Below are positions 1 to 64,000 of a DNA stretch of 64,000 bases, in pieces. The DNA is taken from the NCBI RefSeq assembly GCF_002252505.1, contig NZ_NNRL01000164.1, positions 186,001 through 250,000 of the forward strand, in the 5' to 3' direction. Both the position numbers and the translations under genes were made by a program. A model generated the notes under the pieces. It was not told the origin of the DNA. It saw only the letters and a program-made list of their open reading frames with translations, and ran no database searches. This stretch comes from Brucella grignonensis (GTDB taxonomy: Bacteria > Pseudomonadota > Alphaproteobacteria > Rhizobiales > Rhizobiaceae). The first letter of the stretch is position 1. Each line of letters starts with the position of its first letter.

Positions 1-41
1 TTCCAACCAGAGAAGTGATATTTAATAATCAGGTTCTTTAT

Positions 42-57
42 GGTAACTAGGTAGCCG
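42..57. promoter_or_regulatory. Candidate operator upstream of the HxlR gene
   Basis: Two adjacent related half-sites (GGTAACTA then GGTAGCCG) lie about 120 bases before the HxlR start. HxlR regulators often bind near their own promoter, so this could be an operator. No conserved set of sites was available for comparison; this is a weak inference. Confidence 0.2.
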
Positions 58-177
58 ATACGCAGAGCCTTGTGAAGAACGCACTTTTTCATGATTAGGG
101 TACATGGAAGTAACCGCGTTGCTGACAAGAGCGGTCCGCAGGGAATGAAGCTTCGGAAGCGAGCCCAAGGAAACAGA

Positions 178-600
178 ATGACAATCACCACGCGCCCGAA
201 TGCCGAAACTCCATTATTGTCGTCGACGGCTGCTTTTCAGTCCGATCTAGAAGGCGAAAGCTTATGTCCAATCCGCGAAGTGCTTGATCGGGTGGGGGAT
301 ACGTGGAGTATTCTCGTTGTCTTCAACTTGCAAACAGGCTCAATGCGTTTCAACGCACTGCGGCGAGCGATTGAAGGTATTTCCCAGCGGATGCTGACGG
401 TGACCTTGCGTTCGCTTGAACGTGATGGGCTTGTGGCGCGTCATGTTCGTCCGACATCGCCGCCAGAGGTTGAATATTCGCTGACCGAGCTCGGTCATTC
501 TCTGGCGGTACCGATCGATGTGCTTGGGCAGTGGGCAGTCAAGAATCGTAAGGAAATGCGGGAAGCCCGTTCACGCTTTGATGGTGCGGCAGAAGAATAA
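178..600 (+). CDS. HxlR-family winged-helix transcriptional regulator
   Basis: A 140-residue DNA-binding protein of the HxlR family (usual length 100-150). After a 25-residue unstructured head comes the family entry SLCPIREVLDRVGDTWS (Cys30), then a helix-turn-helix (ISQRMLTVTLRSLERDGLV) and a wing (YSLTELGHSL). The Cys just before the first helix is the residue some family members use for redox or electrophile sensing; whether this one does is unknown. The start at 178 was chosen because AAGGAAA lies just upstream; an in-frame ATG at 91 has no ribosome site. It is followed by a small DUF3008 gene on the same strand. The target gene is not evident: HxlR regulators usually control a divergent neighbour, which would lie left of the window. 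Confidence 0.85.
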   Translation: MTITTRPNAETPLLSSTAAFQSDLEGESLCPIREVLDRVGDTWSILVVFNLQTGSMRFNALRRAIEGISQRMLTVTLRSLERDGLVARHVRPTSPPEVEYSLTELGHSLAVPIDVLGQWAVKNRKEMREARSRFDGAAEE

Positions 601-652
601 GGAACCTGATACCGGCGCACTCGTTACTCTCCCAACCAAGGGAGTAAGAACA

Positions 653-850
653 ATGCCAGCAAAATCACAGGCTCAGCAAAAAGCTGCCGGTGCCGCACTG
701 GCCGCCAAATGTGACGAGATCAGGAAAAGCGAGCTGATAGGCGCTTCAAAAGAAATGTTTGAATCTGTGACTGAGAAGGAACTGGAAGGGTTTGTAGAGA
801 CCAAGCACAAAGGCCTTCCAGAACACGTCCCAGACAAAAAGAGCAACTGA
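653..850 (+). CDS. Small DUF3008-family protein
   Basis: A 65-residue, Lys/Ala-rich, soluble protein starting MPAKSQAQQKAAGAALAAK and containing SELIGASKEMFESVTEKEL, the layout I associate with DUF3008, a family of small alphaproteobacterial proteins of unknown function. GGGAG sits eight bases before the ATG, which supports this start over longer in-frame alternatives. It lies 52 bases behind the HxlR gene and could be cotranscribed. The stop codon is inside the left arm of a perfect hairpin (841-866). No catalytic or binding residues can be named. Confidence 0.7.
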   Translation: MPAKSQAQQKAAGAALAAKCDEIRKSELIGASKEMFESVTEKELEGFVETKHKGLPEHVPDKKSN

Positions 851-866
851 TTGGCATCAGTTGCTC
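841..866. terminator. Hairpin terminator between convergent genes
   Basis: Perfect 10-bp stem (GAGCAACTGA / TCAGTTGCTC) with a 6-base loop, between the DUF3008 gene and the convergent exported-protein gene. There is no strong T-run on either side, so a terminator role is inferred from position. Confidence 0.5.
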
Positions 867-886
867 CGATAGGTGGCAAACAACGC

Positions 887-1312
887 CTATTTCGCGCCTT
901 GTCCGGGTGCAAGTTCAATTGCCTTAAGCTTGCCACCAGTTATGCCGCAGCGCAGAGTGATGCTATCCCATTGTGTGCCGCCACTTTTTGTACGGGCTTC
1001 ACCGGGGACTGAAATAACGGCAGAAACCTTGCTCGCGTCTTTGGCGCTGAATTTCGACGATTTATCATTGATTGTGGCGTCAGCGATATCGTCTTTCGTG
1101 AAGCCAAGACGATCATATTTCTTGCTCTTCTTCACGTAGTCATAAGCGCTCGCGATGCAATCAGCCACTTGCGGTGATGCGTGCTGGTCTTTCACCAGCG
1201 TCTGATAATTCCCTGTGAAATCCTTTGACCGTTTCGGTACAGCGTCTGCATGGGCCGCCCCCGCGATACCAAGAGTAAAAATTGCAGAAAGTATAATCTG
1301 GGTCGATTTCAT
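887..1312 (-). CDS. Putative exported protein of unknown function
   Basis: A 141-residue protein beginning MKSTQIILSAIFTLGIAGAAHA, a clear signal peptide with an AHA-type cleavage site, so it is probably periplasmic. The mature part is Lys/Ser/Asp-rich and has two cysteines (ADCIASAYD and TLRCGITGG) that could form one disulfide. I do not recognise a family. The start at 1312 was chosen because AAGGAAG lies six bases upstream and because it puts the signal peptide at the N terminus; a start at 1357 would place 15 residues before it. It converges on the DUF3008 gene and is preceded by two palindromic repeats. Confidence 0.7.
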   Translation of the reverse strand: MKSTQIILSAIFTLGIAGAAHADAVPKRSKDFTGNYQTLVKDQHASPQVADCIASAYDYVKKSKKYDRLGFTKDDIADATINDKSSKFSAKDASKVSAVISVPGEARTKSGGTQWDSITLRCGITGGKLKAIELAPGQGAK

Positions 1313-1416
1313 GGATCGCTTCCTTTGAAAAGCCACCGCGCAACGTGCGGTAAGCAAAATCGATAATGACGATGCTATTAGAAACGTAGATTGGATTTTT
1401 TTGTGTTTTCCCCGCC

Positions 1417-1492
1417 TAGTGTGGTGGATTTGAAGTTCCTATTATTTGTGTTGCATCCACGTTTAGGAACTTCAAATCCGCAAACCACACTA
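1417..1492. repeat. Palindromic intergenic repeat 1
   Basis: Two arms, TAGTGTGG plus GGATTTGAAGTTCCT (1426-1440) and the reverse complement AGGAACTTCAAATCC (1465-1479) plus CCACACTA, form a stem of about 23 bp with a small bulge. It is non-coding and resembles in size and style the Bru-RS palindromic repeats described in Brucella; identity with those was not checked. Confidence 0.7.
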
Positions 1493-1506
1493 CATTCAAT
1501 ATCATA

Positions 1507-1582
1507 CTAGTATGGCTTGGAACCCAAAATTCGTTCAAACGGTTGCTTTATGGTGTGACGAATTCCGGGTTCGCCATACTAG
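1507..1582. repeat. Palindromic intergenic repeat 2
   Basis: An imperfect inverted repeat: CTAGTATGGC...GAACCC...AATTCGT on the left and ACGAATT...GGGTTCGCCATACTAG on the right. It starts 15 bases after repeat 1, so the two form a compound element filling most of the gap between two exported-protein genes. No ORF is present. Confidence 0.6.
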
Positions 1583-1594
1583 CTCGAGAATATC

Positions 1595-2584
1595 TCATTG
1601 GCAGATTCGGGCAATGCAGGATTTGCCATGACATCCCTGATCCAGATGCATATTTGTGCGGTGGGCAGCGTCGCCGTCGGGGCCGATCACGGTCATGAAA
1701 AGCTTACAACTTGCGCCATGCACTGCACGCCAGAAAGCCTTTTCCTTTTCTGATCCATTCCAGCCGCTTTCAAGTTCGGTTTTGGACCCATCCGAGAACT
1801 TGAATGACATGATATCGAGCGCATTAGCGAATGCATGTTCAGAAACGCGGCCGGTCGATGCACCATTCACATTACGACATTGATAATCTGATCCGGTACC
1901 AATTTCGGTGATCTTGATGCTATCGCCATATACTTTCCTGGCTGCATCTTTGACGTCTTTAGACCATTCAGCGAGTGTTACTGCCATGGCGCAGTTTGTC
2001 GTGACCGCATTCGCAAATTTTAAAGGCTCATTCTTGCCAATAGCAGTGAGTGAGAGCGGCGAACGCGCACTGCATTGCAAACCCTCTTCGATCGGGGACA
2101 AAATTTTTCCCTCCACGTCGCCTGTCATTAATGCCGGACACGATACCTGATAGATACGCTCGGCCTTTTTGGGTTCAGACTGCTCATCGATAGGCTTGGC
2201 TTGTTCTGCAGGCTGTTCTGGCTTTTTTTCCGGCAGTGGTGTTGCATTATTGGCGGACGCAGGCGCGGGAGCCGCCACAGCAGGCTCTTTTGTCTCTTCG
2301 CGTGCTGGTGCAGGCGTTGGTACCGGAACGACACTTAATGACGGCAAAGCCTTACTCTGGGTGGAAGAGGCTGCCTTTGATTGCTGGCGCTTGATGTTGC
2401 GTTTTTTCTTTGAGCGTTTTTGGGGAGACGGCTGCTTTGTGTTACCGCTCAACACTCTTTCAATGAGGTTCTGTGCATTTGCTATTGCAGGTCCGGTCAT
2501 GTTTTCGCCCGGGAGTATCGTGACTGCGACGGCGACGAGACAGGTAACAATAATCTTTTGAAAGAAAGAGAAAGAAACGGCCAT
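1595..2584 (-). CDS. Extensin-like C-terminal domain protein, exported
   Basis: A 329-residue protein in three parts: an N-terminal hydrophobic segment (about residues 5-25), a Pro/Ala/Lys-rich linker (about 45-140), and a C-terminal extensin-like domain starting near QVSCPALMTGDVEG. The domain carries the family signatures VTTNCAMAVTLAEW, GRVSEHAFANALDI and the closing LFMTVIGPDGDAAHRTNMHLD, with six or more cysteines. Family members are envelope proteins with a fold related to D,D-peptidases; the substrate is unknown. The ATG at 2584 was preferred to the GTG at 2590 because AGAGG lies five bases upstream of it. Confidence 0.8.
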   Translation of the reverse strand: MAVSFSFFQKIIVTCLVAVAVTILPGENMTGPAIANAQNLIERVLSGNTKQPSPQKRSKKKRNIKRQQSKAASSTQSKALPSLSVVPVPTPAPAREETKEPAVAAPAPASANNATPLPEKKPEQPAEQAKPIDEQSEPKKAERIYQVSCPALMTGDVEGKILSPIEEGLQCSARSPLSLTAIGKNEPLKFANAVTTNCAMAVTLAEWSKDVKDAARKVYGDSIKITEIGTGSDYQCRNVNGASTGRVSEHAFANALDIMSFKFSDGSKTELESGWNGSEKEKAFWRAVHGASCKLFMTVIGPDGDAAHRTNMHLDQGCHGKSCIARICQ

Positions 2585-2968
2585 GTTCACCTCTTTTGAC
2601 AGCGAGCGCTATCGTCTAATGTCGGAGGGGCGCTTGTCGTTCCTTCACACTTGATGGCAGATCGTTGCATTTGGTCTACACGGGATATTGATACGCATCT
2701 GACCCGAAAATCGCTTCGCCCTTTTCGAGACACGCGATAAACGGCTGAAATGGCCGAAAAACAGGGCTTCAGCCTTGACAAGATGACACTGCAATGACTA
2801 AAAGCCGCCATCGCTGGAGCCTAAACGCTCCGGCGTTTCATTTGACGTGTCCCGTGGATGAAGTTGCGCTCGCGTGCTTCATCCTGTCAGTCCTTGAAAA
2901 CCAAGGGCAGAGGAGGGCGCGTTTCCTATCTGTGCCGCAAGGCGCACCAACTTTTTAAAGGAAATGCG
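2585..2968. other. Intergenic region upstream of rpsD
   Basis: A 384-base gap between two divergent genes. It holds a degenerate copy of the dispersed repeat (2692-2736) and a short hairpin (GGAGC / GCTCC near 2816). It should also carry the rpsD promoter and leader, but I could not assign a convincing -35/-10 pair. Short ORFs here lack ribosome sites and family features. Confidence 0.5.
2692..2736. repeat. Degenerate RIME-like repeat, module A
   Basis: The stretch from TACGCATCT through CCGAAAA and CTTTTCGAGA to CACGCG matches, with about ten changes, the reverse orientation of the GCGCATCCCGAAAAGTG...CGGAAAAGATGCGCG module seen intact at 35216-35263 and elsewhere. Its half-palindromes are eroded, so it is probably an old copy. 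Confidence 0.45.
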
Positions 2969-3586
2969 ATGAGCAAGCGCGAATCCGCTAAGTACAAAAT
3001 TGATCGCCGTCTTGGCGAAAACATCTGGGGCCGTCCGAAGTCCCCTGTAAACCGTCGTGAATATGGCCCAGGCCAGCACGGTCAGCGCCGCAAGGGCAAG
3101 CTGTCCGACTTCGGTGTACAGCTCCGCGCAAAGCAGAAGCTCAAGGGCTTCTACGGCGATATCTCGGAAAAGCAGTTCCGCAAGACCTATGACGAAGCAG
3201 CTCGCCGCAAGGGCGATACCGGTGAAAACCTCATCGGTCTGCTCGAATCGCGTCTGGATGCTGTTGTGTACCGCGCAAAGTTCGTTCCAACGATCTTCGC
3301 TGCACGCCAGTTCATCAACCACGGCCACGTGAACGTGAACGGTCGCCGCGTCAACATTCAGTCGTTCCGCCTCAAGGCTGGTGACGTTGTTGAAGTTCGC
3401 GAAAAGTCGAAGCAGCTCGTCATCGTTCTCGAAGCAGTTGCGCTCGCAGAACGCGACGTTCCTGACTACGTTGAAGTCGATCACAACAAGATGGTTGCGA
3501 CCTTCGCACGCGTTCCAGTTCTGGGCGACGTTCCATACGCCGTTCAGATGGAACCAAACCTCGTCGTCGAATTCTATTCGCGTTAA
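2969..3586 (+). CDS. rpsD: 30S ribosomal protein S4
   Basis: A primary 16S rRNA-binding protein that nucleates assembly of the small-subunit body. The 205-residue product has the alphaproteobacterial start [21 protein letters not shown], the [16 protein letters not shown] segment, and an S4 RNA-binding domain ([16 protein letters not shown]...[14 protein letters not shown], about residues 93-150). The start follows AAAGGAAA and gives the normal length; a longer in-frame start at 2858 adds 37 unrelated residues. It is monocistronic here, with its own terminator at 3624, as is usual in Rhizobiales where rpsD is separate from the alpha operon. Confidence 0.98.
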
Positions 3587-3623
3587 TTCTGAGCTTCTAG
3601 CTCAGTCTGCAGAAATAAATGGT

Positions 3624-3654
3624 CGCCCTTGGTTCCCCCAAGGGCGGCTTTTTT
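3624..3654 (+). terminator. Rho-independent terminator of rpsD
   Basis: GCCCTTGG and CCAAGGGC pair around a short loop, followed by GGC and six Ts. It lies 38 bases after the rpsD stop codon. Confidence 0.9.
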
Positions 3655-3694
3655 GTATGTAGATTTAAACCTTCTCTTATTCGTAGGAAGCACC

Positions 3695-4573
3695 ATGAAC
3701 GCTTTCGATCCAAATATCGCCGAAGATGCCGGAACTGACGGTTGTCATCCACTTTTTCGCGATGTGCCGACTTCGGTTGAATTCAACAAACTGCGCAAAC
3801 GCCTGTTGCGGCTGACACGTCAGGCTGTTGATGACTTCGCCATGGTAAAGCCCGGCGAACGCTGGATGGTGTGTCTTTCGGGCGGCAAGGATTCTTATGG
3901 TCTGCTTGCTTTGTTGCTCGACCTTAAATGGCGTGGCCTGCTGCCGGTCGAACTGCTGGCGGTCAATCTCGATCAGGGACAGCCGAATTTTCCAAAGCAC
4001 ATTCTACCCGATTTCCTAAACAAGTATGGGATCGAGCATCGCATCGAATATCAGGATACCTATTCGATTGTGACAGAGAAGCTGCCTGAAACGAGCACCT
4101 ATTGCTCGCTTTGTTCGCGCCTGCGTCGTGGCAATCTTTATCGCATCGCGCGGGAAGAAGGCTGCTCTGCAATCGTTCTCGGGCACCACCGCGAAGACAT
4201 TCTCGAGACCTTCTTTATGAACTTGTTTCATGGTGGTCGCCTTGCCGCGATGCCGCCAAAGCTTCTTAATGATGAAGGCGATCTGATGGTATTCCGTCCG
4301 CTTGCTTATGCGGCTGAGGAAGATCTCGAGAAATTTGCCACGGCAATGCAATTTCCAATCATTCCGTGCGATCTGTGCGGCAGTCAGGAAGGTCTTCAGC
4401 GCAATGCAATGAAGGCGATGCTGACTGATATCGAAAAGCGCATGCCCGGCCGCAAGGATACGATGATCCGCGCCATGACCAACGTGCGCCCAAGCCATCT
4501 GTTGGATCGCAGGCTGTTTGATTTCGTAAGTTTGATGGCAAGTGGTGATACGGAGAATGATCGTGCAATTTGA
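3695..4573 (+). CDS. ttcA: tRNA 2-thiocytidine(32) synthetase TtcA
   Basis: Installs sulfur on cytidine 32 of certain tRNAs, using ATP and an iron-sulfur cluster. The 292-residue protein shows the PP-loop SGGKDS (62-67), the CSLC pair (Cys137, Cys140) and a further conserved Cys pair in PCDLCGS (Cys225, Cys228), as expected for the TtcA group. The start at 3695 is preceded by AGGAAG and is preferred to an ATG at 3629 that lies in the rpsD terminator. It overlaps the next gene by about 17 bases, so the two are probably cotranscribed. Confidence 0.95.
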
Positions 4574-5390
4574 TGAAAAGCAGATCGATTGGCTGGCGGA
4601 TCTTCTGGCAGAAGCCGCGAATGAAGAAATCATGCCGCGTTTTCGGCAACTGGGGCAGGGTGATATTCGTCAGAAAACCTCTCCTGCGGATCTCGTTACT
4701 GAAGCTGATGTAAACGCAGAGCGCTATATCACTGCGCGCCTCAACGAACGCTTCCCTAACGCGTTGATTGTTGGCGAAGAAGCTTGCTCCGATGACGAAA
4801 CACTGTTGAATGGCCTTGGCGACGCGGACCTCGCATTCACTATCGATCCTGTCGACGGCACCTTTAACTTCGCGTCAGGCGTTCCGCTCTTTGGTGTGAT
4901 GCTGGCAGTTGTATCGAAGGGTGAAACGGTTGCCGGCATTATCTACGATCCGGTTGGCAAGGACTGGATACTGGCTGCAAAAGGCGGAGGTAGTCATATC
5001 CGCTATGCGAATGGTTCCACGAGACCTGTGAGCGTGGCAGAAGCTGCGGATATATCGCAGATGACGGGATCGGTTTCCTGGCAATATACAGCGGAGCCGG
5101 TGCGGTCACGTCTTGCACGCAATCACACGAAGTTTCTGTCACAGATCGGCTATCGCTGCGCTGCACACGAATATCGCATTATCGCAACCGGTGGCGCGCA
5201 TTTTGCGGTCTATAACAAGCTGATGCCATGGGATCATCTTCCGGGCGCACTTATTCATCAAGAAGCAGGCGGATATCTCGCGCGCTGGGATGAAAGCCCG
5301 TATCTGCCGTCACATACTGGTGGCGGTATACTGGTCGCGCCCGACAAGGAAAGCTGGAACGCGATCCACAAAACCCTCTTTGCAGAATAG
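4557..5390 (+). CDS. Inositol monophosphatase family protein
   Basis: A metal-dependent phosphatase of the IMPase/FBPase superfamily, 277 residues. Metal-site motifs are intact: GEE (73-75), DPVDGT (97-102) and the late PWDH (224-227). The substrate cannot be read from sequence; relatives act on inositol phosphate, histidinol phosphate or 3'-phosphoadenosine phosphate. The start is uncertain: ATG 4557 has GGAG only one base upstream, while GTG 4563 (two codons later) has ideal spacing. The gene overlaps the end of ttcA and ends at a shared terminator. Confidence 0.85.
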
Positions 5391-5394
5391 AAGA

Positions 5395-5419
5395 AAGCCC
5401 GCTTTTGGCGGGCTTTTTG
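5395..5419. terminator. Bidirectional terminator
   Basis: AAGCCCGC / GCGGGCTT stem with a 5-base loop, A-run on the left and T-run on the right, between the convergent IMPase-family and MFS genes. Confidence 0.9.
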
Positions 5420-5420
5420 A

Positions 5421-6674
5421 TTAGATCGGCTTGTTGTGCGGCTTGAACATTTTGCCACGTTCGGCAATCAAAACGCAAATGAATGCGATGAAACCCAAGA
5501 CACAATAGCCAGCGGCAACGGGTGTGGTTGTTCCATCAAAAGACTGCCCGATAACGGCACCAAGTGCCGCACCGATAACTGTTTGCGCGAAGCCCAGAAC
5601 CGAAGAGGCTGTACCGGCAACTTCACCGAGCGGTTCCATGGCCAGCGCATTGAAGTTGGCTGTCACGAGGCTGAATGAGAACATGATGGTCATGTAGATC
5701 GTCATCAGCATCCAGAACGGCACAGGACTTGTCATTGTTATTGAAAGCACAACCCAAAGCAGGCTGAAGCCGACGAATACCAGCAACATTGTCTGTGAAA
5801 TGCGACGCATTCCGTAACGTCCGACAAGGCGCGAATTGAGGAAAGATGCAAGCGCAAGCGTCATAGCCACGGCTGCAAACGCCAGTGGGAACATGGTGCC
5901 GAGTTGGTATATGCCAACGAAAATCTGCTGCGCCGAGTTGATATAGCCAAACAACGCACCGAGGATGAAAGACGTACCGAGCATATAGAAGAGGGCAACC
6001 CGGTTGGAGAGGACGATTCCGAAGCCTCCAATGATGCTCTTCACTGTAAGCGGGCGGCGGTGATCGACGGGCAGAGTTTCTGGCAGGCGAATATAGGCCC
6101 ATATGGCGACAATCGCTGCCATTACAGCCATTGAAAGGAAGATCAGGTGCCATTCGCCAAACAGCATGATCAGCTGTCCTGTGGCAGGCGCAATGACTGG
6201 CAGGATCATGAAAACCATCATGACAAGCGACATGACTTCCGCCATCTGGCGCCCGGCAAAACGATCACGTACGACGGAAACGGCAATGACACGGGTTGCT
6301 GCGGCACCCAGTCCCTGCAGCACGCGCAGGACAATAAGCGTCGTAAAATCGGTGGCAACCGCGGCTCCAAGAGCTGCGAGAATATAGATAGCCAGACCGC
6401 CGAAAAGTGGTAGTCGCCGACCAAAGCGATCGCTCAGTGGACCATAAAACAGTTGCGAGACACCAAAGCCCAGCAGATAGGCTGTGATGACAAATTGCGC
6501 GTGGTTTTCGGTGAGAACCCCAAGGCTAGCTCCGATCTGTGGCAGACCGGGCAACATGATATCAACTGCGAGCGCATTGATTGCCATGATTGCTGCAATA
6601 AGAGCAATAAATTCGGTGCGTCCGCGCATGGATGCTTTCTGGTCCGGCGAACCGTTCCTGATGTCTAGCGGCAT
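5421..6674 (-). CDS. MFS drug efflux transporter, Bcr/CflA family
   Basis: A 417-residue inner-membrane protein with 12 predicted membrane segments. The first segment carries MAINALAVDIMLPGLPQIG, typical of drug:H+ antiporters; the loop between segments 2 and 3 has GPLSDRFGRRLPL, the MFS motif A; later comes QGLGAAATRVIAVSVVRDRF, the Bcr/CflA form of motif B/C. The family exports bicyclomycin, chloramphenicol and similar compounds; the substrate here is unknown. It is a single gene flanked by terminators, with no linked regulator. Confidence 0.88.
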   Translation of the reverse strand: MPLDIRNGSPDQKASMRGRTEFIALIAAIMAINALAVDIMLPGLPQIGASLGVLTENHAQFVITAYLLGFGVSQLFYGPLSDRFGRRLPLFGGLAIYILAALGAAVATDFTTLIVLRVLQGLGAAATRVIAVSVVRDRFAGRQMAEVMSLVMMVFMILPVIAPATGQLIMLFGEWHLIFLSMAVMAAIVAIWAYIRLPETLPVDHRRPLTVKSIIGGFGIVLSNRVALFYMLGTSFILGALFGYINSAQQIFVGIYQLGTMFPLAFAAVAMTLALASFLNSRLVGRYGMRRISQTMLLVFVGFSLLWVVLSITMTSPVPFWMLMTIYMTIMFSFSLVTANFNALAMEPLGEVAGTASSVLGFAQTVIGAALGAVIGQSFDGTTTPVAAGYCVLGFIAFICVLIAERGKMFKPHNKPI

Positions 6675-6790
6675 GACTCGTATTCCTTGGCATAATTCGG
6701 TGCCACGTGCGGAGCAGGCGGCGCAAGATCGGAGATTTCAAAAGCAAGTCTGGCGGGCGAGAGCCGCTTAGCCCGAATATCAGGCCAATA

Positions 6791-6819
6791 TAAAAGGCGC
6801 CAACAATCGGCGCCTTTTA
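6791..6819. terminator. Bidirectional-looking terminator
   Basis: Perfect 11-bp stem TAAAAGGCGCC / GGCGCCTTTTA with a 7-base loop, in the gap after grxD and before the MFS gene (both minus strand). The T-rich arm on the minus strand fits termination of grxD transcription. Confidence 0.85.
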
Positions 6820-6861
6820 GAATAAAAGGGAGGCAAAAGCCGTATGAGGGGAAATTAATCC

Positions 6862-7194
6862 TCAAGCAGCCTTGGTGGCAATGCCTTTATCAGCAAAAAG
6901 TGTCTGCAATTCGTTTGATTGGAACATTTCGCGTACGATGTCACAACCACCAATGAATTCGCCCTTTACATAAAGCTGAGGGACGGTTGGCCAGTTGGAG
7001 TAGTCCTTGATGCCTTGGCGGATTTCGTCGGAGGCAAGAACGTTCACGCCCTTATAATCGACGCCGAGATAGTCGAGAATTTGTACGACCTGACCGGAGA
7101 AACCACACTGCGGGAAGCCTGGTGTGCCCTTCATGAACAGCACGACGTCGTTGGTCTTCACTTCATTGTCGATAAAATCGCTGATTCCGGTCAT
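6862..7194 (-). CDS. grxD: Monothiol glutaredoxin, Grx4 family
   Basis: A 110-residue monothiol glutaredoxin with the CGFS active site (30-33), the WPTVPQLYVKGEFIGGCDI glutathione-binding segment, and the usual family length. Such proteins bind a [2Fe-2S] cluster with glutathione and pass it to acceptors or to BolA. The nearby bolA gene and then purL upstream on the same strand form the conserved purL-bolA-grxD order of alphaproteobacteria. A 264-base gap separates it from bolA, so it may have its own promoter. The symbol grxD is by family. Confidence 0.93.
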   Translation of the reverse strand: MTGISDFIDNEVKTNDVVLFMKGTPGFPQCGFSGQVVQILDYLGVDYKGVNVLASDEIRQGIKDYSNWPTVPQLYVKGEFIGGCDIVREMFQSNELQTLFADKGIATKAA

Positions 7195-7458
7195 TTCAAT
7201 TCCTTTCAGGATGCCGGTTCAAGTCCCGGCCCGCGTAGGGAGAGGTTCTACCTCAATATAGTAAGCTGGGCTTTGGTAACCACCCTCTGGAGGTGAAAGC
7301 AAGTCAAATTAGCGCGAAAATAGGTTGCTTTGGGGGCAACATCTTGCCGCAGGAAGAAAATTACCGCCTCCAACCGTCACTTACGATGCTGTTCTGACGT
7401 ATTCCATACTCAGATAGTTTCTCTCGCAAGCATAACAATCAGAGGCGGCGTACTTCAC

Positions 7459-7692
7459 TTATTCCGGTACGCTGGTCTGAAGAGCGAGCGCATGAAGCAC
7501 GCCGCCCATATTACCCTTGAGGGCATCATAAACCATCTGGTGCTGCTGCACGCGTGACTTGCCGCGGAAACTTTCCGCAACAACTTCAGCAGCATAATGA
7601 TCTCCGTCTCCGGCAAGGTCGCGGATCGTAACCTTTGCGCCGGGAATACCTTCGCGTATCAGTTTTTCGATCTCATGAGCGTCCATAGCCAT
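7459..7692 (-). CDS. BolA/IbaG-family protein
   Basis: A 77-residue BolA-like protein. It shows the class II KH-like fold signature: IREGIPGAKVTIRDLAGDGDHYAAEVVAESFRGKS, then QHQMVYDALKG, with the conserved His used in cluster binding with monothiol glutaredoxins. AGGAGA lies seven bases upstream of the ATG. Its neighbour grxD supports a role in the BolA-Grx [2Fe-2S] complex, used in iron sensing or cluster transfer. Which BolA subtype this is cannot be settled from the window. Confidence 0.9.
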   Translation of the reverse strand: MAMDAHEIEKLIREGIPGAKVTIRDLAGDGDHYAAEVVAESFRGKSRVQQHQMVYDALKGNMGGVLHALALQTSVPE

Positions 7693-7800
7693 GCAAAATC
7701 TCCTGCCTTTTCGGGCTTCTTCTTGTTTGTCTCGAATCGTAACACATCATCGTTATACGTTAACGCCAATCTGTCTAACTTTTAAATCATAGACAAGCAA

Positions 7801-7830
7801 ACGCCCGGCGCAGTGTTCCCGGCCGGGCGT
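7801..7830 (-). terminator. Terminator of purL
   Basis: ACGCCCGGC / GCCGGGCGT stem; on the minus strand it is followed by a T-rich stretch (TTGCTTGTCT). It lies about 30 bases after the purL stop codon. Confidence 0.7.
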
Positions 7831-7859
7831 CAATTGGTAACAGTTCCAACCGATAACGA

Positions 7860-10082
7860 TTAGTTGTCGACCGCAGCTTCACCGCTCATGAAGTCCGGGA
7901 ACCAGCCTTCAAAAGCCTTGCTGAGATCAGCAACAGTGACGTCAACGGTGCCAGCGAATTGCAGGCGATCACCGCCAACGGTTCCGAGTACGCGGAATGG
8001 AATTCCGGCGCCTTCGGCGTTCAATGCAATGAGTTTTGCCATTTCAGGCGTCGCGGCAATAACATAGCGCGCCTGATCTTCACCGAAGAGCACTGCATGA
8101 GGCAAGCCGTCACCCGCATCAAGCACAGCACCCTTGCCGGATTTGATCGCCATTTCTGCAACTGCGACTGCAAGACCGCCGTCGGACAAATCATGGCATG
8201 CCGTAACCTGACCATTGCGGATGGCTGAGCGAACAAACTCACCGTTGCGTTTTTCAAACGCAAGATCGACTGTCGGCGCAGGACCATCAGCACGGTCGAA
8301 CAGATCGCGCAGATAGATGGACTGGCCGAGATGCGTACCGTCCACACCAAGAAGAACCAGCGTGTCGCCGTCCTGCATACCGCCAATCTTAGCCATCTGT
8401 GACCAATCGGGGATCAGGCCAACGCCAGCAATGGTCGGTGTTGGCAGGATCGCCTGACCATTTGTTTCGTTATAGAGCGAGACATTGCCGGATACGATCG
8501 GGAAGTCGAGTGCACGGCAGGCTTCGCCAATGCCTTCGATAGCCTTGACGAGCTGACCCATGATTTCTGGCTTTTCGGGGTTGCCGAAGTTGAGATTGTC
8601 GGTCGATGCAAGTGGCTCAGCGCCAGTCGCGGTAATGTTGCGCCAGCATTCGGCCACGGCCTGCTTGCCGCCTTCAAAAGGATCAGCTTCGCAATAGCGC
8701 GGAGTGACGTCAGACGAGAAGGCCAGAGCCTTTGTGTCGTGACCTTCAACGCGGATCACACCGGCATCGCCACCAGGGATTTGCAGCGAGTTGCCTTGAA
8801 TGAGCGTGTCATACTGTTCGTAAACCCAGCGGCGCGACGAACCATCCGGCGAACCGATGAGCTTGAGCAGCGCATCCGAATAGTCTTCAACCTGTGGTAC
8901 GTTGCTGGCAGGCAGCGGTGCGTGCTTGCCCGGTTCCATCCACGGACGATCATATTCGGGAGCCTCGTCACCGAGTTCCTTGATCGGCAGATTGGCGACT
9001 TCTTCGCCCTGATGAATAACACGGAAGCGCAGATCGTCGGTTGTCTTGCCGACGATCGCGAAATCGAGGCCCCATTTGCGGAAGATTGCCTGAGCTTCTT
9101 CTTCCATTTCCGGCTTGAGCACCATGAGCATACGCTCCTGGCTTTCAGACAGCATCATTTCATAAGCCGTCATGTTCACTTCGCGAACCGGAACGTGGTC
9201 GAGAATGAGTTCGATACCAAGATCACCCTTGGCACCCATTTCAACAGCAGAACAGGTGAGGCCTGCTGCGCCCATATCCTGAATGGCGATAACCGCGCCC
9301 GAAGCCATCAGCTCAAGGCAGGCTTCCAGAAGGCACTTTTCAGTAAACGGATCGCCAACCTGAACGGTAGGACGTTTTTCTTCAATAGATTCGTCGAACT
9401 CAGCGGACGCCATGGTAGCGCCGCCAACACCATCGCGGCCCGTCTTGGCGCCGAGATAGACGACCGGCAGGCCAACGCCCTTGGCTTCCGACAGAAAGAT
9501 GCCATCATGCTTGGCAAGGCCAGCAGCGAATGCATTGACGAGAATATTGCCGTTATAGCGCTTATCGAAGTTCACTTCGCCGCCAACGGTCGGAACGCCG
9601 AAAGCATTGCCATAACCGCCAACGCCGGACACGACGCCCGATACGAGGTGGCGGGTCTTTGGATGGTCGGGCTCACCAAAACGCAGCGCATTCATTGCGG
9701 CGACCGGGCGCGCACCCATGGTGAATACGTCACGCAGAATGCCGCCAACGCCAGTTGCTGCGCCCTGATAAGGTTCGATGTAAGACGGGTGGTTGTGGCT
9801 TTCCATCTTGAAGACGACACAATCGCCATCGCCAATGTCGACAACGCCAGCATTTTCGCCAGGACCCTGGATAACGCGCGGGCCGGTTGTCGGGAGTGTG
9901 CGAAGCCACTTCTTCGACGACTTGTAGGAACAATGTTCATTCCACATCGCCGAGAAAATGCCGAGTTCCGTGAAGCTCGGTTCGCGTCCGATCAGGTCGA
10001 GAATACGCTGATATTCGTCCGGCTTGAGGCCGTGGGCAGAGATAAGTTCCGGCGTGATGTCGCGCTTATTGGAAATAGTCAT
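7860..10082 (-). CDS. purL: Phosphoribosylformylglycinamidine synthase, large subunit
   Basis: Catalyses the ATP-dependent conversion of FGAR to FGAM, step 4 of purine synthesis. At 740 residues it is the small PurL type, which works in a complex with PurQ (glutaminase) and PurS. Visible motifs are [10 protein letters not shown] (47-56) and [25 protein letters not shown] loop (94 onward), plus [12 protein letters not shown] and [15 protein letters not shown]. Both partners, purQ and purS, are encoded at 13.4-14.5 kb on the same strand but separated by a regulator, a lipoprotein and a GST gene. An antisense ORF of 448 codons across this gene is a codon-usage shadow. Confidence 0.97.
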
Positions 10083-10213
10083 TGAGCTGAGGGACCCCGT
10101 GGCAGGCTGCGGTACCCGAAAACTTCTGCCGAAGGGCGGACACCTAAGGTTTCAAGGGGCCTCTTTAACCTAACTCTGTCAGAAGCGCGACAGGAAAATG
10201 CCGATTTCCCGGC

Positions 10214-11629
10214 TCAAATGCTGCCTTCATAGCCCACTTGTTCATTTTCCAGCAGCTGGCGCAAAGTTGTGAAGCCATTTTCGACCAGAGCACGGTCTGT
10301 TGGCGAAGAAAACGCAATGCGAACCCGGTGGTGCGTCCGATCAATACGCCCGGCTTTGAACTCGTCTTCGTCATCGATCAGTAGCCCGTTTTCATAGGCG
10401 GCCGCTTTGAATGTGCTTGTTAGCCAGGGTTCCGGTAGTTTCAACCACAGGATTGGCACGTGAGGCGAAGAAACGAAGTCATAACCGGCAAAGATTTTGC
10501 GGGCCAGTTGCTCCCGCCACTCGATTTCAGCGGAACATTTGTCCAGCAATGCTGTAGCCTGTCCGGAAAGCACCATCTGAGCGGTCGTTTCAGCAAGCAG
10601 AAACGAAACGCCCCCCGTCATCAGCTTGTGCGTGACACGCAAACGCTGCGCACAATGCGGAGGGCAGGCGACCCAGCCGCAGCGCAAGCCGGCAGTCACA
10701 GCCTTTGAAAGACTGCCCAACAGGAATGTGCGTTCCGGTGCAATATCGGCAATTTTTGGGATATTTGACCGGGTCATAACCCCATATGTGTCATCTTCAA
10801 TGAGCCAGACATTGTGCCGTGCTGCGATATTGGCTATCGCCACTCGGCGCTCATAGGGCATGGTCGCAAGCGTTGGATTGTGGATGCTTGGCATGAGAAA
10901 TGCCATTGTCGGGTGCTGCTGGTTGCAGACCCGCTCAAACTCTTCCGGGATCATGCCATATTTGTCGCTTGCAGCAATCGCGACGCGGCGTCCGGCAATT
11001 TTCACGGACCGGCTCACTTGTGTGTAAGTGAGATCTTCAAAAACAATCCTGTCGCCGGGCGAGGTGAAAGCCGTAATCGCCGCAATTGCACCAGCATGAG
11101 CACCATTTGTGATCACGATGTTGCTTGCGTCGGCAGGCGCGTTCTCCTGATTGAGCCATTGCTTTCCGGCTTCAAGCCAGTGTTGCGGGAAATGCCGCGT
11201 ATAATTGACGACCTCGTGAGGAAAATTGCGAATGACGGAGGCGATAAGCGGCTCAAGCACTGCGTTCTGTCCAACATCTGGTGCAGCAGTCGTATCGAAG
11301 CGCCCTTTATCGAGCGGAGCATCCTGAACGCGCGTGCCCGCAATGCCGTCACTTGAATAGGCTGAAGGCGCATTCTTGCGATCCTGGCTGCCCAGCACAT
11401 AAGTGCCGCGTCCGACTTCGCCGGTTACAAGTCCGCGCTCATGCGCGAGGGCATAGGCTCGTCCTATTGTACCGATTGTCACCTTGAGATCAAAAGCGAG
11501 ATTGCGCTGCGGCGGCAGCTTCTGCCCGGCAGGCAGTGCGCCATCTACAATCGCTTCCTCAATGGCATTAGCCAATTGAAGATAGAGGGGGCCGGATTTG
11601 GAGGTAAGGTCTGGGAGCCAATTTGTCAT
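10214..11629 (-). CDS. MocR-type regulator: GntR helix-turn-helix fused to aminotransferase domain
   Basis: A 471-residue transcription factor. Residues about 10-75 are a GntR winged helix (GPLYLQLANAIEEAIVDG, LPPQRNLAFDLKVTIGTIGRAYALAHERGLV). The rest is a class I aminotransferase-like domain with a PLP-binding lysine in LLGSLSKAVTAGLRCGW and the ITNGAHAGAIAAI and EDDTYGVM segments. MocR proteins use PLP or its derivatives as effector and commonly control a divergent gene. Here the divergent gene encodes a DUF1127 protein, and related boxes lie in the shared region. The ATG at 11629 is preferred to a GTG two codons upstream; neither has a strong ribosome site. Confidence 0.92.
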   Translation of the reverse strand: MTNWLPDLTSKSGPLYLQLANAIEEAIVDGALPAGQKLPPQRNLAFDLKVTIGTIGRAYALAHERGLVTGEVGRGTYVLGSQDRKNAPSAYSSDGIAGTRVQDAPLDKGRFDTTAAPDVGQNAVLEPLIASVIRNFPHEVVNYTRHFPQHWLEAGKQWLNQENAPADASNIVITNGAHAGAIAAITAFTSPGDRIVFEDLTYTQVSRSVKIAGRRVAIAASDKYGMIPEEFERVCNQQHPTMAFLMPSIHNPTLATMPYERRVAIANIAARHNVWLIEDDTYGVMTRSNIPKIADIAPERTFLLGSLSKAVTAGLRCGWVACPPHCAQRLRVTHKLMTGGVSFLLAETTAQMVLSGQATALLDKCSAEIEWREQLARKIFAGYDFVSSPHVPILWLKLPEPWLTSTFKAAAYENGLLIDDEDEFKAGRIDRTHHRVRIAFSSPTDRALVENGFTTLRQLLENEQVGYEGSI

Positions 11630-11642
11630 GGTCACAATATAA

Positions 11643-11789
11643 GCATTGTATCTGTATTTGAGTCAATTGTATTTATGTCTTCAAGCACCAAATCGGTGCA
11701 AAACGGTGATAAAGGCCAGAAATGAAGGCTGTTTGCTATGACATATGTGTCAATCAAGCACGATGATATAGATACAATTGATACAATGC
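11643..11789. promoter_or_regulatory. Repeated boxes between the MocR gene and the divergent DUF1127 gene
   Basis: Three places share one box: GCATTGTATC (11643-11652), TCAATTGTAT (11663-11672), and on the other strand GATACAATTGATACAATGC (11771-11789), which holds both boxes head to tail. The first pair lies just before the MocR start; the last lies at codons 12-17 of the DUF1127 gene as annotated. Direct repeats of this size are typical of MocR operators, so autoregulation plus control of the neighbour is a reasonable inference. Confidence 0.45.
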
Positions 11790-11986
11790 AGGAGCGAGAA
11801 AGCGCTATTTCTTATACGCAGCGCTCGTTCTGGCAGAATTTCGCTGATTGGTGCTCTCTGCGTCTGATGTTGCGCCGTAGCCGAATTCAGTTGATGGATC
11901 TGACCGACGAACAACTCCGGGATATTGGCATCACACGGATCGACGCGGACAAGGAAGCGCGGAAAGTGCGCTTTCATATTCGTTAG
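11738..11986 (+). CDS. DUF1127 small Arg-rich protein
   Basis: An 82-residue protein. The C-terminal half has the DUF1127 (YjiS-like) signature: RSRIQLMDLTDEQLRDIGITRIDADKEARK. DUF1127 proteins in alphaproteobacteria are small, basic and linked to RNA metabolism, phosphate or stress. The start at 11738 has GAAGG nine bases upstream; a second ATG at 11786 would give a 66-residue protein closer to family length but has no ribosome site and overlaps the suspected operator. It is transcribed away from the MocR gene. Confidence 0.8.
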   Translation: MTYVSIKHDDIDTIDTMQERESAISYTQRSFWQNFADWCSLRLMLRRSRIQLMDLTDEQLRDIGITRIDADKEARKVRFHIR

Positions 11987-12003
11987 CGCAGTTTCGGAAA
12001 AAA

Positions 12004-12039
12004 TGGGAACCAGCTTTCCCTTTGAAAGCGTGGTTCCCA
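12004..12039. terminator. Hairpin after the DUF1127 gene
   Basis: TGGGAACCA-GCTTTC pairs with GAAAGC-G-TGGTTCCCA, a 15-bp stem with one bulge and a 5-base loop. There is no following T-run. Its position between convergent genes suggests termination or 3'-end protection. Confidence 0.5.
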
Positions 12040-12082
12040 GGATTCAGTATTGGGTGAAACTGATCAAATTTATCGACTGGGG

Positions 12083-12493
12083 TCAGCAGTCTTTTTGGCC
12101 AGATGCCCAGCGATTGATATCTTTGGCGATGCGATCGCCATGTGCCTGTTGCATCATCGGACCAAAAGCCTCGATCCGGGCAGGGTTGCCCTGTGCCTGG
12201 ACAACAAGCAACGGCCGCCCTGCCAGATTGCGTGAAGGAACCACGAGAAAACGTGGGCGCCCGGTAAATGAGTTGAGTTCGGGCGCAAGTGTATAGCCGC
12301 GGAAGTCCTTATCCTTGGATTTGAACCAGCAGCTGTTTGCCCCGAGAGCAATGCGCTCCATGGTCGGGAGCGCAGCCTTACTGGAATCGATGGAAACGGG
12401 GCCAGGTGCAGATTTTGGAGTACAAGCTGCAAACAGTGCAAGCGCTGGAAGTGCTACAAGCGCAATGGTCTTATTCTTCAAGGACGACTCCAT
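12083..12493 (-). CDS. Putative lipoprotein of unknown function
   Basis: A 136-residue protein beginning MESSLKNKTIALVALPALAL and ending its leader in LFAAC, a plausible lipobox with Cys24 as the lipidated residue. The mature part has a conserved-looking core (ANSCWFKSKDKDFRGYTLAPE and FLVVPSRNLAGRPLLVVQA) and ends KDC; two more cysteines could pair. I do not recognise a named family. A longer start at 12544 would put 17 extra residues before the leader and is disfavoured. It converges on the DUF1127 gene. Confidence 0.7.
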   Translation of the reverse strand: MESSLKNKTIALVALPALALFAACTPKSAPGPVSIDSSKAALPTMERIALGANSCWFKSKDKDFRGYTLAPELNSFTGRPRFLVVPSRNLAGRPLLVVQAQGNPARIEAFGPMMQQAHGDRIAKDINRWASGQKDC

Positions 12494-12602
12494 CGGAACG
12501 TTTTCGGCAAAGCCATCAGACGACTGGCTTGCCGATAAACGCATAGAAATAAAGTGTTAAAGCGCCTCCCTAAAGAGTACGCCTTCTACTGGGTGGGATA
12601 AC

Positions 12603-13250
12603 TCAGGCAAGCTGCGGCATGAAAGCCTTCAACCCGTCACTCATCTCATTCCATATGAGTTCGAACGCAGGGTCTTGCTTTGCTTTCACCGCATATGTGT
12701 CGAATTTTGGGTAAGCCGCCAGCAAATCATCTTTCCCCGAAAGCTTTTTGAGCGGCTCCATGAGAAAGCGTACAGGGACCAGCCATGCATCGGCAAGCGT
12801 TGGCGCGTCGTTGAGTGCAAAATCGTGATCGGTAAGGCGCGATTCAACCACGTTAAGACCTCTGTGCAGCTTGGTGAAAAGCCGCTCGATGGTGGCCTCA
12901 TCCCTTTCAGGCTTGCTCTGAAGAATGAAGAGTTTCATCGCAGGGCCGAGAACTTCAAGTTCCGCTACACGCGCCAGAAGGCGGATCAACGCACGCTCGC
13001 GCGGGCTGCCGGGTAGAACGGGCATGTCCGGGAAATGATCTTCCAGATATTCCGCTATAACGGCTGCTTCAAATAATGTCTCTCCAGAGCCGGTTATCAG
13101 CACAGGGACACGCTTCAAAGGTGTCACATGAACGAAGTCTTCGGGAAACGGATAGGGAAGACTAATTGGTTTGAACGGGAGTTCCTTGAGATAAAGAACA
13201 CCGCGTACAAAAGCGGAATAGGGGGAGAGTGGGCGTGAATATAGCTGCAT
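12603..13250 (-). CDS. Glutathione S-transferase family protein
   Basis: A 215-residue GST-fold protein. The N-terminal thioredoxin-like domain reads MQLYSRPLSPYSAFVRGVLY and contains RVPVLITGSGETLFEAAVIAEYLE, the cis-Pro and the glutathione gamma-glutamyl site. The helical C-terminal domain includes FALNDAPTLADAWLVP, matching the usual N-capping region. The reaction is not predictable. The start at 13250 gives the canonical beta-strand start and has GGGGA upstream; an ORF extension to 13298 adds unrelated residues. Confidence 0.85.
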   Translation of the reverse strand: MQLYSRPLSPYSAFVRGVLYLKELPFKPISLPYPFPEDFVHVTPLKRVPVLITGSGETLFEAAVIAEYLEDHFPDMPVLPGSPRERALIRLLARVAELEVLGPAMKLFILQSKPERDEATIERLFTKLHRGLNVVESRLTDHDFALNDAPTLADAWLVPVRFLMEPLKKLSGKDDLLAAYPKFDTYAVKAKQDPAFELIWNEMSDGLKAFMPQLA

Positions 13251-13384
13251 CGATATCGTTCCCCGATTCGGTTTATTCAGGAAGTATCTGATGATCAAGC
13301 TGCCACGATTTTGCGCAGGATGCTAGGCCTTGAGAAAGTGGTTCTCATTTGCTGGCTCAATTGAAATGCTGAGTTTCAGGCAAT

Positions 13385-13420
13385 AAAAAATGACCTCCGT
13401 TTTGCAACGAAGGCCATTTT
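13385..13420 (-). terminator. Terminator after purQ
   Basis: An A/T-flanked stem (AAAATGGCCTTCG against CGGAGGTCATTTT with one mismatch) lying just past the purQ stop. On the minus strand it ends in a run of six Ts. Confidence 0.85.
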
Positions 13421-13444
13421 ATCTGTTTATCAATGCTGTATTGC

Positions 13445-14116
13445 TTAGGCAGCGATACCGAGTGCACCTGCAAAAAGTGCACGGCCATCATCGCCGCCAT
13501 GTGCACCTTCAATCAGATTTTCAGGATGCGGCATCATGCCAAGAACGTTGCCGCGCGCGTTCACAATACCTGCAATATCATTGACCGAGCCGTTCGGGTT
13601 GGTGCCTTCCGCATAACGGAACACGACCTGACCTTCACCTTCGATACGCTTTAGTGTTTCTGCATCGGCAAAATAGTTGCCGTCATGGTGCGCAACCGGG
13701 CAACGGATGATCTGGCCTGGCTGATAGCCGCGTGTGAACGAGGTGTTCGCATTGCTGACTTCTAGCTTCACTTCGCGGCAGACAAACTTCAGCGAAGTGT
13801 TGCGCATCAAAGCACCGGGCAGCATTCCGGCTTCAACGAGAATCTGGAAGCCATTGCAAACGCCGATCACCATCACCCCTTTATCGGCCTTCTCGCGAAT
13901 GGCCTGCATTACCGGCATACGCGCTGCAATTGCACCGCAACGCAGGTAATCGCCATAAGAGAAACCGCCGGGAATCAGGATCAGGTCGACATCATCGGGT
14001 ATGCTGGTGTCTGTCTGCCATACGGTGATTGGTGCCTGGCCGGAAATCTTGGTGATGGCCGCAATCATGTCGCGGTCACGGTTGAGGCCCGGAAGAAGAA
14101 CGACTGCTGCTTTCAT
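13445..14116 (-). CDS. purQ: Phosphoribosylformylglycinamidine synthase, glutaminase subunit
   Basis: Hydrolyses glutamine and channels ammonia to PurL. The 223-residue class I amidotransferase has its nucleophile in VIGVCNGFQ (Cys87) and the His/Glu pair in MMPHPEN (His197, Glu199), plus the oxyanion loop [11 protein letters not shown] (49-59). Gene order on this strand is purC-purS-purQ, with 93 bases between purS and purQ. PurL is some 3.4 kb further downstream rather than adjacent. Confidence 0.97.
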
Positions 14117-14209
14117 GGCGTTTTACGTCTCTTTGAATTTGAGTGCCCTTCAAACCCGCTGCGAAGCGGCCTGAAGGCGCGCAAAAAACTATATTTAAGC
14201 CGCAGCGCG

Positions 14210-14452
14210 TCAGGCGATGACGATTGCGTAATCTTCAATAACCGTGTTGGCGAGCAGCTTCTCGCACATGGCCTTGATTTCGGCTTCAGCTTTCGCCTTG
14301 TCCGAGCCTTCGAGTTCGAGATCGAAGACCTTGCCCTGACGGGCGGAATTGATGCCTTCGAAGCCCAGGCTGCCGAGCGCGCCGACAATAGCTTTGCCCT
14401 GCGGGTCGAGAACGCCGTTTTTCAGTGTAACGGTGACGCGTGCCTTGATCAC
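14210..14452 (-). CDS. purS: Phosphoribosylformylglycinamidine synthase subunit PurS
   Basis: An 80-residue protein required to bridge PurQ and the small-type PurL. It matches the family from end to end: KARVTVTLKNGVLDPQGKAI, ALGSLGFEGINSARQGKVFDLEL and a closing MCEKLLANTVIEDYAI. The start is GTG, preceded by CAGGAA. Its presence agrees with the short PurL found at 7.9-10.1 kb. Confidence 0.95.
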   Translation of the reverse strand: MIKARVTVTLKNGVLDPQGKAIVGALGSLGFEGINSARQGKVFDLELEGSDKAKAEAEIKAMCEKLLANTVIEDYAIVIA

Positions 14453-14490
14453 TCTGTAGTTCCTGCTGATTTAATGTAACAACAATGAAA

Positions 14491-14519
14491 ACAGCCCGGA
14501 ACGCGAGTTACCGGGCTGT
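14491..14519 (-). terminator. Terminator of purC
   Basis: ACAGCCCGG / CCGGGCTGT, 9-bp stem with an 11-base loop, followed on the minus strand by TTTTCATTGTTG. It lies between purC and purS, so purS-purQ transcription depends on read-through or a separate promoter. Confidence 0.85.
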
Positions 14520-14527
14520 GCGGATCT

Positions 14528-15292
14528 TTACTTCACAAGCGTAGGGCCGGAAGGACGGGGCGTGTCGTTCTCGTTCATGATGCCGAGACGGCGCGCGACT
14601 TCCTGATAGGCCTCAACCAGCCCGCCCATATCGCGGCGGAAGCGGTCCTTATCGAGCTTGTCATTTGTGTTGACATCCCAAAGGCGTGCCGAGTCTGGCG
14701 AAATTTCGTCGGCAACAACGATACGCATCATGTCGCCTTCAAACAGACGCCCGCATTCCATCTTGAAATCAACAAGCTGGATGCCGATGCCCAGGAACAG
14801 ACCGGTGAGGAAGTCGTTGACGCGAATGGCAAGAGCCATGATGTCGTCGATTTCCTGCGGGCTGGCCCAGCCGAAAGCGGTGATGTGCTCTTCGGTGACC
14901 ATTGGGTCATCAAGCGCGTCCGCCTTGTAATAGAACTCGATGATCGAGCGTGGCAGAACAGTGCCTTCTTCGAGGCCCAGGCGCTTGGACATAGAACCTG
15001 CGGCTACGTTGCGAACAACAACCTCAAGCGGGATGATCTCGACTTCCTTGATCAGCTGCTCACGCATGTTGAGGCGGCGGATAAAGTGGGTCGGAATACC
15101 AATGCGATTAAGCTGGGTGAAAATGTGCTCGGAGATGCGGTTATTCAACACGCCTTTTCCGTCAACAACTTCATGCTTCTTCGCGTTGAACGCGGTTGCG
15201 TCATCTTTGAAGAACTGGACAAGAGTACCGGGTTCAGGGCCTTCATAAAGAATCTTGGCCTTGCCCTCGTAAATACGGCGGCGACGGTTCAT
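14528..15292 (-). CDS. purC: SAICAR synthetase
   Basis: Joins aspartate to CAIR using ATP, step 8 of purine synthesis. The 254-residue product has the family start [21 protein letters not shown], the KGVLNNRIS and [12 protein letters not shown] segments, and the signatures [13 protein letters not shown] and [14 protein letters not shown]. Length is normal. It heads the minus-strand group purC-purS-purQ but a terminator follows directly, so some of the transcript probably stops after purC. Confidence 0.97.
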
Positions 15293-15514
15293 GGCTTTTC
15301 TCGGATTTCCAAAAATGTGATGATCGGCTTTTGCCGCTATTCTCGCGGGCTACGTATAGCAATTGTGGGCTTTTAACAATCCTGCTTTGTACCCGTTCCC
15401 CCGTTTTAAGCGTTTCAGAGCCAGATAAATCAATAAAGTGATTTTTGGCTCTTGTATAATCTTGCGCCCCTTGCCAGCTTTAGGCAAGAGAACGGATGAC
15501 GATCTCACATAACT
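15293..15514. other. Divergent promoter region of purC and the zeta-subunit gene
   Basis: Non-coding stretch which, together with the repeat at 15515-15617, separates purC from the plus-strand zeta gene by 344 bases. It must carry the purC promoter; I could not define it. No ORF with family features is present. Confidence 0.4.
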
Positions 15515-15617
15515 TAGAGCGCATCCCGAAAAGTGCGAAACGGTTTTCGGAAAAGATGCGCGTTAAAATAAACATTTAGAGCGCGATCTGATTTAATCAG
15601 ATTGAAACGCGCTCTAA
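15515..15617. repeat. RIME-like mosaic repeat, copy 1
   Basis: About 103 bases bounded by TAGAGCGC and GCGCTCTA. The left module pairs GCGCATCCCGAAAA with TTTTCGG...GATGCGCG; the right module is an AT-rich palindrome (GATCTGATT / AATCAGATT) inside AGAGCGC / GCGCTCT. Near-identical copies lie at 30193 and 35214. Confidence 0.85.
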
Positions 15618-15636
15618 GGTCTTGGGAGTTGTATGA

Positions 15637-15960
15637 ATGGCCACTGGCATGGATGACCGCCGCAACGCTTTCGAAAGCAAGTTCGCACTTGATGCGGAAT
15701 TGCGCTTCAAGGCGGAAGCTCGCCGCAACAAGATTCTTGGTCTTTGGGCCGCGGAACTTCTGGGCAAGCACGATGCAGACGCAGAAGCCTATGCTCGTGA
15801 AGTTGTTGCTGCTGATTTCGTAGAAGCGGGTGATGAGGACGTCTTCCGCAAGCTGCGTGCCGATTTTGATACGGCTCGTGTGACGGTCACGGACGAAACC
15901 ATTCGCGAGAAGATGCTCGCTTTCCTTGAGGAAGCCGTCAAGCAGGTCCAAAAGGACTAA
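15637..15960 (+). CDS. ATPase inhibitor subunit zeta (DUF1476)
   Basis: A 107-residue, helical, charged protein with the family core MDDRRNAFESKFALDAELRFKA-type start, ARRNKILGLWAAELLG and AGDEDVFRKLRADFD. In Paracoccus denitrificans this family is the zeta subunit, which blocks reverse rotation (ATP hydrolysis) of F1Fo-ATP synthase through its N-terminal helix; orthologues in other alphaproteobacteria vary in how strongly they inhibit. GGGAG is eight bases before the ATG. It is monocistronic, between a repeat element and a hairpin. Confidence 0.88.
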   Translation: MATGMDDRRNAFESKFALDAELRFKAEARRNKILGLWAAELLGKHDADAEAYAREVVAADFVEAGDEDVFRKLRADFDTARVTVTDETIREKMLAFLEEAVKQVQKD

Positions 15961-15969
15961 ATGATATTT

Positions 15970-16003
15970 AAGGGCGGAAATGCAAAGCGCATTTCTGCCC
16001 TTA
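15970..16003 (+). terminator. Probable terminator of the zeta-subunit gene
   Basis: AAGGGCGGAAATGC pairs with GCATTTCTGCCCTT (one mismatch), a 14-bp stem with a 3-5-base loop, ten bases after the stop. The downstream T-run is poor. Confidence 0.65.
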
Positions 16004-16010
16004 TCATTTG

Positions 16011-16112
16011 GAGCACATCCCGAAAGGCGGGAACCGGTTTTCGGAACAAGATGCGCGTAAAAACAAATAGCTAGAGCATTTCCATTGATTCAATCTAAAC
16101 GGGAAGTGCTCT
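16011..16112. repeat. RIME-like mosaic repeat, diverged copy 2
   Basis: Same two-module layout as copy 1 with several changes: GAGCACATCCCGAAAGG...CGGTTTTCGGAACAAGATGCGCG, then AGAGCATTTCC...GGGAAGTGCTCT. It ends 18 bases before the aldolase start codon, so it forms part of that gene's 5' region. Confidence 0.75.
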
Positions 16113-16129
16113 TGAGTAGGGGAATAAGC

Positions 16130-16891
16130 ATGTCTTTGTCTTCGCGTCTTCGTGCCGGAGAAACAGTTCTTTCTGCATGGTCGTCCTTGCCGGAAGTGCT
16201 GACAGTTGAGGTTTTGGCGCATAGTGCTCTTGAAGCTGTAACGCTCGATATGCAGCACGGCGGCCATGATGAGCAAAGTGTGCTGCGCAGCCTCGGATTG
16301 ATCCTGAACGCGGGAAAGCCACCGGTCGTTCGTATTCCCGTCGGACGCTTCGATATGGCAAGCCGTGCGCTCGATTTTGGCGCACAGGCTGTTATCGCAC
16401 CGATGATCAACTCGGTTGAAGATGCGCGTAAATTTGCCGCTGCTATGAAATATCCGCCGGTTGGCGAGCGTTCGTGGGGTGTGTTCCGCGCCAATGCCGA
16501 TTACGGCGCGCCAGGCTCGAATGACTATCTCGTGACGGCGAACCAGGACACACTGGCTTTCGCGATGATTGAAACGCGCGACGCATACGATGCGCTTGAT
16601 GCGATTCTCGATGTACGTGGCATTGACGGTGTTTTCGTTGGCCCAGCCGACTTCTCGATTGCCTGGAGTAATGGCCGTGAGGCCAATCCGAATTCGGAAG
16701 CTATCATTGAGCCGATTAGTATAATTGCACGTAAGGCCGCTGCCGCAGGAAAGTTTGCAGGCATTTATTCGCCTTCTGCGGAGTTTGCGCGTCGCTATAT
16801 TCCGCTTGGTTTCCAGTTTCTGACCCTGGGAAATGATGGCGGTTACATTCGTCTCGGCGCAAAAACGCTGGTGGATGCTGTTCGCTCATAA
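16130..16891 (+). CDS. HpcH/HpaI-type aldolase family protein
   Basis: A 253-residue class II (metal-dependent) pyruvate aldolase of the HpaI/GarL superfamily. Seen: VTLDMQHGGHDEQS (loop with the catalytic base region), KPPVVRIPVGRFD, GAQAVIAPMINSVEDARKF, MIETRDAYDALDAI with the metal-binding Glu, and GVFVGPADFSIAWS with the metal-binding Asp. Substrates in the family include hydroxy-keto-diacids and glucarate-derived compounds; the one used here is unknown. AGGGGA lies six bases before the chosen ATG. It is a single gene closed by a strong terminator. Confidence 0.85.
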   Translation: MSLSSRLRAGETVLSAWSSLPEVLTVEVLAHSALEAVTLDMQHGGHDEQSVLRSLGLILNAGKPPVVRIPVGRFDMASRALDFGAQAVIAPMINSVEDARKFAAAMKYPPVGERSWGVFRANADYGAPGSNDYLVTANQDTLAFAMIETRDAYDALDAILDVRGIDGVFVGPADFSIAWSNGREANPNSEAIIEPISIIARKAAAAGKFAGIYSPSAEFARRYIPLGFQFLTLGNDGGYIRLGAKTLVDAVRS

Positions 16892-16896
16892 GAAAA

Positions 16897-16930
16897 AAAG
16901 CGGCAGATGGTTTGTCATCTGCCGCTTTAA
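16897..16930. terminator. Bidirectional terminator
   Basis: Perfect 13-bp stem AAAGCGGCAGATG / CATCTGCCGCTTT with a 6-base loop and A/T-rich flanks, between the convergent aldolase and hydrolase genes. Confidence 0.92.
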
Positions 16931-16977
16931 AACATGTTCTGAATCTATTTGATCAGAAATATCTGTAATTCATTGAT

Positions 16978-17544
16978 TTAGTGATGTTTTATCGGCTGAA
17001 GCTGGGTCATGAACTCAGTGAAAACCATAGAGCCTTCCGGCCATGGACCGTGGCCCGACTCCGAATTGATATGCCCGGATTCACCAGCATCGATCAACAT
17101 CGCACCCCAATCTTTCACAACCTCTTCTGCGGCCTCAAAGCTGGAAAACGGATCGTTGCGACTGACGACTGTGATCGTCGGAAAAGGCAGACGCTCACGT
17201 GGATAAGGACCAAACGTCATAAGATGCTTGGGCCGGATCTTTTCATTTGAAACATCCGGCGGCGCCACGAAAAATGCGCCAGCAACCTTATGCTGTATAT
17301 GCGGTATGGCGTGGAGCGCTGTTGCAACCCCAAGCGAATGCGCAACCAGAACGATAGGTTTTGTGGCCTCATTGGCGGCTTTAACAAGCTGCGCCACCCA
17401 ATCGTCCTTTACGGGCTTCGACCATTCGGCCTGCTCGACACGTCGCGCCGTCGAGAGTTTGCTCTCCCAACGGGTCTGCCAGTGATCAGGGCCGGAATTG
17501 GTGTAACCGGGTATAATGAGGATATCTGTGTCTTTGACTTTCAT
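16978..17544 (-). CDS. RBBP9/YdeN-type alpha/beta hydrolase
   Basis: A 188-residue serine hydrolase of the RBBP9/YdeN family (DUF/COG3545 type). Features: ILIIPGYTNSGPDHWQTRWE, the hallmark oxyanion loop; VLVAHSLG with the nucleophile Ser; a VSRNDPFSS segment holding the acid Asp; and a terminal GESGHINSESGHGPWPEG with the catalytic His. Cellular substrate is unknown in bacteria. The length is typical, and the ATG at 17544 is the only good start. Confidence 0.88.
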   Translation of the reverse strand: MKVKDTDILIIPGYTNSGPDHWQTRWESKLSTARRVEQAEWSKPVKDDWVAQLVKAANEATKPIVLVAHSLGVATALHAIPHIQHKVAGAFFVAPPDVSNEKIRPKHLMTFGPYPRERLPFPTITVVSRNDPFSSFEAAEEVVKDWGAMLIDAGESGHINSESGHGPWPEGSMVFTEFMTQLQPIKHH

Positions 17545-17748
17545 GCCCCCTATTTAGAGGCGATTTTGCGCGTCTTCAAGCTTGGTCGTTGCGAACCCCG
17601 AAAAGTAGTGAGCGGCTTGAGATAAAACCGGTCCTCAAAGAAGATTGATGCAAATGATGAACAGCTTGTTCGCTAATCGCTATCTTGTGTAACGCTCTCC
17701 AAATTGTGATCTTTAGCGGGAAGATAATTACGGAGAGGATTGACGACT

Positions 17749-18705
17749 ATGGCCATCAGCAGAAGAACTGTACTTGGTTCTGCAGGCGCTGCCGTTATGA
17801 GCAATGTTCTTTCCGCGCGGGCAGAAATGCCGTCGAAGGAGAATGAAATGACTGAGACACTGAAGACGGCCGCTTCCATCAACACTGCAAAGAACGCTCC
17901 TTTACCTTTCGCAATGACGACGCCAGTGCGTGTGGCGCGTGTTGGCCTTAAGGCGCGCGATGCAGAAAGCCTTGCGGAATATTATAGCGATGTCGTGGGA
18001 CTCCGTGAGATGGCGCGCCGTGGTGCTTCCATTGTTTTGGGCGCTGGTGACCGCGAACTGATGGAAATCGAACAGTTTTCGGCTGCCAAGCCTGATGATC
18101 CACGCAGTGCTGGTCTCTACCATACGGCTTTCCTGCTGCCGACTCGTGGCGATCTCGCCCGTTGGTCGCGCCGCGCCATCGACAAGCAGCTGCCTGTTGC
18201 CGGTGCGTCGGATCACAATGTCAGTGAAGCAATTTATCTGACTGATCCAGAAGGCAATGGCATTGAGATCTATTCCGACCGCCCACACAATACATGGCAG
18301 TGGAATGGTGATCGCGTGAAGATGGGCACCGAAGCGCTTGACGTTAAAAACCTTCTCGATGTTATTGATCGAGAGGGCGGTGAATGGAGCGGTGCACCGC
18401 AGAATACTGTCATTGGTCACGTTCACTTGCGCGTGGGCAATGCGAAAGATGCGGAAGCCTTCTGGCATCAGCAGTTGGGCTTTGACACTGTGCAGACCTA
18501 TGGTGACAAGGCCGTGTTTCTGTCCACTGGCGGCTATCATCACCACATCGGCGCGAATGCCTGGCAGAGTTCAGGTGCTGGCTTGCGCGATAAGGATCGC
18601 ACGGGTCTTGCATGGGTTGAAATGGAAGACACGCGTGGCGGTAACAACCACGTCTTTGAAGACCCATGGGGCAATGTGATCAATACGATCAAAAAGAGCG
18701 CTTAA
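17749..18705 (+). CDS. VOC-family (glyoxalase/ring-cleavage-dioxygenase fold) protein with Tat-type leader
   Basis: A 318-residue protein with two VOC repeats: the first from VARVGLKARDAESLAEYYSDVVGL to DPEGNGIEIYSDRP, the second from IGHVHLRVGNAKDAEAFWHQQLGF to FEDPWGNVINTIKK. Metal-type positions His and Glu are present (GLYHTAF, GIEIY, GHVHLRV), as in CatE-like catechol 2,3-dioxygenases, but the substrate is unknown. The N terminus MAISRRTVLGSAGAAVMSNVLSARA-type leader has the SRRTVL twin-arginine core and an AXA-like end, implying export. However, an internal ATG at 17848 (MTETLKTA) has a far better ribosome site (AAGGAG, six bases away), so a cytosolic form may be made as well or instead. 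A TTG at 17740 is a third option. Confidence 0.8.
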   Translation: MAISRRTVLGSAGAAVMSNVLSARAEMPSKENEMTETLKTAASINTAKNAPLPFAMTTPVRVARVGLKARDAESLAEYYSDVVGLREMARRGASIVLGAGDRELMEIEQFSAAKPDDPRSAGLYHTAFLLPTRGDLARWSRRAIDKQLPVAGASDHNVSEAIYLTDPEGNGIEIYSDRPHNTWQWNGDRVKMGTEALDVKNLLDVIDREGGEWSGAPQNTVIGHVHLRVGNAKDAEAFWHQQLGFDTVQTYGDKAVFLSTGGYHHHIGANAWQSSGAGLRDKDRTGLAWVEMEDTRGGNNHVFEDPWGNVINTIKKSA

Positions 18706-18716
18706 CCCCAAACAAT

Positions 18717-18752
18717 AAAAAGCCCCATGTTTACAGAAACATGGGGCTTTTT
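18717..18752. terminator. Bidirectional terminator
   Basis: AAAAAGCCCCATGTTT / AAACATGGGGCTTTTTT around a 4-base loop, between the VOC gene and the convergent purB gene. Confidence 0.95.
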
Positions 18753-18779
18753 TCGGATTCAATTTAGGAAGGCTAATTT

Positions 18780-20081
18780 TTAGCCGAAAACACGCTTGAA
18801 AATCGTGTCCACGTGCTTCGTGTGATAGCCAAGATCGAACTTTTCGCGGATCTGTTCTTCTGAGAGCGCAGCACGAACTTCCTGATCAGCCAGCAACTCC
18901 TCGAGGAAGTCTGCACCCTGTTCCCAGACTTTCATGGCATTGCGCTGCACGAGACGGTAGGAATCTTCACGCGATACGCCAGCTTGCGTGAGGGCAAGCA
19001 GAACGCGCTGCGAATGCACGAGACCACGGAACTTGTTCATGTTCTTGAGCATGTTTTCCGGGTAGATCACCAGCTTTTCGACGACGCCAGCCAGACGGTT
19101 CAGCGCGAAGTCGAGTGTGATGGTGGTGTCTGGACCAATCGCACGCTCAACGCTCGAATGCGAAATATCGCGTTCATGCCAGAGAGCGACGTTTTCCATA
19201 GCAGGAACAACCGACATGCGAACCAGACGGGCGAGGCCGGTCAAGTTTTCAGTCAGAACAGGGTTGCGCTTGTGCGGCATTGCCGAAGAGCCTTTCTGGC
19301 CGGGCGAGAAGAATTCTTCTGCTTCCAGAACTTCCGTGCGCTGCATGTGACGGATTTCGATTGCAACATTTTCAATCGATGAAGCGATAACGCCGAGTGT
19401 TGCAAAGAACATGGCATGGCGGTCGCGCGGGATAACCTGCGTGGAAACCGGCTCTGCTTCCAGACCAAGCTTTTCGCAGACATATTCTTCCACGCGTGGA
19501 TCGATATTGGCGAAGGTGCCAACAGCGCCCGATACGGCACCGGTCGCGATTTCTGCGCGTGCGGCAACGAGACGTGCGCGGTTGCGCAGCATTTCGGCGT
19601 AGAAACGAGCGAAAGTCAGACCCATTGTGGTCGGCTCGGCGTGGATGCCATGGCTGCGGCCGATACGAACGGTATCCTTGTGTTCGAAAGCGCGCTTCTT
19701 GAGCGCTGCAAGCACACGGTCCATGTCTGCGAGAAGCAGATCAGCTGCGCGAACGAGCTGCACATTGAGCGTGGTATCGAGTACGTCCGACGAGGTCATG
19801 CCCTGATGCACGAAGCGGCTGTCTGGACCAATAAATTCAGCAAGATGCGTCAGAAACGCGATGACGTCATGTTTGGTGACTGCTTCGATTTCGTCGATGC
19901 GCGCAACGTCGAACTTGGCGGCATCACCCTTTTCCCAAATGGTCTTTGCTGCTTCCTTGGGGATGACGCCGAGTTCGGCAAGCGCCTCACATGCATAGGC
20001 CTCAATCTCAAACCAGATGCGGAATTTGGTTTCGGGAGACCAAATGGCGACCATTTCTGGTCTGGAATAGCGCGGGATCAT
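18780..20081 (-). CDS. purB: Adenylosuccinate lyase
   Basis: Acts twice in purine synthesis, splitting SAICAR and adenylosuccinate with release of fumarate. The 433-residue protein has TSSDVLDT, GRSHGIHAEPTT with the catalytic His, and the flexible-loop signature SSAMPHKRNP (about 265-274) holding the catalytic Ser. The start at 20081 (MIPRYSRPEM) has AGGA seven bases away; the ATG two codons upstream is too close to that site. purB lies about 3.5 kb from purC here, separated by unrelated genes. Confidence 0.97.
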   Translation of the reverse strand: MIPRYSRPEMVAIWSPETKFRIWFEIEAYACEALAELGVIPKEAAKTIWEKGDAAKFDVARIDEIEAVTKHDVIAFLTHLAEFIGPDSRFVHQGMTSSDVLDTTLNVQLVRAADLLLADMDRVLAALKKRAFEHKDTVRIGRSHGIHAEPTTMGLTFARFYAEMLRNRARLVAARAEIATGAVSGAVGTFANIDPRVEEYVCEKLGLEAEPVSTQVIPRDRHAMFFATLGVIASSIENVAIEIRHMQRTEVLEAEEFFSPGQKGSSAMPHKRNPVLTENLTGLARLVRMSVVPAMENVALWHERDISHSSVERAIGPDTTITLDFALNRLAGVVEKLVIYPENMLKNMNKFRGLVHSQRVLLALTQAGVSREDSYRLVQRNAMKVWEQGADFLEELLADQEVRAALSEEQIREKFDLGYHTKHVDTIFKRVFG

Positions 20082-20203
20082 GGGCATATCCTGTTTTGGC
20101 GGCCCGTCTGCCGGGCTGCAGGTCTTGGGTAAAGGGAATGCGCGGTGTTTAGCAGAGCCTGATGCTCAGCTCAACGCACTCCTCCCGGAAAAGTGGCTTT
20201 AGA

Positions 20204-20875
20204 TTATCGTGCCGCTTCTGCGGCTTCGCGAATGGCTTTGATATTGGCGCTGTAGCTCTCGACCGAGTTGCCTTTGTAAACGGCAGAACCCGCAACGAGA
20301 ATATTTGCACCGGCTGCAACAACCGATCCGGCAGTCTCAGGCGTGATGCCACCATCGACTTCAATGTCAATCGGGCGGTCGCCAATCATCTCACGCACTT
20401 GGCTGATCTTATCAAGCATCGGGGCGATGAACTTCTGGCCACCAAAGCCCGGATTGACCGTCATGACGAGAACGAGATCAACGTCATCAATCACGTTGGT
20501 CAGTGCTTCGACAGGTGTTGCTGGATTGAGCGCCAAACCGGATTTTTTGCCGAGTGCGCGAATGTTCTGCAACGAACGATGCGTGTGTGCGCCAGCTTCT
20601 GCATGAACCGTGATCAGGTCACAGCCTGCATCGGCGAAAGCTTCCAGATACAGATCGCATGGTGCAATCATCAGATGCGTGTCGAAGAAAGCCTTGGTGC
20701 GCGGACGAATTGCTTTCACCACCTGAGGACCGAACGTGATGTTCGGCACGAAATGACCATCCATGACGTCGATATGAATCCAGTCGGCACCGGCTTCAAG
20801 CACGGCATCGACTTCTTCGCCCAAGCGCGCAAAGTCTGCGGAAAGGATGGATGGGGCGATTGCGATAGGACGCAT
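20204..20875 (-). CDS. rpe: Ribulose-phosphate 3-epimerase
   Basis: Interconverts ribulose 5-phosphate and xylulose 5-phosphate. The 223-residue TIM barrel has [15 protein letters not shown] (7-21), the metal ligands His34 and Asp36 in [12 protein letters not shown], His67 in THLMI, Asp174 in EVDGGI, and the phosphate loops GFGGQ and GSAVY. Length is standard. It lies 122 bases downstream of purB on the same strand and could be read from the purB transcript. Confidence 0.96.
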
Positions 20876-20960
20876 GGTTGTCTCCCTGGCAGGATGTTTG
20901 TCACATCATAAAATAAAAAATGCGCCCGGCCATTTTTGACCGAACGCAGATATTGAGTCT

Positions 20961-21884
20961 CTAGCCCCAACGCTTGTGGAACCACATCCACTGGCCGGGA
21001 TATTCGCGCACCCAGTCTTCAACGGTGTCGTTGAGAAGCTGTGCGGTCGCGGCGATGTCGATCTCGCCCTTTTCGTCGCGCGGGAGCTCCATACGCTCTT
21101 TCAGCTCTAGGCGATAGCGACCGCCGGGCAGGCGAATGCAGCGCGCCGGATAGACATCGCAATCATACTGGCGCGCGAGCTTTGCCAGCAGCGGATTGGT
21201 CTTCACCGGACGGTTGAAGAAGGTTGAAGGAACGCCACGCTGGAACTTCTGGTCCACCAGCATCCCGACATTGCCACCAGTATCCAGAACACGCGCCAGC
21301 GACCATGCAGCACCGGCCTTGGAAGGCACCAGATGCCCCATATTGGTCTTGCGTGCTTTCAGAACTGTTTTGGCAATATAGGGATTGTTCGGCGGGCGGA
21401 AGAGGGCGGTAACATCTAGGCCAAATGTACCTGCACAAATCGGCAGAAGCTCGAAATTACCGGTATGGGCGGTGAAGAATATATGCGGCTTCTTCTCGTC
21501 ACGCAGACGTTCAAAAATCGGAATGCCGTCAACTTCAATAAGACCCGGCTCGGTCGCATTCGGATCAAAATCGAAAATCGCATCGAGGAAGATATATTCC
21601 GCGAAAAGACGCGCCATCGAATCCCACATCTCGACGGCGATTGTCTCAATTTCAGCGTCACTCTTCTCTGGATAGGCATGACGCAGATTGCTGGTTGCAA
21701 CCTTATGCCGTGGTGTAAGTGGCCCGACCTTACGCGCAAACCATGCCGAAAAGTGGATCGCGCTTTTAGCAGGCAGCAGACGCAGCAGTGCCAGCGCGAT
21801 AAACACAGCCTGCGCCCAAAGCCAGTAATTAAACTGCTTAAGCTTGCGCGACCACTTGAAGAGAAGAAGTTTGAATTTGAACAT
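20961..21884 (-). CDS. lpxXL: Lipid A very-long-chain acyltransferase LpxXL (LpxL/HtrB family)
   Basis: An inner-membrane acyltransferase, 307 residues, of the lauroyl/myristoyl transferase family, with the catalytic HX4E motif HTGNFE (140-145), an N-terminal membrane anchor (about 22-38) and the conserved tail VREYPGQWMWFHKRWG. Its place at the end of the acpXL cluster identifies it as the enzyme that adds the 27-hydroxyoctacosanoate (C28) chain to lipid A in Rhizobiales. The ATG lies seven bases after the adh stop codon, so the two are cotranscribed. A TTG one codon upstream is an alternative start. Confidence 0.92.
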   Translation of the reverse strand: MFKFKLLLFKWSRKLKQFNYWLWAQAVFIALALLRLLPAKSAIHFSAWFARKVGPLTPRHKVATSNLRHAYPEKSDAEIETIAVEMWDSMARLFAEYIFLDAIFDFDPNATEPGLIEVDGIPIFERLRDEKKPHIFFTAHTGNFELLPICAGTFGLDVTALFRPPNNPYIAKTVLKARKTNMGHLVPSKAGAAWSLARVLDTGGNVGMLVDQKFQRGVPSTFFNRPVKTNPLLAKLARQYDCDVYPARCIRLPGGRYRLELKERMELPRDEKGEIDIAATAQLLNDTVEDWVREYPGQWMWFHKRWG

Positions 21885-21891
21885 CAACGTC

Positions 21892-22920
21892 TTAGTCGAT
21901 CTGCAATACGATCTTGCCGAAGACGTCGCGGCCTTCCATGCGCTTCAAAGCGGTGCCAATGTCATCAAAGCCGACAATGGTGTCGATAACCGGATGAACA
22001 ACGCCCTGCGCCATTTTCTGCATCGCATCAGCCATGTTTTCCATGCGGCAACCGAAAGAGCCGAGGATTTTAAGCTGCTGCTGGAAAAGCTGCATCAGGT
22101 TCATGTTCGTGGAAACACCTGAGGTCGAGCCGCAAGTGACGAGACGTGCGCCGCGCTTCATGCAGAGCATCGAGCCTGCCCATGTGTCCGCACCGACATG
22201 TTCGAACACGACATCGACGCCCTTCTTCTTGGTGAGCTTGCGCACAACACCTTCAAAGCGGTCGACACGATAATTGATGACGTGATCAGCACCGAGCGCC
22301 TTGGCCTTTTCGATCTTGTCGTCGGAGCCAACCGTGGTGATAACCGTGCAGCCCATTTTCTTGGCAAGCTGGATTGCAGCCGAGCCAATGCCTGAACCAC
22401 CGGCCTGAACCAGAACAGTTTCACCCGGCTGTAGTTTGGCATTGTCAAACAGCATATGCTCGACTGTACCGAAGGTAACAGGAGCAACCGCTGCGCCAAT
22501 GGCGTCAACGCCGGGAGGTGCCGGAACGAGCAAACGTGCTGGCAGATTGACGGCTTCACATGCAAAGCCATCGAGATGGAAGCCATGAACGCCGCCGACA
22601 TGTTCGCAAAGATTGTCACGACCTTCGCGGCAGGCTTTGCAGAGACCACAGGTGCGTGCGCCATAAATCGAAACAAGCTGACCCGGCAAAACATTGGATA
22701 CGCCCGGGCCGATTGCATCGACCACGCCGGAGGCTTCCGCGCCGATCACCAGCGGCATTTTGCGCTTGGCAAATGCCATGCCGCGCCAACCCCATACGTC
22801 GATATGGTTGAGTGCTACAGCCTTGATCTTCACTGTCACTTCGCCATTGCCGGGTGCAGGTGGCGGTGCAATGTCGGTCATTTCGAGACGACGATCATCG
22901 AGAAGCTGCAAGGCGCGCAT
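21892..22920 (-). CDS. Zinc-binding alcohol dehydrogenase of the lipid A VLCFA cluster
   Basis: A 342-residue medium-chain dehydrogenase/reductase. The structural zinc lobe has four cysteines in CGLCKACREGRDNLC (Cys91, 94, 97, 105), the NAD(P) fold starts VLVQAGGSGIGSAAIQLA, and VTFGTVEHML precedes it. The catalytic-zinc Cys position near residue 38 reads NHIDVWG, as in the quinone-oxidoreductase-like branch, so true alcohol dehydrogenase activity is not assured. In rhizobia the equivalent gene is called adh2XL and sits at the same place in the acpXL cluster; its exact step in making the hydroxylated C28 chain is not settled. Confidence 0.88.
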   Translation of the reverse strand: MRALQLLDDRRLEMTDIAPPPAPGNGEVTVKIKAVALNHIDVWGWRGMAFAKRKMPLVIGAEASGVVDAIGPGVSNVLPGQLVSIYGARTCGLCKACREGRDNLCEHVGGVHGFHLDGFACEAVNLPARLLVPAPPGVDAIGAAVAPVTFGTVEHMLFDNAKLQPGETVLVQAGGSGIGSAAIQLAKKMGCTVITTVGSDDKIEKAKALGADHVINYRVDRFEGVVRKLTKKKGVDVVFEHVGADTWAGSMLCMKRGARLVTCGSTSGVSTNMNLMQLFQQQLKILGSFGCRMENMADAMQKMAQGVVHPVIDTIVGFDDIGTALKRMEGRDVFGKIVLQID

Positions 22921-23000
22921 GAATTTATCCTTTTCAAGACATAATCCCGGATAGCACTCGGCTTTCCGGGATTACCGAGAATATATAATTTTTAGTCCGA

Positions 23001-24278
23001 TTAATTCGGATTAGCTGTCAATACAAGGCTGGTATTCTGTCCACCAAAGCCAAATGAGTTTGAAAGCACGGCGGAAACCTGTCCATCACGCTTCACATTC
23101 GGCACAACATCCAGCGGAATTGCTGGATCTGGATTGTCGTAATTGATGGTCGGAGGCAATGTGCCGGTTTCAATTGTCAGCAGTGAGAATACCGCTTCAA
23201 TCGCACCGGCTGCGGTCAGGGTGTGACCGATCATCGACTTATTGGACGATACCGGGATCGAAGAAAGCTGCTCGCCAAATACGGTTGAAAGAGCGAGATA
23301 TTCCATCTTGTCATTTTCAGGCGTCGAGGTGCCATGTGCATTGACATAGGAAAGCTGATCTTCGGTGAGACCCGCATCGGCAAGGGCCGCGCGCACCGTT
23401 CCGATTGCAGGCGAGGCATCCGGCTTGGAGCGGGTGCGGTGGAAGTCGTCAGCCTTTTCACCGCAACCGGCGAGAATGCCAAGCACCTTCGCGCCACGAG
23501 CAATTGCACTTTCAAGCGATTCCATAACCAGCGCGCCCGAACCCTCAGCCATCGCAAAACCATCGCGATCTTTCGAGAAAGGCTTGGAAGCTTTTTCTGG
23601 CTTGTCGTTCTGCGTAGAAAGGGCTGAAAGCAGCGAGAAACGAATGAGCGATTCAGCCGATACCGAACCGTCTGTACCAATCGAGAGAACGCGGTCGCTT
23701 TCACCACGGCGAATAGCTTCAACACCAAGCTGGATCGCAGTTGCGCCAGAGGCACAGGCCGTTGACAGTGTTACAGGCAGGCCGCGTGTGCCAAAGGCTT
23801 CCGACAGGCGCTCGGCAATATAGCCAAACTGCGTTGTATTGAAGAGTTCTTCCTGACGGGCACGACGGCAAGCTTCAAGCAGAAGCTGATAGCTGGCCGA
23901 ACCTTCATCCTTGATGCTCGCATCAAGAGCAAAACGGCTCTTCCAGTCGAGTTCAACGGGAGGTGCTGCAAGGAAAAGCGGACCGCCGAAATTGGTTACG
24001 GAAAGGCCGGACTGTGCGAGAGCTTCTTCGCCTGCAAGACGTGCGAGCGCCTCGGAGAGAGCAGAGGAGCCGACATTGCTTTCAGGCAGAAAATCGACTG
24101 TACCGGAAAAACGTGTCTTCAGGCTTTCCGTTGGAAAACGGGTAATTTCATGAATGCCGGAGCGTCCGCCGGTAAGGGCCGCCCAGTTGTCCTGCTTGCC
24201 CTGTCCGAGTGAAGAAACAACGCCTGCACCCGTGATAGCAACGATGGGACGGCCGAGATGGTCTGTATATTTGGTCAT
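23001..24278 (-). CDS. fabF1XL: Beta-ketoacyl-ACP synthase FabF1XL
   Basis: A 425-residue condensing enzyme (thiolase fold) that elongates AcpXL-bound chains toward the C28 fatty acid of lipid A. The Cys-His-His triad is complete: Cys175 in STACASGAT, His315 in NAHGTSTP, and His352 in SMIGHTLTAAG; the GFGGQN glycine loop is near the C terminus. It starts one base after the stop codon of the partner synthase, so the pair is translationally linked. The partner lacks the active Cys, which suggests that this protein is the catalytic half of a heterodimer. Confidence 0.92.
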   Translation of the reverse strand: MTKYTDHLGRPIVAITGAGVVSSLGQGKQDNWAALTGGRSGIHEITRFPTESLKTRFSGTVDFLPESNVGSSALSEALARLAGEEALAQSGLSVTNFGGPLFLAAPPVELDWKSRFALDASIKDEGSASYQLLLEACRRARQEELFNTTQFGYIAERLSEAFGTRGLPVTLSTACASGATAIQLGVEAIRRGESDRVLSIGTDGSVSAESLIRFSLLSALSTQNDKPEKASKPFSKDRDGFAMAEGSGALVMESLESAIARGAKVLGILAGCGEKADDFHRTRSKPDASPAIGTVRAALADAGLTEDQLSYVNAHGTSTPENDKMEYLALSTVFGEQLSSIPVSSNKSMIGHTLTAAGAIEAVFSLLTIETGTLPPTINYDNPDPAIPLDVVPNVKRDGQVSAVLSNSFGFGGQNTSLVLTANPN

Positions 24279-24279
24279 C

Positions 24280-25461
24280 TTATGCTCTCACCAGCTTTGC
24301 GGCACCCTCAGCGCGGGTTGCGCCGACGGTGGTGACAATGGCTTCGCCGATCGTTCCATCAATCGTCTTTTCAGACGGGCTTAATGGTGCGAAAGCCTCA
24401 CCTTTCCAAACAGAAATAGCCGCGAGAGCCAGCGCCAACGGGAACTGAGCTTCGCGCAAATGTCCGGTCAGGTTGGCAATGCCGCGATAAGCGGCGGAAA
24501 TGCCCTCAAGTGCAGCTTTTTCGGCGGCCGTTGCGTCATGCGCGCCGGAGGCACCCGAAACCACATATTCAGGCTCCTTGCCGCCATTGGCAGCAAGCAC
24601 CAGTTCACGAACCGTCTTCGTGAGATCGGCAGCATCGCGACGAACCTGTGCACTTTCGATGTTTGCGATCTCCGCATAGGCGCGGGCACCGCGCTTTTGC
24701 GCATGGTCTGCGCTTTCAAGCACAAGGAACACGCCGCCAGAGCCGGAAATCATGCCGCCACCGGCGCTGCTTTCACGCTCCCAGAGCGATGCCCAGCCAT
24801 CATGCTTGAGCAATCCGCCAAGCTCATGGCCGAGAATCATGTCGAAATGTTCTGAGTTGTACGATCCGCCAACCAGCGCATGCGTGCTCTGGCCAGAGCG
24901 AATGCGTGCTGCCGCCGTTTCAATCGCTGAAATGCCTGAACCTTCTTCGCCCATGAATGTGCGCGATGAGCCGGTCACTTTATGGACGATGGAAATATTG
25001 CCAGCCAGCAGATTGGAAAGCTGGGCCAGAAACAGGGTAGGGCGCAGCTCGGTCGAGAGTTTCTCATTGAGCATCACACCGCGATCGTTACTGGTCCGGC
25101 CTTCGTCGAGAATCTGCATGTCGACGGTGATGTCGCGTTCGCCGCCACCGGCGCCCACAACCATGTCCATGCTTGCGCAAAGCGCTTCGTCGTCCTTGAT
25201 ACCGGCATCGTCAAGCGCAAGGCCTGCCGCATAGGTGCCAAGCCGCTGCCATGTTTCCATCTGGCGCTGGTCGCCACGCTTTGGGATTTGCAAACCCCAA
25301 TCGACTTCGCCCAGTGGATGAACTGTGTATGGCGCAAAGGCTTCCTTTTCGAGGCGCGGTTCTGAACCTGTCTTGGAGAAAGCATTCCAATGCGCATCCA
25401 GTCCTTCGCCTAGCGAAGAGATGATGCCAATGCCGGTGATGACGACTTTATTGCTCTGCAT
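24280..25461 (-). CDS. fabF2XL: Beta-ketoacyl synthase homologue FabF2XL lacking the active-site Cys
   Basis: A 393-residue protein of the ketosynthase fold (VVITGIGIISSLGEGLDAHWN at the N terminus). Where the active Cys belongs, the sequence is GEEGSGISAI, putting Glu173 in the Cys position; His308 (GAHDAT) and His334 (TGHLRE) align roughly with the two histidines. It is therefore not a normal condensing enzyme. By analogy with the chain-length factor of type II polyketide synthases, it probably pairs with FabF1XL and sets chain length. The gene order acpXL-fabF2XL-fabF1XL is that of Rhizobiales lipid A clusters. Confidence 0.88.
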   Translation of the reverse strand: MQSNKVVITGIGIISSLGEGLDAHWNAFSKTGSEPRLEKEAFAPYTVHPLGEVDWGLQIPKRGDQRQMETWQRLGTYAAGLALDDAGIKDDEALCASMDMVVGAGGGERDITVDMQILDEGRTSNDRGVMLNEKLSTELRPTLFLAQLSNLLAGNISIVHKVTGSSRTFMGEEGSGISAIETAAARIRSGQSTHALVGGSYNSEHFDMILGHELGGLLKHDGWASLWERESSAGGGMISGSGGVFLVLESADHAQKRGARAYAEIANIESAQVRRDAADLTKTVRELVLAANGGKEPEYVVSGASGAHDATAAEKAALEGISAAYRGIANLTGHLREAQFPLALALAAISVWKGEAFAPLSPSEKTIDGTIGEAIVTTVGATRAEGAAKLVRA

Positions 25462-25572
25462 GGTTCGGTCTGCCCGTAAATGCTGTGCTTATGGATTCTA
25501 TGCGTGATCCAGAAACGGAATCAGGGCGAACACGGATGTTCACCCTTCAATACCGTCAGCTTTCGCGGCTGG

Positions 25573-25854
25573 TCAGCCCTTTTTGGCTGCGACCAGCTCG
25601 TCGATCTTGGCGCAGAGATTCTTCAGAACGAAGTATTCTTCCGTCGGCGCTTTGCCTTCGTTCACTTCCTGCGTCCACTGTTCAAGCGGAATCTTGATGC
25701 CGAATTCTTTGTCGATCGCAAATACGATGTCGAGGAAGTCGAGGCTGTCGATGCCAAGATCATCGATAGTGTGGCTATCCGGCGTGATGGTGTCACGGTC
25801 GATTTCGCTGGTTTCGGCGATGATGTCGGCGACTTTGTCAAAAGTAGAGGACAA
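25573..25854 (-). CDS. acpXL: Acyl carrier protein AcpXL
   Basis: A 93-residue specialised acyl carrier protein that holds the growing very-long-chain acyl group for lipid A. The phosphopantetheine serine is Ser37 in GIDSLDFLD. The C-terminal extension [23 protein letters not shown] distinguishes it from housekeeping AcpP. The start appears to be TTG, with AAGGAA at good spacing; no in-frame ATG gives a complete domain. It is the first gene of the minus-strand cluster, and the promoter should lie in 25855-25960. Confidence 0.95.
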
Positions 25855-26174
25855 GTTTCGATTCCTTTATTCTTGGCGATGCCACAACAGGCATACGTCT
25901 GAGTATCTGCGCGTGTCTAGCGTGTTTCCGGCGATAGGGAAAGTCATATTGCTTTCACAATAGCCAGAGCTTTGTGGGCGCATATAAGGTGCCTGCTACG
26001 TGAAGCGCAACATAAAGCGAATTACAAATTTTTGAAATGTTTTGAAGTTCGTATCATGAATTGGGGCAAAAGCAATGTTTCATCCTTAGCATATCGAGCA
26101 GTTAGCCTCTTGCGCAGTGCGCGCCGATGCGGCTTGATGCGGCTCTCAAAAACGCATCAGAATGGGCGAACAAA
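25855..26174. other. Divergent intergenic region acpXL/galM
   Basis: A 320-base region between the divergent acpXL and galM genes. I see no gene, repeat or clear hairpin. An in-frame ATG at 26127 would extend galM by 16 residues but has no ribosome site. Confidence 0.45.
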
Positions 26175-27191
26175 GTGACAGCGGAAATTTTTGGATATGC
26201 ACCGGACGGGCAGGCGGTTCATCGGCTCACAATCGCAAACGGTTCGCTGGAAGCGAAGATCATCACGTGGGGCGCAGCCGTTCAGGATTTGCGCATGGAA
26301 GGGCACGATGCGCCATTGGTGATTGGCTATCGTGATTTTGCCGATTATCCAGCGCACTCGCCTCATTTAGGTGCAATCGCCGGTCGCTTTTCCAATCGCA
26401 TCCGTAATGCTCGCTTTGAGCTTGACGGCAAGACATACGAAGTCGAGGCGAATTTTCAGGGTATTCATAATCTGCATGGCGGCAGCAAAGGTCTCGGAAA
26501 TCGCGTCTGGAAAGTCACCGGTTCCGGATCTGATTTTGTAACACTTGCGACACTCGCAGCCGATGGGGAGATGGGTTTTCCCGGCAATCTCAATGTAAGC
26601 TGCACCTATATGCTCAATGCAAAGGGTACGTTGATTGTGCGTCTTGAAGCCGTGACGGACAAACCTACAGTCTGCAATCTTCTCCATCACAGCTATTTCA
26701 ATCTCGACGATGGCGGCGAGGGCGACATTCTCGATCATCAGTTAAAGATCGAAGCTGGCGCTTATATGCCAGTCGATGAAGCGCTGATTCCGGATGGACG
26801 CATTCTGCCGGTCAAAGACACGCCTTATGATTTCCGCGATTTCCGTCCGATCCGTTTTGAGGACGACGGCAAACAGGTCGAATATGACAGCAATTTCTGC
26901 ATGACCGCAGCGCGTGGTCCCTTGCGCCCCTGTGCGTCCGTCAAAGGTGCACGATCCGGCATTCGTCTTGATATCGAGACGACGGAGCCTGGCGTTCAGT
27001 TTTATGCTGGTAACACAATGGCCAATGATTGCATTGGCTTGACGGGCAAGCCTTATGGCAAACATGCAGGTTTCTGCCTGGAGCCGCAGGTCTGGCCGGG
27101 GTCGCTGGAATATGCCTATGTTCCTCAGGCGATCTTGCGTCCGGGCGAAGTCTACGCCCAGACGAGCCACTTTACCTTCTCGCGGGATTAG
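26175..27191 (+). CDS. galM: Aldose 1-epimerase
   Basis: Interconverts alpha and beta anomers of free sugars such as galactose. The protein (338 residues from GTG 26175) has the beta-sandwich signatures GRFSNRIRNARFELDG, NLHGGSKGLGNRVW, NLLHHSYFNLDDGGEG with the catalytic His, and CLEPQVWPG with the catalytic Glu. GTG 26175 (MTAEIFGYAPDGQ) matches where family members begin; the upstream ATG at 26127 is the alternative, and neither has a strong ribosome site. The stop codon TAG is formed by the left end of a repeat element. It converges on kdgK. Confidence 0.88.
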   Translation: MTAEIFGYAPDGQAVHRLTIANGSLEAKIITWGAAVQDLRMEGHDAPLVIGYRDFADYPAHSPHLGAIAGRFSNRIRNARFELDGKTYEVEANFQGIHNLHGGSKGLGNRVWKVTGSGSDFVTLATLAADGEMGFPGNLNVSCTYMLNAKGTLIVRLEAVTDKPTVCNLLHHSYFNLDDGGEGDILDHQLKIEAGAYMPVDEALIPDGRILPVKDTPYDFRDFRPIRFEDDGKQVEYDSNFCMTAARGPLRPCASVKGARSGIRLDIETTEPGVQFYAGNTMANDCIGLTGKPYGKHAGFCLEPQVWPGSLEYAYVPQAILRPGEVYAQTSHFTFSRD

Positions 27192-27269
27192 AGCGCGCTG
27201 TGCTCTAATTGTTTGTGTTGACGCGCATCTTATCCGAAAAACGTTTCACACTTTTCGGGATGCGCTCTA
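27189..27269. repeat. RIME-like repeat forming both stop codons of galM and kdgK
   Basis: A shortened copy: TAGAGCGCGCTGTGCTCTA, then ACGCGCATC...CCGAAAAACGTTTCACACTTTTCGG and GATGCGCTCTA. Its first three bases are the galM stop TAG. Its last three bases, read on the other strand, are the kdgK stop TAG. Confidence 0.9.
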
Positions 27270-28190
27270 AATTACCGCCTCATAAGCGGCGCGTGCGTGT
27301 TCCATAGGAGCAAGCGCGCCGCGAATTTCAACCACACGAGCGGCAACTGCATGTGCTTTGCGTGCAGCCTCGACCGGCGATAGGCCTTCAATGCGCGCGG
27401 CAAGATAGCCACCGTTAAAGCTGTCACCAGCGCCGGTCGTATCAAGCGCATTGGCTTTGACGGATGGAACGAGGGTTTTCTCGCCGTCCGCTATAATAAG
27501 TGCAGGCTCCGTGCCGTCCTTGACGACGATTTCCTTTACGCCGAGGCCCACAAGTCTTTCCGCACAGGCTTGAGCCGTTTCATCACCAAAGAGTGCCTGT
27601 TCATCGGGAAAGGTCGGCAGTGCTATATCGGCGACCTGCATTGCTTCGCTGATGATCTTCTTCGCCACTTCACGATCAGGCCAGAGCTGATGTCGGAAAT
27701 TTGGGTCAAACGCAATGCGTGCACCTTCTTCACGGCATTCACGTAAGATTTCGAACAAAGTTTCGCGGTGCTCCGGGAAGACGATGGCAATCGAAATGCC
27801 GGAGAAATATATCATGTCGCGACCAGCTAGACTGGCCTTCAAGGCATTTCGGTCACTCGCAAGGCGCCTTGCTGCTGCATCGCTACGCCAATAGGTGAAC
27901 GAGCGTTCTGCACCGTTAAGAGTGATCGCATATAGTCCCGGGTGGACGCCCTTGATGATGGGGCTTTGGGCAATGCCGATGCCATTCGATGTGAGGAAAG
28001 CGCGCTGTTTCTGCGAGAAATCATCCTCGCCGAATGCGCTGACGTATTCCACAGGATATGATTGGTCTGCCAGTGCCCGCATATACCAGGCGGTATTCAG
28101 TGTGTCACCGGCATATCCCATGCGCCATTGATCATCGCCACCGCCTGAAAGCTCGATCATGCACTCACCGATCGATGCAAAGCCACCCAT
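27267..28190 (-). CDS. kdgK: PfkB-family sugar kinase, probable 2-dehydro-3-deoxygluconokinase
   Basis: A 307-residue ribokinase-fold kinase. The PfkB signatures are NALDTTGAGDSFNGGYLAA with the catalytic Asp, an AGDTLNTAWYMRAL substrate-binding stretch near the N terminus, and FDPNFRHQLWPD. The MGYAGDTLNTA and NFRxxLW features point to KDG kinase, which phosphorylates 2-keto-3-deoxygluconate for the Entner-Doudoroff route, but other sugar acids are possible. The start at 28190 has GAGGAG six bases away; the ATG two codons upstream touches that site. The stop codon comes from a repeat element. Confidence 0.85.
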   Translation of the reverse strand: MGGFASIGECMIELSGGGDDQWRMGYAGDTLNTAWYMRALADQSYPVEYVSAFGEDDFSQKQRAFLTSNGIGIAQSPIIKGVHPGLYAITLNGAERSFTYWRSDAAARRLASDRNALKASLAGRDMIYFSGISIAIVFPEHRETLFEILRECREEGARIAFDPNFRHQLWPDREVAKKIISEAMQVADIALPTFPDEQALFGDETAQACAERLVGLGVKEIVVKDGTEPALIIADGEKTLVPSVKANALDTTGAGDSFNGGYLAARIEGLSPVEAARKAHAVAARVVEIRGALAPMEHARAAYEAVI

Positions 28191-28320
28191 AGCCATCTCC
28201 TCATTTCTAACCGGACGTAGGCCTATACGAATTTGCCGTGATGTAAAATCCCGATGTTACTTCCCCTTTATCGACTTGCCACAATCTGCGTGTAACGATC
28301 CGGCCAAGAGAGGAATCACT

Positions 28321-29052
28321 ATGCGTTACGCGATTTATTTCACGCCGCCTTCAGGCGATGCACTTTTGAAAGTTGCCGCCAATTGGCTTGGGCGAAGTGC
28401 GTTTAGTGGGGAGCTGGTCAAGGTACCTGCGATTCGCACCCTCGCAGCCGAGGATATTGTTGCGCTGACCGCAGAGCCGCGCCGCTATGGTTTTCATGGG
28501 ACGCTAAAGGCACCTTTCCGGCTGGACGAGACCTATGAGGAAAGCGATCTGCTTTCCGCTTTGATGTATTTTGCATCGTCGAGCGTGCCATTTGTTATTC
28601 CACGCTTGAAATTGCAGAATATTGGCCCATTTTTTTCGCTCGTACCTGAAGAGCCGGTGACTGAACTCAACCAGCTTGCCAATGACGTGGTTGTTTCATT
28701 CGACCGTTTTCGGGCGCCATTGCGGGACGCGGAAATTGCCAAGCGTCGACCAGAACGGCTGAGTGAAGCTCAGCGGCAGAATCTGGATCGTTGGGGTTAT
28801 CCTTATGTTTTCGACGAGTTTCGTTTTCATATGACGCTGACCGGCCCCGTCGATGAAAAGCAGAGACCGCATGTCGAACGCGTGCTCGACGACTTTTTTG
28901 CGCCTGTTCTGGATGACCCGGTCGAAATCGCCAATCTCGCGCTCTTTGTGGAGCCGGAAAAAGGTGCACCGTTCGAGATTCATTCGCTGCATCCAATGAC
29001 CGGTGGTACTAAGGTGTCAAAACGGTCCTCACGGGCTGTGGGGAGGCCTTGA
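28321..29052 (+). CDS. DUF1045 protein, 2H-phosphoesterase-like, phosphonate-linked
   Basis: A 243-residue protein with two HXT-type motifs, FHGTLKAPF (about 60-68) and FHMTLTGPV (about 170-178), the layout of the 2H phosphoesterase superfamily. DUF1045 genes usually sit in C-P lyase (phn) operons next to phnM or phnN; here phnM follows after three bases. It may act on a cyclic or phosphoribosyl intermediate of phosphonate breakdown, but no reaction is proven to my knowledge. The start has GAGAGGAA upstream and gives the standard MRYAIYFTPP beginning. Confidence 0.88.
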   Translation: MRYAIYFTPPSGDALLKVAANWLGRSAFSGELVKVPAIRTLAAEDIVALTAEPRRYGFHGTLKAPFRLDETYEESDLLSALMYFASSSVPFVIPRLKLQNIGPFFSLVPEEPVTELNQLANDVVVSFDRFRAPLRDAEIAKRRPERLSEAQRQNLDRWGYPYVFDEFRFHMTLTGPVDEKQRPHVERVLDDFFAPVLDDPVEIANLALFVEPEKGAPFEIHSLHPMTGGTKVSKRSSRAVGRP

Positions 29053-29055
29053 GGG

Positions 29056-30195
29056 ATGACGACGGAAACTGTTCTTAAAAATGCGAATATTGTTCTGCCT
29101 GACGAAGTAATCAGCGGTACGGTTAAAATCGTCGATGGTGTCATTGTCGATATTGCATCCGGCTCGTCGGTGTCTGGCGAGGACATGGAAGGTGATTATC
29201 TGACGCCGGGACTGGTTGAGTTGCACACCGATCATCTCGAAGGTCATTATGCGCCTCGCCCGAAAGTGCGCTGGAACCCGATCGCGGCGGTTCAGGCACA
29301 TGATGCGCAGATCGCGGCTTCCGGCATTACAACAGTCTTTGATGCCTTGCGGATCGGCTTCGATGATGAAGCGCAGACGGGCATTGATGATATGCGTAAG
29401 TTGTCATCAGCAATCGCAGAGGGGCGCGAGGCAGGACGTTTGCGCGCAGACCATTTTCTGCATTTGCGGTGTGAAGTTTCAGCCCCTGATTGCTTGAGCG
29501 CATTCCAGCGGTTTGGCGTGCATCCGCTGGTCAAACTGGTTTCGTTGATGGATCACGCACCGGGACAGCGCCAGTTTACGGATATTGAAACCTACAAATC
29601 CTACTACATGAGCAAGCTCAGAGTGACTGAGGAAGAATTCATACGCTATTGCGAAAAGCGTATAGGCCAGTCACAGCAACATTCGGCACCGACCCGCAAG
29701 GCGATTGCCAGTGCTTGCCTTGAGCGGGGTATCGTTCTGGCCAGCCATGATGACGCCACTGTGGATCACGTCGCAGAAGCAAGCACGCAGGGAATCCGTG
29801 TTGCCGAATTTCCGACAACTCATCTGGCTGCCAAGGCATCCAAGGAAGCGGGTATGTCGGTGCTGATGGGGGCGCCCAATGTGGTGCGCGGGGGCTCGCA
29901 TTCTGGCAATGTTTCGGCGCGCGAATTGGCGGAAGCCGGTCATCTTGACATCATCTCATCTGATTATATCCCGGCAAGCATGATGCAATCGGCATTCTTT
30001 ATGGCCGATGTGATGGAACAAATTACGCTGCCGCAGGCAATCAGGCTGGTATCAAGCAATCCGGCAAAGGCCGTTGGCCTTGAAGATCGTGGTGAAATAG
30101 CGCTTGGAAAGCGTGGCGATCTGGTGCGGGTGCAAATCGCCGAACATGTGCCGATCATCCGCACTGTCTGGCGCGAAGGACGGCGCGTGATTTAG
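29056..30195 (+). CDS. phnM: Alpha-D-ribose 1-methylphosphonate 5-triphosphate diphosphatase
   Basis: An amidohydrolase-superfamily enzyme of the C-P lyase pathway, 379 residues. It removes pyrophosphate from the ribosyl-phosphonate triphosphate. Metal-site motifs visible are LVELHTDHLEGH (about 53-64), VKLVSLMDHAPGQRQF, LASHDDAT and the closing DIISSDYIPASMM. It is cotranscribed with the DUF1045 gene; no other phn gene (phnG-L) is nearby, so either the lyase is elsewhere or this pair has a separate role. The stop codon TAG lies at the edge of a repeat element. Confidence 0.92.
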   Translation: MTTETVLKNANIVLPDEVISGTVKIVDGVIVDIASGSSVSGEDMEGDYLTPGLVELHTDHLEGHYAPRPKVRWNPIAAVQAHDAQIAASGITTVFDALRIGFDDEAQTGIDDMRKLSSAIAEGREAGRLRADHFLHLRCEVSAPDCLSAFQRFGVHPLVKLVSLMDHAPGQRQFTDIETYKSYYMSKLRVTEEEFIRYCEKRIGQSQQHSAPTRKAIASACLERGIVLASHDDATVDHVAEASTQGIRVAEFPTTHLAAKASKEAGMSVLMGAPNVVRGGSHSGNVSARELAEAGHLDIISSDYIPASMMQSAFFMADVMEQITLPQAIRLVSSNPAKAVGLEDRGEIALGKRGDLVRVQIAEHVPIIRTVWREGRRVI

Positions 30196-30297
30196 AGCGC
30201 GTTTCGATCTGATTGGATCAGATCGGCGCTCTATATATTTATTTTAACGCGCATCTTTGTCCGAAAACCGTTTCACACTTTTCGGGATGCGCTTTAA
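30193..30297. repeat. RIME-like mosaic repeat starting in the phnM stop codon
   Basis: A full-length copy in the orientation opposite to copies 15515 and 35214: TAGAGCGCG, GATCTGATT / GGATCAGATC, GGCGCTCTA, then ACGCGCATC...CCGAAAA and CTTTTCGGGATGCGC. The opening TAG is the phnM stop codon. Confidence 0.9.
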
Positions 30298-30317
30298 TAC
30301 GCGCCGTACTCTTTGTT

Positions 30318-30992
30318 TCAGACCGAAGCATCTGCAAGCAATAACATGCCAGTTTCACCGTCGACGGACAGTTTTAACTCGCGGTAGCTGTTGATGCTTC
30401 TGTGCGATGTTTCAGGCGAGTGTGGGTGCGTTGCAGTGACAACAACGACGCTCGCACCTGCAGTCTCACCAGCGACAATGCCAGCCGGGGCATCTTCAAA
30501 CACAAGGCAATTGTGTGGATCGAAGCCGAGCCGCTTTGCACCGAGCTGGAAGCATTCAGGGCTTGGTTTTCCGCGCTCAACATCTTCAGCTGAAACAATT
30601 GTTTTGGGCATTGGCAAACCGGCGGCTTGCAAACGACGCCGCGCCAGCTCAATTGGTGCGGAGGTGACGATTGCCCAGCGACCCTCTGGCAGTGAATTCA
30701 GGAAATCCAGTGCGCCTTCAATGGCTACGATCCCATCCACATCAGCCATTTCCGCATCCAGCAGGATTTTGGCTTCGGTGTCTGGATCAAGATGCGGTAG
30801 GCCAAGTCTACGAACGGTATCGACTGCACGCACACCGTGAATGGTCGGAACGAATGTGACCGGATCAATGCCATGACGGGTTGCCCATTCACCCCATACA
30901 CGCTCAGTTGCTGCAATTGAACTCAGCACTGTGCCGTCCATATCGAACAGAAAAGCGTCGAATGATTTGTTGAAGGGAGACAGGTCGGTCAA
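30318..30992 (-). CDS. HAD-superfamily phosphatase
   Basis: A 224-residue HAD hydrolase (subfamily IA, beta-phosphoglucomutase-like). The nucleophile motif is FLFDMDGTVLSS (14-25), motif II is AIVTSAPIELA, motif III Lys is in ERGKPSPECF, and motif IV is CLVFEDAPAGI. A small helical cap lies between the first two motifs, as in sugar-phosphate phosphatases of the HxpA/YfbT type. The substrate is unknown. The start appears to be TTG with GAGGA nearby. It is a single gene. Confidence 0.85.
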   Translation of the reverse strand: MTDLSPFNKSFDAFLFDMDGTVLSSIAATERVWGEWATRHGIDPVTFVPTIHGVRAVDTVRRLGLPHLDPDTEAKILLDAEMADVDGIVAIEGALDFLNSLPEGRWAIVTSAPIELARRRLQAAGLPMPKTIVSAEDVERGKPSPECFQLGAKRLGFDPHNCLVFEDAPAGIVAGETAGASVVVVTATHPHSPETSHRSINSYRELKLSVDGETGMLLLADASV

Positions 30993-31273
30993 AATGAAGG
31001 TCCTCGAATTTTCGTCGAAAGAATCGGGTGGGTTTGTTCGCAGGGATCATAATGCGGAACCTAAGCGAAAGTCACAGTAATCAACTTGCTGACTGCTTTT
31101 ACCTCCGTCAAAGCGTGAAAAATCGCAGATGCTTCTTATATTGAAGAAGCTTGGTCCAACCGACAAAACTTGATCATTTGCTTCATTTATGGCTTTTTGC
31201 GCCACTTGACGCAGGGCGCTTCACCTCAGAGCCAGAAATTTAGATGAATCGCATTCTCAGGATTGTTGTTTAA

Positions 31274-32287
31274 ATGACTGAAATAAAAAATAAAAATCAC
31301 AACTATCCAGATCACCGGTTCTCCGTTGCGCCTATGCTCGACTGGTCGGATCGTCATTGTCGATATTTTCACCGCCTGTTTTCCAAGCGCGCTTTGCTCT
31401 ACACAGAGATGGTCGTTGCTGATGCGGCAATCCATGGCCCGCGTGAACGGCTCATGGGCTTTGATGCCACGGAGCACCCTGTAGCTCTTCAGCTTGGCGG
31501 TTCCGATCCGGTCAAACTACAGGAAGCTGCGCGAATAGGTGCTGGCTTCGGATACGACGAAATCAATCTCAATGTCGGTTGTCCGTCTGATCGTGTGCAA
31601 TCCGGCACATTCGGCGCATGCCTTATGCAGACTCCGGAAATTGTTGCGCGTTGCGTCGCGGCCATGAAGGAAGTGGTTTCTGTGCCTGTTACCGTCAAAT
31701 GCCGGATAGGCGTTGATGATCAGGACCCGGAAGTGGCGTTGGATGCCGTCGCGGATCAAGTGCTGGAAGCAGGCGCGGATGCGCTTTGGGTTCATGCCCG
31801 CAAAGCATGGCTGAAAGGGCTTTCACCGAAGGAGAACCGAGATATCCCGCCGCTTGATTATGATCGTGTTTATCGCCTCAAACAGCGTCTCGATGCGCCA
31901 TTTATTGGTATTAATGGCGGTATAAGCACTCTCGAAGATACTGTCTCGCATCTCGATCATCTGGATGGCGTCATGCTGGGGCGTGCTGCCTATCATAATC
32001 CGGCATTGCTCGCTGATGTCGATCATCTTATCTATGGGGATGATGAAAAGCCAACGGATATGGCAGAAATCATTGAGGCAATGTGCGAATATATTGATCG
32101 GCACATTGCCGATGGCGGCAGGCTTTCACACATAAGCCGTCACATGGTTGGATTGTTCATGGGGCAACCCGGTGCGCGCCGTTGGCGTCAAATATTGTCC
32201 ACAGATGCTGCCAAGCCAGGCGCGAACAGCGATGTGCTGCGTCTGGCCTATAGGTCTATCATGGAAGCGGGCAGCGAAGCTGCCTAA
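31274..32287 (+). CDS. dusA: tRNA-dihydrouridine(20/20a) synthase
   Basis: A flavoenzyme that reduces uridine 20/20a in the tRNA D-loop with NADPH. The 337-residue TIM barrel carries FSVAPMLDWSDRHCRYF at the N terminus, NVGCPSDRVQSGTFGACLM with the catalytic Cys, VTVKCRIGVDD, WVHARKAWLKGLSPKENR and GINGGISTLEDT. SxxENR and the two-part GCPS motif are DusA-specific. The C-terminal helical domain is present. Its stop overlaps by four bases the stop of the convergent protease gene. Confidence 0.95.
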   Translation: MTEIKNKNHNYPDHRFSVAPMLDWSDRHCRYFHRLFSKRALLYTEMVVADAAIHGPRERLMGFDATEHPVALQLGGSDPVKLQEAARIGAGFGYDEINLNVGCPSDRVQSGTFGACLMQTPEIVARCVAAMKEVVSVPVTVKCRIGVDDQDPEVALDAVADQVLEAGADALWVHARKAWLKGLSPKENRDIPPLDYDRVYRLKQRLDAPFIGINGGISTLEDTVSHLDHLDGVMLGRAAYHNPALLADVDHLIYGDDEKPTDMAEIIEAMCEYIDRHIADGGRLSHISRHMVGLFMGQPGARRWRQILSTDAAKPGANSDVLRLAYRSIMEAGSEAA

Positions 32288-32988
32288 TCCATCATAATAA
32301 GCTGATCGCCACGAACGCTGAAACCACCCAGCGTTTGCAGGAAGTTCATGCCGAGCAGGCTCCCGGTCATCAGCCCTTCCTGCGTCACCATTGCACGGAT
32401 ATTTTGCCGTTCAATGTCACCGATCTGTAATTTCGCAATGGTTATGCTTGCAGCAGCGGCTCTGCCGTTCGCAGTGTTGATAGGAACGGAATAATTGAGC
32501 GATGACGTGTCGATGCCTGCGCGCTCGGCGTCTTCCTTTGAAAGCACGACAGAAGACGCGCCTGTATCGACAAGGAAATGCACGCGCGCATCATTAACGC
32601 GACCATTGACCTCGAAATGCCCGTTGGCAGACTTTGCCAATGTTACCGTGAGGGAACCATCGACAGCACGGCCTGAAATGGGGCTGCCGGGAATGAGCCC
32701 GGCTGTAATACGGCTACCCACATCCTGAAGCTCATAACGATATTGGTAGGCTGCGACGAGAGCAAGGATAATGACCGCCCACACGGCCATATTGCGGGCA
32801 AAGTCGCTCAGTTTGATCCCTGAGCCAAGCAGACCGGCTGCGAGCACAACGCCCCATATGCCCATATAGGCAGCCTGACCAAAGGCATCATTGGCAATGC
32901 CGAGTGTGGTTCCGCTGTCATCGTTCGCCATCAGCAGCAATATGACAACTGCAATTGCTGCAATCACGATCCAGAACAAACGCCCCAT
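32284..32988 (-). CDS. Membrane-bound retropepsin-like aspartic protease (TIGR02281 type)
   Basis: A 234-residue protein with three N-terminal membrane segments (about 4-20, 41-57, 66-82) followed by a clan AA protease domain. The catalytic motif is VDTGASSVVLS (DTGAS, 141-145), and a second hydrophobic-hydrophobic-Gly (SLLGMNFLQTLG) follows, as in single-domain retropepsins that dimerise. The protease domain faces the periplasm by the usual topology, which I inferred. Its start overlaps the DUF1289 stop (ATGA), so the two are coupled. Confidence 0.88.
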   Translation of the reverse strand: MGRLFWIVIAAIAVVILLLMANDDSGTTLGIANDAFGQAAYMGIWGVVLAAGLLGSGIKLSDFARNMAVWAVIILALVAAYQYRYELQDVGSRITAGLIPGSPISGRAVDGSLTVTLAKSANGHFEVNGRVNDARVHFLVDTGASSVVLSKEDAERAGIDTSSLNYSVPINTANGRAAAASITIAKLQIGDIERQNIRAMVTQEGLMTGSLLGMNFLQTLGGFSVRGDQLIMMD

Positions 32989-33179
32989 CAGCCTTCTTTC
33001 TTTTCCAGTATTTTATGGCGCGCTGGTAAAAGCGCTATGATCGTTCGCCGTTGATCATCTCGCATGGAGGACCATTCGGCAATTTCATCGAGTGTGCGTG
33101 CGCAGCCAAGACAAAATCCGGTCTGAATGTCCATCACGCATACCAGAATGCATGGCGATTCTATTGTTGCCGCGTTCAT
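32988..33179 (-). CDS. DUF1289 small Cys-rich protein
   Basis: A 63-residue protein with four cysteines in [29 protein letters not shown], the DUF1289 signature and probably a metal site. The function of the family is unknown. The stop codon overlaps the start of the aspartic protease gene, showing translational coupling. Upstream, 18 bases away, is the end of cobS on the same strand, so cobS-DUF1289-protease may be one transcript. Confidence 0.85.
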
Positions 33180-33197
33180 AGGGCCAATGTGGTCACA

Positions 33198-33992
33198 TCA
33201 AAGCGCTGTGACAAGACCGAGCAGCACTGCCATGGAACAGATTTGTTGAGCAGCGCCGAGGGTATCACCGGTTTGTCCGCCAATTTTTGCCAGACAGAGT
33301 TTCGCAAAGCCAAATAAAAGCACGATGCTGAAAATGAGCGCATTAAAAAGAGCTGTAAACCCGCCAGCCGGGATGATGGTTACAACCATTATTGCCAGAC
33401 CGATTGCACATGCGCAAACGAGCGTTTCCCATTTGGGTGCGCCGAGATTGTCTGCAAGTCCACCAGGGCGAGCGGATGGCAATCCATGCCAGAGGGCGAG
33501 AATTGCCGCGCGACTTGCAGCTTCTGCTCCGATCAGTGCTAGAGCCGCATAACACGCGCCAGCACGATCAATGATGGCAGCAAGCAGCGAAACCTTGATA
33601 CCGGTCCAGATGATGAGTGTGAGCGCCGCAAAGGTGCCAATCCGCGAATCTTTCATGATCGCAAGACGACGATCTGGCGTTGAGGCGCCAAAGAAGCCGT
33701 CAGCAGTGTCTCCAAGACCGTCTTCATGCAGTGCACCGGTCGTCGCTGCCAGCATTCCGACCGCGATCAAGCTCGAGACAACCGCGGGAAGGTTGAGATA
33801 ATCGGATACCAGAAGTGAAAAACCGGCCAGAAGCCCAAGGACAGCGCCCGCCAGTGGGAACGCGCGCATGCCCGTTTTCAGCGAATCGCCCAAACCTTCA
33901 TCTGCGTCTGTAAGCCAGCTATGCGGCAAAGGCAGACGGCTCAGAAAGCCCAGAGAACGAATTGTATCTCCTATGAAGCTGTTTCGCTGCAA
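33198..33992 (-). CDS. cobS: Adenosylcobinamide-GDP ribazoletransferase (cobalamin synthase)
   Basis: A multi-pass inner-membrane enzyme that joins adenosylcobinamide-GDP to alpha-ribazole, the last assembly step of B12. The 264-residue protein has [11 protein letters not shown] near the start, the conserved acidic motif [31 protein letters not shown], and [10 protein letters not shown]. Called CobV in Pseudomonas nomenclature. The start is TTG with GGAG seven bases upstream. It is divergent from cobT, which supplies alpha-ribazole phosphate. No B12 riboswitch was found between them. Confidence 0.95.
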
Positions 33993-34147
33993 CTGCTTGC
34001 TCCGCTTTAAGAACTATAATGCTGCTGACCGGAATATTTGCCGCCAATATGGTTTGGCGCAAAGAGGTGATTTGAAAATTTGACTAAGTGCTTATAGGAC
34101 GAGCACAACAGTTTTGTATCCTCCATTGATTGATTGGACTAGACGAT

Positions 34148-35167
34148 ATGAGCGCCAGTGGCCTTCCTTTTGACGATTTCCGTGAACTTATCCGTAATCT
34201 GCCGGGACCTGATCTTGGTGCGGAAGCGGCTGTACGTGCGCGGGAAGCGACACTGACCAAGCCTGCTGGCTCGCTCGGCCAGCTTGAAGAAATTGTTGCA
34301 TGGCTCGCTGCCTGGACTGGAAAGTCAGTTCCGCAGATCAATCGCCCGCTGGTCGCGGTCTTTGCAGGCAATCATGGAGTGACTGCCAAGAATATCACGC
34401 CCTTCCCATCAAGTGTGACCGCACAGATGGTTGAGAATTTTGCAGCAGGCGGTGCAGCGATCAACCAGATATGCATTGCCCATGATCTCGGTCTTAAGGT
34501 CTTTGACCTTGCACTGGAGCATCCGACTGCTGACATCACCGAAGAAGCGGCAATGGACGAACGCACCTGTGCGGCGACTATGGCATTCGGCATGGAAGGC
34601 ATTGCTGGTGGCACAGATCTTCTCTGCATAGGTGAAATGGGTATCGGTAACACCACGATTGCTGCAGCCATTGCGCTGGCACTCTTTGGTGGGACAGCTG
34701 AAGATTGGGTCGGACCGGGTACTGGTTCGACCGGTGATCTTTTGGAACGTAAGCTTGCGGCGGTTCGTGCCGCTGTCGAGCTTCATCAGGCACATCTTAA
34801 GGATCCGCTGGAAGTTTTGCGGCGTCTGGGCGGACGTGAGGTCGCTGCCATGGCAGGTGCAATTCTCGCCGCGCGTATGGAGAAAATTCCGGTTATCATT
34901 GATGGCTTTGTAGCCAGTGCAGCCGCTGCCGTCCTCTACGCTGCAAATCCGACAGCGCTCGACCATTGTCTTTTTGGCCATGTGTCGGCAGAGCCGGGCC
35001 ATCGACTGATGCTTGAAAAGATGGGCAAAAAGCCGCTTCTCGATCTCGGTATGCGATTGGGCGAGGGCACAGGTGCTGCTCTGGCGGCCGGTATCGTTAA
35101 GTCAGCCGCCCTTTGCCATAGCGGCATGGCGACCTTCGAACAGGCTGGCGTAACGGCCGGACAATAA
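34148..35167 (+). CDS. cobT: Nicotinate-nucleotide-dimethylbenzimidazole phosphoribosyltransferase
   Basis: Makes alpha-ribazole 5'-phosphate from dimethylbenzimidazole and nicotinate mononucleotide for the lower ligand of B12. The 339-residue protein shows TKPAGSLGQLEEIVAW, VAVFAGNHGV, the GEMGIGNTTIAAAI loop and GPGTG, and ends with the catalytic Glu region LDLGMRLGEGTGAALA. Called CobU in Pseudomonas nomenclature. ATG 34148 gives the family length; an in-frame TTG at 34130 is less likely. A strong terminator follows. Confidence 0.95.
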   Translation: MSASGLPFDDFRELIRNLPGPDLGAEAAVRAREATLTKPAGSLGQLEEIVAWLAAWTGKSVPQINRPLVAVFAGNHGVTAKNITPFPSSVTAQMVENFAAGGAAINQICIAHDLGLKVFDLALEHPTADITEEAAMDERTCAATMAFGMEGIAGGTDLLCIGEMGIGNTTIAAAIALALFGGTAEDWVGPGTGSTGDLLERKLAAVRAAVELHQAHLKDPLEVLRRLGGREVAAMAGAILAARMEKIPVIIDGFVASAAAAVLYAANPTALDHCLFGHVSAEPGHRLMLEKMGKKPLLDLGMRLGEGTGAALAAGIVKSAALCHSGMATFEQAGVTAGQ

Positions 35168-35169
35168 AA

Positions 35170-35202
35170 CGAAAAGCCCGGAGAAATCTCCGGGCTTTTT
35201 CA
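35170..35202 (+). terminator. Rho-independent terminator of cobT
   Basis: GAAAAGCCCGGAGA / TCTCCGGGCTTTTT with a two-base loop core and a T-run, directly after the stop codon. Confidence 0.93.
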
Positions 35203-35213
35203 TATGTATTCTT

Positions 35214-35316
35214 TAGAGCGCATCCCGAAAAGTGTGAAACGGTTTTCGGAAAAGATGCGCGTTAAAACAAATATTTAGAGCGCCGATCTGATCCAATCAG
35301 ATCGAAACGCGCTCTA
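35214..35316. repeat. RIME-like mosaic repeat, most intact copy
   Basis: TAGAGCGCATCCCGAAAAGTG through CGGTTTTCGG and GATGCGCG, then the second palindrome AGAGCGCCGATCTGATC / GATCAGATCG..CGCTCT family, ending GCGCTCTA. It lies between the cobT terminator and the Lrp gene stop. Confidence 0.9.
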
Positions 35317-35322
35317 AAAAAC

Positions 35323-35802
35323 TTAGTTGTTTTCTTTGTCCAGCACCATGTAGTCGAGCGGCAATTCGGTCGTGTACTTGATCTGCTCCATCGCAAAGGA
35401 TGAGGACACATCACGAATTTCGATCTTGCTGATGAGGCGCTTATAGAATGCGTCATAAGCCGCAATATCTGGCACTGCTACACGCAGCAGGTAATCGACA
35501 TCACCACTCATGCGGTAGAATTCGATGACTTCAGGAAACTCCTGAACCACTTCAGAAAAGCGCTTCAGCCATTCATTGCTGTGCGAACTGGTCCGTACCG
35601 ACACAAATACGGTGACGCGTGTGTTGACGCGTACCGGATCGAGGATTGCGACGCGGCGTTTGATGACGCCGTCTTCCTCGAGTTTCTGGATGCGGCGCCA
35701 GCAAGGTGTAGTGGAGAGGCCAACCTTCTTGGCGACATCTGCTACCGCCAGTGTTGCGTCTTCCTGCAGTAAGCGCAGTATTTTTCTGTCGAGCCTGTCC
35801 AT
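35323..35802 (-). CDS. Lrp/AsnC-family transcriptional regulator
   Basis: A 159-residue regulator with an N-terminal helix-turn-helix (LDRKILRLLQEDATLAVADVAKKVGLSTTPCWRRIQKLEEDGVI, the full-length AsnC signature) and a C-terminal RAM domain (EFPEVIEFYRMSGDVDYLLRVAVPD) that binds amino acids and mediates octamer assembly. The target and ligand are unknown; it has no divergent partner within 120 bases on the other strand, and the next gene upstream is on the same strand, so autoregulation or a distant regulon is likely. Confidence 0.9.
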   Translation of the reverse strand: MDRLDRKILRLLQEDATLAVADVAKKVGLSTTPCWRRIQKLEEDGVIKRRVAILDPVRVNTRVTVFVSVRTSSHSNEWLKRFSEVVQEFPEVIEFYRMSGDVDYLLRVAVPDIAAYDAFYKRLISKIEIRDVSSSFAMEQIKYTTELPLDYMVLDKENN

Positions 35803-35930
35803 ACGTTTTTTATCCCGGTATTAGAAATCGTTTCCCGAACTTTCCGGATCAATGAAACTTCATACCTTATGGTTCGCATTCATCCGAAATTACAGGAAAT
35901 TTATTCCAATGAAAATAAAGGAACTAAAAT

Positions 35931-36563
35931 TTATTTTCTATCCACCAGCAGGTGGCGGACTTTTTCGCGAAGAAGGGGAACGACTTCCTGATCAAACCAG
36001 GGATTTCGTTTGAGCCAACCGCTGTTACGCCAGGATGGATGCGGCAGAGGTAAAACTGTTCGTCCCGCAGCATTCGGTGTTTCCATAAAACTGCGCCAGT
36101 TCTGGACCGTTTCTGTGAGGCTCGCTTTGCGCCATTCAGGCAAATGATAGGCAAGCGCATATTGTCCGACGACCAGAATGAACTCGAGCTGCGGCATAGA
36201 AGCAAAGACACGATCATGCCAGGTCGGACGGCATTCGCGACGCGGTGGGAGATCGCCGCCATGCTTGTCATAACCAGGAAAGCAAAAACCCATTGGCACA
36301 ATTGCGAAACGCGCCGGATCGTAAAACTCCTCGCGTGTTGTGCCGAGCCATTGTCTCAAGCGATCACCAGAAGGGTCATTAAAGGGCAGGGAGCTGTTAT
36401 GCACACGTATCCCCGGAGCCTGCCCACAGATCGCAATGCGTGCAGTATCCGAGATTATGCATACCGGATTGGGTTCGTGCGGCAAAGGCGGCAGAAATTG
36501 AGGCGCGTCACGGCAAATGCGACAGGCTTGGATCGAGTGCCTGAGCTCGTCCATATTTTCCAT
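35931..36563 (-). CDS. Uracil-DNA glycosylase family protein
   Basis: A 210-residue protein of the UDG superfamily. An N-terminal Cys pair (CRICRDAP) is followed by ICGQAPGIRVHNSSLPFNDPSGDRLRQWLG, the water-activating/uracil-binding loop region, and PLPHPSWRN near the C terminus, the HPS motif of the DNA-intercalation loop. The Cys count is too low to be sure of the iron-sulfur cluster found in family 4 enzymes. It may repair deaminated bases, but glycosylase activity is not assured. It starts five bases after the nuclease gene stop, so the two form an operon. Confidence 0.82.
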   Translation of the reverse strand: MENMDELRHSIQACRICRDAPQFLPPLPHEPNPVCIISDTARIAICGQAPGIRVHNSSLPFNDPSGDRLRQWLGTTREEFYDPARFAIVPMGFCFPGYDKHGGDLPPRRECRPTWHDRVFASMPQLEFILVVGQYALAYHLPEWRKASLTETVQNWRSFMETPNAAGRTVLPLPHPSWRNSGWLKRNPWFDQEVVPLLREKVRHLLVDRK

Positions 36564-36568
36564 TATTC

Positions 36569-37240
36569 CTATCGGGCTCCAGACCAGAGAGAGTTTAACA
36601 AGGTAGAGACATAGCCTCTGATATAGCTGATCATATCGCTGATTACATCGGATGCAGACGTTTCGTGGCCTGTTTCCGGTTCAACATTCGGCTTTTGATG
36701 TTCCTTGCGCCATTGATACGGCACTTCAAAGCTGCCAGCCCAAATTCCTCGTTTCTCGCGGCGGGCGACAACCTCTTCGTTTCGGTAGTCGCCATAGGAG
36801 ACAGCCCAGCCTTGTTGCACCATCCATCTGTTGAGATCGGTCTCACCAAGATAGCATCGACCGAGATAACGCCCGTATTTATCGAGCCCTTCTTTTTCGC
36901 AGCGAATCGCAGTTCCACCGATTCTGCTGCGTAGTGCATTGCGCGCTTCCCGACCGCAGAGATAGCTATGATCACCGGTCTGACAGCTTTGCTCCATCTC
37001 GGGCGCGTCGATACCGAGAAGGCGGATGTGGGCCTTGTTGAGGATAACGGTGTCGCCATCAATGACATAGACGGTGCCCGCCAATGATTCTTTGGGCGGA
37101 CGATTGACGGGCAGGGATACGATTATTGCAATGAGTGCGGAAAAAATGAGCAAAGTTAAGAGGATGCTACCGAAAGCTCCACTTCTTCGCCGTCGTTCCG
37201 GTTGATATGGCCGCCTATAATAGCGCCGTCTGTTGGTCAT
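36569..37240 (-). CDS. Membrane-anchored thermonuclease-like (SNase) protein
   Basis: A 223-residue protein with a very Arg-rich N terminus (residues 1-20), one membrane segment (about 22-43), and a staphylococcal nuclease domain facing the periplasm. Catalytic elements are present: DGDT (61-64), IRLLGIDAPE with Arg73 and Asp78, and KYGRYLGRC with Arg124. Four cysteines (CQTGDHSYLC, RCEKEG, GRCY) could form disulfides. It precedes the UDG-like gene by five bases on the same strand. Confidence 0.88.
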   Translation of the reverse strand: MTNRRRYYRRPYQPERRRRSGAFGSILLTLLIFSALIAIIVSLPVNRPPKESLAGTVYVIDGDTVILNKAHIRLLGIDAPEMEQSCQTGDHSYLCGREARNALRSRIGGTAIRCEKEGLDKYGRYLGRCYLGETDLNRWMVQQGWAVSYGDYRNEEVVARREKRGIWAGSFEVPYQWRKEHQKPNVEPETGHETSASDVISDMISYIRGYVSTLLNSLWSGAR

Positions 37241-37510
37241 TATCCGATGCCCCCGACCTTGTCAGATCATAACTCATCCGGGAGTTTTGCAAAATTCCAC
37301 TGCTCTGGAAGTGATGGATCGTCACAATTTATTGGGGCCAACAACATTTGATTTTGTGTTGATTTAGCAACAGTCTTTACCATTGCTTTAGGCTAGAAAG
37401 ACGGGAGACACATTTTGCCCATTTCCCGCCACAAAGAAGCGTCACCGGATAGGAAAGGCAAAGGCCATTAACAACTCCGGGAAACGTTATTTCCCTCAGG
37501 ACAGGACGAA
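37241..37510. other. Intergenic region upstream of exoR
   Basis: Part of a 461-base gap between the divergent nuclease gene and exoR. A short palindrome (GGGAAA-CGTTA-TTTCCC, 37482-37498) lies just before the small ORF at 37511. This area probably holds the exoR promoter; ExoR relatives are autoregulated through ChvI, but no ChvI site could be identified by eye. Confidence 0.35.
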
Positions 37511-37702
37511 ATGAAGAAAGACGCATTGTTTCACAACGATCCGTTTTCGAGCAGCGAAAAGACTGCTCTGTTTTCATTTCGCATTTCTGGCAATGGCCGA
37601 GCTTTATTCCGTCAAAATCGGGTCGCAGTCTTGACGAAAAGACAATGTACTCTGTCACTTATGTCATCAACTTCTACCCAATGTGAAAGACCGGCGTTGT
37701 GA
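37511..37702 (+). CDS. Possible upstream ORF of exoR
   Basis: A 63-codon ORF with AGGA five bases before its ATG. Its stop codon TGA shares a base with the exoR ATG (TGATG), an arrangement typical of translational coupling, and exoR itself has a poor ribosome site. The product (starting MKKDALFHNDPFSSSEKTA) resembles no family I know, so a regulatory leader peptide is as likely as a functional protein, and it may be chance. Confidence 0.35.
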   Translation: MKKDALFHNDPFSSSEKTALFSFRISGNGRALFRQNRVAVLTKRQCTLSLMSSTSTQCERPAL

Positions 37703-38493
37703 TGCGTATTCGCAGTTTTTCATATCCCCTTATCGCTGCGGCACTTGGCTTGGCCATTGTCTGCAACAGCGCTTCGGCTTTTGATCTGAACGATGACTCC
37801 GAGAAATCACGGAGCCCGTTCGAGCTCTTCAAGTTTGGTTTCTCTGCCTATAAGAGCGGCCACAAGGATGAAGCCATCAAGGCGCTGCGTTATGCGGCGG
37901 AACGTGGTCATCAGGGTGCCAAGTGGAAGCTCGCTCGCATGTATGCCGATGGCGACGGTGTGGCAGAGGACGATTACGAAGCTTACCAGATTTTCGAAAA
38001 GATCGTCCGTGACGGTGCGGAACCGGGTTCTGAAAACGAGCCTTATGTCGCTGATGCGCTGGTCGCGCTCGCGGGTTACGTAAAGCGCGGTATTCCCGGT
38101 TCTCCGGTTAATTCTGATCCAAAATTCGCCCGTAACCTTTATGTGCAGGCTGCATCCAATTTTGGCGATCCGGCTGCTCAGTATGAGCTTGGCAAGATGC
38201 TGCTGGACGGTGAGGGTGGTGAACGCAATTCAATGCAGGCCGCTCGCTGGTTCCAGCTTGCGGCCAAGAAGGGGAATGCAAGCGCTCAGGCCATGCTTGG
38301 CAATATGCTGTTTCAGGCTGGAAAGACCGTTCGGGGCCTTGCCATGCTCACCGCAGCATTCGAGCGTTGTCCGACGGAGGATTGCACCTGGATCCGCGAT
38401 ATGCAGGAGCAGGCTTTCTCTATCGCCGGTGAAGCTGATCGTCGCAACGCTATAGCGCTCTCAAGCAACTACGTCGCCAAAGGTGACTTTTAA
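37702..38493 (+). CDS. exoR: Periplasmic regulator ExoR (Sel1-repeat protein)
   Basis: A 263-residue exported protein with signal peptide (ending SASA near residue 26) followed by Sel1-like repeats: EAIKALRYAAERGHQGAKWKLARMYADGDGV, ARNLYVQAASNFGDPAAQYELGKMLLDGEG, and ARWFQLAAKKGNASAQAMLGNM. The sequence FELFKFGFSAYKSG and KRGIPGSPV closely match ExoR of Sinorhizobium and Agrobacterium. There ExoR binds the ChvG sensor in the periplasm and holds the ChvG-ChvI system off until acid-induced proteolysis. ATG 37702 overlaps the stop of a small upstream ORF. A hydrophilic C terminus ends the protein. Confidence 0.93.
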   Translation: MRIRSFSYPLIAAALGLAIVCNSASAFDLNDDSEKSRSPFELFKFGFSAYKSGHKDEAIKALRYAAERGHQGAKWKLARMYADGDGVAEDDYEAYQIFEKIVRDGAEPGSENEPYVADALVALAGYVKRGIPGSPVNSDPKFARNLYVQAASNFGDPAAQYELGKMLLDGEGGERNSMQAARWFQLAAKKGNASAQAMLGNMLFQAGKTVRGLAMLTAAFERCPTEDCTWIRDMQEQAFSIAGEADRRNAIALSSNYVAKGDF

Positions 38494-38540
38494 AAGCTGA
38501 TCGATGAGCTTCGTATTCCAAAAAGCTCTCGATCATGAAA

Positions 38541-39323
38541 TCAGACAGACAATGTTACCGTTACGGGTACATGATCTGACGGCTTTTCCCACGCTCTGAC
38601 GTGTTTTTCGATATCTGTTGAAACGAAATGGTTTGCTGCTTCCGGCGATAACATCAGATGATCGATGCGAATGCCGTTGTTCTTCTGCCAGGCTCCAGCC
38701 TGATAATCCCAGAATGTATAGACACCGTCTTCGTCCGTCGCCGCACGAACAGCTTCTGTGAAGCCCAGATTTTCAAGTCGGCGGAATGCCTGACGTGATT
38801 GCGGCTGAAACAGTGCATCACCGAGCCATTGCTGCGGGTTTTTCGCATCGTTAGGCTCCGGGATGACGTTATAGTCCCCAGCAAGAACAAGCGGTTCTTC
38901 CAGTTCAAGCCGGCTTTTCGCCCAGGTCTCCAGACGCTGCATCCAGGACAGCTTGTAGGGGAATTTCTCAGTATCGACGGGGTTGCCGTTGGGCAAATAC
39001 AGCGACACGACACGGAGAACACCCTTATCTGTCGAAAAAACAGCCTCAATGAAGCGCGCCTGTTCATCGCTGTCATCGCCGGGAAGCCCGCGATTGACCT
39101 CATCAGGCGATTTTTTGGAAAGGATCGCGACCCCGTTAAAGCCCTTCTGGCCATGAGTCTCGACGTGATAGCCGAGCGCTTCAATTTCCAGTCGCGGGAA
39201 CAGATCGTCCACGGACTTGATTTCCTGAAGGCAGGCGATGTCAGGCGACGATTCCTTCAGCCAATGCTGGAGGTTTTCGATACGCGCCTTGACGCCATTA
39301 ATGTTCCATGTCGCGATTTTCAT
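38541..39323 (-). CDS. xthA: Exodeoxyribonuclease III
   Basis: A 260-residue DNase I-like AP endonuclease and 3'-5' exonuclease for base-excision repair. Motifs: KIATWNINGVKAR, CLQEIKSVDD with catalytic Glu34, LYLPNGNPVDTEKF, LAGDYNVIPEPND, and the terminal PSDHVPVTVTLSV holding the Asp-His pair. The ATG at 39323 gives the canonical MKIATWN start; no strong ribosome site is visible upstream, and a longer ORF to 39449 adds residues without homology. Confidence 0.95.
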   Translation of the reverse strand: MKIATWNINGVKARIENLQHWLKESSPDIACLQEIKSVDDLFPRLEIEALGYHVETHGQKGFNGVAILSKKSPDEVNRGLPGDDSDEQARFIEAVFSTDKGVLRVVSLYLPNGNPVDTEKFPYKLSWMQRLETWAKSRLELEEPLVLAGDYNVIPEPNDAKNPQQWLGDALFQPQSRQAFRRLENLGFTEAVRAATDEDGVYTFWDYQAGAWQKNNGIRIDHLMLSPEAANHFVSTDIEKHVRAWEKPSDHVPVTVTLSV

Positions 39324-39476
39324 GATGAAATGATTAGGCGGAAGACGAGGCGAGGGCAAGCGCTGCCCTCTCTCCATCACAGAATTTCGACTTGTCTGAT
39401 AATTATTCAAATGCCATTTGTATTGCCGCTTTTGCGTTCCTATCTCCAAGAAACCGTAGCCAAACAGGAGATTTGA

Positions 39477-40184
39477 ATGTTCGACGCCAAAAAGCTTCTC
39501 GACCAGTTTCTGGGATCACAAATTCCGGGCATGTCCGGAAGCGTTCGCGACAAGGCGGGGCAGGCCACTGATCTGGCCAAGAAAAACCCATTGGCTACCG
39601 GTGCAATTGCCGCGGCAATTCTTGGCACAAAAACCGGACGTAAGCTCGCTGGCAATGTTGCGACGGCAGGCGGTATCGCGGCAATTGCGGGCCTGGGTTA
39701 TCTCGCCTACAAGAACTACAAATCTGGTCAGCAGCCGCAGACAGCTGAGCAGCCAGTCGCAAAAGAGCCGGAATTGCTTCCACCACCACCGGCAGATTCA
39801 CCGTTTCATCCGCAGTCACCGGCAATGAGCAACAGTTTTGCATTGACGCTTGTGCAGGCAATGATTGCTGCCGCAAAGGCTGATGGCCACATTGATGATG
39901 CGGAACGCGCACGCATTATGGAAAAGGTTCAGATTTCAGGCCTTGATGATGAAGCGGAAGCCTTTTTTGAGAAAGAACTCGCTGATCCGATTGATATCGA
40001 TGCGCTGGTAGCCGCTGCTCAGACTGAAGAGCAGAAGGTCGAGCTTTATACAGCATCGCGTCTGACCATTGATCCTGACAGCCGTGCGGAGCGTGGATAT
40101 CTCGATATGCTGGCCGGTCGCCTTGGTTTGCCGGATGCGCTGGTCGATCATATTGATGCGACGGTTTCATCTGTTAAAGCCTGA
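39477..40184 (+). CDS. DUF533 (YebE-like, TerB-fold) protein
   Basis: A 235-residue protein. The first third has DAKKLLDQFLG, a Gly/Ala-rich hydrophobic segment (about 40-80, TGAIAAAILGTKTGRKLAG) and a Pro-rich linker. The second half is the TerB-like helical domain: LVQAMIAAAKADGHIDDAERARIMEKV and ADPIDIDALVAAA. DUF533 proteins are inner-membrane associated; their role is unknown, with some stress links. CAGGAG lies six bases before the ATG. A good terminator follows. Confidence 0.88.
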   Translation: MFDAKKLLDQFLGSQIPGMSGSVRDKAGQATDLAKKNPLATGAIAAAILGTKTGRKLAGNVATAGGIAAIAGLGYLAYKNYKSGQQPQTAEQPVAKEPELLPPPPADSPFHPQSPAMSNSFALTLVQAMIAAAKADGHIDDAERARIMEKVQISGLDDEAEAFFEKELADPIDIDALVAAAQTEEQKVELYTASRLTIDPDSRAERGYLDMLAGRLGLPDALVDHIDATVSSVKA

Positions 40185-40189
40185 TAAAA

Positions 40190-40225
40190 CAAAACCGGCT
40201 GCGTAATGCAGCCGGTTTCTTTTTT
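40190..40225. terminator. Terminator between DUF533 gene and erpA
   Basis: AAACCGGCTGC / GCAGCCGGTTT stem, 5-base loop, then CTTTTTT on the plus strand. Confidence 0.92.
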
Positions 40226-40241
40226 CGAATGCTGGAATTGA

Positions 40242-40568
40242 TCAGATCGCGAAGCTTGTACCGCAGCCGCAGGATGCCGTGGCGTTCGGATTGCGGATCT
40301 GAAACGATTGTCCCATCAGGTCATCGACAAAATCAATCTGGGAACCATCCATGTAAGGAACGGAGATTGAGTCGATCAGCACCTTGGCGCCAAGCTTTTC
40401 GATGACGATGTCATCATCGGATTGGTCATCAACCAGATCATATTTGTAAGAAAAGCCAGAGCAGCCGCCGCCCTCGACAGAAACGCGAAGTGCTGTTTTG
40501 CCCGGTTCGGAACTGATAATTTTTGCAATCCGCTTGGCTGCGGATTCAGAAACGGTAATGTCTGTCAT
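40242..40568 (-). CDS. erpA: A-type iron-sulfur carrier protein, ErpA/IscA family
   Basis: A 108-residue HesB/IscA/SufA-fold protein that carries iron-sulfur clusters to apo-enzymes. The three ligand cysteines are Cys36 in GGGCSGFSYK and Cys100/Cys102 in CGCGTSF. Length and the DLVDDQSDDDIVIE stretch match alphaproteobacterial ErpA-type proteins, though separation from IscA is not certain by eye. It is divergent from dgt. Confidence 0.9.
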   Translation of the reverse strand: MTDITVSESAAKRIAKIISSEPGKTALRVSVEGGGCSGFSYKYDLVDDQSDDDIVIEKLGAKVLIDSISVPYMDGSQIDFVDDLMGQSFQIRNPNATASCGCGTSFAI

Positions 40569-40735
40569 CTGCCTTGTTCCGCTTGCAATTGCGTATGCCG
40601 GATTGAACCAATTGAGAATTGTCCAGAATACGCGTACTTGCCTTCATGTTTAACTGATAGCTATGAACGCAACGTGTGGAAGTCAATGTCCACCTGAGTT
40701 TAGCGTAATCATATTACAGTGAGGAATGCATCGCA

Positions 40736-41962
40736 ATGTCCCCGGAAGGAATTGGATCGCTGGAAGGAATTGGCTTCGGTTATCGCGAGCGTGCGCCCTA
40801 TGCCTGCAATCCTGCCTTGACCCGCGGGCGACTGGTTCCTGAGCCTGAAAGTGCAACGCGAACGCCTTTCCAACGCGACCGCGACCGAATCATTCACTCG
40901 ACTGCGTTTCGTCGCCTCAAACATAAGACGCAGGTTTTCATTGCCCATGAGGGCGATCACTATCGAACCCGTCTGACGCATACCATCGAGGTGGCGCAGA
41001 TTGCCCGCGCACTGGCGCGCGCTTTACGACTGGATGAAGACCTCGCGGAAGCTGTAGCACTTGTGCATGATTTCGGTCATACGCCGTTTGGACATACCGG
41101 CGAAGAAGCACTCAATGAACGCATGAAGCTCTATGGCGGCTTTGATCACAACGCTCAGTCTCTTCGCATTGTGACGAAGCTTGAGCACCGCTATGCGGAT
41201 TTCGACGGACTAAACCTCTCGTGGGAAACCCTTGAGGGGCTGGTGAAGCACAATGGTCCGCTGATCGGCCCCTATGCTACGCATTCAGATGAGCCGGTTC
41301 CACTGCCCATCCTTGATTTCAACGAGCGTTACGATCTCGAATTGTCGCGCTTTGCGAGCCTTGAAGCGCAATGCGCGGCCATTGCCGATGATATTGCTTA
41401 TAATGCGCATGATATAGACGATGGCCTCCGTTCCGGCCTGCTTAAACTGGAGGGGCTCGATGAGGTGCCGCTTACAAAGCGCCTTCTGGATATCGTGAGA
41501 GCGCGTTATCCGGCACTTGATGCGGTACGCACCGGGCACGAGCTGGTACGGCGGCAGATTACAATCATGGTTGAGGATGTGATCGCTGAATCACAGCGTC
41601 GTATTGCTGCGGCTGAGCCTCAGAGTGTCGAGGATGTGCAGGCCCAGCCGCGCGCACTTGTGGGTTTTTCGGATGCAATGAGGGATGAAGAGAAAGCTCT
41701 GAAGCGCTTTTTGTTCAAGAACCTCTATTTTCACGAGAGTGTTGTTGTTCGCAGACATGCGGCCGACAAAATCGTGCAGGACCTGTTCGATATATGTTTT
41801 GACAATCCCGCCATCATGCCTGCGGAGTGGCAAACGGGCTGCGAAACGCTTGATGAGGCGGGTCGCGCTCTCCGTGTTGCAGACTATCTGGCCGGTATGA
41901 CTGACAATTATGCGGTGCGGGAACACCGACGATTGTTTGACCATACACCCGATTTAGCTTAA
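40736..41962 (+). CDS. dgt: Deoxyguanosinetriphosphate triphosphohydrolase-like protein
   Basis: An HD-domain dNTPase of the type 2 group, 408 residues, that cuts dNTPs to deoxynucleosides and triphosphate. The N-terminal signature [27 protein letters not shown], the metal-binding H...HD ([13 protein letters not shown] and [15 protein letters not shown]), and [20 protein letters not shown] are all present. The usual length in alphaproteobacteria is about 400. The ATG is ten bases from GAGGA. It lies 118 bases before argS on the same strand, a common order in Rhizobiales. Confidence 0.93.
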
Positions 41963-42080
41963 TCGGGTCGGGACGAAGCGGGTCCTGGAGCTTAAATGCG
42001 TCGGGATCTTTGCTATTTTTATGATGAGCCGACGCCGGAAATCGCAACTATAACCGGACTGAGGCCTGACAGGACGAACC

Positions 42081-43838
42081 ATGAATATCTTTGCAGATTT
42101 CGACGCGCGTATTAAAAAAACGTTGCAAGATATTGATCTGAAAGCGAAAGATGGCGGCGATCTCGATCTGTCGCGTATCAGCGTGGAGCCACCGCGTGAC
42201 GCTTCGCACGGTGATATTGCCACCAATGCTGCCATGGTGCTTTCCAAGGCTGTGGGCCAGAACCCGCGCGAGCTTGCCACTGCGATTGCCGATGCGCTGA
42301 AGTCTGATAAGGATGTCGCCACGGTTGATGTCGCTGGCCCAGGCTTTATCAATCTGCGTCTGAAAGATACCTACTGGCAGCGTGAGCTGGCCGCTATGCT
42401 CAATGAAGGCACCGATTTCGGACGCTCGAAGCTTGGCACAGGCACCAAAGTCAATGTCGAATATGTTTCGGCCAACCCGACAGGTCCGATGCATGTTGGC
42501 CATTGCCGTGGCGCAGTCGTCGGTGATGTGCTGGCGAATCTGTTGAAATTTGCAGGCTTCGACGTCGTCAAAGAATATTATATCAACGACGCTGGCGCAC
42601 AGATCGATGTGCTGGCACGTTCGGTTATTCTGCGCTACCGCGAAGCACTGGGTGAAGAGATCGGTGAGATTCCAGCTGGTCTTTATCCAGGCGATTATCT
42701 CGTTCCTGTCGGCGAGGCGCTCGCCAAGGAGTTTGGCAACAAGCTTCTCGAAATGCCGGAAGATGAAGCTTTCGCAATCGTCAAGGAACGCACGATCGAC
42801 GCCATGATGGCGATGATCCGCGCCGACCTTGATGCGCTGAATGTGCATCACGATGTCTTCTATTCCGAGCGTAAGCTTCATGCTGATCATGCGCGCGTTA
42901 TTCGCGCTGCGATCAACGATCTGACGCTCAAGGGCCATGTCTACAAGGGCAAGCTGCCGCCGCCGAAGGGGCAGCTGCCGGAAGAATGGGAAGATCGTGA
43001 GCAGACCCTGTTCCGTTCGACCGAAGTGGGCGACGATATTGATCGTCCGCTGATGAAGTCTGATGGCACGTTCACCTATTTCGCAGCTGACGTCGCTTAC
43101 TTCAAAGACAAATATGATCGCGGCTTCAATGAGATGGTCTATGTGCTGGGCGCCGATCATGGCGGCTACGTCAAGCGTCTTGAAGCTGTTGCGCGGGCTG
43201 TTTCTGACGGTAAGGCCAAGCTCACCGTTCTGCTTTGCCAGCTCGTAAAGCTGTTCCGCGATGGCGAACCCGTGCGCATGTCCAAGCGTTCGGGCGAATT
43301 CATCACGTTGCGTGAAGTGGTGGATGAAGTTGGCCGCGATCCGGTTCGTTTCATGATGCTTTATCGGAAGAACGATGCGCCGCTCGATTTCGATTTTGCG
43401 AAAGTGACTGAACAGTCCAAGGACAACCCGATTTTCTACGTGCAGTATGCTTCGGCGCGCTGCCATTCGGTTTTCCGCCAGGCTGTCGACCAGCTTGGGC
43501 TGAGCGATCTTGATCGCGTATCGATGGCCGGACATTTCGACAAGCTGACCGATGAGAGCGAAATCGCACTCGTTCGCAAGCTCGCCGAATATCCGCGTCT
43601 GATCGAAGCTGCGGCGACGCATCAGGAGCCACATCGCCTCGCTTTTTACCTCTATGACCTCGCCAGTGCGTTCCATTCTCAGTGGAATAAGGGCACCGAG
43701 AACACAGACTTACGTTTTATTAAGGTTAACGATCCAGAATTGTCTCTAGCAAGGCTAGGGCTAGTACAGGTCGTTTCCGATGTGCTGACGTCCGGTTTGA
43801 CAATAATCGGTGCGGATGCTCCAACGGAAATGCGCTAG
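42081..43838 (+). CDS. argS: Arginyl-tRNA synthetase
   Basis: Charges tRNA-Arg. The 585-residue class I synthetase has the N-terminal tRNA-binding domain (from [15 protein letters not shown]), [25 protein letters not shown] with the HIGH-type motif HVGH, the KMSKS-type [11 protein letters not shown], and the C-terminal anticodon-binding DALR domain ([15 protein letters not shown] to the end). AGGACGAACC precedes the start. A long minus-strand ORF (542 codons) across it is a shadow. The next gene, a SPOR protein, follows 202 bases later. Confidence 0.97.
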
Positions 43839-43901
43839 GACGGTTTCGTCATCCGCAAGTTCAACCAAGGTGTTGAGCGGATGTCGGCAAGTCAAAAAGA
43901 T

Positions 43902-43936
43902 GGAAGATCAACGAGGGTGCAAGTCGTCGATCTTCC
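43902..43936. terminator. Hairpin after argS
   Basis: GGAAGATC-ACGA pairs with TCGT-GATCTTCC (one bulge), a 12-bp stem with a loop of about 9 bases. A clear T-run is absent, so termination is only probable. Confidence 0.5.
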
Positions 43937-44040
43937 TTCAGGCGCATGAAACTTCCGTCAACTTTTGCCCACATTGCCTCGCTACAACGTAATGTATCGA
44001 GACGTCTTGCGACGTCCAGGGTTTGAGTTAGGAACACACC

Positions 44041-47000
44041 ATGACGGACAGCAGTGCTAATCCCCGTAATTACGGCGAGCGTCCGCTGCATGAAGACGAT
44101 CCGCTGATGGAACTTTCGCGGATCATGGACTTCGGCGCGTCTGCTGATAACAACGTTGCGCGAAGTGAGTATCGTCCTGAACCGGGATTTGATTCTGGTG
44201 ATGACGCGCTTTCTTTCGATCTCGAACGCGAGCTCCTTGGTGATTTCGGCGATTTCACAGAGCCGGAACAGCACTCTGCTCCGACGACGGCGTCGCCATA
44301 TCCGGACCCGCATTCCTATCAGAATCCGGAGCCTCAGCTTCAGGAAGACGATCTCGCGTCGGCACTTGAAGAAGAGTTTGATCTTCATCTGGATGGAACT
44401 GCGCCAGCTGCCCCAGCCGAATCGTTTGAATTCGTGGAAACGGATCGCTCCGAACCTGTGCCGCAGTTTGACTACAACGATTATTCCGAAGCGCGCACGG
44501 CTTATGAAGAAAGCCATGCTGAACCTAGTTATGCCGAGCCGCTTGCTGCCAGTGTATCGTCTGAGCCCTTGGAGCAGGGCTATGTCGATTATAGTCCAGC
44601 CACTGCCTACCAGCCGTCAGAAGCGCCGTATGTCGATCCATATGCGAGCGAACCGACAGTAAACGCAGCTGCAGGCAATGATTGGGAAGTCCAGTCCGCA
44701 GAGCCGTTCGAAACCAGCTATGCAGCAGCACCTGCCCATCAGGCGCTTTCGCTTGAAGATGAGCTGGAAAGCCTGCTCTTCACTGACGAACCACAGGCGA
44801 CTTCGGCCCGTGAACCCATCTATGAAGATGAGCCACAGCAATTCGCAGCCTATACGCCGCGTTATGAGGAACCTGCCGCAGAAGCGCCGTCTTATGCTGC
44901 GCCTGCTCATCACGGCGATACCGAGCACGCTTTCGACGATTTCCAGCTCGAAGACTCACAGGCATATGAACCTGTAGAAACAGCGACAAACTTTACGCCT
45001 GAACCATATGATGCGCGTGAAGTCACTCCGCAAGCACAGGCGCCTATCTATCCACATTACACGCTGAGCAACTTCGCTGCCGGCGCTGCTGCGACAGGTG
45101 TTCTTGCATCTGAACCTGTTCGGACAGAAGCGGCTGATTACGAACCGGAACAAGCTGAACTGGACGACGATTTTTCGTTCGACGATGATTTCTCGTTTGA
45201 GAATGAGCAGAACTTCGTACCTGCTGCCGCTGAGGCAACAGAAGATGATCTCTCCGGTCTTGAAGAAATCTCTTTGAGTGAAGAGGATTTCGGATTTGAA
45301 CCGTCAGGCGATGCTCCGGCTTCCGTCGCTGCAAATGATTCGAACTTCTTTAGCGAAGAAGATTTCTTCAATGCAGATGATCTCGATTTGTCATCGGAAA
45401 CCGAAGACGAACAGGTTGGTGAACCTGTTTATGCTCATGCGACCTACAATGAAGAAGAGGCGCATCCGGCAGCTCCATCCTTCACCAATTACGCGGACCC
45501 ACGTTCGGCTTTCGTTGCGCCTGCGCCGGAAATCGAAACGCTGAGTGTTGCTGATAGCAAGGTTGAGCAGACACATTCGCTGGATTTGCCGGAAGTCAAT
45601 TACGGCGAAGACGAAGCAAATGCCGGTTTGACCGATCTGGAAACCGAATTTGCGGAAGTGTTCAACACTATCGGTGTCGATGAGACAGCTACAAAGACGG
45701 ATGCACAGAGCGAGGCCGATAAAGCTTTTGAGGATATTTTCCGTGAAAGCGCTTCGTCCTATATGCCAAATGCTGGCGTGGCAGCGGGTGCTGCACTTGG
45801 TCTTGGTGCTGCAACCGCTGCAGCTGCGACCGCTTATGGACGCGCAAATCCAACAGCGCAGCCTCAGGCATCACAGGCCACTGTGGCAGATGCTGGTGGT
45901 AGCAGCGATGATTTCTATAACCATTGGGCCGCACAGGGCGCTCAGACGATAGAGAGCGGCGAATTCGGTACACGTGCAGCCATGCAGCCGGAAGACGATC
46001 TGGGTAGCGCCGCCGAGGCTTACCGCAATCGTCCGGTTCGTGGTCGTCGTGGTCTGATCCTCGCAAGTGTTGCAGGCATTGCGGTTCTTATCGGCGGCAT
46101 CGGCTACCACTTCCTCGGTGGAAGCGGATCAGGTGAGCCAGTTGTGATTCGCGCTGATAGTCAGCCGATCAAAGTTCAGCCGGAAAATCCGGGCGGAGCG
46201 ACTGTCCCCAACCAGGACAAGGCGGTCTATGATCGTGTCGCTGGTACATTACCGAACAATCCAGAACAGAAATCGCTGATCTCTTCCGGCGAAGAGCCAG
46301 TTGATCTGGGCGCGCAGGATAATGACGTGGGATCGAATGATTTCCCTGAGCCAAATCAAACGGCCGAGGCGCCATCGAATTCCGGTCAGGATGCACCGCT
46401 GATCCAGCCGCGTGAAGTCGAAACCATGATCGTTCGTCCAGACGGTACGATCGTTCAGGCCCAGCAGCCCGCCCCAACACCGCAACAGCCGGCACCAATA
46501 AACACGGCAAACTCAGCAAGTCCGGCAAATTCAGCGAGCCCGACAAATTCAGCGAGCAATGACGCACTCATTGCACCGCCTGCAGACACTGATGAAATTG
46601 CAGCTCTTGCGGCTGGCAATGCACCGCAGGAGCCCGTTGCGAACACACCTGCTGCTCAGCCTGCACCGGCGGCTCAGGCGCCAGCAACACCAGTTCGTGC
46701 GCCGGTCGTGCCGTCCCGTCCTGCTGAACAGCCAACCAATATTGTTGGCAACGTGCCGCAACGCACACAGGCTCAGGTGCCTGCAACCGCTCCAGCGGTG
46801 CCTCAGGTCGCTTCTGCTGCCGGTGGTGGCTATTTCATTCAGATTGCTTCGCAGCCATCTGCTGAACTGGCACAGAAGTCCTATGCCAACATGGCGCAGC
46901 GTTATGGCAGCGTGATCGGCGGCCGTGCAGTGGACATCAAGCGTGCAGATATTCCGAACAAGGGCACTTATTACCGCGTTCGCGTTCAGGCAGGTTCGAA

Positions 47001-47067
47001 GGATGATGCCAATGCACTCTGCGGTCGTTTCAAGACTGCTGGCGGCAGCTGCTTCGTGACGCAGTAA
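44041..47067 (+). CDS. Large SPOR-domain protein with acidic cytoplasmic region
   Basis: A 1008-residue bitopic protein. Residues 1-660 are highly acidic and low in complexity, rich in Glu, Tyr, Pro and Ala, with repeated SEPxxxxY-like words; an Ala-rich stretch (about 580-600) follows. A membrane segment is near 676-697 (after RGRRG). The periplasmic part is Pro/Gln/Ala-rich with imperfect SANSASPTNS repeats, and the last 80 residues are a SPOR domain (GGGYFIQIASQPSAELA...AGGSCFVTQ), which binds denuded septal peptidoglycan. It is the argS-SPOR-nagZ-scpA neighbour typical of Rhizobiales. A function in cell division is inferred from the domain. Confidence 0.88.
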   Translation: MTDSSANPRNYGERPLHEDDPLMELSRIMDFGASADNNVARSEYRPEPGFDSGDDALSFDLERELLGDFGDFTEPEQHSAPTTASPYPDPHSYQNPEPQLQEDDLASALEEEFDLHLDGTAPAAPAESFEFVETDRSEPVPQFDYNDYSEARTAYEESHAEPSYAEPLAASVSSEPLEQGYVDYSPATAYQPSEAPYVDPYASEPTVNAAAGNDWEVQSAEPFETSYAAAPAHQALSLEDELESLLFTDEPQATSAREPIYEDEPQQFAAYTPRYEEPAAEAPSYAAPAHHGDTEHAFDDFQLEDSQAYEPVETATNFTPEPYDAREVTPQAQAPIYPHYTLSNFAAGAAATGVLASEPVRTEAADYEPEQAELDDDFSFDDDFSFENEQNFVPAAAEATEDDLSGLEEISLSEEDFGFEPSGDAPASVAANDSNFFSEEDFFNADDLDLSSETEDEQVGEPVYAHATYNEEEAHPAAPSFTNYADPRSAFVAPAPEIETLSVADSKVEQTHSLDLPEVNYGEDEANAGLTDLETEFAEVFNTIGVDETATKTDAQSEADKAFEDIFRESASSYMPNAGVAAGAALGLGAATAAAATAYGRANPTAQPQASQATVADAGGSSDDFYNHWAAQGAQTIESGEFGTRAAMQPEDDLGSAAEAYRNRPVRGRRGLILASVAGIAVLIGGIGYHFLGGSGSGEPVVIRADSQPIKVQPENPGGATVPNQDKAVYDRVAGTLPNNPEQKSLISSGEEPVDLGAQDNDVGSNDFPEPNQTAEAPSNSGQDAPLIQPREVETMIVRPDGTIVQAQQPAPTPQQPAPINTANSASPANSASPTNSASNDALIAPPADTDEIAALAAGNAPQEPVANTPAAQPAPAAQAPATPVRAPVVPSRPAEQPTNIVGNVPQRTQAQVPATAPAVPQVASAAGGGYFIQIASQPSAELAQKSYANMAQRYGSVIGGRAVDIKRADIPNKGTYYRVRVQAGSKDDANALCGRFKTAGGSCFVTQ

Positions 47068-47101
47068 AATTTACCAGACGAAAAACGAGAAGGGCGGCAT
47101 A

Positions 47102-47197
47102 AGAGCGCCGTGCGTCCTTTCGGATGCACGGCGCTCTCAACTATTTTATCTACGCATCATGCTTTACAAAAATCGATTCCGATTTTTGCGCCGATGC
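47102..47197. repeat. Palindromic repeat, second family, copy 1
   Basis: Two modules: a perfect 12-bp stem AGAGCGCCGTGC / GCACGGCGCTCT (47102-47137), then GCATC-ATGCTTTACA-AAATCG-ATTC-CGATTT-TTGCGCC-GATGC (47154-47197). The second module has a clear relative at 54931-54975. Confidence 0.75.
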
Positions 47198-47292
47198 TGT
47201 AGCCGCCCTTTTGCGTATGGCTACCATGACGGTGATTTTTCGGCTAAACCGCTATCACTGGTTTGAGCACAAACAGATCAAAGGAATGCTGC

Positions 47293-48312
47293 ATGAAAGA
47301 GTGCAAGGCGTGGATTGCTGGCGTAGCTGGAACAAAGCTGACGCCTGATGAGGTGGCTTTTTTCCGTGACGAAAAGCCTTGGGGTTTCATTCTCTTTGCA
47401 CGCAATGTGGAGAGCCTTGAACAGGTTGCAGAGCTAACCGCGCAACTGCGCGATGTGACCGACCGTCCTCAGACGCCTGTTTTCATTGATCAGGAAGGTG
47501 GTCGCGTTCAGCGGCTTCGCCCGCCACTCGTTCCGAACTACCCTGCGGCTGCACAAATTGGTGCGATCTATGATCGTGACAATGAAGCAGGTCTTCGTGC
47601 CGCCTGGCTTCATGCGCGCCTTCACGCTTTTGATCTTCTGAAAGTTGGTGTCAATGCCGATTGTCTGCCCGTTCTCGATGTTCCGATCGAAGGGGCCCAT
47701 GATGTCATCGGCGCGCGGGCCTATTCAAAGAACCCGCATAGCGTTGCTGCAATGGGGCGCTCTGCTGCAGAAGGGCTTCTTGCCGGTGGCGTGCTGCCTG
47801 TGGTGAAGCATATGCCAGGTCATGGCCGCGCATTCAGCGACACACACAAGGAACTGGCCCGCGTTGGTGTACCGCTCAGTGAACTGGTCGCGCATGATTT
47901 TGTGCCGTTCAAGGCGTTGAATGATCTTCCAATGGCAATGACCGCACATGTTATCTTTGATTGCATCGATCCCAAGCGTCCATCGACCTTATCGCCGACA
48001 GTCATCAATACGATCATTCGCGATGTTATCCAGTTCGACGGTCTGGTCATCAGCGACGACATTTCGATGAAAGCGCTTTCGGGTGATCTTGGTGATATCG
48101 CCGAAGATATTACCGCTGCAGGCTGCGATATCGTTCTTTATTGTGCGGGCGTGATGGAAGAGCTGGTAAAGGTTGCCGCACGCGTTCCGGTTCTCGACGG
48201 TAAGGCTCGGAAGCGTGCAGATCTGGCGGAAGTCTATGCAGGTGATCCGGATCTTTCCGATGAAACAGAACTACGCGAAGAGTTTGGACAAATGTTCGAA
48301 CTGATGGCGTAA
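47293..48312 (+). CDS. nagZ: Beta-N-acetylhexosaminidase
   Basis: A family 3 glycoside hydrolase that removes GlcNAc from muropeptides during cell-wall recycling. The 339-residue protein has GFILFARNVES, FIDQEGGRVQRLR, KHMPGHGRAFSDTHKEL (Lys162-His163, His167, and the flexible-loop Asp173/His175 dyad), and a C-terminal ISDDISMKAL nucleophile region. The start at 47293 (MKECKAWIAG) has GGA eight bases away. An in-frame TTG ten codons upstream is rejected. It is cotranscribed in the argS-to-scpB group by gene order. Confidence 0.95.
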   Translation: MKECKAWIAGVAGTKLTPDEVAFFRDEKPWGFILFARNVESLEQVAELTAQLRDVTDRPQTPVFIDQEGGRVQRLRPPLVPNYPAAAQIGAIYDRDNEAGLRAAWLHARLHAFDLLKVGVNADCLPVLDVPIEGAHDVIGARAYSKNPHSVAAMGRSAAEGLLAGGVLPVVKHMPGHGRAFSDTHKELARVGVPLSELVAHDFVPFKALNDLPMAMTAHVIFDCIDPKRPSTLSPTVINTIIRDVIQFDGLVISDDISMKALSGDLGDIAEDITAAGCDIVLYCAGVMEELVKVAARVPVLDGKARKRADLAEVYAGDPDLSDETELREEFGQMFELMA

Positions 48313-48338
48313 CCGACAAAACTTGGTACATTAAAACG

Positions 48339-48363
48339 GATCGGTGGGATTTTCTCACCGATC
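48339..48363. terminator. Hairpin between nagZ and scpA
   Basis: GATCGGTG / CACCGATC stem with a 9-base loop containing TTTT, 27 bases after the nagZ stop. No T-run follows, so it may be a processing or weak termination site, just before the scpA start region. Confidence 0.45.
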
Positions 48364-48385
48364 ACAAAGTAAGCAGGACAAGCGG

Positions 48386-49237
48386 TTGGCTGGATCGGAA
48401 ACGAACACAAATGGCAAGGACGGCACCAATGTGCCGATGGATGCCTTGTGGCAGGCCGACGCCGATCATGGTGAAAACGAACCATCACTGCTGATCGACG
48501 TGCAGGGGTTCGAAGGTCCGCTTGATCTTTTGCTGCATCTGGCGCGAAATCAACGTGTCGATCTATCCCGGATTTCGGTACTGGCACTTGCCGAACAGTA
48601 TCTGGGCTTTGTGGAACAGGCCCAAGCTCTTCGTCTTGAACTGGCTGCGGATTATCTGGTCATGGCCGCATGGCTGGCTTACCTGAAATCCAAATTGTTG
48701 ATCCCCAAGCAACAGGACGAAGATGGTGCTACGGGCGAAGAACTGATCGCCTCGCTGCAATTTCGTTTGAAACGGCTTGAAGCCATGCGCGACGCAGCAG
48801 CCAAGCTTGTCAATCGCAACCGGCTGGGTCGTGACGTTTTTGCACGCGGTATGCCGGAACTGGTGGTGGTCGATCGATCCAGCCAGTTTTCGGCCACGCT
48901 TTACGAATTACTGACCGCCTATGCGTCGCAACGTCAGCGACAGGCAGTATCCCATGTGCAGATTGAGAAGCGTGCCGTCTGGTCGTTAAAAGAAGCGCGT
49001 TCAGCACTTGTGAGACTTATGGGATCGAGCGGCGATTGGGTCGCACTGGACCATTTTCTTATCAATTATGCGCTGACACCGCAGGAAAGGGCTTCTGCTT
49101 TGGCCAGTTCTTTTGCTGCAAGCCTTGAGCTGGTACGAGAAGGCAAGCTGGAAGTGCGACAGAATGCACCTTTTGAGCCGATCTATATGCGCGTTGCAGG
49201 CGGATTAAGCGAACTTGATGAGGACGAAAATGTCTGA
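48386..49237 (+). CDS. scpA: Segregation and condensation protein A
   Basis: The kleisin subunit of the SMC-ScpAB condensin. The core is FEGPLDLLLHLARNQRVDLSRISVLALAEQYL (about 37-68), followed by AADYLVMAAWLAYLKSKLLIP and the C-terminal winged helix ([34 protein letters not shown]). The start is unsure: TTG 48386 has AGGA eight bases upstream; GTG 48344 lies inside a hairpin; ATG 48437 (MDALWQAD) gives a shorter protein. It overlaps scpB by eight bases. Confidence 0.9.
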   Translation: MAGSETNTNGKDGTNVPMDALWQADADHGENEPSLLIDVQGFEGPLDLLLHLARNQRVDLSRISVLALAEQYLGFVEQAQALRLELAADYLVMAAWLAYLKSKLLIPKQQDEDGATGEELIASLQFRLKRLEAMRDAAAKLVNRNRLGRDVFARGMPELVVVDRSSQFSATLYELLTAYASQRQRQAVSHVQIEKRAVWSLKEARSALVRLMGSSGDWVALDHFLINYALTPQERASALASSFAASLELVREGKLEVRQNAPFEPIYMRVAGGLSELDEDENV

Positions 49238-49940
49238 AGCGGAAGTGGTAATGGATGATTATGACGATGATGCTCAACATCCAGCTTCGCCGATGGCCTT
49301 TGCGGAACTCGGACGGATGGTGGAGGCGATAATCTTCGCATCTTCCGAGCCGGTTTCTGAACGTGCATTGGCAGAGCGGTTGCCGGTTAATACCGATTTG
49401 TCAGCAATATTAGAGCATCTGCAAAAGGTCTATGAGGGGCGTGGCGTCCATCTGGTTCGGGTCGGTGCGGCCTGGGCTTTTCGCACTGCATCCGATCTTG
49501 GCTTTCTCATGAGCCGTGAGACGGTTCAACAGCGCAAGCTTTCCCGTGCTGCAATGGAAGTTCTTGCAATCATTGCATATCATCAGCCTGTCACACGCGC
49601 CGAGCTCGAAGATATTCGTGGTGTGGAAACATCCAAGGGCACGCTCGACGTGCTTATGGAAACGGGCTGGATCAAACTGCGTGGTCGCCGCCGCACACCT
49701 GGGCGTCCTGTGACCTACGGCACGACAGATACGTTTCTGGATCATTTTGGCTTGCCAGAAATACGCGATCTACCCGGTTTGGAAGAATTGCGCGGGGCAG
49801 GGTTGTTGTCTGCCCGCATACCATCCAGTTTCTCGGTACCAGTTCCGAATGTAGATCCGGACGAACTCACGGACGATGAAGAGCCACTTGAAGATATAGA
49901 TCTTGAGGGTCTGGGGTTGCTGGCGCCACGCGGAGATTGA
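49230..49940 (+). CDS. scpB: Segregation and condensation protein B
   Basis: The KITE winged-helix partner of ScpA and SMC, 236 residues. Motifs: GRMVEAIIFASSEPVSERALAERLP, AWAFRTASDLGFLM, RKLSRAAMEVLAIIAYHQPVTRAELEDIRGVETSKGTLDVLMETGWIKLRGRRRTPGRPVTYGTT, the family core. An acidic C-terminal tail (about 205-236) is present. AGGA lies five bases before the ATG, which overlaps the scpA stop. Confidence 0.93.
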   Translation: MSEAEVVMDDYDDDAQHPASPMAFAELGRMVEAIIFASSEPVSERALAERLPVNTDLSAILEHLQKVYEGRGVHLVRVGAAWAFRTASDLGFLMSRETVQQRKLSRAAMEVLAIIAYHQPVTRAELEDIRGVETSKGTLDVLMETGWIKLRGRRRTPGRPVTYGTTDTFLDHFGLPEIRDLPGLEELRGAGLLSARIPSSFSVPVPNVDPDELTDDEEPLEDIDLEGLGLLAPRGD

Positions 49941-50083
49941 TGAGGAATTTGAGCTACGACAAATAAAATCGTTGTAACTTCGTTCACTGTCACACTTCTG
50001 TTTGAAAGATTTGGTGAAAGCGCTTAAATCGTATTAAGCATTATAGGAATGAGCCGTGTCGGAGCGGCGATGAGAGGAATGAA

Positions 50084-50317
50084 ATGGGTAGCTTTTCTAT
50101 CTGGCACTGGCTGATCGTTCTCGCAGTTGTGCTGCTTCTGTTTGGTCGTGGCAAAATCCCTGAATTGATGGGAGACGTTGCGAAGGGCATCAAGAACTTC
50201 AAGCAAGGCATGTCTGACGAAGATGCTGCAAAGGAAGATGCCAAGGCGGATGCACGGACAATTGATGCCAAGGCGGATGAAACCGTCAATGACGTCAAGA
50301 AGACGACAAAATCCTGA
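50084..50317 (+). CDS. tatA: Sec-independent translocase protein TatA
   Basis: A 77-residue component of the twin-arginine translocase pore. It has one N-terminal membrane segment ([16 protein letters not shown]), the [24 protein letters not shown] amphipathic helix after the hinge, and a charged hydrophilic tail. It is the first of tatA-tatB-tatC here, though a hairpin and 213 bases separate it from tatB. The ribosome site (GAGGAA) precedes the ATG. Confidence 0.95.
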
Positions 50318-50330
50318 TCTGATGTAAAGG

Positions 50331-50361
50331 ATGCTGCGTGCAATAGGTGCGCAGCATGTTT
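50331..50361 (+). terminator. Hairpin after tatA
   Basis: ATGCTGCG / CGCAGCAT stem with an 11-base loop followed by GTTTTGC. It may partly stop transcription, so that TatA is made in excess over TatB and TatC. Confidence 0.6.
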
Positions 50362-50530
50362 TGCTATGACGGCATGATCCAGCGAGTTGGAAGCCACTTC
50401 CAGGAAGATCGTGTGTAATAACAACAGGTTGGTTGCGGCCGCATCTTGATTGAAGATGTGTTTGCGATCTGGATTGCGGTTTTCCGCCGAAAGACGGGAC
50501 GCGCGCGTCAGAAGCGCGGAGTATCAAATT

Positions 50531-51163
50531 ATGTTAGATATCGGTTGGTCTGAACTGCTGATAATCGCGATTGTAATGATCGTGGTGGTTGGTCCCAAGG
50601 ATCTGCCGAAGATGCTCAGAGCTTTCGGCAAAGCGACCGCGCGCATGCGTAGTACTGCTAATGAGTTTCGGCAGCAGTTCAACGAAGCCTTGAAGGAAGC
50701 CGAACTCGAAGACGTCAAGAATATTGTCGATGAGGCTCGCAAGCTTGATCCGCGCTCGAAGCTCACTCAGGTCTTTGACCCGATTCGCAGCGCCGGTGAG
50801 GATATTCGCTCCGGTCTTCAGTCCGCGACATCCATGTCACCTGCCGAGCCTGCAAAGGCGGCTGAGGTGACAACGCCTGTTGAAGCAAGTGGTGAGACGG
50901 TTCCCGTTGAAGCTCCAGCTGAAAAGCCAAAGACAACGCGGAAGAAGGCGACGCCTGCTGTTGCAGAAACGCCGGTGGCGTCCAAGCCTGTTAATCGGAA
51001 AGCTGCGACTGCCAAGCCAAGCACAAGCGTCAAAGCTGAACCCGCTGCAAAGGCGGCTGCGCCGAAGAAGGCGTCTCCAGCAAAACCTAGCGCGGTGAAG
51101 GCGGACACTCCCGCCAAGAAGACCACGAAAAAGACGACTGAAAAGACAGGAAGCAAAGCGTGA
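50531..51163 (+). CDS. tatB: Sec-independent translocase protein TatB
   Basis: A 210-residue protein with the TatB start MLDIGWSELLIIAIVMIVVVGPKDLPKMLRAFGKATARMR, a Glu in the membrane segment, then an amphipathic helix and a long Lys/Ala/Pro-rich tail. TatB pairs with TatC to bind twin-arginine signal peptides. The ATG is followed by the family core and has GGAG about ten bases upstream; an ORF extension to 50450 is discarded. The stop overlaps the tatC start (GTGA). Confidence 0.95.
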   Translation: MLDIGWSELLIIAIVMIVVVGPKDLPKMLRAFGKATARMRSTANEFRQQFNEALKEAELEDVKNIVDEARKLDPRSKLTQVFDPIRSAGEDIRSGLQSATSMSPAEPAKAAEVTTPVEASGETVPVEAPAEKPKTTRKKATPAVAETPVASKPVNRKAATAKPSTSVKAEPAAKAAAPKKASPAKPSAVKADTPAKKTTKKTTEKTGSKA

Positions 51164-51984
51164 AACGGGACGAGGACGAAATTGAACAGAGCGCTGCTCC
51201 TCTGCTCGAACATCTTATCGAACTGCGTCGCCGCCTGATCTGGGCGATTTTGGCGTTTTTTATTGCTTTTATTCTTTGCTTTGCCTTTGCAAAGCATCTC
51301 TTCAATCTACTTGTCGTTCCCTATCAGTGGGCGCTCGACTGGGCTGGAATGGACCGCTCGAAGGCCGAGCTAATCTATACCGCGCCGCAGGAATTCTTCT
51401 TCACGCAAGTCAAGGTCGCCATGTTTGGCGGTGTTGTTCTGGCGTTTCCGATTATCGCTGCGCAGATTTACAAGTTTGTGGCCCCCGGCCTCTATAAGCA
51501 TGAGCGCATGGCGTTTCTGCCATTCCTCATTGCTTCGCCGATATTGTTTCTGACCGGCGGCGCATTGGTCTATTTCTTCTTCACGCCGATGGTTATGTGG
51601 TTCTTCCTGGCCATGCAGCAGACGGGTGGCAATGGTGAAGTGCAGATTTCACTTCTGCCAAAAGTTTCCGAATATCTGAGCCTCATCATGACGCTCATTT
51701 TTGCCTTCGGTCTGGTTTTCCAGTTGCCCGTCGTCACGAGCCTTATGGCCCGCGTCGGATTGGTTACGTCTGCGGGTCTGAAGGATAAGCGCAAATATGC
51801 GATTGTTATTGCCTTTGTGGTGGCTGCGGTTTTGACACCACCTGATCCGGCGAGCCAGATCGGTCTTGCCTTGCCGACGATCCTTCTCTACGAGATTTCC
51901 ATCATATTGGCCCGAATGATCGAGAAGCAGAGGGATGAGGCGAAGGATGAAGCTAAGGCTGAAGACAACGCCCCCACTTCCTGA
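51160..51984 (+). CDS. tatC: Sec-independent translocase protein TatC
   Basis: The 274-residue, six-segment core receptor of the twin-arginine translocase. Signatures: PLLEHLIELRRRLIWAI at the N terminus, YTAPQEFFFTQVKVAMFGGVVLAFP, FAFGLVFQLPVV and a late VLTPPDPASQIGLALPTILLYE. GTG start overlaps the tatB stop. The C terminus is charged (AKDEAKAEDN). It is followed by serS, whose start lies 76 bases beyond. Confidence 0.96.
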   Translation: MKRDEDEIEQSAAPLLEHLIELRRRLIWAILAFFIAFILCFAFAKHLFNLLVVPYQWALDWAGMDRSKAELIYTAPQEFFFTQVKVAMFGGVVLAFPIIAAQIYKFVAPGLYKHERMAFLPFLIASPILFLTGGALVYFFFTPMVMWFFLAMQQTGGNGEVQISLLPKVSEYLSLIMTLIFAFGLVFQLPVVTSLMARVGLVTSAGLKDKRKYAIVIAFVVAAVLTPPDPASQIGLALPTILLYEISIILARMIEKQRDEAKDEAKAEDNAPTS

Positions 51985-52059
51985 TCTGGACATATGTTAA
52001 ACAGAGGCTGCATGATCGCAGCCTCTCTTTCTGTTAAATTTCATGAAACGGCTTTTCCC

Positions 52060-53343
52060 ATGCTCGATATCAAATGGATTCGCGAAAACCCCGAAGCTCT
52101 CGACAAGGCGCTTGCCAAGCGCGGAGCAGGGCCACTCTCGTCCGAACTGATCGCGCTTGACGAAAAGCGTCGCGAACACGTCGGCAAAGTTCAGGCTGCT
52201 CAGGAGCGTCGCAACGCGGCATCCAAGGAAATCGGCAAAGCAATGGCCGAAAAGGATGCGGCGACTGCTGACAAGCTCAAGGCTGAAGTCGGTGAGTTGA
52301 AGACTTTCCTTTCTGAAGCTGAGGAAACAGAACGTCGTCTGGTCAAGGAACTGAACGACGCGCTTTCAAGCCTTCCGAATGTTCCGGCTGACGACGTGCC
52401 GCTCGGCAAGGACGAGGCAGATAATGTCGAAATCCGTCGCGTCGGCAATCAACGTAATTTTTCATTTCTGCCAAAAGAACATTATGAGCTGGGCGAGGCG
52501 CTTGGCTACATGGACTTTGAACGCGCTGCGAAGATCGCAGGTGCGCGTTTCACTGTTCTAAAAGGCCCGCTGGCACGTCTTGAGCGCGCACTTGGTCAGT
52601 TCATGCTCGATCTGCACACTACCGAGAACGGCTATACGGAAACCATGCCTCCGCTGATGGTGCGTGACGAAGCCGTTTATGGCACAGGTCAGCTGCCGAA
52701 GTTTTCGGAAGACCTGTTCCGCACCACAGATGGACGTTGGCTGATTCCCACTGCCGAAGTACCGCTCACCAATCTGGTTGCCGACGAAATCGTTGATCTG
52801 AAGACTTTGCCGCAGCGTTATACGGCGCTCACACCTTGCTTCCGTTCGGAAGCGGGTTCGGCTGGTCGTGATACACGCGGCATGCTGCGTCAGCATCAGT
52901 TCTTCAAGGTCGAGATGGTGTCGGTTACCGATGCGGATAGCTCGGTGGCTGAACATGAGCGCATGACGGCTTGTGCAGAAGAAGTGTTGAAGCGTCTCGG
53001 TCTGCCATTCCGCACTGTTGTTCTGTGCACGGGTGACATGGGCTTCGGCGCGCAGAAGACTTATGACATCGAAGTATGGATGCCGGGCCAGAACGCCTAT
53101 CGCGAAATTTCCAGCTGCTCGGTTTGCGGCGACTTCCAGGGCCGCCGTATGAACGCGCGCTATCGCCCGGAAGGCGAAAAGGCTACGCGTTTTGTTCATA
53201 CGCTGAATGGTTCGGGCGTTGCTGTCGGTCGCGCTCTGATTGCTGTGATGGAAAATTATCAGCAGGAAGACGGCAGCATTCATATTCCTGAAGCATTGCA
53301 GCCATACATGGGCGGCCTCACGCGCATTGAGAAAGCTGCGTGA
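52060..53343 (+). CDS. serS: Seryl-tRNA synthetase
   Basis: A class II synthetase of 427 residues. The N-terminal coiled-coil arm (about 30-100) binds the long variable arm of tRNA-Ser; the catalytic core has motif 2 ([27 protein letters not shown]) and motif 3 ([19 protein letters not shown]). The start [14 protein letters not shown] is canonical; an ORF extension to 51994 has no homology. Next genes are surE and pcm, the conserved serS-surE-pcm order of alphaproteobacteria. Confidence 0.97.
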
Positions 53344-53381
53344 CACATAACATTTGACGATCCGAATGAAGGAGTGACGAC

Positions 53382-54149
53382 GTGCGAATTCTGCTAACGA
53401 ACGATGACGGTATCCATGCTGAAGGCCTCGCAGTTCTGGAGCGCATCGCACGCCAAATCTCGGATGATGTCTGGGTCGTGGCTCCTGAAACAGACCAGAG
53501 CGGCCTCGCGCATTCATTGACTTTGTCCGAGCCGCTTCGTCTGCGTCAGATTGATGATCGTCATTTTGCGCTGCGCGGTACACCGACCGATTGCGTGATC
53601 ATGGGCGTCCGGCACGTTCTGCCCGGTGTACCTGATCTCATCCTGTCGGGTGTCAATTCTGGCGCGAACATGGCAGATGATGTGACCTATTCCGGCACTG
53701 TTGCTGGCGCCATGGAAGGCACGCTTCTTGGTGTTAAGGCAATCGCGCTGTCGCAGGAATATGAATATGAAGGCGACCGCCGCATCGTTCCCTGGGAAAC
53801 GGCAGAAGCGCATGCGCCTGCACTGATCAAGAAGCTGATCGAAGCGGGTTGGCCCGAAGGCGTTCTGCTGAACCTGAATTTCCCGAACTGCGACCCTGAT
53901 GAAGTCAAGGGCACGCGCGTAACGGCACAGGGGAAGCTCAGCCATGACGCGCGTCTTGACGAGCGTCGTGATGGTCGCGGTTTCCCATATTTCTGGCTGC
54001 AGTTTGGCCGCACGAAAGCAGAGGTTGCAAGTGATAGTGATATTGCAGCCATCCGTGCCGATTATATCTCTGTAACACCGCTGCAACTTGATCTGACCGC
54101 ACAGAAGGCGCGGGCTGAACTCAGCAAGGCGCTTGGGGTTGAAGCATGA
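53382..54149 (+). CDS. surE: 5'-nucleotidase SurE
   Basis: A 255-residue metal-dependent survival-protein phosphatase that acts on nucleoside 5'-monophosphates. Metal ligands are seen in LLTNDDG (Asp8, Asp9), DQSGLAHS (Ser40), and [23 protein letters not shown] (Asn92). GTG is the start, with AAGGAG seven bases upstream. Its stop overlaps the pcm start (ATGA), showing translational coupling. Confidence 0.95.
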
Positions 54150-54814
54150 AACAGGCTGTGTCTGAACGCCAGCAGCTTTCGGACAGGGAAGGATTTGCAT
54201 CCTTCGTTCTGCGCATGCGAGCGCGTGGTATCAACGATGCCCGGCTCTTTGCGGCAATCGAATCGACGCCACGTCAAAGCTTCATGGGGCCGTCTTGGGC
54301 GCATCTGGCGTTTAGCCAGCGTACCGCACCGCTTGATTGCGGCGAATATATTGAAGGCATCGATGACCAGGCGCGGGTCATTGCAGCGCTCCAGTTGGAG
54401 TCAGGGCATCGCGTACTGGAAATCGGCACCGGTTCTGGATTCACCGCTGCTGTCATGTCGGTGCTTTCAGGCCGGGTCACAACGGTAGAGCGTTATCGCA
54501 AACTATGCGACCGCGCTTTGCAGCAGTTTGTGACGCATAAGCGCGAAAACATCATGGTCAAACATGCCGATGGTCGCCATGGCATGCCGGGCGGACCTTT
54601 TGATCGCATTGTCATCTGGCTGGCATGCGAAGATATTCCTCGTCATTTCGTGGAGCTTCTGGCAACCCATGGCGTGTTGGTGGCACCAGTAGGTTTGGGC
54701 GATGGTCAGCAAATGATGACACGTATCGCAAAGGTCGGTAGCCGTTTCGAACAGGAAAATATCATGCCCGTTCGCTATCAGCCGTTTATCGAAGGCATGT
54801 CTTCCGTCCTGTGA
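54146..54814 (+). CDS. pcm: Protein-L-isoaspartate O-methyltransferase
   Basis: Repairs isoaspartyl damage in proteins, using S-adenosylmethionine. The 222-residue enzyme has [14 protein letters not shown], an [26 protein letters not shown]-binding motif ([10 protein letters not shown]), [11 protein letters not shown], and [15 protein letters not shown]. Compared with E. coli Pcm the post-motif I DGxxG region reads ADGRHGMPG. It overlaps surE by four bases, and a repeat element separates it from the NlpD-like gene. Confidence 0.94.
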
Positions 54815-55132
54815 GGACTTCACGGCCTCTTTATTTTGAAACCCAGTCGCTTGTTGCATCGATCCGATACAACAAGCGCTGTGCTGCGCTCTCTTGTGCA
54901 CACAAAGGACGCTCTTCCCTTATTTAATCGGCGCATCGTGCATTCCAAAAGTCGATTCCGATTGTGGGCCGATGCTACGGCTACGGCGGTTTTGCTTTGT
55001 GTAATGCACGAGCAAAAAGCGCATTTGTGTGCTTATGGTGTTTAATTGGTGAATATTTTTTCGAAGAAATCTCGATTCTTAACCAGCGAGTAACATTAAC
55101 GCGTTTTAATGAGTCCAAGTGAGTTTTAGAGT
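54815..55132. other. Intergenic region with a palindromic repeat
   Basis: A 318-base gap. It holds the second-family repeat (54848-54975) and an AT-rich stretch, 55040-55130, that probably includes the promoter of the NlpD-like gene. No ORF is supported. Confidence 0.5.
54848..54975. repeat. Palindromic repeat, second family, copy 2
   Basis: CGCTTGTTG / CAACAAGCG stem (54848-54878), a linker, then GGCGCATCGTGCATTCCAAAAG...CGATTCCGATTG with a closing GGGCCGATGC (54931-54975), related to 47154-47197. Confidence 0.7.
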
Positions 55133-56386
55133 ATGGGCGAGTTGAACATGCGTTTTCCAATATTGCAGCATACGTCCGAACGTCTCCTGCGGAATGCAGC
55201 GATCGTTCTGATTGCCGGTTTTGGTGCAGGGTGCAGCGCCGATACAATGCGCTTCACGGATGGTCTTTATACGGGCTCCACGTCTAATCCGCGTGTTGTG
55301 CAACAACAGCCTGCTGGCGATGTTTATGCATCTGCGCCGGTGGCAGCTGCTCCGCCGGTATCGAGTGGGTCCGTACAGCGTAACAGTCTGCCTCCTGTGT
55401 CTTCTGCGCCGGTTGTAGCTGCTGCTACACAGGCACAGAATCAGGTGTATCAGGCGCAAAATACTGCTGCCAATCGTGTAAATGGCGCCGTAAACAATGC
55501 TGGAACCCAGGTGGCAAGCGCCGCTGGTGCTGCGAACAATGCAGCCGCGAATGCGAAATCCAACGTTCTGGGACAGTTGCCAGCAACGGCAAATGGCGTT
55601 CCATTGCCAGCTGCTAATCATGCGGCTATACCGCAGCAAGCGCCTGTTGCAGCGCCGCAAACTGCCGCAGCAGGTGGTGCCTACACGGTTAAGTCGGGTG
55701 ATTCGCTTTTCTCTATCGCGCAGAAGCACAATGTGCCGGTTGACAAGCTGAAGCAGGCCAACGGCCTTACCAACGGTGCAATTCGTGTCGGTCAGTCTTT
55801 GGCAATTCCATCGGCCGCCGGTGGTGCAACGCAGGTTGCCGCTGTCTCGCCGCAGCCAGCAAAGCCAGCCGCAGCAGCTCCAGTGCAAACTGCATCGATT
55901 GCGCCTGATGCGGCATCGAATGTGAAGCCGTATACGCCGCCACAGGCGAGTAACAAGGTGATCGAAGACGCAGAGAAGGATCAGTCGGCTGCTCCGTCCT
56001 CGACCGGTATTTCGCAGATGCGTTGGCCTGTTCGTGGCCGCGTTCTTGCGAGCTTCGGTCAGCGTGATGGCACCTCTGTCAATGACGGTATCGACATTAT
56101 GGTTCCGGAAGGCACCGCCGTTAAGGCCGCTGAAAATGGCGTCGTCATCTATGCAGGCGACGGCTTGAAGGAATTCGGTCAGACGGTTCTGATCCGCCAC
56201 GACAACGGACTGGTTACAGTCTATGGCCATAACAGCCAGATTCTCGTACAGCGTGGCCAGAAGGTTCGTCGCGGAGAGGACATTGCGAAGTCGGGTATGA
56301 GCGGCAACGCGAAATCACCGAAGCTGCACTTCGAAGTGCGGAAGAACTCTTCGCCGGTCAATCCTTCCAAGTATCTGGAATCCTGA
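55133..56386 (+). CDS. NlpD-like LysM/LytM lipoprotein, probable amidase activator
   Basis: A 417-residue envelope lipoprotein. The leader ends GFGAGC with probable lipidated Cys34. A Gln/Ala/Pro-rich region follows, then a LysM domain (YTVKSGDSLFSIAQKHNVPVDKLK, about 183-225), another low-complexity stretch, and a LytM (M23) domain (about 300-415). The first metal-binding His is replaced by Asn317 in NDGIDIMVPEG, while Asp321, HN and LHFEVR (His399) remain, as in NlpD and EnvC. So it most likely activates a septal amidase rather than cutting peptidoglycan. ATG 55133 is used; ATG 55148 (MRFPILQH) is an alternative. Confidence 0.88.
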   Translation: MGELNMRFPILQHTSERLLRNAAIVLIAGFGAGCSADTMRFTDGLYTGSTSNPRVVQQQPAGDVYASAPVAAAPPVSSGSVQRNSLPPVSSAPVVAAATQAQNQVYQAQNTAANRVNGAVNNAGTQVASAAGAANNAAANAKSNVLGQLPATANGVPLPAANHAAIPQQAPVAAPQTAAAGGAYTVKSGDSLFSIAQKHNVPVDKLKQANGLTNGAIRVGQSLAIPSAAGGATQVAAVSPQPAKPAAAAPVQTASIAPDAASNVKPYTPPQASNKVIEDAEKDQSAAPSSTGISQMRWPVRGRVLASFGQRDGTSVNDGIDIMVPEGTAVKAAENGVVIYAGDGLKEFGQTVLIRHDNGLVTVYGHNSQILVQRGQKVRRGEDIAKSGMSGNAKSPKLHFEVRKNSSPVNPSKYLES

Positions 56387-56410
56387 TCGAAAGCGGTTCA
56401 ATCAAATAAG

Positions 56411-56439
56411 AAAGGCGGGTCTCGAACCCGCCTTTTTCT
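56411..56439. terminator. Terminator between the NlpD-like and DUF815 genes
   Basis: AAAGGCGGGT / ACCCGCCTTT stem, short CTCGA loop, with a T-run on the plus strand and an A-run that gives Ts on the minus strand. Confidence 0.93.
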
Positions 56440-57303
56440 TTACATCGCTTTGCCGAGACGGCCAGCAAGATCCTGAATATATTGCCATGCAACACGGCCC
56501 GAACGATTACCGCGTGTCGTCGACCAGGTCAGTGCTTCCGCATGCATCGCCTGCGGATCATAGTCGAGCTTGTAGTGTGCGGCATAACCATCAACCATTG
56601 CCAGATAGTCGTCCTGGCTACATTTGTGGAAACCGAGCCACAGGCCGAAACGATCTGACAGTGACACTTTTTCCTCAATGGCTTCAGACGGATTGACGGC
56701 CGTTGAACGCTCATTGTCGATCATATCGCGCGGCATCAGATGACGGCGATTGGAGGTTGCATAAAAGATCACATTGTCCGGGCGACCTTCGACGCCGCCT
56801 TCGAGCGCCGCCTTCAGTGACTTGTAGGATGTATCATCGTGATCGAATGAAAGATCATCGCAAAACAGGATGAAACGATACGGGGTTTCCTTGATGATGT
56901 TCATCAGGGCAGGGAGGCTGTCGATATCTTCGCGATGAATTTCCACGAGCTTGAGCGGCAGCTTGTCGGTCTGTTCTGCATTGACGCTGGCTTGAGCTGC
57001 TTTGACGAGCGATGATTTGCCCATGCCACGCGCGCCCCAGAGTAGGACATTGTTTGCCGGATACCCTTTTGCGAAGCGTCGGGTATTGTCAACGAGCTGG
57101 TCACGCACCAAATCAACACCACGAATGAGCGCTATATCGACGCGATTAACGCGGCTGACGGGGTCGAGCGTTAGCCGCTCCGGCGCCCAGACGAAGCAAT
57201 CGGCTGCTTCAAGGTCCGGTACAGTCGGTTGCGGAGGAGCGATACGCTCCAGTGCAGCGATCAGTCGATCCAGTTTCTGGCTAAGTATATTTTCGGTCGT
57301 CAT
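56440..57303 (-). CDS. DUF815-family AAA ATPase
   Basis: A 287-residue P-loop ATPase with Walker A GARGMGKSS (90-98), Walker B FILFCDDLSF (144-153), a sensor-like FYATSNRRHLMPRDM and SDRFGLWLGF. DUF815 proteins are common in alphaproteobacteria, and their function is unknown. It is a single gene on the minus strand, convergent with the NlpD-like gene and divergent from yajC. Confidence 0.88.
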   Translation of the reverse strand: MTTENILSQKLDRLIAALERIAPPQPTVPDLEAADCFVWAPERLTLDPVSRVNRVDIALIRGVDLVRDQLVDNTRRFAKGYPANNVLLWGARGMGKSSLVKAAQASVNAEQTDKLPLKLVEIHREDIDSLPALMNIIKETPYRFILFCDDLSFDHDDTSYKSLKAALEGGVEGRPDNVIFYATSNRRHLMPRDMIDNERSTAVNPSEAIEEKVSLSDRFGLWLGFHKCSQDDYLAMVDGYAAHYKLDYDPQAMHAEALTWSTTRGNRSGRVAWQYIQDLAGRLGKAM

Positions 57304-57462
57304 TCCAAGCCCTCAGATAGTGAGGATCAGGGCTTAACATGCCACAGCGGACGGGAAAAGTGTGCGACCTTGGCGCAGTAGAGCCTTCGCTGGTTGCAAT
57401 TCACGCGCTAACCATTGTAATGCCGTAAAGAATTTGTCTTCGAGACTTCAGAGGAGTTCCTA

Positions 57463-57804
57463 ATGTTCGTAACACCGGCTTTTGCACAAGCCTCCGGCGC
57501 TGGCGCCGGGCCAGACATGCTCATGAGCATTCTGCCTTTCGTCCTGATTTTCGTAATCATGTATTTTCTCATCATCCGTCCACAGCGGACTCAGATGAAG
57601 AAGCGTCAGGAAATGCTGGCAGCAGTTCGTCGCGGCGATACGGTTGTAACCGGTGGCGGCATTGTCGGTAAGGTCCAGAAGGTCCACGATGACGGCGAAC
57701 TCGACGTTGAAATCGCTGAAGGCGTTCGCATCCGCGTTCTGCGCAGTGCTCTTTCTGAAGTGCGCGTTAAGGGCGAACCAGTCGCCGACAACAAGAACAA
57801 GTAA
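57463..57804 (+). CDS. yajC: Preprotein translocase accessory subunit YajC
   Basis: A 113-residue single-span membrane protein that associates with SecDF. The N-terminal membrane segment (ILPFVLIFVIMYFLIIRPQ) is followed by the signature RPQRTQMKKRQEMLAAVRRGDTVVTGGGIVGKV and a C-terminal beta domain (ISEVR-type end ALSEVRVKGEP). It precedes secDF by 268 bases that contain a repeat element, so the two genes may have separate promoters. Confidence 0.95.
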   Translation: MFVTPAFAQASGAGAGPDMLMSILPFVLIFVIMYFLIIRPQRTQMKKRQEMLAAVRRGDTVVTGGGIVGKVQKVHDDGELDVEIAEGVRIRVLRSALSEVRVKGEPVADNKNK

Positions 57805-57870
57805 ATTTTATCAGACTGCATGGGCCCCGGTAAGGTTTCTATAGCCGGGGCTCGATCATTATTGCATTTC

Positions 57871-57962
57871 CAGCAAAAGTGCGAAGCGGTTTTGCGTGGG
57901 ATAATGCTTAAGAACAAATAGTTAGAGCGGCTCTAACAATTCAATCTTAACTGGGACCGCTT
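57871..57962. repeat. RIME-like mosaic repeat, diverged copy in the secDF 5' region
   Basis: CAGCAAAAGTGCGAAGCGGTTTTGCGTG...AACAAATAGTTAGAGCGGCTCTAACAATTC-type layout ending in GGGACCGCTTT. The modules are recognisable (AAAGTGCGAAGCGGTTTT; AGAGCGG... CCGCT), but the palindromes are eroded. Confidence 0.55.
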
Positions 57963-58072
57963 TATTGTGCATGGCCACACTTGATTGTGGTTCATTCGCC
58001 CAAGCTGGAGAGCCGTTTGCAACAAGTGCGCTCCGGCACGCTCTATCCAAGCCGAAACGGAATTGCTGCTCT

Positions 58073-60349
58073 ATGCTTTATTTTTCACGTTGGAAATCGG
58101 CTCTGATTTGGCTGGCAATACTTGCCAGCTTCCTCATTGCATCGCCTAATTTTTTCTCGCGTGAAACACTGGCAAATCTGCCCGGATTTTTGCCCACAAA
58201 GCAGGTCGCGCTTGGACTTGATCTTTCCGGTGGTTCCCGTCTTGTCCTTCAGGTGCAGAATGCTGGCAGGGGCGATCTTGATCGCACCAAAGAAATCATG
58301 CGCCAACGCCTGGAAGAACTCGGTTATGGTAATCCCATCGTCGAGGAGGAAGGACGCAATCGCATTCGCGTTGAAGTTCCCGGCCTTTATGACGCTCAGC
58401 TTCTAAAAGATATTCTCAGCATTCGTGGCAATCTTTCCTTCCGTGCGGTTGATGACAGCGTGTCGCCGGACGATGCTATTCGCGGAACGCCACCAGCCGA
58501 CAGCACGGTTGTTTATTCCTATGATGATCCGCCGATCGGTTATCTTGTGAAAAACGAGCCTGTGTTTACAGGCGCAGACGTTACGGATGCCAAAGCGACA
58601 CTTTCCGAAGACGATAATGAGCCGATCATTACGCTGACGCTGGATGAGAAGGGGCGCAGCAATCTCGCTGCAGCGACCGCTCAGGCTATCGGCAAGAGCT
58701 TTGCAATCGTCGTCGATAATCAGGTTGTTTCTGCACCCGTTGTGGACGAACCGCTCGATACGAATGAATTGCAGATTTCAGGTGCGTTCGATCTGCAGTC
58801 CGCCAACAATATGTCGGTTGTTCTGCGTTCCGGTGCTCTGCCAAAGGCAGTTTCCGTTCTGGAAGAACGCACAATTGCTTCGGCACTCGGTGACGACTAC
58901 GCGAGCGCTGCAGTTTCTGCAGCTCTGCTGGCTGCTCTTCTCGTCGGTCTTTTCATGGTGCTGTCCTACGGCATCCTTGGCGTCATCGCCATGGTGGCGC
59001 TTGCCGTCAACATGATCATTCTGATCGCGATCATTTCGCTGATCGGTGCATCTATTACTCTGGCAAGTGTTGCGGGCCTGGTGCTGATTATCGGCATGGC
59101 CGTAGACGCCAATATTCTGATTTATGAACGCGTTCGGGAAGATCGCCGCAAAGGCTATTCCGTTGTGCAAGCAATGGAATCGGGTTTCTATCGCGCACTG
59201 TCGACCATCGTTGATGCCAATCTCACAACGATGATTGCAGCTCTGGTTCTGTTCCTGCTTGGATCAGGTCCGGTTCACGGTTTTGCGCTGACCGTTACAA
59301 TCGGCATTGGTACAACACTGTTTACAACGCTGACCTTCACGCGCTTGCTGATTGCCCAATGGGTGCGCACGGCAAAGCCTAAGGAAATCCCCAAGCGTCG
59401 TCTGAAGCTGGTGCCTACTGTTACGCATATTCCGTTCATGCGGCTTCAGTTCGTGACGCTTGGTATTTCGGTTCTGGCGAGTGCAATCGTTGTGGCACTT
59501 TTCGTCAATATCGGCCTCAATTACGGTATCGATTTCCGTGGCGGTTCGATGGTCGAATTGCAGGCTCGCAGCGGCGATGCAAACCTGCCGGATATTGAAG
59601 AACGCATGAGCGAGCTGAATATCGACAGCGCGCGCGTGCTGCCTGCCAAGTCTCCACGATCTGCCCTTGTCATCATTGGCAGTCAGGAAGTTGGCGACGA
59701 CGCCGAGCAGACAGTGGCTGTTAAATTGCGCGGCGAGTTCGAGCAGGATTATTCGTTCCAGCGTGTTGAAGTTGTCGGTCCGACTGTTTCCGAGCAACTG
59801 TCGCAGGCAGGGCTTCTGGCGCTGTTTCTGTCGCTTGCCGGTATCTTTGTCTATGTCTGGATAAGATTCCGCTGGCAGCTGGCTCTCGGTGCTGTGTTAT
59901 CGACCCTGCACGATGTTATCATTCTGGCCGGTGTGTTTATTGTCTTCCGCATGGAATTCAATCTCTGGAGCGTGGCAGCAGTCCTGACCATCATCGGCTA
60001 TTCGCTGAATGATACGATCGTCATCTATGACCGCGTGCGGGAAAACTTGAAGCGTTATAGCAGCGCGCCACTGCCTGCGATTATCGACGCCTCGATCAAT
60101 CAGACATTGTCACGTACTTTGCCGACCGCTTTTGTGACTTTCATCGCGCATATTCCGCTCTATATGTTCGGTGGAGCGGATATTCGCATGTTCGCATTGG
60201 CGCTTAGCGTCGGCATTATCGTGGCGACCTATTCTTCGATCTTTATTGCAGCACCTCTGCTTGTACAGTTTGGCCTCAAGCCGCGTGCAGCCGATGGTGA
60301 CGATGCAATGGGCGACGATCTCGCACAATCGCTCAATCTGGACAGTTAG
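58073..60349 (+). CDS. secDF: Fused protein translocase subunit SecDF
   Basis: A single-chain SecD-SecF protein of 758 residues that uses the proton gradient to help late-stage export. The SecD half has [19 protein letters not shown] and the membrane-channel motif [14 protein letters not shown]; the SecF half has [31 protein letters not shown] and a C-terminal membrane bundle. About 12 membrane segments are expected. The P1 head region is compact. The start at 58073 ([11 protein letters not shown]) follows an eroded repeat; an ORF extension to 57965 runs through that repeat and is rejected. Confidence 0.95.
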
Positions 60350-60351
60350 AA

Positions 60352-60741
60352 ATGGCTAAAGGCATAGAAATTCGCGAAGCCCACTTTCCGGGCCGTGCCC
60401 CTATTGATGCATACGGCAATGGCGGTTTCCGCTTCGCCGATATGTCGCATAAGGGGTCTATCCTGTGCTTGCCATCCGGCATTCATGGCTGGGAACCACA
60501 GACGCCGCCAATCCTGTCTCCCCATGACCTGGGTGCCATTCTCGAGCAGGCGAGCGATATTGAAATTCTTCTGGTCGGCACGGGTATGGACTTGCGACGC
60601 ATTCCAGAAGATGTTCGTGCTATCCTCCGCGAGCACCGTATCTCGTCCGATCCAATGAGCACAGGCGCTGCGGTGCGTACTTATAATGTGCTGCTCGCCG
60701 AAGATCGCGCGGTTGCCGCTGCACTGATTGCTGTAGACTGA
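60352..60741 (+). CDS. Mth938-domain protein (DUF498, NDUFAF3-like)
   Basis: A 129-residue protein of the Mth938 fold, starting MAKGIEIREAHFPGRAPIDAYGNGGFRF, with PSGIHGWEP and LLVGTGMDLRRIP in the core. Its human relative NDUFAF3 is a complex I assembly factor. It begins two bases after the secDF stop codon and is followed after five bases by a phytoene-synthase-like gene, so the three are one transcript. No catalytic residue can be named. Confidence 0.9.
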   Translation: MAKGIEIREAHFPGRAPIDAYGNGGFRFADMSHKGSILCLPSGIHGWEPQTPPILSPHDLGAILEQASDIEILLVGTGMDLRRIPEDVRAILREHRISSDPMSTGAAVRTYNVLLAEDRAVAAALIAVD

Positions 60742-60746
60742 TTTTC

Positions 60747-61580
60747 ATGAACCAGAATGAGGCACATTGTCTGGCGCTTCTGCGCGAAGCCGACCGCGAT
60801 CGTTATCTTTCGGTGCTTTATGCGCCGGAAGACAAACGCGGCGCGCTTGCAGCCCTTTATGCGTTCAATGCAGAAATTGCCCGTATTCGCGATCAGATTC
60901 ATGAGCCGTTGCCCGGCGAGGTTCGTTTGCAATGGTGGCGAGATCTCATCAATGGCGAGGCGAGAGGAAGTGCAGAAGCGCATCCGGTAGCAGCAGCGCT
61001 GATTGAGACAATTACCCAATTTGAGTTGCCGCGCGTGGCTTTCGACAATTATTGCGAAGCTCGTATTTTCGATCTTTATGACGATCCGATGCCAAGCCGG
61101 AACGATCTGGAGGGCTATTGCGGTGAAACCGCTTCCGCGCTCATTCAGCTGGCAGGTTTCATTCTCGACCGTGATGCAGCCCAATCTCATACCGAGACGG
61201 CGGGACATGCAGGTGTTGCGCAGGCAGTAACAGGTCTGTTGCGCCTCATGCCGATCCATCGCCGTCGTGGGCAGCTCTATGTGCCTGCGGATATGTTGCA
61301 GGCCGTCGGCGTGACGCGCGAAGAGTTTCTTGGCAACGATGATAAATCTGCTCATGAGCGTGTCATCAGCGTGATGATGGCGCTTGCGCGCGAACACTTG
61401 GCAATCTTCGACAAGGCCAAAAAGGATCTGCCCAAAAGCCTCGGACCGGCATTCCTGCCAATGGCGCTTGTTCCGGCCTATCTCAATGCTATTGAGCGGC
61501 TTGGCGGCAAAGCTGCCGATCAGGTGGCGGACCTTTCAGCCACACGCAAACAATGGCTGATGTTTAAAGCAGGTTTTTAA
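60747..61580 (+). CDS. Phytoene/squalene synthase-fold protein lacking Asp-rich motifs (NDUFAF6-like)
   Basis: A 277-residue all-helical protein of the trans-isoprenyl diphosphate synthase fold: LYAPEDKRGALAALYAFNAEIARIRD near the N terminus, RLQWWRDLI, and YCGETASALIQLAG. Both Asp-rich metal motifs are degraded: the first region reads NAEIARIRD instead of a DXXXD, and the second reads LMPIH (167-171) before RRRGQLYVP where synthases have DVGED. It is therefore unlikely to make squalene or phytoene. The same loss marks NDUFAF6, a mitochondrial complex I assembly factor. It is cotranscribed with the Mth938 gene. Confidence 0.88.
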   Translation: MNQNEAHCLALLREADRDRYLSVLYAPEDKRGALAALYAFNAEIARIRDQIHEPLPGEVRLQWWRDLINGEARGSAEAHPVAAALIETITQFELPRVAFDNYCEARIFDLYDDPMPSRNDLEGYCGETASALIQLAGFILDRDAAQSHTETAGHAGVAQAVTGLLRLMPIHRRRGQLYVPADMLQAVGVTREEFLGNDDKSAHERVISVMMALAREHLAIFDKAKKDLPKSLGPAFLPMALVPAYLNAIERLGGKAADQVADLSATRKQWLMFKAGF

Positions 61581-61645
61581 ATAATAGGGCGGTTTTCTGG
61601 TTCAGAAAACTACCCTATCTATTTGATATGTAACTTCTTTCAAAG

Positions 61646-63052
61646 CTACGCGTTATTGCTCAGCCATTCCTGAAAATCAGTCAGCGCGCGCGCGGACAAT
61701 GCGCGCTTTTTCGCAATGGTCTTTTCCTTGCCGCGCAGCCGCTTGCCCTCGGTCTTTGGCACTTCAACCGGCGGGAACAGGCCGAAATTCACATTCATCG
61801 GCTGGAATGAGCGCTTGCCCGGTTCGTCCTCATCAGCAACGATGTGACCGCCGGTGATGTGGCCGAGAAGTGCACCAAAAGCCGTAGTCTGTGGTGGTGC
61901 AACAGGAGTTTTTCCAAGCTTTTCAGCAGCGGTGAAACGTCCGGCCAGCAAACCGATTGCCGATGATTCGACGTAACCTTCACAGCCCGTGATCTGACCA
62001 GCGAATCGCAGGCTATCGCGTGACTTCAACCGTAGCACATTATCGAGCAGCACTGGCGAATTGAGATAGGTGTTGCGGTGCAACCCGCCAAGACGCGCAA
62101 ATTCAGCATTCTCAAGGCCAGGGATCATCTTGAAGATACCGGTCTGAGAGCCGTATTTCAGTTTCGTCTGGAAACCGACCATGTTGTAGAGGGTGCCAAG
62201 TGCATTATCCTGACGAAGCTGCACGACTGCATAGGCTTTCACCGTCGGATTATGCTCATTGGTGAGGCCCATTGGCTTCATTGGCCCATGACGCAGGGTT
62301 TCAGGACCGCGTTCGGCCATGACTTCGATAGGCAGGCAGCCGTCGAAATAGGGCGTACCTTCCCATTCCTTGAACTCGGTCGTGTCGCCTTCGATAAGTG
62401 CGGCAACGAAAGCCTCATACTGCTCCTTATCCATGGGGCAGTTGATGTAATCCTTGCCGGTGCCACCGGGGCCAACCTTATCGTAGCGCGACTGGAACCA
62501 GCAAACATCCATATCGATCGAATCAAAATGAACAATCGGCGCGATGGCGTCGAAGAAGGCGAGTGCATCTGCACCGGTTTGTGCCTGAATGGCTTCTGCA
62601 AGCGAAGGCGCGGTTAGTGGACCCGTTGCGACAATCGTCGTGCCCCATTCTTCCGGTGGCAAGCCCGCGATTTCTTCGCGCTCAATGGTGATGAGTGGAT
62701 GAGCTTCGAGTTTTGCAGTTACCGCCTGCGAAAAACCTTCACGATCAACAGCCAAAGCGCCACCAGCCGGAACCTGATTTGCATCGGCGCATGCCATGAT
62801 CAGCGAGCCTGCAAGGCGCATCTCGGCATGAAGAACGCCGACAGCGTTGGTCTCTGCATCATCCGAACGGAAAGAATTTGAACAAACCAGCTCTGCCAGC
62901 TGCTCTGTCTTATGCGCATCTGTGCCGCGAACGGGGCGCATCTCGTGCAGAACAACGGGAACGCCAGCTTGCGCGATTTGCCACGCGGCTTCAGAGCCAG
63001 CGAGGCCGCCGCCGACAACATGTACTGGGGAGAGATTGGTATCTTTTGACAT
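61646..63052 (-). CDS. trmFO: Methylenetetrahydrofolate-tRNA-(uracil-5-)-methyltransferase TrmFO
   Basis: A 468-residue folate/FAD-dependent enzyme that makes 5-methyluridine 54 in tRNA, in place of TrmA. The FAD-binding start is [19 protein letters not shown] (9-27), followed by [31 protein letters not shown] with the catalytic Cys, [25 protein letters not shown] and [17 protein letters not shown] 63052 ([10 protein letters not shown]) is the canonical start with GGGAT upstream; an ORF extension to 63172 reads back into the hairpin array. Confidence 0.95.
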
Positions 63053-63134
63053 GGCAAATCCCATACCGCCTTTGCATGTCGCCTTCAATGGGAGAAGCGC
63101 ATCAGACGAGGGTAAACAGGTGCCACAAAAACAA

Positions 63135-63172
63135 ATGGCATCCGGCGCGGGAGGAGGTGCGACGGATGCCAT
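63135..63172 (-). ncRNA. CcsR/cuckoo-type hairpin 4, doubling as terminator
   Basis: On the minus strand: stem ATGGCATCCG / CGGATGCCAT (10 bp, extendable by one A-T pair) with CCTCCTCCC (complement of 63149-63157) in the loop. It is followed by TTTGTTTTTG, so it is also the transcript terminator. It is last of four such hairpins behind the DUF1127 gene. Confidence 0.8.
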
Positions 63173-63179
63173 TATTGTC

Positions 63180-63211
63180 AGACCGGAATTGGGAGGAGGA
63201 GAGACCGGTCT
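63180..63211 (-). ncRNA. CcsR/cuckoo-type hairpin 3
   Basis: Stem AGACCGG / CCGGTCT (7 bp), 18-base loop carrying the exact CCTCCTCCC motif on the minus strand (63191-63199). Confidence 0.75.
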
Positions 63212-63217
63212 TGGTAC

Positions 63218-63244
63218 CGCAAAGCTTGGGAGGAGGACTTTGCG
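63218..63244 (-). ncRNA. CcsR/cuckoo-type hairpin 2
   Basis: Stem CGCAAAG / CTTTGCG (7 bp), 13-base loop carrying CCTCCTCCC on the minus strand (63228-63236). Confidence 0.75.
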
Positions 63245-63251
63245 ATAAACC

Positions 63252-63279
63252 GGGCCTGATGGGAGGAGGATTCAGGCCC
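63252..63279 (-). ncRNA. CcsR/cuckoo-type hairpin 1
   Basis: Stem GGGCCTGA / TCAGGCCC (8 bp), 12-base loop carrying CCTCCTCCC on the minus strand (63261-63269). It begins 19 bases after the DUF1127 stop codon, so it is probably cut from the same transcript. Confidence 0.78.
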
Positions 63280-63298
63280 AGCAAATTTGAATGAGTTA

Positions 63299-63445
63299 TT
63301 AGCGTCCCTTGGACTGACGCGCTACATATGGGATGTCTGCGCGGGAAATGCCAAGGTCGTTAAGTTCGCGAGTCGAGAGCTGGTTCAGCTCGTTGACAGT
63401 ATCGCGGTAACGGCGCCAGTTGTTGTAAGAGCGGAAGAGGTTCAT
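63299..63445 (-). CDS. DUF1127 small protein preceding a CcsR-type array
   Basis: A 48-residue, basic protein. It reads MNLFRSYNNWRRYRDTVNE, then LNQLSTRELNDLGISRADIP and YVARQSKGR, the DUF1127 signature at family length. AGGAA lies seven bases before its ATG. In Rhodobacter sphaeroides a DUF1127 protein of the same kind (CcaF1) is encoded immediately before four CCUCCUCCC RNAs and helps their maturation as an RNA-binding protein; the same arrangement is seen here. Regulation there is by RpoH factors; here a TTATATACTG-type -10 candidate lies at 63501-63510, and I could not confirm a -35. Confidence 0.85.
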   Translation of the reverse strand: MNLFRSYNNWRRYRDTVNELNQLSTRELNDLGISRADIPYVARQSKGR

Positions 63446-63715
63446 GGTATTATTCCTTCATCGTTGAGGAACTGGTGTTCAATTCATCTTGTTTGTTGCC
63501 CAGTATATAACTCATTGTTTTCGCTACTTGCAGACCCGAGTTTGCATAGCTGCCTTGCGGGTTCTGCACGACGCGCTAAATCGATTAGACTGGTCGAGCA
63601 CAAAATTGCCGTAAAGGAACAAGACCTAACTATTTGCCGGCTGGCGAGTTTCCTATATGTTCTCAGCTACTTGGAATGTGTGTCGCATCAACAGATAGAT
63701 TGTTCGGGAGTTGTT
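63446..63715. other. Divergent intergenic region of the two last genes
   Basis: A 270-base gap between the DUF1127 gene and the DUF2157 gene. A possible -10 element for the DUF1127-hairpin transcript is at 63501-63510 (minus strand). Nothing else was recognised. Confidence 0.4.
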
Positions 63716-64000
63716 TTGTCGTTTTCAGTTTCTGTAGAGCGCCTGATTGAGCGCTGGCAGCATGAAGGACTTATTGATGCCGAAACGGCGTCGCGCCTGA
63801 ATGTTGATCTCGAAAAACGTGGTCCCCGGTTCAGTCTTGGCTCGGTTCTCGCGACGCTTGGCGGATTGTTGCTGGGAGCAGCGGTCATCATGCTGGTTGC
63901 AGCCAACTGGCAGGATATGCCGCGTATTATGCGTATCGGCCTGATCTTTGTCCTGATCTGGGCGTGCTATCTTGGTGGGGCATGGCGACAGTCGCGTGGC
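63716..64000 (+). CDS. DUF2157 membrane protein, N-terminal part
   Basis: The first 95 codons of a gene that runs off the window. TTG is the probable start (GGGAG five bases upstream). The product reads SFSVSVERLIERWQHEGLID, then AETASRLNVDLE and a Gly-rich hydrophobic hairpin (SVLATLGGLLLGAAVIMLVAANW) with a second membrane segment after QDMPRIMRIG. This is the N-terminal DUF2157 domain, whose function is unknown. Length of the complete protein cannot be stated. Confidence 0.8.
   Translation, partial: MSFSVSVERLIERWQHEGLIDAETASRLNVDLEKRGPRFSLGSVLATLGGLLLGAAVIMLVAANWQDMPRIMRIGLIFVLIWACYLGGAWRQSRG

What the first reader, a model, noticed from the sequence alone, without database searches (positions are those of the whole stretch)
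63134..63280. Array of four CCTCCTCCC-loop hairpins: a candidate CcsR/'cuckoo' sRNA locus
Between a DUF1127 gene and trmFO, the minus strand carries four successive stem-loops (63252-63279, 63218-63244, 63180-63211, 63135-63172). The stems differ from one another, but every loop holds the identical nonamer CCTCCTCCC; spacing between motifs is 33, 37 and 42 bases. Preserved loops with unrelated, compensated stems suggest selection on the loop. The last hairpin has a T-run and ends the transcript. In Rhodobacter sphaeroides the ccaF1-ccsR1-4 locus has the same composition, and its RNAs act in oxidative stress and C1 metabolism. CCUCCUCCC resembles the anti-Shine-Dalgarno end of 16S rRNA, so titration of mRNA leaders or a protein is plausible.
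Basis: partly seen in the sequence, partly recalled or inferred. Interest (0 to 1): 0.9.

Follow-up and report, generated by a model that had tools for sequence, protein, structure and literature searches.

The report
VtlR-linked cuckoo RNA hairpin array
Behind a tiny protein gene, this environmental bacterium carries four RNA hairpins that share one loop sequence able to mask ribosome-binding sites; it belongs to a known family of bacterial regulatory RNAs, and the part that may be new is a conserved promoter box that hints which regulator switches it on.

Summary
Four stem-loops, each with loop CCTCCTCCC, lie at 63135-63282 (-) between a 48-aa DUF1127 gene and trmFO; 0 of 100 shuffles give four such nonamers. 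The array belongs to a known family, ar14/'cuckoo' RNAs: Rfam RF02344 matches above its cut-off. DUF1127, four stem-loops and trmFO are kept in 35 of 35 genus genomes (Brucella, Ochrobactrum clade). Stems covary (19 of 38 pairs with changes on both sides; shuffles 8.0) and 136 of 140 loops keep CCTCCC. In 45 of 57 other family genomes a listed ar14 match lies within 4 kb 5' of trmFO. The promoter may be new: 35 of 35 carry GCAGCTATGCA, fitting the published VtlR box, 107-114 nt before DUF1127, and all five ar14 loci above cut-off in this genome have such a box. Best explanation: a VtlR/LsrB-activated transcript encodes DUF1127 and, 3' of it, a four-loop anti-Shine-Dalgarno RNA that represses mRNAs with GGGAGGA-type ribosome sites, many for solute uptake. 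Transcription, VtlR binding and targets could not be tested. New member of a known kind.

The parts
63543..63553 (-). Putative VtlR/LsrB box GCAGCTATGCA (context A-N3-CA-N3-ATGC)
   Evidence: Present in 35 of 35 genus genomes 107-114 nt before the DUF1127 start; 13 of 15 letters of the reported VtlR motif CAATGCAGCCATGCA (my count); binding not tested
63505..63510 (-). TTATAT, likely -10 element
   Evidence: [T/C]TATAT in 35 of 35 upstream regions; the sigma-70 consensus scan found no promoter
63299..63445 (-). DUF1127 gene, 48 aa
   Evidence: ORF, PF06568 64.1 bits, ortholog in 35 of 35
63249..63282 (-). Hairpin 1, loop nonamer 63261-63269; outside the Rfam ar14 model
   Evidence: Fold, covariation helix 1, Rfam limits
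63215..63247 (-). Hairpin 2, loop nonamer 63228-63236
63180..63211 (-). Hairpin 3, loop nonamer 63191-63199
63135..63172 (-). Hairpin 4, loop nonamer 63149-63157, likely also the terminator stem
63125..63134 (-). T-rich tail TTGTTTTTGT
   Evidence: Sequence; T-rich tail also in the aligned relatives
61646..63052 (-). trmFO, the downstream neighbour; not thought to be part of the RNA unit

Best explanation
The locus is a DUF1127-cuckoo RNA operon. A LysR-type regulator of the VtlR/LsrB kind activates one transcript of roughly 370 nt (about 63498 to 63125, estimated). Its 5' part is the mRNA of a 48-aa arginine-rich DUF1127 protein; its 3' part is an ar14/cuckoo RNA of four hairpins, cut out or kept as a 3'-UTR RNA. 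Each loop presents the same anti-Shine-Dalgarno seed CCUCCUCCC. The loops act redundantly: they pair with GGGAGGA/AGGAGG-type ribosome-binding sites and block translation, chiefly of solute-uptake and sugar-catabolism mRNAs. The last hairpin probably also ends transcription. Shown here: structure, covariation, loop conservation, synteny, the conserved box, and that GGGAGGA start sites are common. Inferred: co-transcription, VtlR binding, processing, repression of targets.
For: Rfam ar14 above cut-off. Synteny DUF1127-array in 35 of 35 genus genomes. Covariation 19 of 38 pairs against 8.0 in shuffles, 0 of 500. 136 of 140 loops keep CCTCCC. Box in 35 of 35; box in 14 of 15 standalone and 18 of 18 DUF1127-linked genus array loci against 26 of 249 control windows of 500 nt. 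Papers: NfeR1 of S. meliloti represses by redundant aSD loops and is LsrB-activated (PMC10746234); VtlR activates three DUF1127 genes in B. melitensis (PMC12595884) and atu1667 in Agrobacterium (PMC7486931). GGGAGGA-N3-9-ATG 115 sites against 8 for the reversed pattern; transport proteins 12 of 23 against 4 of 20 for AGGAGGA (p 0.03).
Against: No expression data. The degenerate box occurs by chance in about one 500-nt window in ten (26 of 249), and the 11-letter form has 15 genome hits against 8 for its reverse. The S. meliloti form TGCA-N6-GCAT was not found before the own-genome arrays tested. Outside the genus the box is patchy: at -73/-74 in 5 of 15 standalone loci, in 7 of 14 DUF1127-linked loci, strict form in 4 of 80 trmFO-upstream regions. 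Genus loci are orthologs or paralogs, not independent. ntrB, a known NfeR1 target, has no GGAGG here. The target samples are small and AGGAGGA is not a clean control; for solute-binding proteins alone p is 0.06.
Confidence: 0.55

Rival explanations
1. The same operon and RNA family, but switched on by another regulator (for example a heat-shock-type sigma factor as in Rhodobacter); the conserved box serves something else.
For: ccaF1-ccsR1-4 has an RpoHI/RpoHII promoter (PMC10253847); box patchy outside the genus; RpoH-type promoters were not tested here.
Against: An 11-letter block is invariant in 35 of 35 genomes at a near-fixed distance and fits the published VtlR box.
Confidence: 0.2
2. The loops are a binding platform for a protein (the DUF1127 protein itself or another RNA-binding protein), with mRNA pairing secondary.
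For: CcaF1 is an RNA-binding DUF1127 protein that takes part in CcsR maturation (PMC10253847); the DUF1127 gene is coupled to the array in 35 of 35 genomes; array size varies up to 16 hairpins in relatives, as for a sponge.
Against: NfeR1 works through loop-mRNA pairing (PMC10746234); Salmonella YjiS shows no RNA binding and short DUF1127 proteins act through PhoR in Agrobacterium (PMC12501420, passages); three of five own-genome arrays have no DUF1127 next to them.
Confidence: 0.15
3. A cis-acting element only: terminator or 3'-UTR stabiliser of the DUF1127 mRNA, or leader of trmFO.
For: It lies between the two genes; hairpin 4 looks like a terminator.
Against: Four loops with one seed are not needed for termination; in relatives the ar14 match can lie 0.6-1.6 kb from trmFO, and three own-genome arrays stand alone.
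Confidence: 0.07
4. A repeat artefact, a mobile repeat element, or coding sequence (an N-terminal extension of trmFO read from 63172).
For: The trmFO frame is open up to an ATG inside hairpin 4 (508 aa); hairpin number varies among relatives.
Against: Syntenic position in 35 of 35; RNA-type covariation; the distance from the last loop to trmFO changes between relatives by numbers not divisible by three (166, 164, 163, 158 among others).
Confidence: 0.03

Closest known systems
ar14 / cuckoo RNA family (Rfam RF02344; NfeR1, SmelA075 three hairpins, SmelA099 four hairpins)
   Same: Adjacent hairpins with CCUCCUCCC loops and variable stems; score above the family cut-off; four-hairpin form already described (PMC3927594)
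   Different: Behind a DUF1127 gene; the box lies before that gene and not just before the array as in NfeR1; hairpin 1 is outside the Rfam model
ccaF1-CcsR1-4 of Rhodobacter sphaeroides (CIN1 type)
   Same: DUF1127 gene followed on the same strand by CCUCC-loop RNAs (PMC10253847)
   Different: CcaF1 has 71 aa and the promoter is RpoHI/RpoHII; four sRNAs (two stem-loops described for RS0680a) against one four-hairpin array here; 48-aa protein and VtlR-like box here
VtlR/LsrB regulon (AbcR sRNAs, short DUF1127 genes such as BAB1_0914 and atu1667)
   Same: Short DUF1127 gene behind a VtlR-type box; AbcR RNAs also carry anti-Shine-Dalgarno motifs (PMC8844928)
   Different: In the passages that I read a cuckoo array behind the DUF1127 gene is not mentioned; for atu1667 the authors leave open whether it is a protein or an sRNA (PMC7486931). 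Whether the window gene is the ortholog of BAB1_0914 was not tested

Membership tests
ar14/cuckoo RNA | Rfam RF02344 score at or above 58.8 bits | tested here: met
   75.5 bits, full model
ar14/cuckoo RNA | Two or more adjacent hairpins with identical CCUCCUCCC loops and variable stems | tested here: met
   Four; stems covary
ar14/cuckoo RNA | Expressed as a small RNA | not testable with these tools
   No transcript data held
ar14/cuckoo RNA | Represses mRNAs through loop pairing at the ribosome-binding site | not testable with these tools
   Only complementarity counted; ntrB lacks the match
CcaF1-CcsR (CIN1) | DUF1127 gene directly upstream on the same strand | tested here: met
   Window; 35 of 35 genus genomes
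CcaF1-CcsR (CIN1) | Cluster of four separate sRNAs | tested here: not met
   One array of four hairpins with a single T-rich tail after the last
CcaF1-CcsR (CIN1) | RpoHI/RpoHII promoter | not tested
   No RpoH model was run
NfeR1 proper | LsrB box about 60-72 nt before the transcript, with the array first in the transcript | tested here: not met
   In the window the box lies before the DUF1127 gene, 288 nt before the first loop; three other loci of this genome fit
VtlR/LsrB regulon | Box GCAT-N3-TG-N3-T | tested here: met
   35 of 35; degenerate pattern, 26 of 249 control windows also have it
VtlR/LsrB regulon | Direct binding and activation by VtlR/LsrB | not testable with these tools
   Needs gel shift or mutant RNA data

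The most novel reading that the evidence does not exclude
In the Ochrobactrum clade of Brucella the whole cuckoo RNA set (all five ar14 loci of this genome) and the short DUF1127 genes form one VtlR/LsrB regulon, so that the unannotated multi-seed RNAs, and not only AbcR2 or the DUF1127 proteins, carry out much of what VtlR does. That would help to explain why putting back the four known targets did not restore a vtlR mutant (PMC12595884).
Probability: 0.35. Interest if true: 0.65.

Novelty: new member of a known kind. Interest (0 to 1): 0.42.

Why it matters
The RNA family is known, but the locus links three lines that the passages I read treat mostly apart: VtlR/LsrB regulators, short DUF1127 proteins, and cuckoo/ar14 RNAs. 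If the arrays behind DUF1127 genes and the standalone arrays are VtlR-driven, a set of broad anti-Shine-Dalgarno regulators may be missing from VtlR models built on annotated genes. It also warns that deleting or overexpressing a DUF1127 gene with its transcript may change an sRNA too. Arrays of up to 16 hairpins beside trmFO in relatives suggest that the number of seeds matters.

Tried and rejected
Chance (0 of 100 shuffles), coding extension of trmFO, terminator only, trmFO leader and mobile repeat: see rivals. Hairpins with control loop cores in the same 80 upstream regions: CCTCC 186, against GGAGG 6, CTTCC 8, CCGCC 11.

The NfeR1 target ntrB as a conserved target: not supported; its start region here is AGAAAGGTCGCATG (the gene is named from its position behind the DusB match, no family search was run on it). 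Autoregulation of DUF1127 or trmFO by the loops: duplexes of a 12-nt loop with their start regions are weak (-4.9 and -8.3 kcal/mol).

I first thought that the strict box had exactly the published VtlR targets (three DUF1127 genes + AbcR2). Of 15 GCAGCYATGCA hits (reversed pattern 8), three lie before short DUF1127 genes; a fourth with the full box (C69:122999, L123) has no Rfam match above cut-off, so it could not be called AbcR2 and I dropped the argument (the notebook entry still states it). An earlier count said 8 of 14 DUF1127-linked family loci have the box; the count is 7 of 14.

The target comparison is weak: 30 of 115 GGGAGGA and 30 of 70 AGGAGGA sites were fetched, in contig order; 23 and 21 have frames of 60 aa or more; 23 and 20 were scanned (L371 left out). 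AGGAGG is itself partly complementary to the loops, and several of the 23 are neighbours.

The script stopped with an error at L069 (no motif); one search repeated it and dropped L069, so 33 of 34 genus loci and 29 of 29 family loci were scored. 'DUF1127-linked' or 'standalone' there rests on a simple protein pattern within 500 nt.

Papers not held: PMC4615179 (cuckoo RNA family, 2015), PMC8034643 (CcaF1, 2021), PMC3346310 (cited as reference 27 for the ar14 family in PMC10746234), a DOI that I recalled for a 2021 paper on LsrB and sRNAs of Agrobacterium, and PMC7585064 (DUF1127 in Agrobacterium, 2020). One of them may already report parts of the VtlR/LsrB link.

Full report
What is there. On the minus strand at 63135-63282 four stem-loops follow one another, each with CCTCCTCCC in its loop. 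The nonamer occurs nowhere else in the window, and 0 of 100 shuffles gave four. The fold is far more stable than shuffles (z -9.2). A 48-aa DUF1127 gene ends 16 nt before hairpin 1 and trmFO starts 82 nt after hairpin 4. Rfam has one match at or above cut-off in the window, ar14 (RF02344), at 63133-63250 (-), 75.5 bits; its three-hairpin model covers hairpins 2-4, so hairpin 1 is an extra module.

Where it comes from. The genome held has 4.83 Mb in 169 contigs. A DUF1127 identical to the window's is found in Brucella pituitosa; the genome with the nearest trmFO, 99% (G011), has a contig of the same length, 2,505,989 bases, as that record. So the window is from the Ochrobactrum clade of Brucella, close to B. 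pituitosa. The genus set of 35 genomes (own included) also holds contigs whose lengths equal those of Falsochrobactrum records.

Conservation. trmFO was located in 35 of 35 genus genomes and the DNA before it fetched. All 35 have a DUF1127 gene of 47-48 aa followed by the array. In the alignment of the 35 arrays (34 distinct rows) 98.4% of pair cells form standard pairs; 19 of 38 pairs show changes on both sides, against 8.0 +/- 1.5 in shuffles (0 of 500) and 1 to 5 when partners are slid. The shuffles do not keep relatedness, and the structure came from this same alignment, which favours it. Helix 1 has most exceptions (94.7% paired). Of 140 loops, 121 keep the exact nonamer and 136 keep CCTCCC; in four the core is broken. 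Nonamer columns are more conserved (0.960) than stems (0.899) and other columns (0.767).

Wider family. ar14 matches above cut-off occur in 35 of 35 genus genomes (3 to 8 matches each at E 0.001). In 61 genomes drawn from the family (two of the genus), 60 have a match and 56 one above cut-off; 0 of 14 control genomes rang. In 45 of 57 family genomes outside the genus with trmFO located, at least one listed ar14 match lies within 4 kb 5' of trmFO on the same strand, 70 of 139 listed matches. In about 900 nt before trmFO of 80 of the 142 non-genus genomes with a trmFO match (regions, one cut short), 48 of 80 hold at least two CCTCC-loop hairpins, 8 hold one and 24 none; the largest arrays have 16 (L171), 9 (L151) and 8 (L166) hairpins. 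The site beside trmFO thus looks like an old home of this RNA family, and hairpin number changes, apparently by tandem multiplication (inference from the repeated loop and stem pattern).

Promoter. In the alignment of the 35 upstream regions the longest invariant block before the ribosome site is GCAGCTATGCA, 107-114 nt before the DUF1127 start, followed by [T/C]TATAT. Its context fits A-N3-CA-N3-ATGC in 35 of 35, the reverse complement of the box GCAT-N3-TG-N3-T that PMC7486931 calls confirmed in B. abortus (passages), and in the window matches 13 of 15 letters of CAATGCAGCCATGCA (PMC12595884, passages; my count). In this genome such boxes lie before three short DUF1127 genes; two (window; C50:102.4 kb) carry an array directly behind, the third (C66:558 kb) does not. 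The other three ar14 loci stand alone, with a degenerate box 72-74 nt before the first loop. Over the genus loci scored, 14 of 15 standalone arrays have the box at one place (-70 to -72) and 18 of 18 DUF1127-linked arrays have one upstream; 26 of 249 control windows of 500 nt have one. Against this: the 11-letter pattern alone has 15 genome hits and its reverse 8; the S. meliloti form TGCA-N6-GCAT was not seen before the own arrays tested; outside the genus the box is patchy (5 of 15 at -73/-74 and 9 of 15 anywhere in 500 nt; 7 of 14; strict form in 4 of 80 fetched regions, many of which do not reach the DUF1127 promoter).

How it most likely works. NfeR1, the founding ar14 member, has three such loops that redundantly repress targets at their ribosome sites, and is activated by LsrB, the Sinorhizobium counterpart of VtlR (PMC10746234, passages and one section; PMC8844928, passages). 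VtlR loss lowers three DUF1127 genes about 50-, 100- and 17-fold in B. melitensis, and putting these genes and AbcR2 back did not restore the mutant (PMC12595884). The simplest reading is that VtlR/LsrB drives a DUF1127-cuckoo transcript here whose four loops silence mRNAs with purine-rich start sites. GGGAGGA-N3-9-ATG occurs 115 times in this genome (reversed pattern 8) and AGGAGGA 70 times (reversed 10). In samples of 30 each, transport proteins are 12 of 23 against 4 of 20 and solute-binding proteins 8 of 23 against 2 of 20 (p 0.03 and 0.06), in line with the uptake genes proposed for NfeR1. This is a lead only: GGAGG is also the common ribosome site (established knowledge), and ntrB, the one NfeR1 target that I examined here, lacks the match.

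What is known. The loop motif, the three- and four-hairpin forms and stress induction in S. meliloti are in print (PMC3927594, one section and passages), as are the DUF1127-CcsR association, labelled CIN1 (PMC10253847, passages), LsrB on the NfeR1 promoter, and a conserved promoter stretch in NfeR1 homologs that included Brucella (PMC10746234). Searches joining DUF1127, VtlR, LsrB and cuckoo/ar14/aSD terms (also 68, no paper) listed none that, in the passages that I read, joins VtlR, DUF1127 and the arrays; a review of Brucella sRNAs has no occurrence of ar14, NfeR1 or cuckoo (PMC9751625, term search only). Five papers that matter are not held, so no priority is claimed.

Verdict. A real new member of a known kind, with one testable link, VtlR/LsrB to the whole cuckoo set, that may be new.

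Noticed in passing
L171 (G056, 836 nt before trmFO): Sixteen CCTCC-loop hairpins in a row before trmFO, the largest array seen.
   Followed up: no
L003 (own genome C50:240 kb): A standalone ar14 array with, on the opposite strand nearby, a single further CCTCCTCC hairpin; the box lies between the two. Several genus genomes have two ar14 matches on opposite strands about 0.7 kb apart (e.g. G010:C44).
   Followed up: partly
L005 2336-2420 (+), own genome C50:102 kb: A glycine riboswitch (RF00504, 60.9 bits) lies beside the second DUF1127-array locus.
   Followed up: no
own genome, GGGAGGA start sites on C50 (L329-L331, L337, L338): Neighbouring genes with GGGAGGA ribosome sites include sugar-catabolism families (TPP enzyme, PfkB kinase, GFO/IDH/MocA oxidoreductase, class II aldolase, xylose-isomerase-like).
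   Followed up: no
L258, L268 (records titled Bacillus subtilis SK6B4) and L208 (MAG titled Xylophilus sp.): These records hold Brucellaceae-type DUF1127 loci (77-78% and 96% identity), probably mislabelled or contaminated assemblies.
   Followed up: no
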